Positions 1-64,000 of a stretch of 64,000 nucleotides of DNA are shown here, one piece after another; the stretch's first letter is position 1; each line of letters starts with the position of its first letter. The stretch is taken from NCBI GenBank assembly GCA_010093705.1, contig MU006089.1, forward strand, positions 2,157,561-2,221,560, written 5' to 3'. The translations under genes and the position numbers were made by a program. Under the pieces are notes generated by a model. That model saw only the letters and a list, made by a program, of their open reading frames with translations. It had not been told where the DNA came from and did no database searches. This DNA is from Patellaria atrata CBS 101060. Lineage: Eukaryota > Ascomycota > Dothideomycetes > Patellariales > Patellariaceae.

Positions 1-1557
1 TAGCGACAAGGCGATCATACCTACACAATATGAGGTTAGAAATATAGCTGGAAACAGAAATTTTGCAGATATACCTCTCAAAATCTTTTGTAGATGCACC
101 TCGAAAAATATCCTCATGTTGCATCTCCTTCCCACATTCGGGACATGTCAAACGTTCCCAGCCTTTACTTTCTAGATCTGACGCTATCCACTGTTCTAAA
201 CAACCAGAGCAAGTATTTACACCATGTTCACAATAGGACGTCGGAGGTTTTACTGGAAAATCAAGCGGTTCCAGATCGTCAGCGCAGACCATACATGTTC
301 GTTTCTTTGGAGCATTCAGCTGCTGTTGTCGAATCTCTTCCTCTTCTTGTAACTGTTTCGCGAGTTTCAAATCATCCTCAAGTTGACGTTTCTCTTCTTC
401 AAGGGAGTTTATGAGGAACGCTATGTAATTACCCTCCGGTTCATCTTGGGCTAAATGCTGCCCACTTCGTCTTATCGGATGAACGAATGCTTGTGAGGAA
501 TCGCTCAAAGTTGGCACCACTCCAGGATCTGAGAGTCTGTACCGCTTAATATCTCTATGTTTCTGGTTGAGCTTTTCAGCTCTTGGGACTGGTCCAAGCA
601 TTTGGCTTTGTGGAATGTTACTACAGTTGTTATTCATGGGCTGACCCGTACCAACACCTTGAAAGCTTTTGAGTTGAATGCTTGTAGCCGTCCTTGAATT
701 ATTCAATGTGGATGTTGACGCTTGCGTTGAAAGCAAGGATTTGGAGGATGATTCGTGCCAAATACCATGATGAGGTAAATATCCATTTTGATTTTGAGAG
801 CTTCGCTTTGAAAGCCGTTCGACAGCTGTATTAGGACATTTGAAAGAGCTTGCTGCGTCGCTACGTCTAGATCTTTTAGCATTCGGACGATTTCCTCGAG
901 ATATACCTGACGTAGCTTTAGGTATGTGAGCAGAGTTCGATACTCCTAATGGATCCAAGAATTCTATAATTGACTGCTCATTGGTACCTCGGATAGAACT
1001 AGAAGTGGACCTGCCAGACTGGTATCCCTGGTCAAGTTGGTCCTTTGGAAATGACTTGGTTCCAAGTTCACTATTCATCGGAACAGGGAGTTCGTTCCTC
1101 CTCAGACCCATATCGGAGGAGGCCGAGGATCGTGGTGAATAGAATGTCTTTACATCTGATTCGGGCAGGCTTGCATTTTGGGATATATCAATCATAGGAT
1201 TCCTAGGTATAGACTTTACAAGCTCGTCCTTCATGACGTTTGCTAACTCCATCGGGGAGTCCCTTTCTCTAAAATGATTAGGGAGACGCTGATATTGTCC
1301 TGACGAATTCTTTTCGCTGTTAGGTAGAAGCGACTTGGAATTTGACCCTTTACCTTTCGTAAGTCTCTCCACAAGTTGAAGCATCTTTCGAGTACTCAGA
1401 TGGCTAGTTCCTGGCGAGGATAATTGCTTTTGATCAATTTAGAACCCGTGCGATGAGCTGTATAATCAAGAGGATGGTATAGGCCTGAGGTTGCGAGATC
1501 ATGCTCCAAGGTAGGAGGTGCATATGCGGCAGCTTGTATTCGTCCATTAGCGAGCAT
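1..1557 (-). CDS. RBR-type RING E3 ubiquitin ligase, 5' part (runs off left edge)
   Basis: Only the N-terminal part is in the window. A Ser/Asn-rich low-complexity region comes first, then a Glu/Gln-rich helical stretch (around 420-310), then a RING1-type zinc site read as CMVC, C-E-H, CSGC and CPEC with a long spacer before the last pair, as in RING-between-RING ligases. Such enzymes pass ubiquitin from an E2 through a catalytic Cys in RING2, which would lie beyond the edge. A 54-nt intron at 21-74 joins ...FER to YDRLVA, the usual sequence after RING1. The first ATG is at 1557, with an in-frame stop just upstream. The frame from that ATG ends at a TGA near 1395, while the downstream frame (from MLQLVERL near 1386) is open. 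One extra base in the A-run at about 1428-1431 would unite them. This is a sequencing error, a real frameshift or an unseen splice. The ligase call is firm; its 5' end is not. Confidence 0.75.
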
Positions 1558-2319
1558 AGAGGCTGTATAACAGTCGATAAGCTAACGAGTGGTATTTATC
1601 GATAAGGGCAAGTGGCTGTGATAGTGAGAAGGCTTATATCTAGGCTGCTAACACGTTGAGAGAGGTGGTTAGGTGGAGCCTGATTAGAGTCGGGAACAAT
1701 CATAAGTTGGACCCGAAAATAGCCAAACACCATCTTCCACGGTACTCTAATCCATGGATCACTTTCTAAGAGGGTAACAAAGCTACTTGTTGATAGACGA
1801 CCCATGTTCTTTGGCCTCACCGGACGTTGTAAACTCAACAGGGAACAGTAGATGTTGAACAAGGTCTTTACCAGAGCCCAGCAGGAAATACACACACATG
1901 AGAACGCCTGACCCTATCTGATACCGGACAGCCTGACACAGGAACATTAATATTGTGCCTTTGTTATTGATCAAATTCGGCTTGTTTGCTCAGCCTTACA
2001 GACAGTGGAGAGGTCGTTGACCACACTAGCATGCAGCTATACCTAATTCGGCGATCGAACATGTAACTGCGGTCACAACTACACCACCTAGACATTCTTT
2101 GACCTCATGAAAAAGTGATACAAACCTGAAATGAAGGTGATAGGAAGCACTCTTTCTTCTGATTAACAATAGTCCACCAAAAGAGTGAGACTTGTAAAGA
2201 AACATAGAAGACTTGGCCTGCGCAACCCAGTCCATGAACTTTTGACGCAACTCCGCCCAATGCAGCCTGAATGATTCGCTAATACCACAATGACCTATCC
2301 GAGATGCTCGAAATCATAC
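1558..2319. other. Intergenic, no gene seen
   Basis: This stretch holds the upstream region of the RING ligase gene and the 3' flank of the channel gene. Short open frames on the minus strand have no recognisable product or clear coding character. I see no repeat or RNA gene. Confidence 0.5.
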
Positions 2320-5300
2320 TTAACGCCTGCCTGTTCTAAAGTAATCGTAGCCCAACTCGTCTTCCGACAGTGGCGTCCCAGCCGTGCCCGTGCCAGCATA
2401 GCCGTAAGGACTAGCTTGGTTCCGGCCAGGCATATTTTCTGAGCCCATTGGAGCTGCCCCACCCAAGAGATTTGTTTCCGAGCCGTTCATATAAGAATTT
2501 CCTCGTGTCATGCCACCATAGCCGCTGTTGTAATTGTGTCTTGATGGACTATGATGGCGATATGCGGCAGATGTTTGATGATAGCCTGCAGGATAATTCG
2601 TTCCGTCGACGTATGTTTCTTGGTCAAAACGTGTCCTATCAGAGTCTTGAGACGAACTCCGCCCTCGATCCAAGGTGGTAAATGAGCCTGGAGTTCCTGG
2701 ACGGATCATATCCAGAGGCCGGCCATACATCTCACCTTCCCCACCGAACTCCTCCCGAAACTCGGGTCGATCTTTGTGGTGCTCGAAGTCCATTTGACCT
2801 TCAGACACGAGTTCGAAGGGTGAAGATGAGGGTGCCTTTTTGCCGGGGTGGTTGGGGGACATGTTGTCCAAACTGAAGGTATCGCTATATGCCGTCATAG
2901 CCGCAACATCGGATTGATCTTCGAGCCGACCCCGATACACCTGGTGTAAAACGTGTTTCGCTTTCTCATGAACCATGGGTACCATCAACTTCCTGTAAAG
3001 AACCGGGTTGCCGAATCGGACTCCAACCCGATCACCCCGACGTTCTTTGTGTTCTGGAAGGGTGCGACTTTCAGGATCTTTCAACGGACCCTTCGTATAA
3101 AAGTGAATAGCGTCATCGAACGTCGTGGCGCAATACCACTTGAACCCGAGCATTAATATAGGCAGGGGCACAAGGCAGCCCAACATTTTCCAACTATTGC
3201 CCTTTGCTTTAACAAGCAAAGCAACAATTACATTGGCTAGTATAGCTGCGAATATAAACCTGTTGTACAATACCCTCCAAAATTGACCGCCCGACTCTGT
3301 CTTAGTTATAAAAACATAACTGGCCGAAATTAGTGAGGGCCGTGAAATGGGCAAAGTGAGTTTCTTACAGTAAGAGGTATTTCTTTAACCAGGTATCGAG
3401 TGCAAAATAAAACGCTGTTACTGGAAGCACGAGGGGTTGTAGCGTGGCAAAGCAGAGAGCCACTGTGGAATAGAATAAGAAGTAATTGTAGTAACTTGCG
3501 TAGTCGAATGGCGGCGGTGCAGTCCATTCAATCATTTCTCGAGGGGTTGGGTGTGTAAACTTCCTTGCGAATGAACCCCAGGCAAGATTGAAAATCTGTG
3601 ATAAATCTACTGCAGCTCCTAAGTTGCGTTGTAGCAGCCAAGTGATCCAAAACGGTGAGACGTTGCACAGAGCGATCATGACCTTATTGTAAATATCACC
3701 TTCCTTCATGGCTTGCCAAACATCTATATGACCTTCATCATGCAAATCGATGACTGTTGAAATAAAGGCCCATAGAGCAGCGAAGAGAGAGAAGACGATC
3801 AAATTATTGAAGACGAAAAAGGCATATAGTTTATGGACAACATGCCGTTCGCGCGAGGTTTTAGTAAAGTCACCGGCTCTCATTGATAACCGGCGGAAGA
3901 TGATGGGTAGAAAATAGTAGACTAAAGACGTAATTGCTGGCGACAGAATACCTTGAACAACGGCCCAAGATTTGGGATTGGCCTGAAGCTCAACATTGAA
4001 GCCGTGCCAAACACGGCCCAGATTTGTCAAGTTGGTTAAGAATACTGCGATGAGGGCATTAGGAGCAATCCAAAAGAAGGTTAGGAGCGCAACCCATAGA
4101 TTGTTGCTGATCTTCTTCCACTTTCTCCTTTTCTTTGAAAGGGGTAAGTTGTCCCAGATGATATCGTTTGGTTTTGGTGCCAAGCGTATCGTTGAACCAT
4201 GAGGATGTACCTTTCGAGCTGAATATGCAACGGTGTGTGCATCCGAGATATTCTCGAAGCTAGCAAAACCGTACGGCATAGCGTTCCTTTTGTCAATTGA
4301 TTCCCTAACATCTTTAATCTGGATCTCAAGCTCCCTTATCCTATCGGTGAGGTAGTCAATGGCGTCCACCTCTTGATCTCCTCGATGAGTTCTGTCTTTA
4401 TTTGATGGTTTACAGGTCGGTCTCTTGATGGGTAGCTTATCGGGGTTCCGAAGATATTTAGCTAAATATTTTTCCAATTGTTTAACGGCATCTTCGTGTT
4501 CCTTAACGAGCTCAGGAAGTTCTTTGGCGTTCCTACCAATGGCTGCTCGTGGTATGCTCTCTGTTGATCTCACTTCCTCGGTAAGTTTGACAATCCCCTC
4601 ATCAGTTCTGAAATCCCTAGGAATATCCGTGACCTATTGTGTTATTAGTTACCATCTGGCTTACGGTGTCTTGAAAGCTTACTATGAGTGTCCTTGAATG
4701 TAGACTAGACTGGTAGTCTTGACTATCGAAATAGATCCTTCGTAACCTTGTAATTGCTCTATAATTTGACCAGAGGAAGTAGCATAAAATAATATCAAAT
4801 AGATAAGCGCAAATCACTAAAGCCCAATATATCTCGCCCCACATGAACTGTGGTGTCATCCTCATAAATGTGGATATATCATTATGTCCAGAGGTAAATT
4901 GCTTCCCACCAACTACGTTGACTGGAATCAATATACCACAGCCTACAATACTAAGCACTAGGAACAGGTTTCGGCACATTTTCGTAAATCGCAGGAATAT
5001 GGTAGCGTCCAGGCCGATCTTTTCCACTAAGATATCCTCTTTCGTCTGAACGACAGGTTTTACCCAGGCAAATACTCCTTTGCCCAGCGGAGGTGGTGCA
5101 TGTTTCTCATCCGCATGCTTGAGTCTAGGCGCATACACCACGGTATTGTAGGGTCGAAGAAGGCAGAATACGATGGCGACGAAGAATGTGATACCCAAAG
5201 AGGTCCCTAGCGATGCAAGGAAAGCATCTGATTGTATCTATTACAACGTTAGACGCCATCCTGTCTTCTATCTTTTAGGGAGTAGTACGGACCGCTGACG

Positions 5301-5385
5301 AGAATGGGTTTGATATTAGCTCTAAGAACTCGTCAGTGGAACTACCTTCCCGTGCAAATATAGCACGAGCTTCAGATTTGAACAT
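2320..5385 (-). CDS. CSC1/OSCA-type osmosensitive cation channel (DUF221 family)
   Basis: This is a multi-pass membrane protein of the CSC1/OSCA/TMEM63 family (fungal RSN1/PHM7 group), stretch- or osmotically gated cation channels of the plasma membrane. My model has four exons, 5293-5385, 4683-5237, 3369-4633 and 2320-3319, with introns of 55, 49 and 49 nt. They sum to 2913 nt, or 970 residues, typical for the family. Order: an N-terminal TM (GITFFVAIVFCLLRPYN), more TMs, the conserved SRTLIVTDIP that opens the cytosolic RRM-like domain (read across intron 2), a basic and coiled cytosolic loop, the hydrophobic seven-TM core (from NNLWVALLTFFWIAPNALI on), and a Ser/Gly/Tyr-rich C-terminal tail of about 200 residues. 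Intron 3 restores YLLLYVFITKTESGGQFWR. The start at 5385 is the first ATG of the open exon. The family call is sure; which yeast paralogue it matches is not. Confidence 0.93.
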
Positions 5386-6270
5386 GGTCATAAGTTCCTA
5401 TTCTCTGCGAGGAATACGACAGTTAAATGTCGGAGTGGGCAACGAGTGGGCAGCCACAAGATGACTATGTGGCTTGCATCATCGGGAAAGGGGAAAAAAT
5501 TACGGAAAGATATTGTACGAGCTGATAGGAGGGTATAAACAAGTCGACATAAACTCAAGAATAGGAAGGGAAATTAACGAAAGAATAACAGGAAAGAAAG
5601 AGAAACGAAGATGGAGGAATGGTTGGGAATGTTAAAGAGGGATGTCTTAAGCCGTTGCGTGACTTTCAGTATTGGAAGATTGACAATGAAAAACGGGTGT
5701 TGATTGGTGTTGAGGCCTAGGCGTTCCCGCAAAGCCGGTGCGTCCAAAGACAAGGGTCGATAAAGGTTTGCAGAGACTAACAAAGGGCTTGAAATATTGG
5801 GAAAGAAGTTCCAGCTAATATCTAAGAGGGCGCAACGTTGCAGGACATAAGTCATTCTTAATTATTGACGTTGTGGCACATGTCACTCACTGCAACACTT
5901 ATCTCGTGTCATGCTGCATGTTTCTTAGGTTAGAGCGAGCTAGAAATAATACGGTCGTTGTACCGATGCATGTGAGAGGACGGGAGCATTCCCGATCCCG
6001 GCCGCATCAGGTTTGTACAGTACAGTACGCTTAGTAAGATACCGTACTGTACAGTGAGGTGGCGGCATTGCCCGGACGTTACCTTCACTTATGAGTCTTT
6101 GGAGCCCTCAGTCCAGTCATCTCCTAGATGGTACAATAGCCTTTCTCTATATAGTCTGATCGGAGTACTTGTTTTATGTCTTTAGTTTACCATTCCACCT
6201 CAACCCAGCCGGCCTGGTTTCCCTCGGTGGCGCGAGTTTTCCACTTCCTGATATAGACTCACTCACATTC
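5386..6270. other. Divergent intergenic region with an inverted repeat
   Basis: This lies between the divergent starts of the channel gene (5385, minus) and the LRR-like gene (6271, plus), so it should carry both promoters. It contains a perfect 10-bp inverted repeat at 6020-6052, listed separately, and a TATA-like ctatatag near 6148. I see no convincing gene. Confidence 0.6.
6015..6054. promoter_or_regulatory. Inverted repeat GTACAGTACG / CGTACTGTAC
   Basis: Perfect 10-bp arms at 6020-6029 and 6043-6052 flank a 13-nt spacer. A further GTACAG precedes the left arm. The element lies about 220-250 bp upstream of the LRR-like gene and about 630 bp upstream of the channel gene. The arrangement suits a dimeric regulator or a hairpin. 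The function is inferred only from symmetry and position. Confidence 0.4.
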
Positions 6271-8058
6271 ATGCCCAAGAAGCACCATCAAGCCTTTACA
6301 AAATCAGGTAGCAGCTATGTCCACCCTTCACACCTTGCCCCGCGACCTTCCAGTGCGGCTTCCTCAAGTGAATCCGTTAATGAGCGGATTGAACGACTCC
6401 GGCGGGAGCAGGCACCAAAAGCTAGCGTACAAAGGCAGAGTGAATTGATCGCGGACCTGACTACCAGAACGGTTCCCCCACAGCTTAGATCTATTCTTAA
6501 TATTCCGGAGACAGCACCTCCGAGACCAAGACCTGGTATTCGTCCGCCTAGACGCCGCGTTCCCGGACCATCTGCACCTCCAAGTTGGTCGATGTCTGGA
6601 CTGGAAAGCTCGAAACATGCGGTGCGAAGCGCCCCCTCCCCAGATACCGAGGACAAACGATGGAGACCCCGTACATTTGATGATCTACGTCTATCACAAC
6701 ATTTTAGAGGGAAAGAAGATGTTCCAAGAAGCCTTGTACACCAAGTGTTGAGAACATTTGCAATGAATTGGAATTGGCTGGTGGGATATGAACGGAACAA
6801 CCTTGCAACGGTGCCTACGTCTATGAAAGCTTTGTTGCTTGAATACATTTCAATGTACGGCCCGGAAGAGGGAATTACTTTGAACGAACTCAAGATTCTA
6901 TTCCTCAACGAAATGGAGCTTCATGAGGCTACAGGAAGCGAAGAGCTCACCATGCTTGATTTATCTGGGTTGATTGGTGTCAATATATCTCTTAATGAGC
7001 TGAAGAAGTACTTCGTCATTCGTTCCGTGGTTCCAAAGCAAGACTCTCAAGGGAATGTCGCCACAGAGTCACAATTAAAGCATAACAGAAGGGTTTTCGG
7101 GGAGAAGCCAATATTGGATTCCTGGGAGGACGAAGTCCATTCCTTAATACCATTAGCAGCGACATTACACCCACCGCGCTTCCCCAACCTGACGCACTTA
7201 TCACTCGCCCATCCAGGCCCGTCCGTTTCATGGGCTTCTCTACTGGCTCTTTCAACTCATCTAGCAACCGTAACTCATTTATCGTTGGCATACTGGCCAG
7301 CGCCTTGTATGACACCAAACTCGAAGACAACTACTGTGATCAGCCCTCATTCGAGACCGGTTAATTTAGGAGGCACACATTTCTATTCCATTATGGATGA
7401 CGATTGGAACGAGGCTGCTAATGTGCTTCGCCGTTTCAGCAAGAACACCTACTCTCTTCAATGGCTTGATCTTGAAGGTTGTGGCGAATGGCTTCCCGCC
7501 TTGACTTGGGGACAGGACTCCTCAAGTGCAGATAGTTCTTCTACTGCCTCTCGTAGGCCGAATCCGGAGGACTGGGTAGGGCCAGAGGGTCAACCAGGCC
7601 CCAACTGGAATGGCAGTTGGCGTCAAGTTGCTTATATCAATGTTAGCCAAGGCTGGATTCCAAAAGACACGACCTCCATCCGAATGCTTCCAGCCTCACA
7701 AATCGCTTGGCAACTACTGGAGTATCACCGACATCGAGATGAAGCTAACGACAGCCACCTCCTAGATGAAGATGCATCTGATGATCAGGCGTCTGGCCCA
7801 CCTCCAACCACTCCGGAACTACCAGCTTTACGAAGAGTGCAATTACAGGAGGAGCCTCGACCATTTTTTGGCCAAACTCGACAGCTTTCAGAAGTCAGTA
7901 AAGCTACCCATGCGTGGTTTGAGAAGGAGAAGACGGCCAGAAAAGTCGAGCAGACCCTGCGCGAAATTCGAAGTTCAGCAAAAGGTATCTTTTGTAAGTT
8001 TGACTATGGATGGGAACCAGTGACTACTACCGCTGTACCTAGCCCATTCATCGGATAG
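6271..8058 (+). CDS. Conserved hypothetical protein with leucine-rich-repeat-like segment
   Basis: A single-exon gene of 595 residues. The start is the ATG at 6271 (MPKKHHQAF), because the open frame upstream contains no in-frame ATG. Residues 1 to about 130 are Ser/Pro/Arg-rich and probably disordered, with a basic proline run (RPRPGIRPPRRRVPGP). The middle holds leucine-rich-repeat-like strands such as FPNLTHLSLAHPGPSVSW and VTHLSLAYWPAP, and later SLQWLDLEGCGEWLPAL. The C-terminus is charged with an amphipathic helix (HAWFEKEKTARKVEQTLREI). No catalytic motif or signal peptide is visible. LRR-type folds mediate protein contacts, so a scaffold role is possible but inferred. I recognise it only as a conserved fungal type of protein. 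Confidence 0.8.
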   Translation: MPKKHHQAFTKSGSSYVHPSHLAPRPSSAASSSESVNERIERLRREQAPKASVQRQSELIADLTTRTVPPQLRSILNIPETAPPRPRPGIRPPRRRVPGPSAPPSWSMSGLESSKHAVRSAPSPDTEDKRWRPRTFDDLRLSQHFRGKEDVPRSLVHQVLRTFAMNWNWLVGYERNNLATVPTSMKALLLEYISMYGPEEGITLNELKILFLNEMELHEATGSEELTMLDLSGLIGVNISLNELKKYFVIRSVVPKQDSQGNVATESQLKHNRRVFGEKPILDSWEDEVHSLIPLAATLHPPRFPNLTHLSLAHPGPSVSWASLLALSTHLATVTHLSLAYWPAPCMTPNSKTTTVISPHSRPVNLGGTHFYSIMDDDWNEAANVLRRFSKNTYSLQWLDLEGCGEWLPALTWGQDSSSADSSSTASRRPNPEDWVGPEGQPGPNWNGSWRQVAYINVSQGWIPKDTTSIRMLPASQIAWQLLEYHRHRDEANDSHLLDEDASDDQASGPPPTTPELPALRRVQLQEEPRPFFGQTRQLSEVSKATHAWFEKEKTARKVEQTLREIRSSAKGIFCKFDYGWEPVTTTAVPSPFIG

Positions 8059-10109
8059 GTAAGTGGAGGGCTACGAATACCTTGGATGGTAGAAGTGGGT
8101 AACCACATGTCGATAGCAATATACATTAGTTTCAGCCCAAGATTCACCCTTCTCAGTGTAGAAGGATAGACATTCTTTACGCTTTCCATTATTGAGCTTG
8201 TGCTCTTGGTTCCGGAGGGATTTTCGGCTCGGGTGCCTGATATGGCTTGGGTATCAAATGCGAAGTAGTAGTTCTAGCCAACGGTGTATAGAGAAAGTAG
8301 ATTGATATGTGCGTCATTTGGCAGGTGGGGCACGATCTTCGAATTGTGAAACGACCACGGTAGCGAAGTTAAGACTTGAGGCTTGAGTGCCGAGTGGTTG
8401 CTTGATCTCTCTGTCCTTGTATGTCTCTTATGAGTTCTTCTCAAACGGTGATTCGTTCATGCGTGCAAATGATATATAATACGATGGAGCTGGCTGAGGT
8501 GTTGAGACGAGCGTGTAGGTACTTGTACTGGTGCACTACATTGATCATACGGACAATACTTTTACGCCATTTAAGCTGTTTGATTGGAGAAGAGCGGCAA
8601 GAGTACGAGAGCGATTAAAATAAACAGTCTCCCCACAAGACTAGTGTAGTTTTAAAGTACGATCCAATTACATGAGCCAAATATACTTACAGCCGCATAC
8701 CGTAAACTCGTATGCGCAAATTCAAAGGTCAATACGGTCTTTTAAGATGGTGTTTTCGCAATAACCTTAGGATGACTGATGAGTGCAGTTGATAGATCGC
8801 CGGTACCAAGTGTTCTCTACAGAGCCTAGGTACAAGCGTAGGATGTACATGTACTATACAATATGGATACTTGTATGGTGAGATGGAAGTCTCTGTATTC
8901 CGCCAGTAGGGACATAAATATCATTAAATGGTAAAAAGGGAGGAGGTGGTGGCTAAACCTCTTAAGGAAGATAGAGATAGTGACAGACGAATCATAGATG
9001 AAAGTTGAAGAAAGTTCGTATCCAGGGAAGGAGCCCGGAACGTTGTCGATCATTTTCTTTTCGGTGGCGTCTCCTTCCATATTCTAGCGAACCATACGCG
9101 TGGCTTCCTTCTTCGTTAACTCTCTGACAGCCCCGGAATGGAAAGTACCCAGGGTCTCAGTTCTCGCATGGTTTTTGCAACAAAGTCAAACATTTTTGTT
9201 CAAGGCTACAATGTTGGGGTCAAGTCTACAGTCCATCAATTCCCCTGCCCGAGAGTGTTGGTGAGCGCAAATCGCTTGGGAACATCGTGTATCGTGTGCA
9301 ACCGTTACTGTAGGCGGACAAAGGCAAATCCGGGTTGGCTAGATGCAAGTTGTAGAGAGGAGTGGATACTGGCAAATTAGATGGAAGATAACGAGTTACC
9401 GTACAGTATCCGTAGTATGGTGTTCGCGGAGTAGCGACAAGAAAAGGGCAAGATTATAATCCAACCCCTGTTAATATGCGCAAGCTGCATCTTGAACTAG
9501 TGTCTCAGGAGGGAGATCGCAAATATCCAAAGCCAGGGCGGATGTTGAAACAATGGGAAGGAGGGAAAACTAGTCGTGGTTAACAGCTGTACAGTATTTC
9601 GGCTCATAAAGACCTTGCTCTCCTCCTTTACTTACCTACATTACTACCACGCTCTCTTTCCCTTCCATCCCATCCTGTCCTTCCTCCATTCAATTATTTT
9701 CCGAGCTGGATCTACAGCTCGGGAAGAGTGAAACGCGACTGGCCATCCAACCATCATCATCGGCTGCAGAGAGGACCTCTTTCTTGGCCGCTAAAAAGCC
9801 TCCAGCTTTGCCTTGCGCAACCTTCAGAGATAGCGACCCGTTTCAGCGTCTCACAGTTCCACCGTATTCAGAAATCTTCATTGAATGAGCAAGTCCAATG
9901 TCGAGGTTATTACCGCAAACCGTCCTACCCTAAACCCCATCCTCACTTCCCGCCACGCCGCTTCTCCACTATCCACTCCCTTGCACTGAAACGACCCTCT
10001 CCTTTTCCTCCTCAAAATCCAAGTTTTAACCAAGGGAAGCTCTTCACCTCTAGCCACTCCGAAACCTTACTCCATACACTCGTCTGCGTCTGGAATAGCT
10101 TTTGGCAAA
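8059..10109. other. Long intergenic region and leader of the mannosyltransferase gene
   Basis: No recognisable gene. A minus-strand ATG frame at 8826-9080 (84 codons) starts with coding-like codons but ends in featureless hydrophobic sequence, so I do not call it. A strong pyrimidine tract at about 9610-9700 looks like the core promoter and start region of the downstream gene. Copies of gtacagta occur near 9402 and 9589, sharing a core with the inverted repeat at 6020. From about 9700 on, the sequence is probably a 5' leader with upstream ATGs. Confidence 0.5.
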
Positions 10110-11270
10110 ATGCTCACTTTCAGGAGGGCAATCGTCATCGCTGCGGCGCTTCTGACATTCTTTTTTATCCTAAAAACCTCACATCCAGATACTTCAACGC
10201 CAAAGATAAAAAACGCCAGCCAGTTGCCCAGACCCACGCCTTACAAAACGCCCACGCAAGCTAAACAGGCCGAGAAAGAACCTACAAAAGATGTCACACC
10301 ACAATCGTCAGCGCCAGGGCGAAACGGTCTTGAGGGAGCCATTGAACCTCCACTCATGGCTAAGAAGCCAAAGACGCAAATTTCACTCGCAGATCTGCGT
10401 ATGAAGCCATTGAGACAACAGCTCGAATATCAGTTCCCTTATGACCCTCTGTCGAAATTTCCAGCATACATCTGGCAGACCTGGAAAACAACGCCCGCAT
10501 CAGGCGAGTTCGACGAAGCATTCAGAGAACCAGAGGCGAGTTGGACTATACTACACCCTACATTTGTACATGAGGTTATCACCGATTCTATCGCTGTCAG
10601 TTTGATAAGGCATCTTTACGCCTCTGTCCCAGAAATTGTAGAGGCATACAACGCTCTTCCACTGCCGGTTCTGAAGGCAGATTTCTTCCGCTACTTAATC
10701 TTATTAGCCCGTGGAGGAATCTATACGGATATTGATACCGCGGCATTGAAATCAGCGATTGACTGGGTACCAGCGGACGTACCGCGGTCGTCATACGGTA
10801 TGGTGATTGGTATTGAGGCAGACCCCGATCGTGAGGACTGGGCGAAGTGGTACTCCCGCAGAATACAGTTCTGTCAATGGACAATACAATCGAAACCGGG
10901 ACATCCTATATTGCGAGATATCGTTGCAAACATTACTGAAGAGACGCTTTCCAGAAAGAAAAAGGGTGCATTACATGCAAAGGAGTTACGGAAGAACATT
11001 ATCGAATTCACAGGCCCAGCACTCTGGACGGATGTCATATTCAAGTACTTCAACGATCCAAATTACTTCGATATGAGCACTAGCGCTGGCAATATCACCT
11101 GGAAGCAGTTCACGAAAATCACTGCGGCAAAGAAGGTGGGTGATGTTATCGTCTTACCTATTACAAGCTTCAGTCCAGGTGTCAAGCAGATGAACGCAGG
11201 CGAGGACGATGACCCGATGGCTTTTGTGAAACATTTGTTTGAAGGTATGAGAAACAGTTTTCAAGCGTAA
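10110..11270 (+). CDS. och1: OCH1-type initiating alpha-1,6-mannosyltransferase (GT32)
   Basis: A single-exon gene of 386 residues. It is a type II Golgi membrane protein: a short cytosolic Arg-containing tail, then a signal anchor at about residues 6-22 (AIVIAAALLTFFFIL), then a Lys/Pro/Thr-rich stem to about residue 85. The catalytic domain carries YIWQTWKTTP, KADFFRYLILLARGGIYTD and the DXD-type metal/sugar-nucleotide motif TDID at about residue 205. All are hallmarks of glycosyltransferase family 32, OCH1 branch. The enzyme adds the first alpha-1,6-mannose of the outer chain to N-glycans in the early Golgi, using GDP-mannose. Length and layout are normal. Fungi also have related family members (HOC1-like), so the exact orthologue is slightly less sure than the family. 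The ATG at 10110 directly precedes the anchor. Confidence 0.9.
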   Translation: MLTFRRAIVIAAALLTFFFILKTSHPDTSTPKIKNASQLPRPTPYKTPTQAKQAEKEPTKDVTPQSSAPGRNGLEGAIEPPLMAKKPKTQISLADLRMKPLRQQLEYQFPYDPLSKFPAYIWQTWKTTPASGEFDEAFREPEASWTILHPTFVHEVITDSIAVSLIRHLYASVPEIVEAYNALPLPVLKADFFRYLILLARGGIYTDIDTAALKSAIDWVPADVPRSSYGMVIGIEADPDREDWAKWYSRRIQFCQWTIQSKPGHPILRDIVANITEETLSRKKKGALHAKELRKNIIEFTGPALWTDVIFKYFNDPNYFDMSTSAGNITWKQFTKITAAKKVGDVIVLPITSFSPGVKQMNAGEDDDPMAFVKHLFEGMRNSFQA

Positions 11271-13255
11271 CATATACCGTCTTAACAGTTTGACAGGGAC
11301 GTGGAAACCAGAGGAAGAGAGGAATATTGGCAAGAAACATGACGGCTGAGTAAATTATTCAGCTCTTCGAGTATTCTATGTGTACTCTATGGAATTAGCC
11401 TAGCGCTATTCCTGCTTGAACTCCGCGGCTCGATGTCTTACCGTGCCTAACGGCTAGAAACTTCACCATCTGTCTAAGATCAGAATCTCTTTCTCGACAT
11501 ACGGATCAGATGAATTCCATATATCTTGATTCTACTGCAGTATACCAGCATCACCACCCACAATGCAAAACCGTACGATAACAACGAACGCACATAGCAA
11601 AAAAATTCTCGGAATCGAAAAATTCAAAACCAAAATAGAAGCACGATATCCAACGGCCGTTATCTCCGTTCCGTCAACAAAGATTTCAAAATTCTAGCTC
11701 TTTTCGTTATACTTCTTCATCTGTGTCCTCCTTTTTGGTTTTGTGGACGCAGTACTGCAACCCGGCCAGGGGCTCCGCTTCAAGTGCTGAATCGGATGCT
11801 ACATGTATTTGATTTTTTTTTTTTCGGGGGATCGTTGATTCCTGTTTATTATCTGTTCATCTCGGCTCAGTCGATATTTCATGAGCATGGCGAAGGCGTT
11901 TTTGGAAATTTTTCGAAAGGGGATATGGTGGTGAGAAGGAGGGAAGGTTAGATAGGTCTTATGCTTGAGCAGGATGGTGGATGTCCTTGTACGTACATAT
12001 ATTGAAATAAGTCCTTAACTTATCGGTTTGTGATCGCGTCTTTTAGCGATGTCGGCAAGTGGGAGTTGGGAACTTGTGTACTCGTCGCCACATCCCATAT
12101 ATTCTTACGCGCACAGATGCAAACGACTTGACCGAACACTTCCTGTACAGATCACCCGGCCGGTCCATCGGTTCCTGCACAACTCTTTCGCCCCGAAAAC
12201 GGAAAAAAGTTCCAGCAGTACTGTACCGTAGAGACACCTCATACAGCCAGGTGGACCCATTTCATCACTCGAACCATACAGTAGACAAGAGTCGTTCAGT
12301 CATTCGTCTCATATGGCTGATTCCGCTCGTGCAAAAGGACTCCGCTCATACAAAAACACTCCCCCTTTACAGAAGAGCTCCTAATACAGAATTTCACACC
12401 CATCGATCTCCTCCAGCTGCTGAGTCGGTTCATCCAATATGACATTTACCCTGGGGGGCTGTAGCGTAGTGTAGTGTGGCGTACAGTCCTCTTACCACTA
12501 TGCTGTTCGAGCTGCGTCTGGTCGTACTCACTACATCCATCTGCCTACCTTAGTCACGCAACACACAGCATCCTACTGCATTCCCTGGATAGCGCTTCTT
12601 CTCGTCATTTATCATCCGATCCCCTCCAAGCAATGAAATTTCCTTTACCGTGTCGGAGGATAGCTGACGTGTGGCTGCGGGAACGATCACGCTGTGCCAC
12701 CCGTATGCGACAGGATGCTATGTACCGTAGCGTGCAGATGCTAAAAGACCGCATACACGAATCAACCCAAATCATATCAACATTTTTACTCTTTTCATAC
12801 CAATGTCTTTTGTTGCGTCACAAGCTTTATTTCATATTCCTGGGGTTTGGAGTGTACTGTGCTATATGCAGGACACTAAATGGTAATAGATCACATTACA
12901 TTACGGTACATATCCCGAAACCGTAGATAGAGAAGGTAAAAAGTGTGCACTACGGTGCATATCCAGCGACCGTAGATAGAGAAGGCAAAAAAGCGTGCAG
13001 TGACTGTGCGGATGGGGGTTATCATAAAGGGAAGGCGGTGGGGCCGTGAAGTCGTTTTTGGGGCTCGTAGTCTCATGACATCGTACAATGATTGTCATAA
13101 ATGATAGCCGAAACTTGCGCCATCCACATGTCCAGTACATTTCAGATGATCCACGAGAGGTACGCTGATCCCTGATCAAGATCCTCCGATCCGATATCAA
13201 AAAGACAGTCCTGCCGTCTGGACAAGTACTCTGAGCTCCTGCAGACAAACCCAAC
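11271..13255. other. Long intergenic region, no gene recognised
   Basis: About 2 kb between the mannosyltransferase gene and the 3' end of the Pro/Gln-rich gene, which converge. There are A/T homopolymer tracts near 11812-11824 and a GTGTAGTGTGG-type simple stretch near 12465-12480. A two-copy 49-bp direct repeat at 12902-13000 is listed separately. Plus-strand open frames at about 12.05-12.93 kb lack family features and good starts, and I do not call them. Confidence 0.5.
12902..13000. repeat. Tandem duplication, 2 x ~49 bp
   Basis: Two adjacent copies begin at 12902 (tacggtacatatccc) and 12951 (tacggtgcatatcca). Both continue through ccgtagatagagaagg to a purine run and gtgca. The copies differ by a few substitutions and a short length change in the A-run, so the duplication is not brand new. 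It lies 3' of the Pro/Gln-rich gene. Confidence 0.85.
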
Positions 13256-14095
13256 TCACGTCCTCCTCGTCCACGCGCCGCGAATCGAATCCCAGAGCAA
13301 GACAATAGTATCGCCCCACGAAGGCCGATGAGTCAACTCCTTCATCTTCTCATTGTTATGACCATGTCTACGCCTACTCTCGTCGTCCTCGCTCTCGTCC
13401 CGGTGCGAGTGGGTACTATGCCTCGACCGATGCGAGTGATGGGACTCGTGGCTCGCCCTCCTCACCGGGGGCGGGAGATACGCCGCGGACGAAGGTTGGA
13501 GCTGCGCTTGCGAGGACGTCGGGTAAGGTGCTAGCTGTTGCTGCTGCTGCTGCTGCTGCGGCGTCAGTTGGTAGGGCTGCTGTTGTTGCTGTAGAGATGG
13601 GACGTAGGGTTGTAGAGCTTGGTCTGGCGGTGGGCGTGTGGGGTCGAAGAATGGGCTCCGCTGCGGGGACGAGGCGTAGGGGGACGGCAGCGGGTGTTGA
13701 GGGGTGTGGGGGGAGGTCGAGTACTGGTGGGGCGAGCTCGAGTATGGGTTTGGGTTGCCGTTCATTGCTGTATTGGCTGCTGTCTGGGGTACCAATTGAG
13801 GTGCGCTCCGTGTGGGAGGGTGGTCGTAGCTCATGTTCACTTGTATCGTGTTTCCTTTTGAGTACGAGTTTCGTGGTGAGATGTTTGGTGAGATGTTTGG
13901 TGAGGTGTTTGGCGAATTCCTTGGTGAGTTCTTCAGTATGGAGCGGGGTTGTGAACTCGGTATGTAGCGGTGGAGAGGTATGCCAGAATGGTTTGGGGCC
14001 TCGCCATGGGAGGAATAAAGGTTATATGAAGGATGGGCATAGTAAGAGGCTGCGGATGACATCGGGGCTAGAGTGGTAGCCGTTGCCATTACCAT
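13256..14095 (-). CDS. Pro/Gln/Ser-rich orphan protein with conserved-looking C-terminus
   Basis: An open frame of 279 residues from the ATG at 14095 (MVMATATTLAPMSSAA). A second ATG six bases on, or the MSSAAS methionine, could be the true start. The protein is low-complexity: repeats of the type SPNTSPNISPNISPRNS, then a Pro/Ser/Tyr region, then glutamine runs (up to eight) coded by CAG/CAA, then a His/Ser/Arg stretch (HESHHSHRSRHSTHSHRDE). It ends in a short ordered segment, LTHRPSWGDTIVLLWDSIRG. Only that last part looks constrained. The stop is TGA at 13256, overlapping a GTGAGT that could instead be a splice donor to a small last exon, so the C-terminus is uncertain. No function is recognised. 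The Q-run makes it a candidate for length variation between strains. Confidence 0.65.
   Translation of the reverse strand: MVMATATTLAPMSSAASYYAHPSYNLYSSHGEAPNHSGIPLHRYIPSSQPRSILKNSPRNSPNTSPNISPNISPRNSYSKGNTIQVNMSYDHPPTRSAPQLVPQTAANTAMNGNPNPYSSSPHQYSTSPHTPQHPLPSPYASSPQRSPFFDPTRPPPDQALQPYVPSLQQQQQPYQLTPQQQQQQQQLAPYPTSSQAQLQPSSAAYLPPPVRRASHESHHSHRSRHSTHSHRDESEDDESRRRHGHNNEKMKELTHRPSWGDTIVLLWDSIRGAWTRRT
13530..13590. repeat. CAG/CAA trinucleotide microsatellite (poly-Gln coding)
   Basis: On the plus strand this reads as GCTGTT followed by GCT repeats. On the minus strand it encodes the two glutamine runs of the Pro/Gln-rich protein. Trinucleotide runs of this type change length by slippage. Confidence 0.8.
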
Positions 14096-15738
14096 TACCA
14101 GACGTCGGCTTGGCTGATGTCGATAGGCTAAAGGAAGGATCGATAGCACGACCCGACTAACCCGCAAGGGCACACAAGAAAACAACCGAAGGTACGGAGT
14201 AATCTCCCTGGCCTTTGCCTTCCTTCAGCACCGGAGAAAAGATGCAGATAAATGTCGACTCGTGATAGAAAAGAGTTTCGAGCAAGCAATTGCTCACTAC
14301 CTTGGATATATATCCGAAATATCTCTCGTTACTCACCGGATATGCCCTCTGATGGTGGGAAGATCACTACTCCGTCTTCCCGCATTGCCAGCAAAACAGG
14401 AGCCACAGGGAACTGGTCCATGGCATTCCCGTGAACGGCAACTCATCACCGGAACAGTATGAGTGTTGTTAAAGGGGGCACAGGGAGGGCGTACGATGTT
14501 GAGTAGGTACGTTCATCTATCCAGTCATAAACCATCATCATGACTGGATTGCGAAAGATCTGCTTTCATGTGCGAACTATGAATGACATGGCATATGCAG
14601 GCAGAGTTGGAAGAATATCGTTGTCTTCGCGCGTGCTGCATCTCATGACGAGTAGGGGGAAATGCCTTAGCGATCTTTGACACACAAGCGGACAATGATC
14701 GGTATGGCGATATTCGTTATTTCGTTACAGCGCTTTGGGGAAGATGAAGCCTCACTTCTTATTGATGGACGGAGCGCTGTCGTTCTGTTGGCTCTGATTC
14801 CGTTGTCAGTTCTGTCTGCCGCTCATCCGAATTCCCCAGTACTCTCCACTACTACTGCCATTATTCTTATCCCCATCCTCTTCTTTCTGTTGCGTTGTCC
14901 CGCAACCCGCAGCTGTGCCACTCGGTACCATCGGTATTTGGACCGCATCTCAGTTTCTGGCTGCAGGATATCCACGTCGCGTTTGATATTTCAGAACTGG
15001 ATGCGTTTCGCAGTTTCAAAGAATCGTTTTCGCAACGAGCTTAGTCAGTGCTTTATGGTTGGTATGCACAGTAGTATAACTCAGTGCTCCTGTGTTGATG
15101 CCTGAGCTGAATTCAGGTATCAGAGAGCTGTACCTGTACTGTCCTTGTTCCTGATTGTATGGGGGATAGATGACTGCATGACTTACCGACGGTATGACCG
15201 TCGAGCTCAAGACTCAACTTCTGGAGACTCAAGTCCTATGGATAGGTAACTCACTTTCCAGTCACTCACTTTCTAGTTACTCACTTTCTAGTCACTCACT
15301 TTCTAGTCACTCACTTTCTAGTCACTCACTTTCTGGTCACTCACTTTCTGGTCACTCACTTTGCCGAGTATCATTATTCGACCTTGGTACTACAAAAGTA
15401 GAGGTTTAAGGAGTCCTTATTGTAATCATACTAAGGTAGTTTGTCTATGTCTGATGATGCAAGACACAGCCCCGCTACCCCTCGAACAATTGCTCAGCCT
15501 TCTCGCTACCCACGCTCTACCAGCCATAAACTTCAATTCTAACCGTGATACCAAGTGGAACAAGCCACTATTTGTCGGTTTCCATGCCAGATAAAATCTT
15601 CATAAACCATTGAACTCTCTGCTTTACATTTCCTCTTTCGCATTCTGCGCATTCATCTCACCTTCCTCCTTCCCTAACCTGCTTACACCAAATCTACTTC
15701 AATCGCGGTCAGTCCGAACTCAGTCGCAGATCAACACC
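14096..15738. other. Divergent intergenic region with minisatellite
   Basis: Separates the Pro/Gln-rich gene (minus) from the annexin gene (plus). It contains the 15-bp minisatellite at 15249-15362 and a pyrimidine-rich stretch at about 15620-15720 that is the likely annexin core promoter and leader. The plus-strand frame at 14677-15105 shows no family features and is not called. Confidence 0.55.
15249..15362. repeat. 15-bp minisatellite, 7.6 copies
   Basis: The unit actcactttctagtc occurs as seven full copies plus a 9-nt partial copy, head to tail. Variants are confined to a cc/ct change in copy 1, a final t in copy 2, and tctgg replacing tctag in copies 6-7. Near-perfect copies imply recent expansion. 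It lies 380-490 bp upstream of the annexin start. One frame reads through it as an SLSSH repeat, but this has no start context and is not taken as a gene. Confidence 0.95.
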
Positions 15739-17302
15739 ATGTCTGGCTATTACCCGCCTCACGGTCAAGGGGGATATCCTCCATATCAAGGTGAGAAGAA
15801 TCTGCAAACGTTATGAAGGGTTTTCAGCTCGCTGACGCGCGCGCACTTATAAGGCCAACCTCCTCCTCAGGGACACTCACCATACCCACAGCAAGGTTAT
15901 CCTCCTCCACCTATGCAAAATCAACAGTACCCCCCGCCTCAGGGCTATCCCCAACAGCAGCAGCCGTATGGCGCACCTCCACCCGTAAGTTACGTTGTTA
16001 GACTACGCCATAACAAGTCTCAATCTGACATCGAATCGAACAGGGTCAATACGCACCACCTCCTGGCCAGTATCCTCCTCCCCAGCAGGGTTACGGTGGG
16101 CCTCCACCAGGCCAATATCCTCCTCAACAGCAGCAATATGGAGGTTCCCCATATCCTCCTCCTCCACAACAGGGATATGGTCCTCCCCAGGTGAGTCTTT
16201 TCCAAATTTCAGTACTCGGATCAAAAACTGATCGAACATATTAAAGGGCCAATACGGACCACCCCAGGGACAGTATCCACCACCACAACAGCCACCAATG
16301 CAGCAGCAGCAATGGGGTCCAGGCCCTCAGGGCAATCCGACTCCCCCATCTCCCGGATATGGTCCTCTTCCCCAGGTTCAAATCAACGTGATACCCCAAG
16401 TAGAGGGTCTCAGAAAAGCAATGAAAGGAATAGGTACAGATGAAGCAACCTTGATCAAGATACTTTCCCAGCAAGATCCTATCCAAATAGAACATATTAG
16501 AAAAACGTTCACGCAACGATTCGGGCGCGATCTTATCAGAGATATAATGAGCGAGACATCCGGCGATTTTGAGACTGGTCTCGTTGCACTAGCACGTGGT
16601 CCTCTCCTCGCGGATGCATACAACCTTAAGGATGCCATTAAGGGTGTGGGAACCAATGAAGCCCTCCTCAACGACGTTCTCCTGGGCCGCAGCAATGCCG
16701 ATATCCGCGCCATCAAACAAGCTTATCAGCAGGAGTTCCGCAGTTCTCTCGAAGCCGACGTACGTGGTGATCTCAGCATGAAAACCGAACAGCTATTCGC
16801 CATGGTCCTATCCGGCACCCGTCAAGAAGATTCCGTTCCCGTGAATCCAGGCCAGGTCGACGCTGATGTCGCTGAGGTCCACCGCGCGACGGACGGCAAG
16901 ATAGGAACGGACCAGGTCACCGTGTGCCAGATCTTCACGAACAGAAATGACAACCAGCTCCGCGCCATCTCGCACGCTTACGAAGCCAAATACAAGAAAC
17001 CCCTTGCACGTGTCATCAAGAACGAGTTTTCAGGCCACATGGAGGATGCGCTACTCCTGCAACTTGCCCGTGCAGTTGACAGGGCGAAGAGCGACGCAGA
17101 TCAGCTCGAGGATACGATGAAGGGCATGGGGACAAAGGAGAAGTTACTCGTCCAGAGACTCATAAGCATCCACTGGAACAAGCAGCGGATGCAGCAGGCC
17201 CGCGCTGCTTACAAGCATATCTACCACCAGGAGTTGCCCAGCAGGATCAGGGGTGAGACTAGAGGTGACTTCCAGAAGCTGCTGTTGGCTTGTTTGGAGT
17301 AG
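15739..17302 (+). CDS. Annexin with Pro/Gln/Gly/Tyr-rich N-terminal head
   Basis: Four exons, 15739-15790, 15854-15984, 16044-16190 and 16247-17302, with introns of 63, 59 and 56 nt, total 1386 nt or 461 residues. Residues 1 to about 145 are a disordered head built of GQYxPP, QGYP and PPPQQ units. The remainder is a four-repeat annexin core with type II calcium motifs: MKGIGTDE at about 168, IKGVGTNE at about 240, a divergent third repeat with GKIGTDQ at about 320, and MKGMGTKE at about 400. Annexins bind acidic phospholipids in a Ca2+-dependent way and act in membrane traffic and repair. The layout matches the fungal annexin XIV type. Introns 2 and 3 each fall immediately before a GQY unit in phase 0, so exon 3 (147 nt) could be skipped in frame. 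The start is the first ATG, in an aacaccATGtct context. Confidence 0.95.
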
Positions 17303-17730
17303 GGTCCTTTGACTCGGTTTATAGAACAAGGTTTTGCGGTTATACATGGTAGGGGCTATCCTTTTGCGTGCTTTTTATATATTAGACGCTTAGATGTTTT
17401 TGATATCCCACGATTAAGTTAGAAATGAATTGCTGGCATCGGTTTTATAGACGAGGAAAATTTGAATCATTTTTCTACTTTGTCCGGACTTGTGATTTTT
17501 TTGATTTTTTTTTTCCCGGCATATTGTTCCCCGTTCTCCCGTACGCTTACATTTCACGCACCTCCGGCCCCAAATGGCAGAGATGAGCTGGAGGGTATAA
17601 GTGACCCAAGATGTATGAATGCGGAACCGTATCGCATAAGAACCACGCACCAGGACATGAACGACGGTTGTGCTTCTAGGCGTACAGTCAATCGATAAAA
17701 GCTCTCCCCACGCGGCAACGCGAAAAAAAA
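17303..17730. other. 3' flank of annexin gene up to the assembly gap
   Basis: A/T-rich 3' untranslated and flanking sequence with T-runs near 17500-17512, ending in an A8 run directly at the gap. No gene seen. Confidence 0.6.
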
Positions 17731-17935
17731 NNNNNNNNNNNNNNNNNNNNNNNNNNNNNNNNNNNNNNNNNNNNNNNNNNNNNNNNNNNNNNNNNNNNNN
17801 NNNNNNNNNNNNNNNNNNNNNNNNNNNNNNNNNNNNNNNNNNNNNNNNNNNNNNNNNNNNNNNNNNNNNNNNNNNNNNNNNNNNNNNNNNNNNNNNNNNN
17901 NNNNNNNNNNNNNNNNNNNNNNNNNNNNNNNNNNN
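17731..17935. other. Assembly gap (205 N)
   Basis: Unknown bases. The gap starts after a homopolymer A run and ends eight bases before the stop codon of the flavo-oxidase gene, so nothing of that gene's coding part is lost on my model. Confidence 1.
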
Positions 17936-17942
17936 CAACAAC

Positions 17943-19607
17943 CTACCTCAACTTATGCCCCCCCACAACCAGTTTGCTAAAAACCCCACTCGGATCGAAC
18001 TTCCGCTGCGTCTTCACCAACTGCGCCTTGTTCGCGGCACCATAGCTATCAAACGGGTTCTGCGATATATCCGCGTAGTTGTGATACAGAAACTCGTCCC
18101 AGAGACCCCGCTGCTGCGCGAGCTTTTTGCCGAAGTTGATAACTTCGGCGCCGAGGGCGTTGAAGACGTTGTCGGAGGTGGGCGAGGACCAGGTGTAGCC
18201 GAGGTTGATTACTAGTGGGGTGGTTAGTGTGGGTTAAAGTATTGGGATGGGGGATGGGGATGGGTGTTATAGCCCGGGGAAAGCGACGTACTTATAAACG
18301 GGCCCTTCCTACTCCCCAGCCCCAACGAGTTCCCCCCATTCTTCGCCATCAGCGCTAACATGCTCTCGGTGATCGGCTGCATGGCCAGCGTAGCGAGGAA
18401 GCCCGGGTCGGAGCCGTCGAGGAAGGGCTGGCTCTTCTGCGCCCAGAAGTCCCAGATGTCGGTCGGGAGTCTAGCGTCGTTTTTGAAGACGAGGGTGAAG
18501 AAGTTCTGGCGGAGGCCGGAGAAGACGGGGGCGTTGAGCTCGGCGGCGAAATCGCCGTAGGTTCCGACACGCATCGTGTTGCCGATTTGGGTCTCGGCGG
18601 TGAAGTTGTCGAAGATGGGCGGGTTGGGCGTCGGGTCGAGGTATTCGTAGTCGTTTGCGAAGATGATGCCGCCGAGGGAGGGGACGCCGACGGAGGCGAT
18701 GATGACGCCGGCTTTGTTGTCTTTGGGCGCGTTCTTGTTGAACCAGTAGAGCGCTTCGTAGAGTTTGTCTTTGCTCGTGGGCAGGTTTTGGATCATGCCG
18801 CCCCACATGTTGCCCTCGGGGTGGGTTTCCATGTCGAAGCGGGTTACGATGCCGAAGTTGTTGCCGCCTCCGCGGAGGGCTCTGAATAGGTCGGGGTTTG
18901 AGGAGGCGCTCGCCGTGACGATGTCACCGGAGCCGAGCACGATCTCGTAGGACTTGACGTTGTCGCAGGCCCAGCCGTACTTATTGGAGGTGAAGGATAT
19001 GCCTCCGCCGAGGATGAAGCCACCAGCTCCGATGTTGCTGAGACGACCGCCCGTAACGCCTAAGCCTTTGGGATTCAAGTAGGCATACACTTCTCCCCAA
19101 AGAGCTCCAGCACCGATCTGCACGATCTTATTGCCGTTGGTTAGGGAGAGTGAGTCCAAATCCTTGAGATCGATGGTTAGGCCGTCCTGGATGTTAGAAG
19201 CACCCTTAATTGGCATATGACCTCCTGACTTGACCGCGAAGAAGCAATTTGCCTTTCTTGCGGCAATTACGGCTACGGAGACCTCTTTGGCCGATTTTGG
19301 CTTGAATCTACATTTCGGTTGTAATTGAATGTTTTGCTGGGGCCATGCGATTTGATCAGTTGCATAGGCTGCGTCCGTTTGGTACAATGTTTTGGATGGG
19401 TATAAGACCTCGAGAGCAGCACACTTTTCGTATTGAATTAGTGAATGTGCTCTGTACATTTAGATCAGAAATACGTACAACAATGGCACATTGCTGAACA
19501 CCTCTCTTACTCAAATCTCCATACTCGCCGACCTCTACCGACGTCTCAATCGGTGAAGCGCGGGAAAGGATGGAAAAGGAGAGGATGAGAAGATTTCGGA
19601 AATGCAT
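17943..19607 (-). CDS. Secreted FAD-linked oxidoreductase (PCMH/BBE family)
   Basis: A berberine-bridge-enzyme-type flavoprotein. My model has exons 19525-19607, 18292-19451 and 17943-18211, total 1512 nt or 503 residues, the usual family length. Residues 1 to about 17 form a signal peptide (MHFRNLLILSFSILSRA). The FAD domain shows SGGHMPIKGASN, whose His position commonly carries covalent FAD, then GGRLSNIGAGGFILGGGIS, GWACDNV and RALRGGGNNFGIVTRF. The C-terminus has the BBE element YADISQNPFDSYG and ends FDPSGVFSKLVVGGHKLR. The second intron (18212-18291) is clear. The first is not: a 73-nt intron with donor GTATGG keeps frame, but the exon 1 end could differ. Substrate unknown. The last two thirds of the gene use strongly G/C-ending codons, unlike its own 5' third. 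Confidence 0.9.
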
Positions 19608-22600
19608 GATTGAACTGAATACAGATCAAAGCATGTAGAAACAGCAGAATAAGAGGACCGGAACGAGAGACGGATGGATGAAGAAGAGGTTGAGTAAATT
19701 ACACCACAAGAAATTGGTGATCCAATTGCCTTGATGAAACCAAAGAAATTGTGGACGATCGACATGATTATATACGCTTTTGCTCCAAAGGAAAGTGGTG
19801 AAAGAACAATGACAGAGATGGAAAGTGTGGAACCGGGATACTAACAAAGAGCACGCGGCTCACGCAGAACGCCACAAGGCCTTACCGTGTCTGCAACTCC
19901 CACATGGTCAAGCTTACATACATGGAGATGAGCTGGGTTCATTTATCGATCTTGGTAGCACTGTGTGACAGGCAAAACGTGGATGTAAAGCATTCCAAAG
20001 TTGCGTATATCCTGAACCACCAACATCGACCAAGTCTCTGGTAGGTCCTGATCGAGGACAAGCGGCATAAGGAGCCGCACTAAGTCAAAGCATGAATTGT
20101 TTAGGCATGTTACTGCACAACTGAACGCTTGTGCTCTGCTTCGCGAGCTGAGATACACGCGACGAAGGAGGGATAGGGTATTGGGTTTTGCAAGACCATC
20201 CATGGCCGTAGGCCGCATCAGATCCCGATATTTCCATTAGAGGATCTAAGTGCGAGATCTAGACAACGATATCATGCATTTGAGCATGCGATTCCCCTGT
20301 TCTACAGGTGAGTGAGGACGATGGAGGTGTATAGGGTGTCAAGGGGAATCTGGTTTAAACTCTTCCTTTCAACTGTAAGCGGTTAGGACCGGAGATATTC
20401 TGGTACCGACTTTCGTGTTCATTAGCTGCACGTGATGCCAAGAGAAGCTATCCTCAACTTCATTCCATCTCATCTATTGTAACAACCTTCACTCCTTCAG
20501 CCTTAACCTCATGCTTGTATTGATTAACCACACGTCCCCAACTCCATTAGATATTACGTAGGATGTCTAGCATCGGTCAGTCATTATCTGCTAGACCTAG
20601 TGTACATAATAGCGCAACGCCTTCTTCTATGCGCTGCATATAAGAAGGATCAGACAGTATCAGCCGTCCCTTGAGACCATTTTCGGAGCCTTATTCCCCA
20701 CGCTTTTCCTGCGACGAGCTCCTTCGGGAAATCTTCTGGAAGACTTAGACGAGTTCCATGCTTCTGCCTCTTATGGTTTTGGCCCCAATTTCGCTTATTC
20801 AGTTCCACTACATGGACATGGTTGTTGTAGCTTTCTGAACTCGACCTTCTAGATATGGGCTTCGATGAGTGCCACATTCGTACCCATTATGTATTCAAGC
20901 GTGGGTTTAATATAGATCCCTGCCTGTAATATCGATAGGGCATCTTCATTCTTTGGTAAACCACTACAGATTGCCAATGCTACCAAATTTCTATATCATG
21001 CAAGCTGCACTACAGAATTCCGTTCTCTTTTTCTATCTGATAACCAGTTGAAATACTAATTCTATTACTCTACAAATCCCAAAGAACACTAGTTTTGGAC
21101 GAACGCCATATTTCCGTGCTAAACTCGCCGTTCTTCATTCTATTCAGCCTGCTAACTAGCTTCCGCACATAGAGTCCCCAAGTTCCATACTACTGGGTTC
21201 AGATTATAGTCAATTTTATACCTGTTCTATTTAAAGCATAAAATGGAGCTCAGCTCAAAAATCTTATATCTCTGACCTCATTGAAACGATAATGTGAACG
21301 ATAACTGCACATAATTCTGAGTTATTCGACCATGATACTCTAAAAAAAGAGAACTATACCCTAAGCAACCACATACAACCAAATAAATCCTAAAAGAGAA
21401 AAAACTATGTCTTAAAAAAAGGACAACTTAGTCCCGAGTTCGAAAAAGTAAAATAAAAAATTGCAAAAAGCAGTTCCCCCGCCGAAGCGGAGTACATATG
21501 CCCTCCCCTCGAGGGGAGCCGGCCGGTATCGAACCCGGGCCGCCGAGATATATTATATAAAGGATGGGAGATACGCACCGGCCTAATCGGCTAACCCGGA
21601 TTCGATGGAAATATGAGCGGTTGACGTTGCTTATGACCTGCAAACGTCTGAGCACGTGGTTTGCATGTTCAAACATTCTCCCAGCGGTTTTTCTTAAACC
21701 ATCAAATGCATTCTGGTAACTCACCCTTGGAGTTCAATGTTCACGATGGACCTTTCTACTCCCGATTTCTCTCAAGTTTTCAGTGGGGAGATGACAGGTG
21801 TACCATAGTAGTCCCTTTCTGTTTTTTTCGAATTATATCCCCTCTTTTAAACTTTAAGGATGACAATGGTAAGTAATAGCTTTCATTTCAAAATATCCCA
21901 AATAAAGATATATCTAGCAAGCATATTCACCAAAAATGAACTACACACGATAAGAGCAGTCAAATAGATAAGAGCAAGTGAAAGAAGACAAAGGGGAGTT
22001 CATTACGAGAGAGAATCTCCCTTCCCCACCTCTAGTCCATCTCCTCCGTGATTCCCAAGTACTCTATATCCACACCACCATACCACTTCCCCAAAAAAGA
22101 AGCATGCAGCCAAATCGATACACAACCAGAATTCGCTCAGTAGTGCTACAAAGACCTCAAACGGTCCTCACCACGTCGACCAGCAGCACGAGCCCGCCGG
22201 ACAGATCCCCATCTGATCTCGTCCCGCATCTTACGGTATGTCGGCTACGGCCTAGTCTCGTAGCAGTGCGTTGAGCTCGGGTCTCGGGACGGGAGCGCAG
22301 GTGTTGGTGGCTTGGGGTGTTATACACAACCTCAGACTGATAATTCAACGTTCGAGTTTGGGGTTTGCTCTGTCTGTATTAGGTTATGATATTGCTTTGT
22401 CGATTTTGAGGTTGAGACTTTGATGGCATATTGTTTACTTCAGCACCTTCATGCTGCTTATATTACCGATAGCACGAATGAGCTTGACGGGAGTGGGAAT
22501 TCTGTACGCATATCGGGATGTGATACTTTATCCCTCTCACGGTTGAAGAGTACGGTACCACTCAACTTCTACGGCATGATTGATAGTAAATGAAAATGTG

Positions 22601-23263
22601 AACCTTATACGAGCTCACATACCAAATCAGCAACCACACTCTCCCGTTAATCTATGCTCATATCTAGTATATATTGATAAATCGTTTCATAGTGTATCAA
22701 CTAATAGTGAATCCATCGCCGCGGACGCTAACAAGCTTCCAACACTTCGCTCCAACAGTCCAAAGCAAAGCCTATGACTCGGCAGGATCCAACACTCGAT
22801 TCCGGTCACCCCGTCCATCAGTGCATTGTTACCTACAGTAATATTTGCGGGAAGGACCGTCTGGTCGGGACCGAAGACCCGGTTTAGAGATTTGGTAATA
22901 TCTCTCTCCCCTTCGTTGTGGGTAATCTAGACATAACTCACCGTTTGAGATACGACACGATCAATTCAATCTTAGACAGAGAACACAGGTAGGATAACAG
23001 TATCAATGGCTATCGCTAAGCTAAAATTCTAAATCCAGCCCAAAAAGTGGAGAGTGGTATAATACTAAAACACGAGCGCCTCCCAGAAGCAATGAAGCCA
23101 TATATATACAGTTACTCCCCGCGATGAATGCTAAAAGCCTCTATCACCATATTACACTGTTCCAAAAAAGAGAAGCTCTCCCCTGTAAATACTATTACAG
23201 TTCATCCAATCGTCACTTCGTTACTAATACAAATCCAGACAAACCTATGAGTGCAGACGGTAA
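19608..23263. other. Gene-poor 3.6 kb stretch
   Basis: No recognisable gene in either strand. About 20.9-21.45 kb and 21.85-23.2 kb are visibly A/T-rich with homopolymer runs, which could be decayed transposon sequence or plain intergenic DNA. I could not identify any element in them. A tRNA-like, SINE-like segment lies at 21430-21610. Short open frames here lack domain features. Confidence 0.5.
21430..21610 (-). mobile_element. tRNA-like, SINE-like element
   Basis: On the minus strand there is a pol III A-box match (TAGCCGATTAGG), then after 46 nt a B-box match (GGTTCGATACC, one mismatch to consensus). A perfect 16-bp palindrome ctcccctcgaggggag (21503-21518), a small CCGC/GCGG hairpin and T-runs follow, which could end pol III transcription. 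An anticodon-loop-like CTCCCAT lies between the boxes. The acceptor stem does not pair, and the T stem pairs at only three of five positions, so it is not a functional tRNA. A tRNA-derived SINE head with a short body fits best. I cannot see other copies in this window, and the ends are approximate. Confidence 0.4.
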
Positions 23264-24961
23264 TCAAGCCGCATAAGCTGGCGGCGGGCCATCCACATCC
23301 TCACTCGGTAGCCAAAACCCATCCGAGCCAGCTTCTCCCATCTTCTCCTCCCTGACCTTCCGCGCGATCTCGTTCGCCATCTTCATCATCCAGGCCTGCT
23401 CTAAGATGCCACCGGATGACGAAGACGAGGACTCAGCGTACGGAGGAACAGGCTTAGCATGCGAGAGTTTCTCGAGCGAGTAGTTGCGCAGAAGAGGGAG
23501 CGTGCTGGTAGAATGAGCATTGCGAGCATGACGATGGAGCGGCATTTTTGACTCCAGGTCTGACAATAGCGCATTATGGAGGGCATTACTGGCATTGATG
23601 GCAGCATTGGTGCTCTCTGCTCTATCGTGACGTTGCCTTTCCTCTGTCTTAGGCGTATCTAGATCATCAATGCTGACTTGTCTGCTGTGGAAACGAACAG
23701 CTTTATTTGGAGATCGGGGTGGGGTGGTGAGTTCCCCTTCTTTCTCCTCAGGGATAGAGGAAGGTGGTTCAAAAGAACCGGCAACGCTTGGAGCGGGTGT
23801 TGATGCTTCAGTAGAGACGCTTTCTGTTCCGTCTTCCTTATTTTTCCGGAGATCAACTACCCGTTTCTTTCGCTGCCTTGGAGGGTGAGCTCGCGGTCTA
23901 CTTCCACTAAGGCCATGGTAAGAGGAACTACGGCCTATAAAGCTCGGACGAGACGACGATGTGCCGGTATCCGAATTGTCAGACACACTATGTGCCGACG
24001 AGTTCGTTGCAAGGGAAGAATGATGACGGGAGAGTGTGGATGATGTGAGTTGAGGTGTGCCTGCTGCGGATTCTGGGCGATCGATGCCGCCTGCCCAAGC
24101 TCGGAAGACAGTATCGCGGAGAGATGGAGTAAACAAGGAAAGAGTCCGTTGCGACTCTTTGAGAGTAGCTAGACGAAGTAGGTTCTTTTGAGAAAACGAA
24201 GCATGGGTTTCCGTGGGAGAATCTAGACTCAACGAGGATAACTCAGACTCGTCGATTGGATTTCCAAATGCATCAACTGGATCTTGAGCAGGACTCGCTA
24301 GTGGGTCTATAGGGACCGTAGCGTCCTTGTTCGTATTCAATACTCTTTCATCATCCATTTCCGTATATTCTGGCGACCACAGACGTAGGGATAATCGGTG
24401 TAGAATCGCAGGAAGGTCATCCATGAATAGTACTCGTAGCTGCCCCTCTATCTCTTTCTGTAGATAGTCTCTTACGAATGGTATCGAGTCAAACGTCGAT
24501 GACACTTTTAGAGACTCTAATGGATCGTTTCGAAACACCAAAGTTAAGCCTTTTGTCTTGCAGAATACCAGTATAACAAATCCAGAAAGTCTGAAGTCAG
24601 AAAGTGTGATTTGTAAAGGTATCGTAAGCCCGGACGATGCTGCGAGAGGTTGCGGAGACGCGAAGGACGGTTTCGTGGAAAGATAGGTATTAAGAGGGTT
24701 TGCTTGTACTCTTGTCTTCAGCGTTAGAAAAGCATCTCCAGTATATGCCATCTTGAAGATGCCTCGAAACTTGTCTTCGGCCAAATCTCCGATCTCCAAT
24801 ATTTCCAGTTCTGGCGGTACAGAGCCCAAATTGAGCTCAGTGACGATGATGTCGTCAACGATGATGGGAGGCTTTGGAGATTTGTTCAAAGCTGTTGTTA
24901 GCATGTCTCTAGCACGAGACGTATCCGCTATTAGCGGCGACCAGTTGAAGTTGAAAGCCAT
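23264..24961 (-). CDS. mdm34: Mdm34, ERMES complex subunit
   Basis: A single-exon gene of 565 residues. The N-terminus MAFNFNWSPL, followed by TELNLGSVPPELEILEIGDL, GIFKMAYTGDAFLTLKTRVQANPLN and the IPLQITLSDFRLSGF segment, is diagnostic of the SMP lipid-binding domain of Mdm34 (residues 1 to about 200). Mdm34 sits at the mitochondrial outer membrane. With Mmm1, Mdm10 and Mdm12 it tethers mitochondria to the endoplasmic reticulum and moves phospholipids. The rest is Ser/Thr-rich and probably disordered, with a basic patch (PRQRKKRVVDLRKNKE) conserved in filamentous fungi, and a short C-terminal helix (ILEQAWMMKMANEIARKV). The ATG at 24961 starts directly at the conserved MAFNFNW, so the start is secure. 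Confidence 0.97.
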   Translation of the reverse strand: MAFNFNWSPLIADTSRARDMLTTALNKSPKPPIIVDDIIVTELNLGSVPPELEILEIGDLAEDKFRGIFKMAYTGDAFLTLKTRVQANPLNTYLSTKPSFASPQPLAASSGLTIPLQITLSDFRLSGFVILVFCKTKGLTLVFRNDPLESLKVSSTFDSIPFVRDYLQKEIEGQLRVLFMDDLPAILHRLSLRLWSPEYTEMDDERVLNTNKDATVPIDPLASPAQDPVDAFGNPIDESELSSLSLDSPTETHASFSQKNLLRLATLKESQRTLSLFTPSLRDTVFRAWAGGIDRPESAAGTPQLTSSTLSRHHSSLATNSSAHSVSDNSDTGTSSSRPSFIGRSSSYHGLSGSRPRAHPPRQRKKRVVDLRKNKEDGTESVSTEASTPAPSVAGSFEPPSSIPEEKEGELTTPPRSPNKAVRFHSRQVSIDDLDTPKTEERQRHDRAESTNAAINASNALHNALLSDLESKMPLHRHARNAHSTSTLPLLRNYSLEKLSHAKPVPPYAESSSSSSGGILEQAWMMKMANEIARKVREEKMGEAGSDGFWLPSEDVDGPPPAYAA

Positions 24962-26082
24962 GGTTGAGATAGATATTCACCCGAACGGAGGTAGATGGAT
25001 GTTCTTATCGATCAAGGTGAGCTTGCTCTACACCTGTCGCGTGCCAATGGTTGCCGCGTGAACAGGTTTGATGCCATGCGCCGAGTCGGAAGGGTAGATA
25101 TGTGTTGGATAAAACCAATAAATTTTGTAGACTAAATATTTGATTCCTAAATGCGACTCCAAAAGCGATCAAAGGAAATGGAAGGTTGCGGTTTGAAGGA
25201 AAGGGTGATCAGGTTAAGGTAAGGTGACGCAAAAGTACAGAGCAAAACTTCGGGAGAACAAATTCGGATAGGAGGAAATGAGCGACGAAAAGTCTTCATG
25301 GTCTGCCGTACTCTAGCCTTGTTTTAGTCCGAAAACTCCCCTGTGCTCCCTGCAAAACAATTTCCGACGTATCCCGAGGCAGAGATTCCCCTACAAAAAC
25401 AAACACCAAAATCGAGCGCTACCCTGCTTATACAGATTATATGATATCAAAACATAAACAGAATAGAGATTTTTAAAGTTTAACGCGTCTGTCTATATAT
25501 CATCATCGATAATGGAAGATTGAAAACCCGATTATTGCGCTTTTGGAGTAATAGCTGTAGATGGTTAACCGTCTAAGAAATAAATGTCACGAACGGTAGA
25601 TTTGACGTTGCATGAATCTGTGATCAAGTTCGAGGAAACACCGACTGTCATTAGCTATAAACCCAGCCATCTTCCGCCAGAGGATCCAAGATACTTTTCA
25701 AACCGACCCAGCCCAACCATCTACCGTATGATGTACAAATAGCAGAAGATATCCACCAAGTGGACAACGCCATGCAGATGGGAGTAAAGACTAAGATGCA
25801 GCAGGATGGACCAGTGGACGGAAGACGCCACACCAAGGAAAAAGGAAATCCAATATTAAATTGACAAAGCCCAGATATCCAAGTCCCCAGTGCCGATATA
25901 GCAAATGGAGGACACCAAAGATGAAAATATTGACACAATTTGGCTTTATGTTGATGAAGAGGTGTATGACTTTCCGATGTTCGTGACGCATTAAGAGCTA
26001 TGGACAGCTATTTATCCATTAGCTACTGGTTCAGACGGACAATTAAAGGTATGGCAAGGTATATACTTACAATTGTAAACAT
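24962..26082. other. Intergenic between mdm34 and hex1
   Basis: Promoter region of mdm34 plus the 3' flank of hex1. The minus-strand open frame at 25651-25938 has no family features. No repeat or RNA gene seen. Confidence 0.55.
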
Positions 26083-27777
26083 CTACAGTCTAGAACCGTG
26101 GACGACCTTATAGTCGACAGCGAGTTCCTGGCCGTCATCATTGATGACGAGGACACGCACGCTGCCACGGCCATTGTCGAATGCCTCTGTGAGGCGAGAA
26201 AGGAGACCGCTCTGGTCAATGACGGGCAAGCCCTGCTTGATATCACCGGTCTCGGTCATTGCGACGACACGGCCGTCATCACGGACATCGAGGACACGGT
26301 ATTGCTTGAAGACAGGACCAAGCATGTTCTGGACAACAACGGACGGGGCCGGGGTGGAGATGAAGCTAGACTCTTCATGAAGCTGCTTGGTGAAAAGATC
26401 GACACCGAGATAGCGGTGTTGACCGGTTTGAGAAGAGGTGGTGATGCGGATGACTTGGCAAGGGCGGCCCTGAAGGATCAGGAGGTCGCCAATGCGGATG
26501 TGGTGGCAAGGGATAGTGATAGTGTTAGGGACGGCCATGGTGGGTAATGCGGAGACGGAGCTAGAGGTGTAGCTGGATGAAGAACCGACTTGGGGTGGAA
26601 GAGGACGAGATGAAACTGGGGCAGGACCTTGTGCTTGCGCTGGTGCTGAGATGTTGACTGTTTCCTTGATAACTACGTTCTCACGACCTTCGGGGTGATG
26701 ATGGTGATGATGACGGGGTCCGTGGATGGGATGACGGATACGGTCGGCAGCTCTGTGAAGACCGGCGCGGAAGGAGTGGTAGTTACCGTCGTCGTCGTAA
26801 TATCCCATATCACGCTTGTGCTTCTTGGGGGCGTCGACTGTTGTTCGAGTAGTTTCTACTCGAACTTCTGCCTGAGGCTGAGAGTAACGCTGAGGATACT
26901 CTTCTGCGCGTTGACCGGAGATCGGTTGATACTCTGCACTAACCTGAGCAGAGTAAAGGTTCTTAGTGGGAAATTCTGGAACGAAACCTGCTTGAGTTCG
27001 TTCACGGTATTGGCTTTCAGTGATGTCTAACTGAGAGCCGGCGTAATGGGTAGCAGGAGTGTGGACGGTATTGAAGTTGCGGTCGTAGACTTTGTCTTGT
27101 ACGCCGTATACCTTGTCCTTGACCTCTAACTGGGCGTCGGTGTAACGTTGATAGGGTTCTTGGTATCTGTAAAAGAAGAAAGTTAGAATGAGATGGAAGG
27201 GAGAAAAAAGTACGACTAGGTTAGGTAAGGATGTTGCTCAGACAACAAAACAATAAGCCACTAATGCCTAATTGGGCGACTAAAACATTAAAAGGGGAAA
27301 TTGTGCAAGTTGTGCACGCTAGAGGGTCACGGTCGTGTTTTGGAAATAGAAATTGCACACCGACTTTACTTACTGCTGACGTGCGGATTGTGGTTGATAC
27401 TGAGCTTGAGTATGAGTTCGAAGTTGAGGCTGGGGCTGATACTGAGGTTGCTGTTCACGTTCACGAGTAATATGGACTTCCTTGCGGAATTCTTTGTGCT
27501 CGCCTTGAACTGGTAGTTGTTGGGCTGCGGCTGGTCGTTGGTAGCGGTCCTGCTCGAAAACGCGTACCTCCTCTTCGAAACGTTGACCTCGTCGAGGATC
27601 GTCGGTTGAGAAGGCAGTGATGTGAGTTTCGTGACCTTCCCGTCCGACGCGCGATTTATCAGGTAGGTTGACTTCACCCTCTACCTTGATGCTAGTTTTC
27701 TCTGCTTTGACAGCGTCGCTCCGATACGAGGACGGGAAGACACTGAAGGGGATCGGGACGCGGGCGTCAAAGTCCAG
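26083..27777 (-). CDS. hex1: HEX1, Woronin body major protein, with candidate non-AUG N-terminal extension
   Basis: The AUG form is 26083-26808, 241 residues: MGYYDDDGNYHSF, a His-rich linker, then the eIF5A-like self-assembling core (TITIPCHHIRIGDLLILQG, GQHRYLGVDLFTKQLHEESS, PVFKQYRVLDV) and the peroxisomal signal SRL at the end. HEX1 crystallises inside peroxisomes to make Woronin bodies that plug septal pores. Upstream, the same frame is open through 26809-27166, a 207-nt intron (27167-27373, donor GTAAGT), and 27374 to about 27803. It reads as protein-like, Gln/Tyr-rich sequence (DARVPIPFSVFPSSYRSDAV; HITREREQQPQYQPQPQ), yet holds no ATG in any frame. I set the outer limit at a CUG in excellent context (AAC CTG GAC, 27777), giving 1488 nt or 495 residues. 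Long HEX1 forms are known in other fungi, as far as I recall. The AUG form is certain; the extension is inferred. Confidence 0.9.
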
Positions 27778-27803
27778 GTTGGCTGGAGTCGCGGCGTCCT
27801 TTC

Positions 27804-27945
27804 TTGAATGCCTCTCGAACCGTTACGGGTAACAATTCGAAAGGAAGACAAGAAAGAACTTCTTGGCTCCTTACGGTGAGAAAGATCTCAAAAGATGGGT
27901 AAAGGAAGAAGCGACGTGGTAGCCAGCTTCGAAGGTATTTAAAGC
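27804..27945 (-). promoter_or_regulatory. hex1 leader start: TATA-like box and leader intron
   Basis: Reading the minus strand, a TTTAAATA element lies at about 27935-27943. A candidate 71-nt intron follows at 27804-27874 (donor GTAAGG, acceptor CAAG). Splicing it joins a further open frame to the hex1 extension, while the unspliced sequence has an in-frame TAA just upstream of the extension. The TATA position implies transcription starting near 27905. All of this is inferred from sequence signals. Confidence 0.4.
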
Positions 27946-30310
27946 TCTGAAGAGCAGTGGGGAAACGATTGAAACGTGATGAGGTGCAATTGGCGGAGTT
28001 TGTGATGATGAAGAGTGAGATGTAGCACGAAGAAGGAGAGTGGAGGAGAGGTAAAAGAAATGGGCGCGAGAGGGGAGCAAGAGGTTGACTGGGAGATGGC
28101 TGGGGGGTGGTCGGAGAAAGCTCTCAGCTTAGAGCGGCTTTTTGTTGTGCAGTGATCCGCGACGTTAGCGCGTAAACAACTCAAGCTTGGCCGGCCAAAT
28201 CGAGCTAAATTACTCCTTTTCATTCCCCCTGGCGCCTCATGAATATCAATCACATGCATTTGCTTCAAATCTCATCACTCGAAGGCCACCAAAATCATCA
28301 ATTGTACCTTCTCAAGAATTGTATCTTCAAAATTCAGACTCCAGCATCGAGGTGATATCCTTCGAGAAGATGGTTTCGCAATTATGCCCGATTCCCAAGC
28401 CTTCAATTGCTGATTGCTCAGTTCATTGCGTTACGCAAACCTCACAGGTTTCGAACCCGCCATTTCCTTGTAGAGTATCCACTGCATAACTCGTGGTGCC
28501 TGGCCATTGGATAGTATGGACCTCGGATAGTATATCACCGCGTCTTTGATGCAAACAATCGATAGTGATGCAGAAGAGTGAGATTTCGTTGGAAGCTTTC
28601 AGCTGAGTTTGTCGTGAGACCCGCAGCTTATCCCCAGCCTCCTTTTTATGGTCGCGACGGTCATTGGATACGGTTTAGGCTGGAGTTGCTGCACCGTAAC
28701 GCCTTTCTGCACGTTCTGCATAATTGGCCGTCCACGGGTAGTATGAATCTGTTAGGCCCGAGCGAACCATATTCGCCAGCTTCACCTCATACGCTACCGT
28801 GGACCGATCGCAATATAATTCTCGGCTCTGCCGAATTACCGTCGAGGATACTATCGAATTATTTAGCTCCAAATATAGACGTAAGAGATCTCGAACAGCG
28901 AAAGGACGTTCAGACTTCAGAGTAACATGATTAGAGAGTTGTCTCACCTGTTCAACTACGCGTTCTCTTTTACTTCCAGTAATCAGTCTATTTTGGAGTA
29001 CATATCTTACTGGATATTCCAATGGCACTCTCTTCTCATATACTTCACGTATACCTCCTTAGGAGGACGACGTGACGTTGATTTAAAGTATCCTTCTCAC
29101 GTCTTAGGAGGCACGCAAGGCTCCTTCCCGTACGGAAGAATTTCTCTACTCATGGAATGCACTGTCTAGATTCGGTCAGCTCCTACCCAAGGTACATACT
29201 GCTATCGAATTCTCTTTAGTCTTTCGGGTACCAGTCATGGCTTCATTAATTTATCAACCCATCTTCCATTATTCAAATCTATAGGAAACCTCTGTTTGCT
29301 TAGCAACCATACACGAAGAAACCACATACGGACATAAGGTAGTACTTCTTTTAAATACATGCATCTTGGGAGCTGTATTCTTTAACCTAAAGTGTTCTAT
29401 TCCTCTTACCACTGATTCCAGCGCATAGCTCGAGTAACGTAATACTTCTCGGTCTCTTTCTAGTGTGTTTCTTTTCTTGTCGGACGTTGACAAGATTCAT
29501 GTCCCAAGCACATATTGACCTTGAGATGCTCATTTACCTCTTACTGGGGATCGGTGTCATGAAGAACGTTAGAAACATCAGTCATTTTTAGGTTGCCAGA
29601 TCTAATTCTATGTAGATATTGGATAAAACGGTTACAATGATCCATCTCACTAACACCTGTGTTTCAAAGCATCCATTGCATACGCAAAATCAATAGTATA
29701 CCTATGTTATAGGGGCAGCCTATGAGTCCGCAACAATAAGAGATGCATATCACTGAGCATTCTAGGATACCTTGGGTTATGGTATCTTTAGAATTGGTCT
29801 AACTGATCAATTCCTATTTTACGGTAGTTTTGTTTGGTACTCTCTTCCAGGTTGTACTACGGTCTGAATACCCTATCACATATGTACTGGTCTCTTCCAG
29901 GTTAGAAACGGGTACTTTCCTCTATGTTAGCAGGTAATGTCAGCCAGTTGTATAGTGCCGTACAATTGGAGAAAGTCACGAGTGATATGCAGCAAGACAA
30001 GGATAGCCTGCATGCATTAGGATGTTATGCTTTGTTACGTGGCGATCCCGTCTACTATGTCACGTCGTTGTAAAGCGCTAGGAGAATTATTTTTTTTTTA
30101 ATTCATGACTCTTAGGTTCGCCGCATCGTGCGGACTTTCCCAAAGCGTTTGTCCGTTTATCTTATTTACAGTACCTGCGGCTCCCCATGACATAAAGCTA
30201 CAGTAGTCATCACTTCAAACCAAATCACAATAGCACACACAGTCTTTTCCTCTCCGACAATTCTTTTCCACACAGGAATCCTTTGAAGTTCTACAGTCAA
30301 TTCATCCGCC
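27946..30310. other. Long intergenic region between hex1 and rio1 (divergent)
   Basis: Upstream regions of hex1 (minus) and rio1 (plus). The first 275 bp also lack ATG on the minus strand. Overlapping open frames on both strands at 28578-29028 have no family features and are not called. The motif tctcttccaggtt occurs twice at about 29843 and 29892. A T9 run precedes the rio1 promoter near 30095. No RNA gene seen. Confidence 0.5.
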
Positions 30311-32014
30311 ATGACGTCCTCAGCTCAAGAAAACTACCCCGCAGCGGGGCTCTCCCCAACCCACACCTACATCCCCAATTGCGGCTACGAACGCAAACCA
30401 GAAGAGGAATACACCCTCTCCAGCACCCAGAATAAGCCAGCAAGCAACTCCGAAGCCCAGGATGTCACGCTCGACGACACCGAAGACTCCGACGCCTACT
30501 ACACCTCCGAAGACGACGTGTCCGAAAACGAGCTTTCGACCGCAAACCCCAACGACTACACCAAATCCTACAACCGGCAACGACGCCTCAATGACGCCTC
30601 AGCCCCCGACTCGGAGCGTCCGAAAACGAACCCGCAGAAGCCGACTGCGAACACGAGAGCGAGCGTGGACGACCAGATCAAGTCGCTGTCCCGGCATGCG
30701 GCGAAGCTCAAGCTGGACGACGCACAAGCGGGCCTCAGCGGCGGCGGGGAAAACACAAAAGACAAGAGCGACCGGGCGACGTCCGAGAGAGTCCTCGACC
30801 CACGGACGCGGATGATACTGCTTAAGATGATAAACAAGGGTGTCGTGAGCGAGATCAACGGCTGCATTTCCACCGGCAAGGAGGCGAATGTGTATCACGC
30901 GCTTCTGATACCGGAGGCGGAGGAGGGAGGCGAAATGGGACCGAGGCATATGGCGATCAAGGTGTACAAGACGGCGGCGCTGAGTTTCAAAGATCGCGAA
31001 CGGTACGTGACGGGCGAGTTTCGGTTCAAGAAGGGCTACAAGAAGGATAGTAGGAGTATGGTGAGGGTGTGGGCGGAGAAGGAGATGAGAAATCTGAATA
31101 GGCTTTTCGCGGCGGGGATACCATGTCCGGAACCTGTTTACCTGAGGGTAAATGTTCTTGCTATGGGGTTCCTAGGCGATAAACGCGGTTGGCCTGCACC
31201 ACGGCTCAGAGACGTATCGTTCGAGAGTGAAGATGCAGATGTAAAGTGGAAGAAACTGTACATACAGTTACTGAGCTACATGCGGGTCCTCTATCAAACA
31301 TGCAAACTCGTACACGGAGACTTGAGCGAGTACAATGTCCTATACCATGAAGAAAAACTCTGGATTATCGACGTCAGTCAGAGCGTCGAACACGAGCATC
31401 CGCGCTCCCTAGAGTTTCTACGAACAGATATCAAGAATGTGAGCGACTTCTTCCGCAACCAAGGCGTCGATACACTGGCCGAGCGCACCGTCTTTGGGTT
31501 CATCACCGAGTCGGAGGGAAGCGTTGAAGAAGAGGGCATGAGAGCTTCCGTTGAAACTCTATACGCGAAGAGAGCGGAAACCGGGAACTATGAACAGGCC
31601 ATCGCGGACGAGCTCGTCGATAACGAGGTCTGGCGTCAGCAATTTATCCCGCAGACTCTGAATCAGGTGTACGATATGGAGCGCGACGGTGACAAGCTCC
31701 AAGAAGAGGCTGGAGGTGTGGATCTAGTTTACAAGGACCTCTTAGCCAATAACGGTAAACCGGCTGCCGCGGACAGCAGTGCCGCTGGTGCCACGGCCAG
31801 CGAGGAAGGAAGCGATGAGGACGAAGATAGTGAGGAGCGGGAATGGAGCGACCGCGACAATAAAAAGCCTAGAGGTAAGAAACATCAGGAGCATGATGAG
31901 AAGAAGGCACATAAGGAGAAAGTCAAGGAAGAGAAGAGGGAAAAGAGGAAGACGAAGATGCCGAAACATGAGAAGAAGCGGTTGATCAAGACGTCTGGAA
32001 ACAAGAAGAAGTGA
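30311..32014 (+). CDS. rio1: Rio1 atypical serine/threonine kinase
   Basis: A single-exon gene of 567 residues. An acidic, disordered N-terminus precedes the RIO domain. The ATP loop is STGKEANVYHA at about residue 187, the ATP-binding Lys is in HMAIKVYK, and the catalytic loop is LVHGDLSEYNVLY at about 334. The metal-binding Asp is in WIIDVSQSVEHEHP at about 351, where RIO kinases replace DFG. All key residues are present. Rio1 acts on late cytoplasmic pre-40S particles, promoting 20S pre-rRNA cleavage and factor release, and also has nuclear roles. The acidic stretch near 490-515 and the Lys-rich tail (to KTSGNKKK) are typical of fungal Rio1. The start ATG at 30311 is in a cgccATGac context. 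The 5' half has G/C-ending codon bias stronger than its neighbours. Confidence 0.97.
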   Translation: MTSSAQENYPAAGLSPTHTYIPNCGYERKPEEEYTLSSTQNKPASNSEAQDVTLDDTEDSDAYYTSEDDVSENELSTANPNDYTKSYNRQRRLNDASAPDSERPKTNPQKPTANTRASVDDQIKSLSRHAAKLKLDDAQAGLSGGGENTKDKSDRATSERVLDPRTRMILLKMINKGVVSEINGCISTGKEANVYHALLIPEAEEGGEMGPRHMAIKVYKTAALSFKDRERYVTGEFRFKKGYKKDSRSMVRVWAEKEMRNLNRLFAAGIPCPEPVYLRVNVLAMGFLGDKRGWPAPRLRDVSFESEDADVKWKKLYIQLLSYMRVLYQTCKLVHGDLSEYNVLYHEEKLWIIDVSQSVEHEHPRSLEFLRTDIKNVSDFFRNQGVDTLAERTVFGFITESEGSVEEEGMRASVETLYAKRAETGNYEQAIADELVDNEVWRQQFIPQTLNQVYDMERDGDKLQEEAGGVDLVYKDLLANNGKPAAADSSAAGATASEEGSDEDEDSEEREWSDRDNKKPRGKKHQEHDEKKAHKEKVKEEKREKRKTKMPKHEKKRLIKTSGNKKK

Positions 32015-32233
32015 TTGCCATTGATCATTCATCCTATAGACTTCGCAATTCTATGCTGAACCCATAGATGCAAATGAAAACTCCATAACATGCAATGTCC
32101 CCGTGTATCCGTGACTCCCATATGTACTGTACAACTCCCGTTCCATGATTTCGTAGAGACATTACAATCCTCCCGTGTCGTCAAGCATAATCACTTCCCA
32201 TCATCAGAATCCGTGGATAATCATACCCTTCCA

Positions 32234-32677
32234 TCACAGCGAAAACCTCGAACTCCTCGCGCTGCCCGCACCGACCCTGGGCTCCTTGCTCTCCCTGACG
32301 AAACTCACAACTCTGGGACTATTAGGCTCAGTGATGCCTCCACTTTCGCTGCCGCTCAATCTGCCCCACGCGCCAGAGTCGCCGCTGCCCTCGCGCCTCA
32401 GAACGCCCTTCTCCCTGCGTCCTTCTTCTTCCAGCGCGAACCGTTTGCGCTTCCGGCCTGCGCAGCAGAGGGCGTCGCCTGGATCGCGGTAGAGCAGCAT
32501 GAAGAGCGTGATGCCGATGAGGAAAATGATGCAGAAGACGCCGGCGCCGATGAGGGTGCCGAGGAAGGCGGCGTCTTCGAGGATGTTGTTGTAGTGGAGG
32601 TCTGTGCCGAGGGAGACGTAGGTGCTTGTTGCTGCGGGCGGGGGAACGGGGATGGTTGGAGCGGCTTGGGGTGCCAT
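32234..32677 (-). CDS. Small single-pass membrane protein, unknown function
   Basis: An open frame of 147 residues converging on rio1, with only 219 bp between the two stops. A short Pro/Ala-rich N-terminus (MAPQAAPTIPVPPPAATSTY) precedes one clear transmembrane helix at about residues 39-61 (AAFLGTLIGAGVFCIIFLIG then ITLFMLLYR). A Cys pair and basic cluster (CCAGRKRKRF) follow at the membrane face, where Cys could be palmitoylated. The cytosolic tail is Ser/Arg/Glu-rich. There is no cleavable signal motif and no catalytic feature. The layout suggests a type III membrane protein with the tail in the cytosol. I do not recognise a family. Confidence 0.65.
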   Translation of the reverse strand: MAPQAAPTIPVPPPAATSTYVSLGTDLHYNNILEDAAFLGTLIGAGVFCIIFLIGITLFMLLYRDPGDALCCAGRKRKRFALEEEGRREKGVLRREGSGDSGAWGRLSGSESGGITEPNSPRVVSFVRESKEPRVGAGSARSSRFSL

Positions 32678-34077
32678 TTTATGGGGTTTAGAGTTCCCGG
32701 CGAGAAGATTTAGAGAATTGAGGTTGCAGATTGAGTTGTACTTTATGTTGGTGTTAATAAGACATTTGTTTGTCTTGTTGTGGTTTTTGAAAGTTGCGAT
32801 ATTGCAGAAGGTTTCGGGCCGTGGCGGAAGTTGTTGATATTGGAAGCGGAGCGGAGGATGGAGAGAGGGTGCACTCCGTATTATGAATTCTTTTGAAGAA
32901 AGCGACCGAAAATATGAAGGAATTATTCTCTTGTCTTCATCAAAACGACAGACTTATAATCATCGCGATATTCCAGAAACCGGGAAACTTGGAGTTGTCT
33001 GTTGCGCAGAGAGAGCTATCCACTGCTCATATATGATGTAAGTGGAAGAAGCTAGGCAGACTGGCAGTGAGACGGGCCTCCTCCGCTGGATTCCGGGCGT
33101 GTACGTCAAGAGGGCCGGAAGCGCACAGCCGGAGAATTGTAGTCGAGCTATTTCCAAGAAAACTTGTGAAATAGTAAACAATGAAATAAAGAACTTATGA
33201 CTTTCCGCAAGAAGTTTGTGGAGAGAAAGTTGGAGAAAAGGTCAACCAAGTCTTCTTCAGTACTTCCGTACTCAACCTGGTGTACTGTAGAATTACTTGA
33301 AGCCGGACAAGGCGGATCTCGGCCAAATAAGGCCCTTCAACACGTATATCCATCCTGTCAGCAGAGTATAAGCGCGTGAAGGAAGACTGCACATGGGTTC
33401 CGGACTTCATATAGTGCTAATCAGGTATCTAGAAAGTGATTTGGATCCCAAGAGTAGTGGATGATGTCTGCCCTGAGATCCTCCAACAGCTTCATCCGAG
33501 CTTTCCGGTTTCGGTTAAGCTAGCCGGCGTGTAGTTTCTGATCCAACTAGACAAGGTTGTCCTTTATAACTCACGCAACAACCGAAGCATTTTGAGCAGG
33601 ATGGCGGCAGTAAAAATTGAAAATATGATATGAGGAAAAATTAAAGAAAATGTGAATACAATAAAAGTACATAGCTCGATCCACAGATCTGATAGAATCC
33701 TCCTTAGAGTCTACCACAGTCGGCAGCATGCCACTCACCAGCGAACACTCGAATTCGGATTGATTCATAGGTCTTGAAGTTATGTATAACGTATGCCTCG
33801 TACGGCTAGAACCTCCCCAGTAGGCGCCCCACCCCGGCACATACGTTTAACATACAGCAGAATGAACACCGTCGAAGGGGAAGACGTACCGTAAACCAGG
33901 GGTTTAGGCGTTCGCACAGTTCGCATTCGTTTGTACCTAGGCCATATCTACGACCGGATCGGAACTTCTTCCAAGACCAGCAGCGCAGTACCGCAGGAGT
34001 ATATCGACGAGGGATGAGCCAAACTCGGTACAAGGCCAACGAACAAGAATGATTTAAACATATTTCTGAGCGAGCAG
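32678..34077. other. Intergenic, no gene recognised
   Basis: About 1.4 kb between the small membrane protein gene and the 3' end of the F-box/LRR-like gene. Several minus-strand open frames (around 32.96-33.41 kb and 33.57-34.04 kb) lack ATG starts or any family feature. A/T-rich stretch at about 33600-33670. No repeat seen. Confidence 0.5.
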
Positions 34078-35418
34078 TTACTGTTTATCCATAAGACCAG
34101 CGGTCCTCTTGCGATTTTGAATATCTACAGTGACCCCGAGCGCTTCCAAAGCTGCTATAGCAGGCCCAGCAGCGTCTATACCTGCGGAATGCTTCGTCTC
34201 CTTAACCGCATTAGTAAGGAATTCTTCCCACGTAGATGTGATCAGCGTTACCGACTCAAAGTCAGGAAATGACTTTGCTTCCGTATTCACATCAACGTTT
34301 GTGGGGTATAGTAGAAGTTGTAAATTAGTAAGTATTCGCAGCTGTTCTTTTGACTCTTGTATCTCTCTTAGCAACTCCGCTGAGCCAGAAAGACTGTCTG
34401 TCGAAATAGTAAGAGAAGAAATCGACCTTGGTAAGTTTGAAATCAAAGCTGTAGAGCTGGGCTCTGTCCAGTCCAGTTCTAGCTCCCTTACGTTCGAGGA
34501 TGAAAGAAATCTTTGTAACACAACACGAGTCTCCCCTGTAGGAGTGTAATCCGTTGTAATCCGAAGTATTCGCAGCGTCTTGGAATGTGCATCTAGTGCA
34601 GATAGAAAACTAGGTGATATAAATATAGGGCCTTTCCTATACTGACTGATGGTTTCGCGTATGCAAAGTTTGCTTAAGGGCCGCACACAGCGAAGGGTAT
34701 GGCCATCGAAAGACTGTCGCCGTCCAATAGAATTACTTGAGCCATGCCCACCAAGCATAAGGGTTGGAGAGGAATCTATTAGCTCAAGTGTAGTTAAACT
34801 GGACAGACTGTTGAGAACTTTGAGAGTCTCGGAGGGGCTTGTTACCGAAAAACCGGTAAATCGAATAGACCGAAGGTTCGACAGGTGTTCCAAAAATGTC
34901 AAGGATTGCTCGTCGCTATAAAAGCTGATGTCTTGGAGTTTCGGGAAATAATGACCTAAAGTGTCCAAACACGCTTGATAAAGGGATCTGTACAGGTACG
35001 ATTGCAAAAGCGGCGGTCGATGAATCGTAAGGCAGCGAAGATTCCGGAATCCTGAAAGTGCACTCAATATTGCTTCGCGTTCTGACTTGTAGAGGGTTGG
35101 CCCTTGAACCTTTGGTGGTAGTTGGGCTACGGATGAAGACAATACGGACCTAAAATTGACGTCCTGGAGTTGGAAAGTCAGAGAGGTAACGTATTGTAGA
35201 TTGACAGTGCCGACAAGCTCAATCCAAGCCTGAAGAGCAGCCTGTGACTCGAAAGACTGAGGCCTTTTGTACAGAAATTTCTGGGACTCCGAGTGTAGTT
35301 GATGACTGACTCTCGGAAGCTGTGGGTTTCCTTTAGATCCAAGCATGACGTACTGATAGATATGCTCGCGGAGTTCGAGAGGAAGTGCAAAGAACAGAGG
35401 CTCGGATAATGAATACAT
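34078..35418 (-). CDS. F-box-like / leucine-rich-repeat protein
   Basis: A single-exon gene of 446 residues. Residues 8-30 (FFALPLELREHIYQYVMLG) form a degenerate F-box-like helix pair of the LPxELRxxIY type found in many fungal proteins. The rest is an irregular leucine-rich-repeat solenoid: GFRNLRCLTIHRPP, LSNLRSIRFTGFSV, LSSLTTLELIDSSP, SKTLRILRITTDY and SNVRELELDW. F-box/LRR proteins usually recruit substrates to SCF ubiquitin ligases, but this fungal subgroup often lacks proof of Skp1 binding. No membrane segment. The ATG at 35418 is the natural start, directly before the F-box-like motif. Target unknown. Confidence 0.85.
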   Translation of the reverse strand: MYSLSEPLFFALPLELREHIYQYVMLGSKGNPQLPRVSHQLHSESQKFLYKRPQSFESQAALQAWIELVGTVNLQYVTSLTFQLQDVNFRSVLSSSVAQLPPKVQGPTLYKSEREAILSALSGFRNLRCLTIHRPPLLQSYLYRSLYQACLDTLGHYFPKLQDISFYSDEQSLTFLEHLSNLRSIRFTGFSVTSPSETLKVLNSLSSLTTLELIDSSPTLMLGGHGSSNSIGRRQSFDGHTLRCVRPLSKLCIRETISQYRKGPIFISPSFLSALDAHSKTLRILRITTDYTPTGETRVVLQRFLSSSNVRELELDWTEPSSTALISNLPRSISSLTISTDSLSGSAELLREIQESKEQLRILTNLQLLLYPTNVDVNTEAKSFPDFESVTLITSTWEEFLTNAVKETKHSAGIDAAGPAIAALEALGVTVDIQNRKRTAGLMDKQ

Positions 35419-38004
35419 CTCAACTAAATAGAGCTAAGTGGATAGTACCAACCATGTACTGTGGACCGATTATAGGAAGACCGAGCAACTCAATAGGTAG
35501 AAAGTAACGGAATGTACCTGATGAAGATTGCACATAAAGCAGGCTGTGACATGGAACTGTCACCGGAAAGGGCGAGCCATTGGGGATTTAGTTAATGATG
35601 AGCTGACCAGTGCAACAGATCTATCAAGAGCAAATATCTTAAACTGACCTATTCTATGGGACGTAAATCGAAACCACCCATGTTTGTCCCCAGCCCTAGA
35701 AAGAACGAGGGATGGAAGAGGAACTGTAACATGAACCATGGAAAGTAATCACGGATAGGCGATTGAATCTTGATTGAAGATCGTGCTTTCGCATCCCAGG
35801 GTGCCACAAGGGATGAAATATTCAAGGGAAAGTTCCGACTGATAGCACACCTGGAGCTGTTTTTATAACAAGCGAACGAGAAATCCTGGGTCGAATGCTT
35901 GTGAACGGTGACTCCTTTTGATTCCACGGTACACTTTGCCTCTCTTAGTAAAATGCGTGGATCTCGCGGCATTTCTGAGGAAGCCAAGGTCCGCATTTAG
36001 ATACAGATCAGATCATGTAAAGTTAATAGATCCAGCTGCAGAATGAGATCAGTCAAGCCGGATGCGAACATGACCACCGATGCATCGTGGCTAAGATTTT
36101 TCTCGCTTGAGATAGCTATAAAGCCACTATATTGTGGTCAAAAGAGTTGATCCCTATGATCAGTAAACAATCCTGCACGATGGTGGAAGCGCAACAGCGT
36201 TACGACTTTCAGAGAATTGAGAATCTAGTATCAGCAGTACTACTACAGAACAAGCGGCTATCGATGAGGAGGCTAATTAAAGAGTTGGATATCCTAAGAT
36301 GTTGTACTTAGAGACATCTGTCGCCGTCCAGGAGACACTCCAGGACCTGTGCCCGCAGCAAGGAGTAAGGGTTCGTGGCCGTAGACTGGTAGAAAACATT
36401 TTAACTCGAAAGATATCGTACGATAGCATCAGACGACCTATAAACGGTGGCTGAAGCCAAACGAACAAGAACGATGAAATAAATTGCCCTACCATTGGTT
36501 AGGGGACAGCAGAGACTAGTGTCTGATATGGTTTGGGAACGGAATGTTGTGACTACTTCCTAAACGATAAGGTTGGATGTTGATCTTTTGAATATTAGTA
36601 TAATTTGCGAGATCGAAAAACCGAACTTCTTCGTGGGTACAGCCAATAATGTTAGACATGACCTAGACCTTGGTGATCAGCGGCGATTTTACCGTCTGTC
36701 AAACACATGGCACCACGAGAGGTCTTCTTCGGGCTGATTGAGTTAGGACATGGGCTTCCTTTTACCTTTGCGAAGACATTGAGCTGAAACAGACGAGGGA
36801 AACGTCTTCGCTCCTGCTCGTCGCTTCTGTGGAACTGAAGGTGCGAAGGTCGGGTTGAGAGAGAGACAACTACAAAATGCAGATAAAGATGGAAAAGCTG
36901 TGAAGCGGGAGTATAATTTTAAAGTGGGCAATAATGAAGTTGGAGGTGGGAATGAAGGAGTTAGGTTAGATGTGTAAGGCAAGACCGAAGTAGTCCGAGA
37001 GGCTTCGGAATGGCTGCATCGAACACGTTCGGAAACGCCCCGACCTTCTATCTTCCAATTCTTCGGTCCAAGGGGACGCCGTGGCTTCAAAGCCGCAAAC
37101 CATAGGGCGGTGCACGTCTCGTTCTAGAAGTAATCGTGGCTGCTGGTAAAGGTTTCCAGATTGTGCTAGTACGACTAATTTCGGTACGACATAAAATTTG
37201 AATCTCTGAGACATTCTGTAGATGATTCAGGATAATAGGGCAACCTGGAGGTTAAGTTATTCCCTTCAATGTGGTCGGGATATATCAATCGAGTCTCTTG
37301 TAGACGTAGAGGGAGACAGGGTGATAAACGGGCCTCGAATTCAAGAGTTGTATAACTATTGATTCTTGGTACCATAAGCGAATACTAAACGCAATCGTCA
37401 ACGACCATGGGTTCCTAGGAAGGATTGAACTGCCTTCAAGTCGAGTCCGGGGTCATGGCAACTATACGGCGAACATACGTTTCGGAGGGTTATTGCAGAT
37501 TGACCTGATAGTAATCAGTATCAAACACATCGTACTCGATTAAAAATGGCGTCTCCCATTGCTTGTTCCTGATTCCATGCGTTTACGGGATCTTGCTTCG
37601 GATGTTGTGCAACATGACTTGTGGCTGCCACGATATCTAGATATTCGATGGAACTACACATCGGTTGCATTACTAGAGCAACACGGCTAGACGAACTGCT
37701 GTGCGAGCCTTCAGGCCATCCACTCTGTGGTACCTCCTGTGGTGGTTGGGAACCAGATGAAAGATCAATTACATTGAAACTCCGAGTAAAATCAACCAAA
37801 AGTAAGCGATATTGATCAACACTCCCGCATGCTGTACTGGAGATCCTGAGAACTCTTGATCGGCTGCTATGCCACACACACCCAAGCACTAAGATGCATC
37901 AGATATAGGAAAAAGGAAGGGGAATAAAAATACAAATAGAGGCGGATATGATGTGACAGTCTAATCGAGTAGATTTTGAAAACCCTCCCTCCAGTCCAAG
38001 ACAT
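35419..38004. other. Long intergenic region, no gene recognised
   Basis: About 2.6 kb between the F-box/LRR-like gene and the 3' end of pdb1. Minus-strand open frames at 35649-35996, 36743-37090 and 37521-37889 were read. The second is pyrimidine-rich and Ser/Pro-heavy like a leader. The third has no ATG start. None shows a domain. No repeat or RNA gene could be supported. Confidence 0.5.
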
Positions 38005-39385
38005 CTATAGACGTAATAACTTAGCCGCATAATTTACGATCAAGCCCTCAGTTGGGAATGACATTTCTTCGAGTTTTTGGGCGTACGGGGTCGGAACCTC
38101 AGCGCCAGTGACTCGTACAGGGGGTGCTTCGAGATAATCGAAGGCATACTCGCAAGCGAGTGTTACCAGTTCGGCACCCACACCGAATGCCGGGAAACCG
38201 GATTCCACAGCCATGAAGTGTCCGGTCTTCTTGACCGATTTCACAATCGCTTCCACATCCAGGGGTTTGATGGATCTTAAGTTGATAACCTCCGCCTCAA
38301 CGCCATATTTCTGTTTCAGCTGCTCAGCTGCGACTAAGCACTGGCCGACACACCGTGAAAGAGTGACCATAGTTATATCGTTTCCGGGACGCTCGATCTT
38401 TGCCTTTCCGAACTATTGTCGAGTTAATTAGCGAGGAGACAAAGGTGCGGGGATATATACGTACGGGAATGACAAAGTCGTCCTTCTGTGCCTCCTCGCT
38501 CATAGGAAATTGTAGACCATAAAGTAACCTAATATCAAGTAAGTTGAATTCAGGTGCCTGATGCGTCAGTGACCTACTCATTCTCGAGAACAACGACCGG
38601 ATTGGGGTCCCGGATTGCGGCCTTCAGAAGGCCTTTTGCATCCTCCGAACTGTACGGTGACACCACCTTTAAGCCTGGGATGCTCCCATACCATGCAGTA
38701 TAGTCCTGGGAGTGTTGCGCGGCAACGCCAGCAGCAAAGCCATTGGGCCCTCTGAACGTGATGTTACAAGGTTGAATACCGCCGGACATATAATGCGTCT
38801 TCGCGGCAGAATTGATAATCTGATCAATGGCTTGCATTGCGAAATTGAAGGTCATGAACTCGCACTAAGTAGAATTGTGAGTATAAACTTTTGTGTTACT
38901 GTTAAGAAGCAACCTACAATAGGATGTAGACCAGCGAGCGCAGCACCGACAGTTAGACCGCAGAAACCAGATTCAGTAATAGGGCTGTCAATGACCCTCT
39001 TTTCGCCGAACCGATCAAGTAAGCCTTTGGTCACCTTATAGCTATGCAAAACCAAAGTTAGAAACTATGAACCTCTGCGATTCATTGTCTTGAAATCTCG
39101 ACCTGACATACGACTTAAGCTGGGGTAGACTTACGCTCCGTTATACTGAGCAACTTCCTCACCCAAGACGAAGACCTTGTCATTCTTCTCCATCTCTTCT
39201 GCCATTGCTTCATTCAAAGCCTCTCTCACCGTCATGTCCTTTGACCCGCTAGAGGTAGCATAATTCCTACTCCTCGCAATTGACGATATTGAAGCTATTG
39301 GGCGGATGCTATTTCGGAGTGCTGGGGCCGGTTTGTTCGCACTGAGTAGTCGCGCAACAGGACGGAAAACCCGTAAAGCAGACAT
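38005..39385 (-). CDS. pdb1: Pyruvate dehydrogenase E1 component subunit beta, mitochondrial
   Basis: Five exons, 39135-39385, 38918-39041, 38578-38864, 38465-38528 and 38005-38412, with introns of 93, 53, 49 and 52 nt, total 1134 nt or 377 residues. Residues 1 to about 40 are an Arg/Ser/Ala-rich mitochondrial presequence ([19 protein letters not shown]). The mature enzyme starts near [15 protein letters not shown] and shows [56 protein letters not shown] and [18 protein letters not shown]. The C-terminal transketolase-type domain holds [15 protein letters not shown] and [14 protein letters not shown]. With the alpha subunit it forms the thiamine-diphosphate E1 that decarboxylates pyruvate in the matrix. 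Length and motifs are complete. The ATG at 39385 begins the presequence. Confidence 0.98.
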
Positions 39386-40048
39386 TGCTGCGGAAGACAG
39401 AACGGAGGTGTGAGAAGAAGTGAGGAAGATGGACAGAAGATTGGAGAAAGGTGATTGAGAAATTGTTGTAAGTCGTGGCCTCGAGCTCAATGATCGGGCT
39501 TCGTAAGGTTGAGCTCGGGAGTTTGCCAAGCCTCCCGCCAAAAATTTATGGATCTTGTTCGGACCCCTACCGTTTTCTCTCCCAGCTCACTGTACGTCGT
39601 ATTGGTACGTTTATGCCGGAAATAATTCTTTGGCGTCACTATAACAGAACAAACAGCATATATAAAAGAGCTTCGGGGGTATTTGATGTTCTAATTTGTG
39701 ATCAATCTGATAAACTGGAAAAAGACTTCTTTCATCATATACAAGTCCATAAAGCAGAAAACCTTTCCTAATGACACCCGAAACACACGTGCCAGATCCC
39801 AAATGCCAAAAACCACATCCCAGGAGAGAGCCAAAATACATCTCCCGAAGCTAGAAGAGCCAAAAAGCATCCCAGCCAAGCACAACTCCATCAGATAATA
39901 GTATGACCTCCTCCGGCACACCTTCATTCCGAGCGACTTCCGTCTGTAGAATCTCTAGCTGTTAGCCAATGTATATGAAATTAAATGATAACATAGAGAA
40001 ACATGCGTATTCTCCTCGAAAACTTACCACTCTTGTCCTGCACCCGTA
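39386..40048. other. pdb1 promoter and 3' flank of next gene
   Basis: Contains the upstream region of pdb1 (minus) and the end of the two-TM orphan gene. Overlapping short open frames on both strands at 39.47-39.93 kb show no family features. Nothing else seen. Confidence 0.55.
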
Positions 40049-41705
40049 CTACTCCTGCACCGTACCAGACGCTGAACCGTCCCGCTTTTCTTTCTGGCTT
40101 TTCAGCCATTCCTGCGTGCGGTCCCGAAGATTTTCGGCGCTACCCCTATGCATCCTCTCGACCGACTCCTCGAGCCCGGTGAACATTCTCGTTTCGGCAG
40201 GACCGCCGAACATTGGTGGGAGCCGAGAACGTTGCGGCTCAGAGCCCGAGGGGGCGGCCTCGAAGGAGTCCCGCTCCCCTCTATCGGACGAGGAAGAAAT
40301 ACCGTCAAAGAACCTTGACACATTAAATACCACTGCTCGGGCCCGTACCTCGTTGAGTCGGGCTTGCCAGTCCGGATGGCCGTCACCGGTATAGTTCGGT
40401 ATGGGCCGGGCAGTGGTATCGAGGCTCGGGACTCGGATAACGCTATCGATGTGCGGGATTACGACGCTCATATGGTTGTTATTCGTCGGGAGTGATTCAC
40501 TGTGCATCGGTTCATCCGTGGTCTCTGGCGTAGTACGCAAGCCAGAAACACCTGGAGTCACATCATGAGAACGGTTTATATCAGTCAGGACGTTCAAACC
40601 TACTGTGTTCTCTGTGAAAAAATTGGATGGCGCAGTGCCGTACGCTGGAGCTGGGGGAGGGGGAGAGCGCACCCTACCCCCAAACTGGAGTACTTTCCAT
40701 CCTTTTAGTACCATTACACCTCAAACGTATAGTAGATCACTTACATGTATTCGCATGCGGCGAGACCGAGCGTACATACAGCGACGCACGTCTAGGTAAT
40801 CGAGGTGTATTGTCGACGAAAAGCTCTTGAGGGGTGTGACGAGCGTAAAGTGCGGATTGAGGAGTAATTAATGGAGGTGTGACAGTAGGTGGAGGCGGGA
40901 CACTGACGGGCTGCATCTCAATGTCCCAAGTTGCATTTCCAGTGCCTTGTTGTGACCGGTTAAGTCCGTCACGAGTCATCTGGACTATTTGGCTGTGGGG
41001 CTCTTTAAATATTCTTTTCAACCAACGCTCAGGGAGTAGCAAGAAGAATAATGCTAGTAGAAGAAGAGGCCCGGTGATGCCAGTGAATAGAGCGACATTT
41101 AGGCGATACGTTCCGTTCGCATATGAAATTAATAAACCCGTTCCCCCAAGGACAGTCAAGAGGAGCAGCAGACCGCAGACGACTTTGCAGTATTTCTTAA
41201 ACAGCTTTGAAGTGATATTTGCCGAAGACGAGAAACGTCTAAAACGAATGAAGTCGGCATGGTTGAGAGGGTTACGGACCATGACAGCATTAGGAATTGA
41301 GAAGATGGAGTATCGGTGGCGGTTATTGCGGCGACTTTGTGGGACCATGTCACCGACTGCAATGGACAATATGGAAGCTCGAAAGTTGTTCCCGTTGGAA
41401 GGGTCACGGTAGTCGCGTTGTGGGACTGTAAGAGCGCTTGTGATAGAGGTAACGGAACTTCTGATTTGGTCACGGTCGGGAGGGTCTTGATAGTCGCGTT
41501 GTGAGGTCCTGGAATTACTCGTATTGGAGGCAGTGGGAGTGAGTCCGAGGCCGGAACGGTTGAAATTAGCCTCTAACTGACGAAGGGCACGATAAAGATG
41601 AGGCCTGATACCTAATCTACTATGCCAACCGACAGGTAATGGCGTCGCAATGCATTGATGGTCGTCTTCAATATTGAATCCGTCTTCGTGAGCTGCGGTA
41701 ACCAT
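40049..41705 (-). CDS. Orphan protein with two transmembrane helices
   Basis: Two exons, 40745-41705 and 40049-40692, joined over a 52-nt intron with donor GTAAGT and an AAG acceptor. Total 1605 nt, 534 residues. The AAG acceptor keeps frame, whereas the nearby CAG does not, so this junction is tentative. Two repeats of the type QRDYQDP/QRDYRDP lie near residues 70 and 97. Two adjacent hydrophobic helices follow at about residues 175-220 (VVCGLLLLLTVLGGTGLLIS and NVALFTGITGPLLLLALFFL) with a short luminal or outer loop, flanked by basic residues. The C-terminal half is Pro/Ser/Thr-rich, then charged (RDRTQEWLKSQKEKRDG). No enzyme motif, no signal peptide. I do not recognise a family. Confidence 0.65.
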
Positions 41706-42395
41706 GTTGTTGTACTGAGATGTAACCGGTGCTTAAGAAGTGCTTTGGATGAAGAAGTAAATAAGGTCTCTGAAAGAATAAGCAAAGAAATTTGTGGACA
41801 AAGAAGCGAAGAAGCTTTCTGGATGAAGTAAAGAAGCTTTCAAAATGTTGAAGTAAAGAAGATGGAGTCTGCAGCTTGAAAGGTGTGGATTGTAAGAAGC
41901 AGAAGAAAAGCGAGAAGTGTAGCTAGTAGTCAGCTTTGTAAACAAGAATAAGTACGCGTCCGCGCGTTTGAGTCAATCCAAACGGAGGCGCGGGAGATGT
42001 CGCCCAAGGTGAAGTAAACTTGACGAATTCAAGGTGAAGTGAAGTTCACAGAAGATTCAGCGGTTTGTTGTAGGTTGTAGAGAATCATATGACATAGCTT
42101 GGCTACGCCGTGTCAGTTTCACGACGACAGATCGTGGTTGTAGAGGAGGATGATTATGAAGGAGAAAATGTGTCACAAAGGCACGATATCACGAGAGAAC
42201 TCATTGAAATAGGAGATATGAAATTGAGTTCGGTATTAATCACTGACGTTGAGATAATGAACCCTTGGAACTCCACGCTTGATGCTTTCTTTTACCCCTA
42301 TTAGATAAGCATAGTTCTCACAAACGCCAACACATAAACAAAAGACCAAAAAAAAACTTCGAGTGAAGAAATATGCGTTACTGAGAGACCCATCA
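41706..42395. other. Intergenic upstream of the two-TM orphan
   Basis: Likely promoter region of the orphan gene, then the 3' flank of paf1. At 41730-41870 there is a purine-biased stretch with imperfect copies of gaagtaaagaag and aagaagctttc. A plus-strand frame at 42110-42304 has no family features. No gene called. Confidence 0.5.
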
Positions 42396-43821
42396 TTACG
42401 ACTCGGTTTGGGGATCTATCTTCCCTAACCACTCCCCTCTTAACGATGCTTCCGCGGCCTCCGGTTCCATGTCAGTGATGCTGACACTCATGATATCCAC
42501 TCGCTCTTCCTCTGTGTGACCCATTGTCTGAGGTGCTTTATTTTGTCTCCTCGGTTTCATGAACAGTCGTTGAGCAATAGGATAGTAATACGCTGCTTTC
42601 TGCCGTCTCCGTCCACCTTCTTGCTCGTCATTCGCTACGGGATCATAAAGTGCCAGGGCCACGGTTGTACTAAACGGCTCAGTAGTACTGCCTGTAGCTG
42701 CAGTGGTTTCGTAAACCCGCTGACGTAGATATTCGAATGTAGTATTCTCACTGCTGTCAAAATCTTGTATAGAGTTATTATCAATTTCATTAACACTACT
42801 AAACTTCCTCTTAATATCCTGGACCCGTTCAGGATGCGGAAGGAAGAACTCATAATCTAAGAAAGTCGTTTTTATGGCTCGTATATCGTCTTCAGTACCA
42901 TGGTTGGCTTGAGCTTGGACAAGTTTTTCACTGCCAGCTTCTGATATATCAAGTGGACGGAGGATTGCTACATCTAAACGTTCGTCATAAACGTCCGTGG
43001 GAGCTACTGGATTTGTCTGGTACTTAACCACGAAATAAGATCCAGTAGCAGGTATTGATTCCAGGTCTGGAATCAAGGGATAGCTATCCACCAACTTCAG
43101 ATTAGGCTTGGATGGATGACGAGGATTATTCCAAGCATCTCGTTCTTGTTGTAGAATTTCGGCGCCTCGTATGTGTGCATCCGAGTCGGGTCCTTTGTAT
43201 GCTTCTCTAGGATACGCAATGTCGAACCCTTTTATGATCGACTTTAGTATATGAGTTGGGTCGTCTTGTAAGGTTTCTGCTCGTCGTTTCTTGCGAACTG
43301 GTGTCCGGCTACGTAGAAGCTCTTTTGAAGTAGTTGATTCATACCGCATCCCCTGTCCACCCAGCGATGTCATGTACTCAGTTCGCCGTAGAAAACTGAC
43401 GCCCGAGGTGACTGATGAGGGCTTTCCCAAGGTACCAGCGGGTCGCATCAAAAGTTTGTCGGTAGGGTGTAAGGAAGGGGGGTTATCAAGGGCTTGGATA
43501 ACTGTGCTTCAATCAACTCCATGAACTTTATATATTCAATCCTAATTGCGAAGACTTACCGCGCTCATCGCCTTCAAACACCTTTGGGAGACCGACGAGA
43601 TCTATAGGCATTCCAAGTTCCGCATCGGCTTCAATATTGAGGGACTGCTCCCTCGCAAGCCGCGATGCGAAGATAGCTGACGTATATGTTCCACTGGAAA
43701 GCCCAGTGTTTGGAATATCCAACAATTTCGGTGGGTTGGGTGGCGGAGGGAGCACATTAGAGTATCGTATGCGCGCAATGTAATCTTGGTGATAGACTCT
43801 CTCGGGGCGCGCTGAAGCCAT
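42396..43821 (-). CDS. paf1: Paf1, subunit of the RNA polymerase II PAF1 complex
   Basis: Two exons, 43560-43821 and 42396-43501, around a 58-nt intron (donor GTAAGT), total 1368 nt or 455 residues. The N-terminus HQDYIARIRYSNVLPPPPNP then PKLLDIP is the signature of Paf1. Further family segments are RRTEYMTSLGGQGMRYE, HILKSIIKGFDIAYP, NLKLVDSYPLIPDLE and FLDYEFFLPHPERVQDIKRKF. The PAF1 complex (with Ctr9, Leo1, Cdc73, Rtf1) travels with RNA polymerase II, supporting elongation, H2B ubiquitination and 3'-end formation in the nucleus. The acidic C-terminal tail of yeast Paf1 is short here. The ATG at 43821 starts MASARPERVYHQDY, close to the conserved motif, so the start is good. Confidence 0.96.
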
Positions 43822-44178
43822 ATTGAAGCTATTGATCGTAATACCTATGAGAGAGCTGAAGGTAGAGTAGAATACTCTTGCGAAAAGCTGTGGAATGAGA
43901 ATAAAGGATATAGAGCTTCAAGTGATAAGTCAATCGCGGACGTCGTGTAAGGTAAGGTAAATGGAAATTATTGGCCTGTTCGGGTTCCCGTAAAACTGAT
44001 TCGTGCATGGGCCACAGTGGTGTATCTGACCTTATTAGGGCACGAAAGGGGTCTTGTACTCCTCAGGTTCAGTAAATTTCTATGGCTGAGTCCAATGAAA
44101 ATGGTTAAGGCCTACTGTATAGTCTTTGCTGGGTATCAATTCATTAGCTATAACGTAGACCGGTACTAAACTACATTT
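43822..44178. other. Short intergenic paf1-arp8
   Basis: 357 bp holding the paf1 promoter and the arp8 3' flank. Both genes read leftward. No other feature seen. Confidence 0.6.
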
Positions 44179-46696
44179 CTACCAAGACCATGTCACTTTG
44201 TATGCTAGAAGCCTGGCTCCGTGCATGTCATACTCCTTCTGTCCGATCCAGCTATCATTCCCAGAGCTGGAAAGCTTTCCATATATACTAGCGCCTTTCC
44301 ATACTACAACCTGACCGTCCAGATCTCGCGGTGGCATAGCAGCAAGAACTGCATCCGCTTTGAGATCTGGCTGTGCTTCCCTCAGCTTTATTTCAAGGAA
44401 CGTATTGAATGACGCGGTATTCATGTTTTTGGGATTTGTAACGGTTGGGTTGAGCATTTTTGCTCCACCTCCAATCACCATTATTCCTCCGACAAAATCC
44501 CTGAACTTCTTCTCGTCATTCTTAGATCCATGACTAATTGACCTTAGAATAGCCAGTTCCAGGGGCATAATAGGTAGAATATGATCCCGCTCTTCCGCTA
44601 GTTTTATCTTCTCGGCTACAGGGTCATAGAGAGGAATATCAGATGCCTCCGCGCCGCCTACAGCCGGTGAATCCCTTGCGGGATTAGGTGTGCCTTCAGG
44701 GCCTGGTGAACCGGCGACAGAGGATCGTGGAGTACCTTCGATATCGTTAAGTCGGTTTAGAAGATTATATGGCTGCTGCCTTGCTGGAGTGGCTGTGATG
44801 GTAGTTGTATTGGTAACACCGTTGGTATCGCCGTTCTTCTCTGCATACTTCCGCTGAGCCCATTCAAGTACGTCAATTTGCGCATTCGAAATAGGATCAC
44901 TGGGCGATCCGTCGTATAGGTCGTAGCCTTTGTCGATAAGCTTACGTCGTCCCTCAAGCTTGGAAGAAATATCGAATAAGTCAGGCTCAAAGAAACCCTA
45001 CAGTTTGTCAATGATCTGTTCGACAGGTGTTTGAGAGCAAATACCGACCATAGGTGCAATCATAGGCTCATCATAAGTCTTGTACTGGTATCTCCTCGTA
45101 TCCTGCCCAGCCACCCGCAGATAGAAACTCCACTGCCTCACAATGACATCCGCATCATTCATCGTGAGTGTCTCATGTTTACGTTCTTCCGCTAGGAGGA
45201 AGTCATATCTGCGGTTGAGGTTGATATCAGAGTAGGGGAACTGGTCGATGAGCATCATTTTAAATAAAGCCTCAGTTACGTCTGCGCCACCGTATTTTAG
45301 ATTAATACGGGATGACTCTATACACATACCCTCATCAACGCAACAAATGGATGTCTTTTGAGCGCCGACGTCCACGATACAGGCACTTGCTACGCCTGCG
45401 CCGAAGCTAGCAGCTAGACTTTCCTGGATAAAACAAACTCTTCCAAAGCCGAAATCTCGGATGAGCATATCGAGCATACTTGTAACGTATATCCGATCAT
45501 ATAAATCTGGAATAACGAATACGCATCCAAATTGATTCCAATCTTTTTTGCGAGGTAGATCCAGTTGTGATTTTATAGCATCCTCTAGTATTAATGTGAT
45601 ATCTCTAAATAGCGCGTTTTTGCTACTGTAGTCTTTTTCATTAAGCCAGCCATGTTGAATCGGCCAAAAGAGCTTATATCTTGGGTTAGACTTGTCAGGT
45701 ATTCGAAGTGCAGCGTTGCCAGTGAAATACTCGGGTGCCTTTCTAGAAAATGGAGGTATCTCAGTCCAGTCCACGCGATCAGTATCATTATGTTCCGTGA
45801 TAATGTCCGGAGAAGACTTCCTATTGAAACTACTTGCAGGATGCCTTTGGTTCGGTAGCACTCGGCGCTTGTTTAATCGCATGCGAGTTGTTAATTCCGA
45901 GCCCATACGCCCGAATAGGTCATAGAACTACAGAAAATTAGCCATCGAATCAAGTATTTAACTAATACATACGTCGTCGCCAAACCATTGATCAGGATCC
46001 TCGGGTACCTCTCCATCAATCTTAAGACGCTTTGGTTTTGGTTCCACACTTTCTCCTTCGCTCTCATTCTCGCGGGATTTGTGAGCAACACACATAGGGA
46101 CGGTTTTCGGTAAAGCATCACTTGCGAGTCCTATCCGAAGGTATTGACTACCGGGATGAATCACTACGACCTTCGAGCCTAATACTTCCTGCATCCCCAT
46201 TCCTCCAGTAGCTTCCTCGGGAATGGTGTCATCGTTCATCTCGACGTCTGGGTCTGGTAAAGTGGCCCCGTTATTGCTTGTTTGTGCAAGAGCACGATCT
46301 CTGTCTCGGGCTTCCCGCACCATGCGATTCCGACTCTCTTCATTTTGAGAACGTAGGGCTAGGATCTGGTCGTCGCGTTTTAAGTACTCTCTAGTGTTTG
46401 ATGTGATCAGCTATGTAGAATTAATCCAACGCAAAATTACAAGCTGAACAACTTGTCCGTCATTGAAATAGTAACACAAGGAGGCCAGATTAGGGAAGAA
46501 GGGAACGAACGTATAGTAATTCTTTTGATTGATCATATTCACTACTGGCCAAGTCGTTATGTCCAGATTATTGTCGGTCTTTTCGAGCCCTACATGGAAG
46601 ACGAATGTCAGCTATCTCAAGTCATGGAATATTATCCGCTATTGCATTCGTACCCTCTTCCCGCATCTGGGCTTTGCCGGATCGTTTTCCAACCAT
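44179..46696 (-). CDS. arp8: Arp8, actin-related subunit of the INO80 chromatin remodeller
   Basis: Five exons, 46654-46696, 46511-46589, 45973-46390, 45049-45927 and 44179-44997, with introns of 64, 120, 45 and 51 nt, total 2238 nt or 745 residues. The N-terminus MVGKRSGKAQMREEG, then TDNNLDITTWP and NYYTEYLKRDDQILAL read across introns, is typical of fungal Arp8. The actin fold follows: VVVIHPGSQYLRIGLASDAL, then LFWPIQHGWLNEKDY, CVFVIPDLYDRIYV and CIVDVGAQKTSICCVDEG. After the last intron come APM-GFFEPDLFD and LEGRRKLIDKGYDLYDG, then a Pro/Ser/Thr-rich insert and the closing actin subdomain (GGIMVIGGGAKM). Arp8 with Arp4 and actin forms the INO80 module that senses linker DNA. The last intron ends in TAG, the only stop in that reading frame. 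Several donors are weak (GTTCGT, GTCGGT). Confidence 0.95.
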
Positions 46697-47715
46697 GATG
46701 AGATACTTGTGGATGAGGAGAACTGTATAAAAACTGCTGCCTAAGTATTCTCAATATCTGAATCTCTCGACCTCCCTCGAGTGTGGATTTAGTATCGCTT
46801 TGAAAGAGTGTCCGTGATCGAGTTTGGTCTGAATGAAGCTCGACGCTCGTTGATCGAAGCTCACCACAATGGCTAGCTGAAGTCTTCAGTAAGGATCCCC
46901 AATTCCTTGGTGATATCAGCACTTCCAAAAGCTAGAGTAGACATTGACTTGAAGACCATGAGTATCCGGTTATTGGAACGGCCTCACCGCCCTCGCGATA
47001 GGCGCAAGGACGCGTTTGAAATTCGGATGCGTGACGGGATGAATTTCATCGTTGTGCACGGTCCAACACTTGTAGTTTAGTTCTAGGGTTCCATTATAGA
47101 AGCCTTATTCTAATCTATAAACCATTATTTAGTCACCATAAGATTATCTACTTGATTCCTAATGCTATATCAATCATTTATCTCTTATTACAAGGCAGTT
47201 CTAGCTCTCACTATGGAGGACCCAATGAAAGCGGAAAAAAGTATGAGACATGTAATTAGATAGATACCGAAGAGACAAATGTCTTGAATCACATGTTAGA
47301 CTAAAGAGACGCAATCTATATGATCGTATATATATTGCGATGCCTTACGTCTAGTGACTTTCGTCCCTTCTCATCAAAGTGCAACCTTCCTTCTCATAGT
47401 GGACTTCTTCAGATTGCGATGTTAGTCACGCTTATAACGTAATACCTTATACTGCTTGGAACGCATGTTGATGCTTATGCTCTTTAGTCTAACTGGGTCT
47501 CTGACTTGCCTGGCTGCTGAGTTATTCGAGGATATTTTCGAACCGTAGTATGCTATGAAACACACGCCCATCGGAGCAATTCAAAATCGCTCTATGTGAG
47601 GAATTGAAAATTATCAGGAACTGAATGCATGTTGCTCTTATCACTAAATTGGGATGAAGTAAGTACTTAAATAGAAGAGGAGAGCTACGTTGGATCGTAG
47701 GATCCTCACCAACGC
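46697..47715. other. arp8 upstream region
   Basis: About 1 kb of A/T-rich intergenic DNA between the arp8 start and the 3' end of HER2, both leftward genes. No gene, repeat or RNA recognised. Confidence 0.55.
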
Positions 47716-49332
47716 CTAAAGACTTTCCAATAACTGAGCTACTTGAAGGACAAGGCTGTCATCCCCGTACTGCCCGATGATCTGGAAACCAAAAGGAGCA
47801 ATATGATCGACCACCTTAATTGGAACACTGACCGCTGGTAAACCAGCGAGGCTGGCAGGAACTGTGAAGACATCATTCATATACGCATCAAGCGGCGACT
47901 GATCTTCAAGCGACTTGAGTAAAGGTGGTCTAGTGGGAGCAGATGGTGAGAGTAAGACATCAACTCCCGAGTTCTGACACTGAGAGCTCACTTCATTCTC
48001 CTTGAGGGGATTTGGTAAGGAGAACGTGCGGTCGAAATCCTCTTGGACCAAGCGCCGCACCTTTTGAGCCTGAATAAAGTAGTTATCGATCGCTCCTGCG
48101 CTCAACGTATATGCGCCCAACAAAATTCGTCGTTTGACCTCATCTCCAAATCCTTCACCACGTGTCTTAGAGAAGAGCACACCATCCGCTCCGTCAGGAC
48201 CCGAGGCTCGACTACCGTATCGTACTCCATCGTACTTGGCGAGGTTGGATGAAGCTTCTGCTGGAGCGAGAACATAATAAGCGGACAGAGCTTGCTTGGT
48301 CGTCGGGAGTGACACTGGTTGAATAGAATGACCGTTTTCACGAAGACGGCGGAGTAGATGTGACCACGCTCTGCGGATATCCGGTTGCAGTTCATGGATA
48401 TTGTATTCCAGCGGTACACCAATTCGCAGTGCGGATACACGATCACTTCTCTGAACTGAAGTCTCCGATATCCTGGCCCGCGTGCTCTTGGGTAGACTAG
48501 TTGGATCTTTATCATCATATTCGTTTATTTCATCTACACGAAAATAAGCGCTTGGTGAACCATATGAAGGTTTAACAACCAACCGAAAATCTCTTGTGCG
48601 ATTGTAGCATCCTGTGCCAATACTCCTACAGTGTCCAGTGAGTTTGCATATGCAATAACACCCCATCTGGATACTAATCCGTACGATGGTTTAAAGCCAA
48701 CAATGCCTGTATAAGCAGCAGGCAATCTGACGGATCCCCCAGTATCTGTACCCAATGCTCTAAATAAATTCAGTAAGACTCTTAAGTCCTAAGTGTGTTA
48801 GACATACGCCCAGCACTGACCTGTAGCAACAGCTACAGCACTTCCTCCTGAGCTTCCCCCAGCGGACAATTGTTCTTGTGAAGCTTCATTCTTCTGGTCC
48901 CTAGCGAACGCGACTGGACCAAAATAAGAATGTACCGAATGTGAGCCCATACCAAACTCATCCATGTTGGTCTTGCCTGCCACAATGGCGCCGGCATGGC
49001 GTAAGATTTTGACAACGGTCGCATCGTAAGGGCTCGTGAAGTTCTTGAGAATGCCCGACGCACTCGTAGTAGGTAAATCAGACGTGCATATATTGTCCTT
49101 AATACCTATAAGCCGTCCATGAAGAGGACCTTTTCCATTATAAGCTTGCCGCAGAGATAGACTGAATTGAGAAGGTTTGGCTCCTATACTAACGAGCTGC
49201 TATGGTATCTGTATCCGCATGTTCGGCTTGCCGTAAAACTGCATGCTTGTCCGAAAGGTTGATGAACGCATTCAGAGCTTTATAAGACCTTTGCTTGGAG
49301 ATGCAGGATTCCGCAGCACGCAATAAAGACAT
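47716..49332 (-). CDS. HER2: Mitochondrial glutamyl-tRNA(Gln) amidotransferase subunit A (amidase)
   Basis: Four exons, 49194-49332, 48817-49144, 48584-48759 and 47716-48533, total 1461 nt or 486 residues. It belongs to the amidase-signature family. The Ser-cisSer-Lys triad is visible: Lys in [12 protein letters not shown] at about residue 103, a Ser in [15 protein letters not shown] at about 144, and the nucleophile in [13 protein letters not shown] at about 160. The subunit releases ammonia from glutamine so that misacylated Glu-tRNA(Gln) becomes Gln-tRNA(Gln) in mitochondria. The N-terminus ([20 protein letters not shown]) is short, with little classical presequence. The exon 2/3 junction is ambiguous: donor GTGCTG gives the family-like TGQALGTDT, while GTCAGT would need an atypical acceptor. 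The other donors are also weak (GTTAGT, GTTGGT). It shares a 165-bp upstream region with utp21. Confidence 0.93.
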
Positions 49333-49497
49333 GTGCGCATTGTACCTAATTGGGATGTATTTGGGAGCTTCTTTCTGACGGGAGCTCAGGGGATTGAGCT
49401 CATATCGGAAGTTTTCCGCTGTTCACATTTCTGCCGCCCGTGACCGCCCAAAATTTCGAGCTCAAAGTTAATGGAGATCGGTTAGATTTCAAAAGAT
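49333..49497. promoter_or_regulatory. Bidirectional promoter HER2 / utp21
   Basis: Only 165 bp separate the start codons of HER2 (minus, 49332) and utp21 (plus, 49498), so both leaders and both core promoters must lie here. I see no obvious TATA box. This is consistent with TATA-less housekeeping promoters. Confidence 0.6.
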
Positions 49498-52400
49498 ATG
49501 GGGCAAAACGCTATTGAGTCGAAAATGATGCAGACGAAGAGACCTGATCACCCAGTAGTAAAGCGCCAAAAAGTTGATATAGACCATTCGCGACAGAATG
49601 GATCCGCAGGTACTTTTCGCGGTTCTAGAATATTTGCGCCATTCAGAGTATGTGGACATTCCAGGAATTCCGGCCCTTTATCCAAGAATATCTATTCTAA
49701 TCATTTAACAGACAGTTGGACTGATATCCCCCACCGAGGTTCCGTTCACAACCGTTCCTCTAGGCAAGACAACATTTCAGATAACTACATCAGTTGGCCG
49801 CTCCCTTCAGACGTATGATCTCCGACGAGGTCTGAACCTAGTCTTTATAACCAGGCCACAAACACCGGAGATAATTACAGCTACCTCAACATGGAAGGAC
49901 CGCACATTGGCCGCATGGGGAGGTCAAGGTCAGGCTTCGGGACGTGGTATCTGGGTCTACAAGCGTGGAAAGAAAGTGGACGAGCTAGAAATGCCCAAAG
50001 ACATGCAGGAGAATGTCAGACAAGTCATCGTCTCTGGTAGCTGGATTGTGGGATGTTGCTCTACCGTTATTGAGGTCTGGAAGTCTGCAACATTAGAGCA
50101 CTATACAACTTTAGTATCTCCATTCTCCCGGCAAACGAGTAGTGGAAGCTTTCTCGCAGGGGGAATCTGCAATATGCCTACGTATTTGAACAAAATCTTT
50201 GCTGGGAGGGAGAATGGCTGTGTTGAAATATGGAACATCAGCACTGGGAAGCTTTTGTACACAATACTTCCTCCAGCGGCAGACTATGGCGCTGTCACTG
50301 CTTTACAGCCAGCACCAGCTATCTCACACCTCGCTATTGCATATAAATCCGGGTCTATTCTTATCCATAATGTCCGCTATGATCAAGTGCTCATGACCCT
50401 TAACACCGGGGCTTCGAAAAAGAGTCCAATCACATCAATATCCTTTCGCACTGACGGCCTCGGCGCCGGGGACGATGGCCGGAAGTCTGGAGTAATGGCA
50501 ACAGCCTCCGCCACTAATGGTGATGTTACTTTCTGGGATCTTAACATGGGCGGTAGAAAGATGGGCGTGCTTCGCGGCGCTCATAACCCTTCTTCAATGA
50601 TGGGTGACAACGTCTCAGGTGGTACAAGTAAGGTTGAGTTTCTCTCGGGGCAAGCAATTCTAATGACAAGTGGCTTGGACAATTCCTTGAAATCTTGGAT
50701 CTTTGATGAGACCCCGTTTTCCCGAGTTCCCAGGATCCTCCACTCTCGTGCGGGCCACGCTGGGCCTGTTTCTGGTTTACAATTCTTACCCTCCGATGCG
50801 GATGGGGCAGATGCTGGCGGTAAGTGGTTGCTAAGTGCGAGTCGAGATCGAAGTTTCTGGGGATGGAGCTTGCGAAGAGATGGACAGAGCACGGAACTAA
50901 GCCAAGGAAATATCAGGAACAAAGCGAAGAAGATGGGCATATTAAGTAATGGATTGGCATCGCTGGATAGCAGTATGAGTTTGGAAGACTTAAAGGCCCC
51001 GAGGATCACATGCATGGCTTGTTCACTCAATAGAGATGGTGGTATGGGTGCCGCTCCTGGCTCTAATCAAATATGGAAGACACCAGTGAAGACGAAAGGG
51101 ACTTCAGAAACGGCCATGACAGGATGGGAGAGTGTTGTGACTGGACATGAAGGAGATAAGATGGCGAGAACATGGTTCTGGGGGAGAAAAAAAGCTGGGA
51201 GATGGGCGTTCGAAACTGGGGATGGTGGGGAGGTGACAGTAAGATTTCCATTTCCCACTACTATATTGTTGAAAATTCATCTAACGGACAATAGAGTGTC
51301 GCTATATCGCAGTGTGGTACTTTCGCGCTCATTGGCTCAGCAGCAGGCGGGATAGACATGTATAATCTTCAATCGGGAATTCATCGCCAACGGTTTCCAC
51401 CTCGACTAACGCCTACTCAAGCTAAACTGTTAAAATCTAAAGAAATTGATAGGGCAAGAATTGGTATAAAGGATGATGACCAACGGAAATTCGCGAGGGG
51501 GGAGGGAAAGCATACAAAACCTGTAACTGGCATAGCTGTTGATAGTGTGAACAGAACCGTCATTAGTTGTGGCGCAGACGGTAAAATCAAGGTTTGTGGA
51601 TTCAATACAATTGTTGATATTCAATCTAACTTTGTACAGTTCTGGGACTTCACTACTGGAGTACTCTTGCGGGAGATTGACTGGTACCCAATGACAACAG
51701 TAACGGCATTGCGCTATCACAGGCCCAGCGACTTAATAGCTTTCAGTTGCGACGATTCCTCTATCCGGATCATTGATATTGAAACTAAAAAGCTTATTAG
51801 AGAACTCTGGGGTTGCCACGGGACTGTAACTGACTTCTCATTCTCTAATGATGGCCGATGGATCATTGCTGCTTCTCCTGATAGCATCATCCGTGTCTGG
51901 GACCTATTGACTGGACATATGATCGATGCGATCAAACTCAACAGTAAGTGTACCGCGTTAGCATTTTCTAATACAGGCGAGTACTTAGCTACCGCCCACG
52001 ATGACAGCGTTGGTGTACATATCTGGAGTAACCGTACACTCTTTACCCATGTGCCAACTCGCCATATTACTGAGGCCGAAGTCACCAGAATATCAGCCGC
52101 AGACGCTCCCACATCATCTGGAGAAGGGGGACAAGGCATCATTTCCACTGCCAACGATAAAAACGCCTCCCAAGATCTAGAGTCAGACCCCGACTCCGAT
52201 ATCGACCTTGCGATTCCCTCCATTGACGACCTTACCACCGACCTTACTACTCTCAGTCTGGTCCCCAAATCCCGCTGGCAGAACCTCCTCCACCTCGACG
52301 AAATCCGGCAACGCAATAAGCCCATCGAGCCGCCCAAGGCCCCCGAAAAAGCACCGTTCTTCCTCCCTTCCCTTCAATCCGCCGGCGACAATGCCGCTCC

Positions 52401-52863
52401 CGATGCTACCACAGTGCTTACTACTACAGTGGAGAAAGGGCAGGCGAACTCCACATCCCGCGTGTCTCGCATAGAGTCCCTCGCTGCGGCCCGCACGAAT
52501 ACTTTCACTACTCTTCTCGCCGCTGCGAACGCCTCGGCCGGCTACACCGCTCTCCTTGATCACCTCAAAGCGCTTCCACCCGCGCAGGCGGATCTCGCGA
52601 TCCGTGGCCTAGCGGGAGAGAAGGAACTTATAAAATTTGTTCATGCGTTAACTGACTTGTTGCAGAAGAAGCGGGATTATGAACTTGGGCAAGCGTGGAT
52701 GGCGGTGTTCTTGAGGGTGCATGGGGAAGTGGTCTCAGGAGATGAGAGTCTGAGAGAGTCATTGCGGGATTGGAAGGTTGAGCAGGGCAGGGAGGCGGAG
52801 AGATTGGGGAGCCTAGTGGGATTCTGTGCGGGAGTTGTGGGTTGGGTGAGAGGCGCAAGGTAG
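49498..52863 (+). CDS. utp21: Utp21 (WDR36-like), SSU processome WD40 protein
   Basis: Four exons, 49498-49647, 49712-51238, 51295-51591 and 51640-52863, with introns of 64, 56 and 48 nt, total 3198 nt or 1065 residues. A short basic N-terminus leads into two WD40 propellers, from VGLISPTEVPFTTVPLGKTT and SVGRSLQTYDLRRGLNLVF to DGRWIIAASPDSIIRVWDLL and IDMYNLQSGIHRQRFP. The Utp21 C-terminal domain begins near residue 861 with LSLVPKSRWQNLLHLDEI and RNKPIEPPKAPEKAPFFLPS, the family signature. Utp21 is a UTP-B subunit needed for the early A0-A2 cleavages of 18S rRNA in the nucleolus. The last intron (51592-51639, donor GTTTGT) is 48 nt, a multiple of three and free of stops. The gene was read as one unit because conserved sequence continues across each junction. 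Confidence 0.96.
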
Positions 52864-54040
52864 TTCCATTCAATTTGGTCTTTGATCATGGATGGGTTGT
52901 AAATGTGATAGGTATTTTTGCTTTGCTCAGAACAGGTTTACAGCTCTAATGGATTATCATTATATATTCCTGTATGTTCCTACATTGGAATAGAGAAAGA
53001 CACTAGCATTGAAGTCCGCTATTCAAATTGCCATCACCCTTGGGCTTACGCTAGTTTGCGTAGTTTAGTTTCTTTCCGTGCTTTCGCCCCTTTTGCTGCC
53101 TTTAGAATAACTGATGTCCTTTGGGGTCATTATACGCCCTGTCTGTGGTTCGGATTGACAGTGGGAGTATCTAAATGCAAAACACCCTCAATATATCAGT
53201 ACTATTTCCTGCTTCAACATACGGTTTACCTATACCCAGAAACAGTCTCATGGTTGTATAGACCCTTACTCTGGGGAACTACGAGACCTATCAAATACTT
53301 GAGAAGTGGTAGTATGCTTCCGCATGTGTAGCAAGCTTACAGTGAAAAAAGAGAGCAACGGTATAGAGGAATTAGGGGGTATCTGGACGGAAAAGGTGCC
53401 CTAGAGATTAGTAATGACTGGGAGTAGTAGATATGTCACACAAAGCAGCATATCACGAACACAAAGTTGGATTCTGAATATGATGGATTGGGGACGCCAA
53501 ATTTGGTCTAATCGTACAACCCTAGAAATACATCAAGGAAATTGTGCTAGCTACCAACTCCGCAACTATCCCAGACCATCCCCAGGGCTTTCCAGGATTT
53601 CCTCAATAGAACAGCCATGGACTATCTCACGAGAGTCCCCTAGACTGTCCCAAAGGACTATCCAGGGGTCTCAATCTTAAGACTGTCCAAGGCCGTTCTA
53701 GAGTACCATCCCGGGCTACCCCGAGGTCGACCTGGGAGGTTTTGGAGGAACAAAACAAGGGAAACCCATCGTCGCCTCTACATGAGAGGCAAGTAGATCG
53801 AAAAACAGAAACTAAGCCACAAAGAGATTCCGTCTGCGGCAAGATGCCGCCAACTCCACATATGCAAACCCAATTAAACAACCCCCCGAAATCCAGAAAG
53901 CGACACTCAGAAGGTTAAAAAAAAAGTTGCAAATTGCAACAGAACAAAAACTTTTCCTTGCTCCGTATCCGAAACCTAAACTCTCTGCTGTCTCCCTGAT
54001 AAGGAGACGAGAGATCGCAAAATGCGATCACCGATTCCGT
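52864..54040. other. Convergent intergenic region utp21 / Ran GEF
   Basis: The two flanking genes converge, so this holds both 3' regions. The plus-strand frame at 52918-53331 has no ATG start and no family features. At about 53620-53700 there are imperfect copies of gactgtccaagg/gactatccaggg. A palindrome gttgcaaattgcaac lies at 53926-53940, and a run of hairpins begins at 53990 (separate entry). Confidence 0.5.
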
Positions 54041-54051
54041 CTATGCGGAAT
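53990..54051 (-). other. Three consecutive perfect hairpins across the Ran GEF stop codon
   Basis: In transcript order: ATTCCG / CGGAAT (54034-54051, 6-nt loop that contains the TAG stop codon), GATCGC / GCGATC (54013-54029, 5-nt loop), and GTCTCC / GGAGAC (53990-54008, 7-nt loop). All stems are perfect 6-bp pairs, packed in 62 nt. The first overlaps the last codons of the gene. Such a run suggests a structured mRNA 3' element, but no family is recognised. Confidence 0.6.
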
Positions 54052-56232
54052 TTGAAGGTCCCGCAATGACCTCGGCGTCGCCATCGGTCATTGGGGTATC
54101 GATGGCGCTGGCGGCTAGGATGGAGTATTGGCCGCCAGCGCCGGCCCAAATGACATGGCGATCTTTGATCGCCGTATTGGCGATTTGCGTCGCCACTTCG
54201 ATATCATCGTCGGTTCCCTGCCCTGTCTGGTAGTTGGCAGAGAACCCCCAAGAATAAACCTTTCCGGTCTTAGTTACACATATGGTATGGTCGGGACCAC
54301 ATGTGACATATTGGGCATCGTTGATGCCTGGGACCTCTGTAGGGACCTTGAGGATTTTTGGACGAGTCTGATTCTCGTCCGCGTACTGCAGGTCGTTGTG
54401 ATGTTGCGCAGTCAGGTCAGCAATACGGATACCCATTTGGTACCCGTCGACACGGCCCCATATGAGGAGCTTTCCATCATTCGTGACTGCTGCGGAGTGG
54501 TGCGCACCACCACAGATCTGCTTGATCCCTTTGCCTGACAGAGCTGGTACTTTCGTTGGGGTCTCAACGATTGCATTGGCTTCACCAACGGTTTGTGACG
54601 TGATGCCAGTTTCGCCCCAAGAATTGTTGCCCCAGGCCCAAACATTGTCCTTGTTGTCGATACCGAATGAATGATAGTCGCCACTTCCGATAGCAAGGAC
54701 ACCCTTCTTTGGGAGATTGACCGGATGCGGGTCGAGACCGGTTTCTTTTGTACGCTCAACCATGCGGCGACCAAGTTGGTTTTGTTGGCCAGATCCCCAA
54801 GCAAAGACCGAGCCGTTCTTGTCAAGTGCAAGTGCATGATTGGCACCGCAGGCGACCTGCTTGATGTTCTTCAGGCCTGGGACTAGCTTGGGTTCGAGCT
54901 GAACAAGTTTGCCCTTGTGGAGGTCCTCCTTGGAGAATCCGAAAATGCCTTCATTTGTCTATTGATTTTGTTAGTTTTAACATGTAAATCATGTGAATTA
55001 AAAAGCAACTTACCCTGAAGGTGCCCCATCCGTACACATTGCCCTCATCGGTGACACCAAATGTTGTACTATCGCCTGCAGCGACTGATGAGAATCTGGG
55101 ATTATCAGGGAAACACTCCGGTGGGATGGGAGTAGGGTTGGCCTCTAAAGGATTCATTCCAGAATCGCTTCCAGAATCCGAGCTAGAGCTATCGTCGTCC
55201 TGGTTCTCGTTTATCTCTTTCAACCCTCCATCCCAAGCAGTATTCCGTCCAAGTGCTCCCTGGTCATTCACTCCCCAAGTCAGAATCTGGTTATCATGGG
55301 TTAAAGCCGCACAGTGCATTCCACCGGCAGCGACTTGGACAACACCTGCTTTTGAAGCCGAAAGACTGGGATTGAAACGTGGACGTTTGACATCCACTGC
55401 ATTCTTGGCCGTTCCAAGACCAAGTTCACCATTGCTACCTTCACCGAATACGAAGTAGTCGAAGCGTCCTTCCGGAAGTTCGTTGATCTTTGGCAAAGCC
55501 TTCTTTGGCTTAACCGGAGCTTTCTTACGGGGCTTAGACTCCTTGGGGGCTTTCGTAGCCTTGGCTGGTTTTGGAGCAACAGATGGTTGCTTGACTGTCT
55601 TAGCACGCTTTGACTTTGGCTGCTCATCATCACTCTCGTCCTCAGATGCAGGGTTTGGACGTTTAGCCGCTTTCTTCGGTTTGACGTCCTTCTTCTTGGG
55701 TGCAACTGGCTCCTTCGAGGTCGGTGCAGTCGCCTTTTCGGTCCCAGTAACCTTAACTTTTGCTGGTGCTTTGGCGGGCTCGGCTGGAGGAGCCGCTTTC
55801 TTGCGTGGCTCTCTCTTCGACGCAGCGGTCTCTGTGGCGGCGACCTTTGTGGCTGCGGCTCTCTTTGGACGAGCAGGTACTTTCTCAGTATCTTTATCAA
55901 TATTAGTATGTTCTTAAGCAAAGCAATGGAGGTTAGAGAACAAACTTACCGGCTTTGGCTTTACCCTTGCCTTTGGGTGCAGACTTTGCTGGTGCTTCTT
56001 CCGTATCACTGGCACCAGTCATCTCTTCGTCATCGCTAATATGCTCTTGGACATCGGTGTTATTAACGTCTTCATTGGAAGCGTCATTGTCAGAAGTATA
56101 GGCCTTTGCTGCGCCTTTAGCTGCACCTTTCCTCGGTGCTGCCTTCTTCTTGGTGACTTTGGCTTGCGTATTTGCGCGTAATGGCGACTTATCTTTAGTA
56201 GCAGCCGCTTTGGTGCGCTTTTCTCTCGCCAT
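54041..56232 (-). CDS. RCC1-family Ran guanine nucleotide exchange factor
   Basis: Three exons, 55950-56232, 55014-55891 and 54041-54958, with introns of 58 and 55 nt, total 2079 nt or 692 residues. Residues 1 to about 235 are a Lys/Ala/Pro-rich, histone-tail-like basic region with acidic patches, suited to chromatin binding and nuclear import. The RCC1 propeller follows, with its repeated G-x-N/G-x-x-G-x-L-G pattern: FGEGSNGELGLG, WGVNDQGALGRN, WGSGQQNQLGRR, WGNNSWGETG, and AAGGMHCAAL, CGANHALALD and CGGAHHSAAV. Homologues (yeast Srm1, fission yeast Pim1) load Ran with GTP on chromatin and so drive nuclear transport and spindle and envelope assembly. An acidic Ser/Asp insert (DDDSSSSDSGSDSG) lies in blade 2. 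The start at 56232 is MAREKRTK. Hairpins overlap the stop codon. Confidence 0.94.
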
Positions 56233-57153
56233 TGTGGTGAGAAGTGAAAGAATGTGTAAAGGGTTTGTGAGTTATCGAAGCTGAGTTCGAATAGATGTTG
56301 TGTTGAAGTTACTTTGATGTTGCTTTGATGTTACGTTGACGGTCGTTATATTGGGGAGAGATTGAGGTTGATGACTGGTGAGAATGAATTTTCTTTGTGT
56401 TGTTGAAGACGGGTTTGGAATGGGTGTCGAGGTCGGACGTGAAATGTTCGAGTTCCGGGTTGTTGTGATGACGCGCGCGTCTGAACGAGCAAGTTGTGCT
56501 TCGAAAGTAACAGATTATGTTCTCACTTGAAGAATCGCGATGCGAATTTCAAATAGAAAAATTTGTTGCGATAGAAGGTTGTTGAGCTGCTAATCGAAGA
56601 ACAATCGAAGAACAAACTGTGAGTGATGTTATTGTGGAAGATTGTTCGTGGCGCCCTCAAAGAAAACAAAAGGAAGCTTTCTCGCTTAATATCCGCTCCA
56701 GGGGATTTGCCGCGGAGCGAGAATGAAGCGAGAACTAGCGTTGATTACGTTATTATTCGCAACCGCTTTAGGCCTTTTTGACAAGTCCATGGTCCCTGTT
56801 ATCCTTGGATCCCGCTTTTCTGGCTGCGCTTGCCCTCAAGGTGCATGTGTGTTGCGGCAATGCGGCTCACCACGGCTGGATCTTTGCATGGCGTACACTT
56901 GAACGCGCTTCTTACCCAATCGTAGCCTATAACTATCCTGTAAACTTCAACAACTACCCGGCAAGCCCAATCATCCCCTTAACCCATCACTGTAACTAAC
57001 TTGAGGCTAGCGTGAGGTGTCCAGCAAGGTACTGTTCTTGGGGGGTGTAGGTAGGCGTCATCTACCTGTACAGGTACCTGACTGTTACCTAAAGGTAGTC
57101 TCGAAACTCCCCCATCCTCATAATACTCTCCTCCACGGAACACAGTTGTCGCT
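56233..57153. other. Divergent intergenic Ran GEF / phosphoesterase
   Basis: Promoter region of the Ran GEF gene (minus) and of the phosphoesterase gene (plus). An 11-nt direct duplication (atcgaagaaca) occurs near 56600. The AGGTA-type palindromes at 57063-57097 are listed separately. A plus-strand frame at 56778-56999 has no family features and is not called. Confidence 0.55.
57063..57097. promoter_or_regulatory. Paired palindromes TACCTGTACAGGTA and TACCTaaAGGTA
   Basis: A perfect 14-bp palindrome at 57063-57076 is followed by an inverted repeat TACCT-aa-AGGTA at 57086-57097. The centres are about 22 bp apart, or two helical turns. They lie 57-91 bp upstream of the phosphoesterase start codon, in leader or core promoter position. 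The symmetry suggests binding by a dimeric factor. The factor is unknown. Confidence 0.45.
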
Positions 57154-59104
57154 ATGATTGAAAGATCAAGGAATATTGTCATATCTCTCGTTTTCTTCGT
57201 CTCCGTATCGCACACAGCCCAACCATCAGCTCCTGCGCCTATTGCCGCACCTCTACGGGAGCTTCCCTGGGGCCAGCTCAATTTTCTCCATACTACGGAC
57301 ACTCACGGCTGGCACGGGGGTCATCTTCAAGAGTAGGTTTCAGGCCTCGTATCTACTCTTTCCCTTTGCTGATTTTCTCAGACCTTCCTTTTCAGCGGAC
57401 TGGGGAGATTACATTTCGTTTGCGAAGCACTTGCGCGACAGAGCCGATTTAGATGGATCGGATATCCTACTTATAGATACTGGTGATCGCGTAGAAGGAA
57501 ATGGCCTTTACGATGCTTCAGAACCGAAGGGAAAATACACGTTCGATATCTTCAAGGAGCAGACGATTGATGTAATATGTTCAGGCAATCATGAACTATA
57601 CAAGCGGAATTCCTCCGAAAATGAGTTCAACAAAACTGTCCCATTTTTTAAAGGCAACTACCTATCTTCAAATATCGACATCTACAGCCCCGTATCAGGA
57701 GTATTAGAACCACTTGCCCCACGTTTCAAAAAGTTTACCACCAAAAACCAAGGGATTCGCATCCTAGCTTTCGGGTTTCTATTCGACTTCAAAGGCAACG
57801 CGAATAATACAGTAGTACACACTGTAGAAGAGACTGTAAATGAAAAATGGTTCAAGGAGGCTATTCTAGATCGTGACGTTGACCTCATCGTTGTGATCGG
57901 CCATGTAGCTATTAGATCAAAAGAGTACGATCTGCTGTACCAAACCATACGGACTGTTCACTGGGATACGCCAATCCAATTCTTCGGCGGTCATACTCAT
58001 ATTCGCGATTATAAGATTTATGACAGCAAATCTGTCGCCATCGAAAGTGGGAGATATATGGAGACCATTGGATTCATGGCCATAAACGGTCTCCATACAC
58101 CTAAAAATGACGCGTCGAACGCTGCAGCTGAACTAAATTTTGCGCGCCGCTACATTGACAATAATCTGTATTCTTTACGGTATCACAGTAGAAAAAATGA
58201 GAGCACATTCACGACTGAGCATGGGCTTCAAGTATCACGAACCATTACGAAAGCTAGGAAGGCGCTTGAACTTGACAGAACGCATGGCTGCGCACCTCAA
58301 GACTTTTGGGTCAACCGTGTACCATATCCAAGCAATAACAGCATATTCACGCTACTAGAAAACGGTATATTACCCTCGCAGCTAAGCACAGCTACTCGCG
58401 CAGCAGAAGGCCACAAGGGTCTCGTCATCACTAATACTGGTGCATTGCGCTTCGATATATTTCGAGGTTCCTTCACTAAAGATAGTACATTCTTGGTATC
58501 ACCATTTACCAGCGGCTTCCGATATATCAAAGATGTACCAGTCCAATCCGCTAAACGTATCCTTGAATTACTGAACAATGAAGGACCGGTCCTAAGTCGA
58601 CTTCCCCATGCTAATGACTTACGGAGCCGACAGCTTGGTCTACCGTCACAAATGGACGGTCTTCCTACCTTTTCTAGGTCAGAAGCTGACAACTTCGAAC
58701 ACATTCGTGGTGATAGCCAGGCAGTTCTCGAAGATGACCAAGATCTTACCCCCGGCTATACAACCAAAGATGACGCTGGTACAGATGGTGATGATACCAT
58801 TCACTCTAGCATTGCCTTCTACGATATACCAAACTGTATTCAAGCAGGAATAGGCTTTGAGCTTACTCCGGACGGCTGGGGCTCTACCTTTTCAGCCTCT
58901 GTATACAACGATGAACCTGATGTCGTAGATGTCATATACAACGAGTTCATAGAACGTTATATTTTACTGGCCCTCGAATACTTAGGTGAGAATTACGAAG
59001 AAAATGATACAGAAGCTTATTTGCATGGTAAAACGTTGACAGATATCATCACCGACTGGGTTAGTGTGAACTGGCCTCCTGATGATAATGGGAGCTGTCC
59101 CTAA
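57154..59104 (+). CDS. Secreted metallophosphoesterase / 5'-nucleotidase-like protein
   Basis: Two exons, 57154-57332 and 57382-59104, over a 49-nt intron, total 1902 nt or 633 residues. Residues 1 to about 22 are a signal peptide ([20 protein letters not shown]). The calcineurin-like metal site is complete: [13 protein letters not shown] at about 45, [10 protein letters not shown] at about 92, CSGNHELY at about 127, VVIGHVAI at about 231 and [13 protein letters not shown] at about 261. The C-terminal region resembles the 5'-nucleotidase domain ([20 protein letters not shown]). It corresponds to the yeast YHR202W-type family, predicted vacuolar or extracellular phosphoesterases of uncertain substrate. 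The acceptor at 57381 restores the family-like [16 protein letters not shown]; a later CAG does not. The upstream palindromes may control it. Confidence 0.93.
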
Positions 59105-60531
59105 GAGCTTTAATTTGCAATTATTTTGTCGAGAACTGGACCTAGACCGCACATGATAAGTACTGTACGTGCTAGATGTAGAACTATTCTATTACCTCCA
59201 AGCAATGTTTTCCCCAACGCTGTCAAAACAAGGGTGATGGGCACTGCACACAAGCGGGTCTCGGCGCTCTACTGAGTACTATATCCTGCGTCAAGCAAGG
59301 TACGAGATATTTGTAAGGTTACCTTTACCTTTGTGCGAGCTTCTCATCCCCGTACAATTTTTGTTATCCCAACACCTCACAGAGTGAGAGCAGACGCGAA
59401 TAATTATTCATCAGATGCCAGAAAGGGCGATGGAGGATCGCCAAAACCGCTGCTTGAACTGGTTTCACATCCTGAATTTAGAAAGACCCCGCTGTGAGGC
59501 TGAACACCGATGATGCTATTTTTAGGGGGCCATATTGTAGCATGGCCCCAGCAATCACACAACATGGGCATGCCACGAACCCGCAAGCGTGATGTTTTAC
59601 TGCTGGCTTCGATGAGGAACGGAAAGGATATGGCCATGTATTGTTTGTATTTGTCATGTTGTACTTGTACAGTTTGGATGGGAGTATACCCGACGGTGGT
59701 TTCTTCAACGGCAGAAGCCGTAGTGTAATTCCGGTGAAGAATGGCAGCCTCATCAATCAACTGGTCATCCCGGATGCATCTGTCGCTGTGTTCCCCAGTC
59801 AGTTTGTGATGGTTCGCAGAGATGTTCTATTCATCTACTCTCCGGGTATCTAGCTCATGGAGAGCGTAACAGTATTCCGTACCTTTTGTACTTCCAAAAA
59901 GTTACACGGCATCACCAGTCCGTAGCGTTGGTTTGTCCTGGCTTCTGGGAAACGGCCCCCACGAAGCTCTGGCCCATGGTTTTGGGACGGCTGAACTACA
60001 GAGCGGGTGCGGGAGACAGACAAAGTCATTTTCCCTTCTCATGCACTTCCTCACCACGTTTCCAAATATTTTACAAGAAATTCACTGTGTTTCCTTCACT
60101 TTCGTTCAGCATACTTATACTTATCATCTAAGCCCCAGACGCGATTACTGCAACTTGGGGAATCGCCCGACCGCTCGTTCAAGTATCTATCGTTCGCTAT
60201 CCCACTACTCTTCTAATTAGTAGGCTGTGCTCGTTCTTCATTCATGCTAACTATAAACCAACTAATCCTGTTTTCAGTCCTCGAAAACAATTCAATGCTC
60301 ATCATTCTTGAAACTTCTCATTAGTGTACATAATTTCGAGTATCCTCTACGATACTCTAGCACCTACTCTCCTCTACACCTTACTCTACTCCCTAGTTAG
60401 GTTCCACCATACTAGAGGAAATACGCACTGTGAAAGCGATACCTGAAGCGCGAATAGACGTAAATTAGGACCTAAACTAGAGAACACACTCTTTCTATTC
60501 CTTCCCTGAACACCACCTCCTACGCCCCTCG
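59105..60531. other. Intergenic, promoter of DUF3433 gene
   Basis: About 1.4 kb. Overlapping open frames on both strands at 59404-59853 show no family features. Near 59315-59325 there is aaggttacctt, a related AGGT/ACCT inverted repeat, and near 59160 agtactgtac. The last 300 bp before 60532 are pyrimidine-rich leader-like sequence. No gene called. Confidence 0.5.
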
Positions 60532-63236
60532 ATGGAGCAGTTTCCAGCTGCCCTTCGAGCGGGCACCCCAGTTCTTGACCGGCAGGATAGCGTACCTACA
60601 CCTACGCGAGAACCGTCTACACCTCTATCCGCCGTATCTACTGTATCCACGAATGACCGTCTTTCCCAACTGTTCCCGAGATCAAATGCTCCGCTACGGT
60701 CCCGACCTCTATCAACACACACCAACAATGAACCTTCCCAACGTAACCAGCACCCCGCTCCCCTTACTCCGGCATCTCATGCCTACCAAATCCCAGAAGC
60801 TCCTGCTCCACCTTCATTCTCAAATCAAACGGCATACGACGCAGGAGACTACTTTAACAGGCAGGGTGCGCAACCGTCGTTCAAGAGCTCAAGAAAGGGG
60901 ACTCTGTTGAGTAGGCTTGGATCTCTTCGCCCATCTAGATCTAGACACTCAAAATACGGAGTACTTGGGGACACAGATACGAATGATAGCACATTGAAAA
61001 GCCCTAAAGGCCGATTAGGCGACCTCGAAGAAGATGATGGAGATAATGTAGACTTCGACATTAGTGGCTTCGAAGGACCTATCGCATTGAGGAATATCTC
61101 GGGGAAGTTGCAAAGATCACAGAGGGGGGAGAATACCGATGACGATACGCAAGATATTGTTCATGCGGGTTTAACTGCTGAATATCATGATCTTGAAGCT
61201 CGGGGCAAACCTGGGACACTCTTCGGGGGCATGGATACTGTTGTGACCGCCCCTTTTCTAGGAGGAAATCCGGAAACACAAGCACCGAGTCACCAAAGAG
61301 CTCTGTCGAACACTACCACGCCGTCGAGGATAGAGGCCCAGAGAGAAGCAGAAAAGACGGGAGAGATTCTTGCTGTTCCCGAGATTCCTGCAGTTGATAT
61401 CAGTAACTTTGGGGGCGGCGCTCTCGATAGCCATCAAGCATTGAACCCCACAGAGAGTGGTGCACAAGGAGACGCGAAGAAAAGCTATTATTTTCCTCCA
61501 GGTGAGAAATGTGATTTCCTGACAATTCAAAAACAATTGCTAACTATAATCCAGACCCCGATATGCCTTCATGGCGACCAATGTCTATGAATTGGTGGTA
61601 CATCACCATCCTCATCTGTATTGCTTTCGGTCTCGCCGGATTGCAAGAGTATATCTGTCAAATCTCAATGAGGAAAGCCAATGAAAATCAAGGATTGATT
61701 GAATTTAAAGATCCCAAAGAGATACCAACCATTCAATATTTTACCTGGAAATATGCTCCAACTATGATCCTCGTCAGTTATGGTATCTTATGGCAGATTT
61801 CGGATTTCGAGGTAAAGCGACTGGAACCGTACTATCAACTATCAAAGAAAACCGGTGCCACAGCTGAGGAATCACTGAACATGGACTATCTTACTTTTTT
61901 TTCGTATCTAACTCCCATAAAGGCCATTAGGTATCAACAATGGGCTGTGACCCTTTCGTCTCTGTCCACTTTAATTGCTGGCAGTCTTGTTCCAGTTTTG
62001 CAGTCAGCTTCCGTGGAGATGTATCCGAAAAAGAGTGAACGCGTCGAAGGCAGAATGAAATATGTCCGAATCGATCCCCCATGGTCCCGGACTGTGACAG
62101 CTGCACTCTGCTTTGTCGGTATCTGCGGTATTATTCTCCTGTTCCAACTGCGTCGTAAAAGTGGACTTCTGAGCGATCCCAAAGGCATTGCAGGCATAGC
62201 TGCTATGGCTACCAGGAGTCACATTCTCAGTGACTTCAACGGACTAGATACAGCTAATCACAATAAAATCCATAAGCAGCTAAAAAACCGCCGCTATATT
62301 CTCCATAAAAGCTCTCTCTGGCAGGGAGAGTATATCAAGCACACGGCCGCTGACCACAAATCCGACCAGAAACGGCCTGAGAACCCGCACCCACTCATGT
62401 TACGCCTCAAAGCTGGGGTGCCATATATCATATTCCTACTCGTATTTGCCGGCTTCATCCCCATTTGCATGTTCGTCGAAGGTGCCAACATCATTACAGA
62501 AAAGCTGCCTTGGTTTCTTACCGCGGTTGCTACCATTATCAAGTTGATCTGGAGTACTCTTGATTGCGATGTTAGGATGATAGAACCTTTCTATATCCTC
62601 TCCCGCCGTCACGCTTCACCCCGCACTCTTACCCTCGATTACACAGGCACCGTACCTGGCTGGCTGCCTATCAAAGCAGCTATTAACAGACACTACCTCG
62701 TCGCACTAGTTGGACTTGGCGCCGTGCTGACCGAAGTGCTTACAGTTTGCGTCTCATCGTTTAGCGTGGACGGAAAGAAGTTCATCTCCGGCAAAGGCGA
62801 CGAGCTAGATGACGACGAAAGTCAGGGTGATTCCCGCGACAACAGCGGCGAGACCTTCAAATCGTTTTGGGTGTCTTTCGGTCTCGCCCTCGGTATCCTC
62901 CTCTATCTCTTCCTCATCGCCTGCCTCGTCTATTTAAAACGTCGCCACAAGTTTCTGCCGCGCCAACCAGGAACCATCGCCTCAGTATTAGCGTTCATCC
63001 ACCAGAGCAAGATGTTGGTGGATTTCGTGAATACCGAAACGTTCAATAGTAAGCAAATGACTCAGTACTTGGAGCGTTTGCCGAAGACGTATGCGCTGGG
63101 TTGGTTTAGCGGCAGAGATGGCGAGGACCACTGCGGCGTCGATGAGGAGGAGATCTTGGCAGAGTATCAGCATGGTGTTGATTGGACGAAGAGTAGGTTG
63201 TTGGGTGGCCATATTGGGACGTGGGAGCATTATTAA
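60532..63236 (+). CDS. DUF3433 multi-pass membrane protein
   Basis: Two exons, 60532-61501 and 61555-63236, over a 53-nt intron (donor GTGAGA), total 2652 nt or 883 residues. Residues 1 to about 325 are a hydrophilic Ser/Thr/Pro-rich cytosolic region. The membrane part starts with WYITILICIAFGLAGLQEYI. Two similar modules follow, each with a TM pair, a conserved acidic motif and a further TM: ISDFEVKRLEPYYQLSKKTG then AEESLNMDYLTF, and CDVRMIEPFYILSRRHASP then LDYTG. The internal duplication is typical of the fungal DUF3433 family. An acidic loop (DELDDDESQGDSRDN) precedes the last helix (GLALGILLYLFLIACLVYL). Function is unknown; many members are predicted plasma-membrane proteins. An aataaa signal follows the stop at about 63266. 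Confidence 0.92.
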
Positions 63237-64000
63237 GACGGACAGGCGCCTCTTTCTTTTGGTAAATAAATAAATGGGAGTAAGGTGGGATATGTTGGGT
63301 TACAGGTAAGGTGTTTTGAAATGATCAATACTGGTTTATGTTTTTAGGCTGCGGAATATTTTGTGTATGGGATATCTAATGTTACGTTTATGTTGGGCGG
63401 ATATTGTGTCTATATTATACCCTATCTTTTAGCTGTTGATATAGCATTTACGGCAGTACGGTATTTTTATGGAATTCTGGGTGTCTCTTTTTGTATTATG
63501 TCACCAATCGAAATCATCTTTCGTAAAGCGCGATAAGCTTGCGGACATAATTCACACCGTTCTCTCAACCCAAGGATATAGGATCGCAAGAGATGTTGAA
63601 TAAACAACGTGGCCAATGTTTTTCATCTTCAATTGCGTTAGTAGGTAGTCCGTACCAGAAATCTTATTGGAACATCCACCAGATCCAATATGGAAGAGGA
63701 CGTCACTGGTAAATGAAAAGAAAAGTAAGTGACTACCTCACCCAGTTATACCACACGGATAACAAAACGTTGTATTTGTATTTCGACTGTCAAGAAGACG
63801 TATGCTATGATTGATTATGCTTTATATTAGATTCTCTTTATTAAACACTGGTGGCATGGGATGACAAGCATCAGCCGCCATACCCTATGGGGTCAGCCCA
63901 TTAAGCCGTGCAACAGACAAGGTCCCCATGTTCCTCCGGGAGTTGATGCCCAGACTCATCTTCTCTTTATATTTTCTGTTCTTCAAACATGACTGCATCT
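63237..64000. other. 3' flank to the window edge
   Basis: Contains overlapping aataaa/aaataaat polyadenylation-type signals at about 63264-63275 for the DUF3433 gene. Nothing else recognised up to 64000. Confidence 0.55.

Follow-up and report, generated by a model that had tools for sequence, protein, structure and literature searches.

The hex1 locus and the frame upstream of its AUG

The window, a 64,000-nucleotide stretch of contig MU006089.1 of Patellaria atrata CBS 101060, carries on its minus strand a gene for HEX1, the textbook Woronin-body protein that plugs wounded fungal hyphae. Its AUG-initiated frame (26083 to 26808, the AUG at 26806-26808) encodes 241 amino acids (MGYYDDDG...SRL) with the MGYYDD-type N-terminus, eIF5A-like core and SRL-type, PTS1-like C-terminus of the Woronin body major protein; the core matches the Pfam domains IF5A-like_N and eIF-5a, and structural relatives are found at PDB 1KHI. 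Most work on HEX1 has dealt with a protein of about 176-221 amino acids, according to the accessible text of PMC7559983 and PMC7762394.

All features described here are on the minus strand. Upstream of the AUG the HEX1 phase is open and free of ATG from 26809 to 27166, and it resumes beyond a putative 207-nt intron (27167 to 27373, GTAAGT...TTACAG) whose spliced product aligns to homologues over 99% of its length. The 5' exon part of the extension occupies 27374 to 27777 and begins at a CUG. The whole open frame, 27822-27374 plus 27166-26809, amounts to 269 codons once the intron is removed and is closed by an in-frame TAA (27823-27825) in the apical part of a leader hairpin, making it slightly longer than the original prediction, which had followed it to about 27803. 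Further upstream are an inferred TATA-like element, TTTAAATA (27936 to 27943), and a putative transcription start near 27905, the estimate of that prediction. The proposed start codon at 27775-27777, in the context GCCAACCUGG (G at -6, A at -3, G at +4), is the first CUG downstream of this putative transcription start; as had been claimed, it is in phase, 254 codons before the AUG, and the predicted products have 495 (CUG) and 241 (AUG) residues. The 254-amino-acid extension is rich in Gln, Arg and Glu and is probably disordered. An AlphaFold model of the homologue P0001, made from an alignment of 18 rows, has pLDDT below 50 at residues 1-116 and 118-266, and comparison of the extension with solved structures gave no credible match (best E 0.18).

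A scan of 26809-28220 bore out the claim that the only minus-strand ATG there, at 27286-27288, falls within the putative intron; counted from the putative start site, the mature leader is 890 nt long and contains none. No minus-strand ATG gap in the window exceeds that of 27286-28221 (935 nt, the second longest being 588), and across 200 kb sampled from the same genome, both strands, of which about 11 kb reads N, the only longer gaps were N-runs and the longest non-N gap was 719. The expectation of 17-22 ATGs that accompanied the original prediction was overstated. Base composition gives 10.7 for the 890-nt mature leader as against 3.0 under a first-order Markov model (P of zero 0.047), while for out-of-frame ATGs in the extension the observed zero compares with 2.6 by synonymous permutation (P 0.031), 3.4 under core codon usage (P 0.0135) and 4.4 under uniform codons (P 0.005). 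The depletion in this single sequence is modestly to weakly significant, and the case that we make rests on comparative evidence, not on these statistics.

The lack of AUG would also be expected if the long form used the AUG of another splice form. Chance as the sole cause of the gap is rejected on comparative grounds and not by the single-sequence figures.

Protein conservation from the CUG onward

A protein search with the long HEX1 returned 910 matches, the best with 59% identity across 99% of the query. The extension is therefore conserved at the protein level, the contrary of what had been named at the outset as a refutation. It is also present in Sordariomycete, Leotiomycete and Eurotiomycete genera, and the extension-bearing homologues are from genera that we take to belong to five large classes. 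What is conserved past the CUG, over roughly 160-320 residues in the five classes, is amino acids in the HEX1 frame; in the homologue alignments the most conserved block of the extension is LDFDARVPIPFSVFPSSYRSDA (27712 to 27777), whose first codon is the CUG itself.

The position of the CUG is occupied by Leu-Asp in 161 of the 189 homologues that have a PIPFS-type block and residues upstream of it, a count anchored solely on the downstream block P[IVLA]P[FIL]S[VI]FP. The other 28 have mutually unlike residues there and look as if they had been joined to unrelated exons. With a pattern that left the Leu free, Leu was found in 159 of 160 homologues; the exception with an otherwise intact motif, P0111, reads Gln-Asp. 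Across the 161 homologues the majority residue has a share of 84-99% at +12 to +18, which is outside what the search pattern imposes, compared with 14-47% at -12 to -2, where wrong models lower the shares. Judged by these alignments, protein conservation begins at the CUG. Methionine is virtually missing from the extension, with 1 in 39,232 residues (181 of 228 homologues), as against 86 in 10,742 in the linker that follows the AUG and, in the core, 398 in 21,265 by the same count; among the 47 rows left out, 22 likewise have no Met ahead of the HEX1 Met.

The context of the CUG appears to be shared too. The residue preceding Leu in the 161 homologues is N in 135, T in 13, K in 12 and R in 1, and because the codons of these unlike residues N, T and K all begin with A (and those of R can), an A at -3 can be deduced in 160 of the 161, the Arg case being ambiguous. 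Two residues before Leu, a G-initial codon, giving G at -6, is indicated in 150 of 160 homologues, and the Asp after Leu implies G at +4. The codon chosen in the original prediction thus coincides with both the onset of protein conservation and a conserved Kozak-like context. We see directly the layout, the onset of conservation at the CUG, its conserved context, the Met-free extension and, in this genome, the hairpin. The Leu codon is read as CUG in this genome only; hex1 DNA of relatives was sought in viral contigs (by protein, alignment and hairpin pattern) and in genome contigs and none was found, and a published A. flavus primer gives a Leu codon that ends in G, the first two bases not being given (PMC6371581, in its accessible text).

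The leader hairpin and the hexA motif

The hairpin predicted at 27796 to 27859 consists of 11 bp, a 4x4 internal loop, 15 bp and a 4-nt loop, and it ends 18 nt before the CUG. Its folding energy is -33.7 kcal/mol (z -8.26; 0 of 200 shuffles as stable), and it is retained when a longer stretch that includes the leader is folded (z -2.1). No second copy was found in the genome, the RNA downstream of the CUG showed no structure beyond chance, and an Rfam scan gave no match to the hairpin, merely two sub-threshold hits on the opposite strand.

This hairpin is probably the published but unexplained hexA motif, which the accessible text of Li & Breaker 2017 (PMC5640933) describes as a long leader hairpin of hex genes with a conserved, coding-like tail. 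Position and description fit: here too there is a long hairpin in a hex 5' leader, and the protein-level conservation that follows it corresponds to the coding-like 3' tail. One internal loop (4x4) is predicted here as against two small ones in the published motif, the two being compared by description, and at least 7 of the 19 published examples lie opposite to the hex gene (PMC5640933). The same text reports that third positions past the leader hairpin vary in a wobble-like manner, and it proposes that the motif controls splicing; it names no start codon, and the term 'start codon' is absent from it.

Leader DNA ahead of the CUG could be traced in 27 of 85 homologues tested, the first aligned leader base being out of the HEX1 frame in 10 of them and in frame in 17; frame loss upstream of the CUG is therefore not universal. 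In a free hairpin search of peptide-derived degenerate sequence (12 hand-picked homologues, 24 control stretches), P0002 scored 0/40 and P0013 and P0139 1/40; the other homologues were not significant, and one control stretch, P0129_ext90, also scored 0/40. When the architecture was fixed (66 homologues) the values were 0/200 for P0002, 2/200 for P0009 and P0144, 4/200 for P0083, 5/200 for P0160 and 8/200 for P0129, with a mean z of 0.3 and most homologues not significant. The P0083 match lies outside any recognisable leader. Peptide-deduced pairing is clear only for Botryosphaeria dothidea (0/40 and 0/200), and since it is mostly non-significant we make no claim of pair covariation.

Two proposed in-phase starts and the alternatives

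The HEX1 gene seems to make a second, twice-as-long form from a CUG, and a similar layout, with an in-phase extension from Leu-Asp, recurs among the homologues of many filamentous ascomycetes. We consider it probable that leaky scanning at the conserved CUG yields the long HEX1 and that readthrough to the AUG yields the known protein, a well-supported reading that agrees with the non-AUG-initiated long HEX1 first proposed. A scanning 43S complex would encounter no AUG in the leader. About 130 nt downstream of the putative cap and just past the strong hairpin it would meet the CUG, in a near-optimal context, and there a fraction of ribosomes would initiate with Met-tRNAi and produce HEX1-L, an extension headed by the highly conserved (Met)-DFDARVPIPFSVFPSSYRSDA and followed by the entire HEX1. 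The remaining ribosomes would leak past the CUG, scan 762 nt that have no AUG in any frame and start at the HEX1 AUG. We infer initiation at the CUG, a single mRNA for both forms and an effect of the hairpin on the CUG/AUG ratio. The likeliest role of HEX1-L, although a guess, is as a minor component of the Woronin-body crystal, a tailed subunit that limits growth or binds a membrane or tether. More tentatively, and we would sooner doubt than assert it, hairpin and CUG together might be a device dedicated to non-AUG initiation and of the same age as the Pezizomycotina, for which PMC5487733 quotes an estimate of 320 million years or more. The hairpin would cause ribosomes to stall at the CUG or to land on it; this would fix how much tailed HEX1 is made relative to the plain form, and with that the size of the crystal or the tethering of Woronin bodies.

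If the two-start reading is true, about half of the conserved coding sequence of HEX1 has been overlooked or suspected of being misannotation, probably also in models such as Neurospora and Aspergillus; indeed, misannotation has been suggested as a possible cause of HEX1 N-terminal extensions (PMC7762394). The 'substantial length variation' that PMC7559983 notes for HEX1 would then be easier to account for, and the hexA RNA motif would gain a role. The gene would be a clean test case for non-AUG starts beside RNA structure because one codon change should abolish the long form only.

An alternative that we judge unlikely holds that the long form is real but takes its AUG from an exon further upstream, which alternative splicing would join close to the CUG, with the hairpin regulating that splicing and the unspliced form serving only as leader for the short HEX1. 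This is close to the hypothesis of Li & Breaker, who liken the right shoulder of the hairpin to a 3' splice site (PMC5640933). Many database models are so built, and in 28 of 189 the junction falls immediately ahead of the PIPFS block. Given the G at -6, most homologues could have an AG preceding the Leu codon, and here there is a CCAG whose end lies 5 nt upstream of the CUG. A spliced exon of this kind, bearing an AUG, had been named as a refutation of the original prediction, and the check on it was indirect: upstream exons are annotated, yet they differ among several congeners and among three Aspergillus niger models, which match at 40 of 40 residues once Leu is reached and at 2-4 of 12 ahead of it; among the 138 Met-start models that carry the motif, the distance to the start takes 67 different values. 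Also against this alternative, a Met start is lacking in 31 of 228 homologue models, 17 of which, labelled partial and at least three of them on short contigs, begin 1-16 residues before Leu. In the short contigs P0003, P0013, P0126 and P0132, perhaps cDNA, the leader runs straight into the extension, and a splice site would have no need of the A at -3 and the G at +4 that flank Leu.

A hairpin of this stability near the cap should hinder scanning, which is odd for so abundant a protein and counts against the two-start reading. That hindrance and the length of the 762-nt scan would suit a scheme in which HEX1-L is the main product of the CUG and the short form owes its origin to an internal promoter or to processing, but an internal promoter leaves the absence of AUG from all frames of the extension unexplained, and we regard this scheme as very improbable. 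That the stretch is an untranslated leader conserved for RNA function alone is the least credible reading, for although the DNA of the leader ahead of the CUG shows conservation and, in this genome, a strong fold, and an RNA motif has been published, what is conserved past the CUG is the amino acids read in the HEX1 frame, and the wobble positions vary (PMC5640933).

Production of two forms from CUG and AUG starts would have precedents. The CPC1 gene (cpc-1) of Ivanov et al. 2017 (PMC5487733, as described in its accessible text) resembles hex1 in having an in-frame extension of about 180 amino acids, conserved across the Pezizomycotina upstream of the annotated AUG and as conserved as the main ORF, and near-cognate codons flanked by A at -3 and G at +4; it differs in its AUG uORFs and its role in amino-acid control, whereas in hex1 here the leader is AUG-free, one codon stands out as the candidate and a long hairpin lies shortly before it. 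Neither hex-1 nor hex1 occurs as a word in that text, and a literature search, confined largely to papers outside the subscription journals, found no link of Woronin bodies to non-AUG or near-cognate starts, the co-occurring words being unrelated. In Ustilago maydis PGD1 (PMC7214817) an in-frame non-AUG start likewise adds an N-terminal part to a peroxisome-bound fungal protein, but the start is at AGG-AUU and the added part carries a PTS2, unlike that of HEX1-L. Verticillium dahliae also makes two HEX1 forms from one gene, but there an intron near the AUG is responsible for the difference, and the products, of 188 and 209 amino acids, are 21 residues apart (PMC7762394).

The upstream frame and its lack of Met

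HEX1 lies on the minus strand, with its AUG at 26806-26808 and its stop codon at 26083-26085. As the original prediction held, a frame in phase with HEX1 continues upstream of the AUG: it is open through 26809-27166 and, after removal of a putative 207-nt GT-AG intron between 27166 and 27374, through 27374-27822, where a TAA closes it (all minus strand). The translated spliced product has 510 residues counted from the TAA. In protein searches it is matched by long HEX1 models of other fungi, with coverage reaching 99-100%, which supports the intron and the reading that the extension is kept as protein.

Three protein searches gave 910, 995 and 953 hits, and the best 120 of each yielded 228 distinct homologs; two of the three queries were chimeras built to reach Sordariomycetes and Eurotiomycetes. 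The class of each homolog is presumed from its genus name. Among the 181 homologs with both ends located, the extension contains a single Met (in the model P0090) in 39,232 residues, the linker after the AUG has 86 in 10,742 and the eIF5A-like core 398 in 21,265; the depletion is strong, yet carries no clean probability in homologs that are mutually non-independent. The homologs had been picked by similarity to queries with a Met-free extension. The 47 homologs left out of this count comprise 22 with a differently spelt HEX1 start, which have zero Met ahead of that start, and 25 without the upstream block, among which any models cut short at an internal AUG would fall. The linker is likewise poor in Cys and Trp, which leaves Met as the one residue whose depletion is specific to the extension.

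At the level of DNA, scanning the whole stretch found, as predicted, one minus-strand ATG in 26809-28220, inside the intron. The longest minus-strand ATG gap of the window is 935 nt, exceeding the longest gap other than N runs (719) in a 200-kb sample of this genome; some 315 nt of this gap precede the presumed transcription start near 27905, a caution that the original prediction had attached. The next longest gaps are 34756-35344 (588 nt) and 56230-56788 (558 nt). The 17-22 ATGs that had been expected proved too many: a first-order model of the mature leader gives just 3.0 (P = 0.047 for finding none). When synonymous codons of the extension are permuted, 2.6 out-of-frame ATGs are expected (P 0.031), the HEX1 core having 6 vs 5.5 expected. 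The single-sequence case for ATG depletion is thus modest and weaker than those figures implied, and it is the comparison with homologs, not the ATG gap alone, that carries the decision.

Conservation from the CUG onwards

The candidate start, a CUG at 27775-27777 (minus strand; context GCCAACCUGG), lies 254 codons 5' of the HEX1 AUG in the extension's most conserved part, the block LDFDARVPIPFSVFPSSYRSDA (27712-27777, minus strand). The downstream block P[IVLA]P[FIL]S[VI]FP, used alone as anchor, occurs in 192 of the 228 listed homologs, 189 of them with enough upstream residues; Leu-Asp stands at the place of the CUG in 161 of these 189, which favours its earlier choice as best candidate. 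The other 28 have residues unlike one another, as would be expected of exons predicted upstream, and some may have a genuine alternative junction. When the pattern leaves Leu free, it is found in 159/160 listed homologs, the sole exception (the model P0111) having Gln-Gln-Asp. The preceding residue is N in 135, T in 13, K in 12 and R in 1 of 161 homologs (N 135, T 13, K 11 and R 2 in the anchored set, which overlaps but is not identical), and the second residue before Leu has a G-initial codon in 150/160. Because Asn, Thr and Lys share little beyond an A-initial codon, what is selected here seems to be nucleotides -6, -3 and +4 flanking a start codon, and not the protein. In A. flavus the hexA-ORF-R primer (PMC6371581) is the complement of GGACTTTGACGCCCGTGT, encoding xxG-Asp-Phe-Asp-Ala-Arg-Val with 1 mismatch to the window in 18 bases; the A. 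flavus Leu codon therefore ends in G, as CUG or UUG.

Judged against this Leu, annotated starts are inconsistent among models. Among listed models that have the motif, 138 start with Met, and these starts fall at 67 different distances from the Leu; 17 of the 31 models (of 228) that lack a Met start begin 1-16 residues before the Leu. Three A. niger models are identical at 40/40 residues from Leu onward and agree at 2-4/12 before it. In other hand-picked congener pairs, agreement before Leu is 3/12 (Penicillium nalgiovense, Staphylotrichum, Lachnellula), 5/11 (Parathielavia) and 4/6 (Cadophora); in Talaromyces marneffei and in Cenococcum the paired models share 11/12 residues directly before Leu and diverge farther upstream.

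The leader and its hairpin

For 27 of the 85 homologs tested, the peptide preceding Leu aligns with leader DNA of the window (z > 4 vs 30 shuffles; 11 further homologs were too short), the first aligned base being in the HEX1 frame in 17 and out of it in 10. Around TCTTGTCTTCCTTTCG different homologs read SCLPF, [ML]SSFR or LVFLS, that is, three frames, so what is conserved in the leader is its nucleotides, more than any protein in the HEX1 frame. This places the start between leader and conserved block. A hairpin is predicted at 27796-27859 (minus strand; -33.7 kcal/mol, z -8.26, 0/200 shuffles), 18 nt before the CUG and with the in-frame TAA inside it. We found no second copy in the genome and no Rfam match; when pairing in other species is deduced from their peptides, Botryosphaeria dothidea alone gives a clear result, with the hairpin 17-18 nt ahead of the Leu codon.

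By its description the hairpin very probably corresponds to the hexA motif that Li and Breaker published in 2017 (PMC5640933), which likewise has a long leader hairpin followed by a conserved coding-like tail, comprises 19 examples in 10 species, and has had splicing control both proposed and doubted for it.

A probable dual start for HEX1

HEX1 lengths are recorded as 79-2958 aa, roughly half of them between 405 and 534 (PMC7559983), and misannotation has been suggested as a possible source of N-terminal extensions (PMC7762394). In mechanism, the CPC1 extension from near-cognate codons (PMC5487733) comes closest; the literature searched contained no proposal of a non-AUG start for HEX1. We favour leaky scanning from CUG and AUG, which is rather likely: a fraction of ribosomes would start at the CUG, giving the 495-aa HEX1-L, and the remainder would reach the HEX1 AUG through the AUG-free leader. 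Scanning complexes may be delayed by the hairpin or kept near the CUG. In the homolog P0001 the extension is predicted with the low confidence typical of disordered parts, and HEX1-L would retain the C-terminal SRL, which makes it plausible that the HEX1 crystal includes a minority of tailed subunits. The models P0121 and P0123, from Sordaria and Neurospora tetraspora, have the extension (KLDFEARVPVPFSIFP...), and by analogy N. crassa hex-1, whose product has been studied as a 176-aa protein, probably has it likewise.
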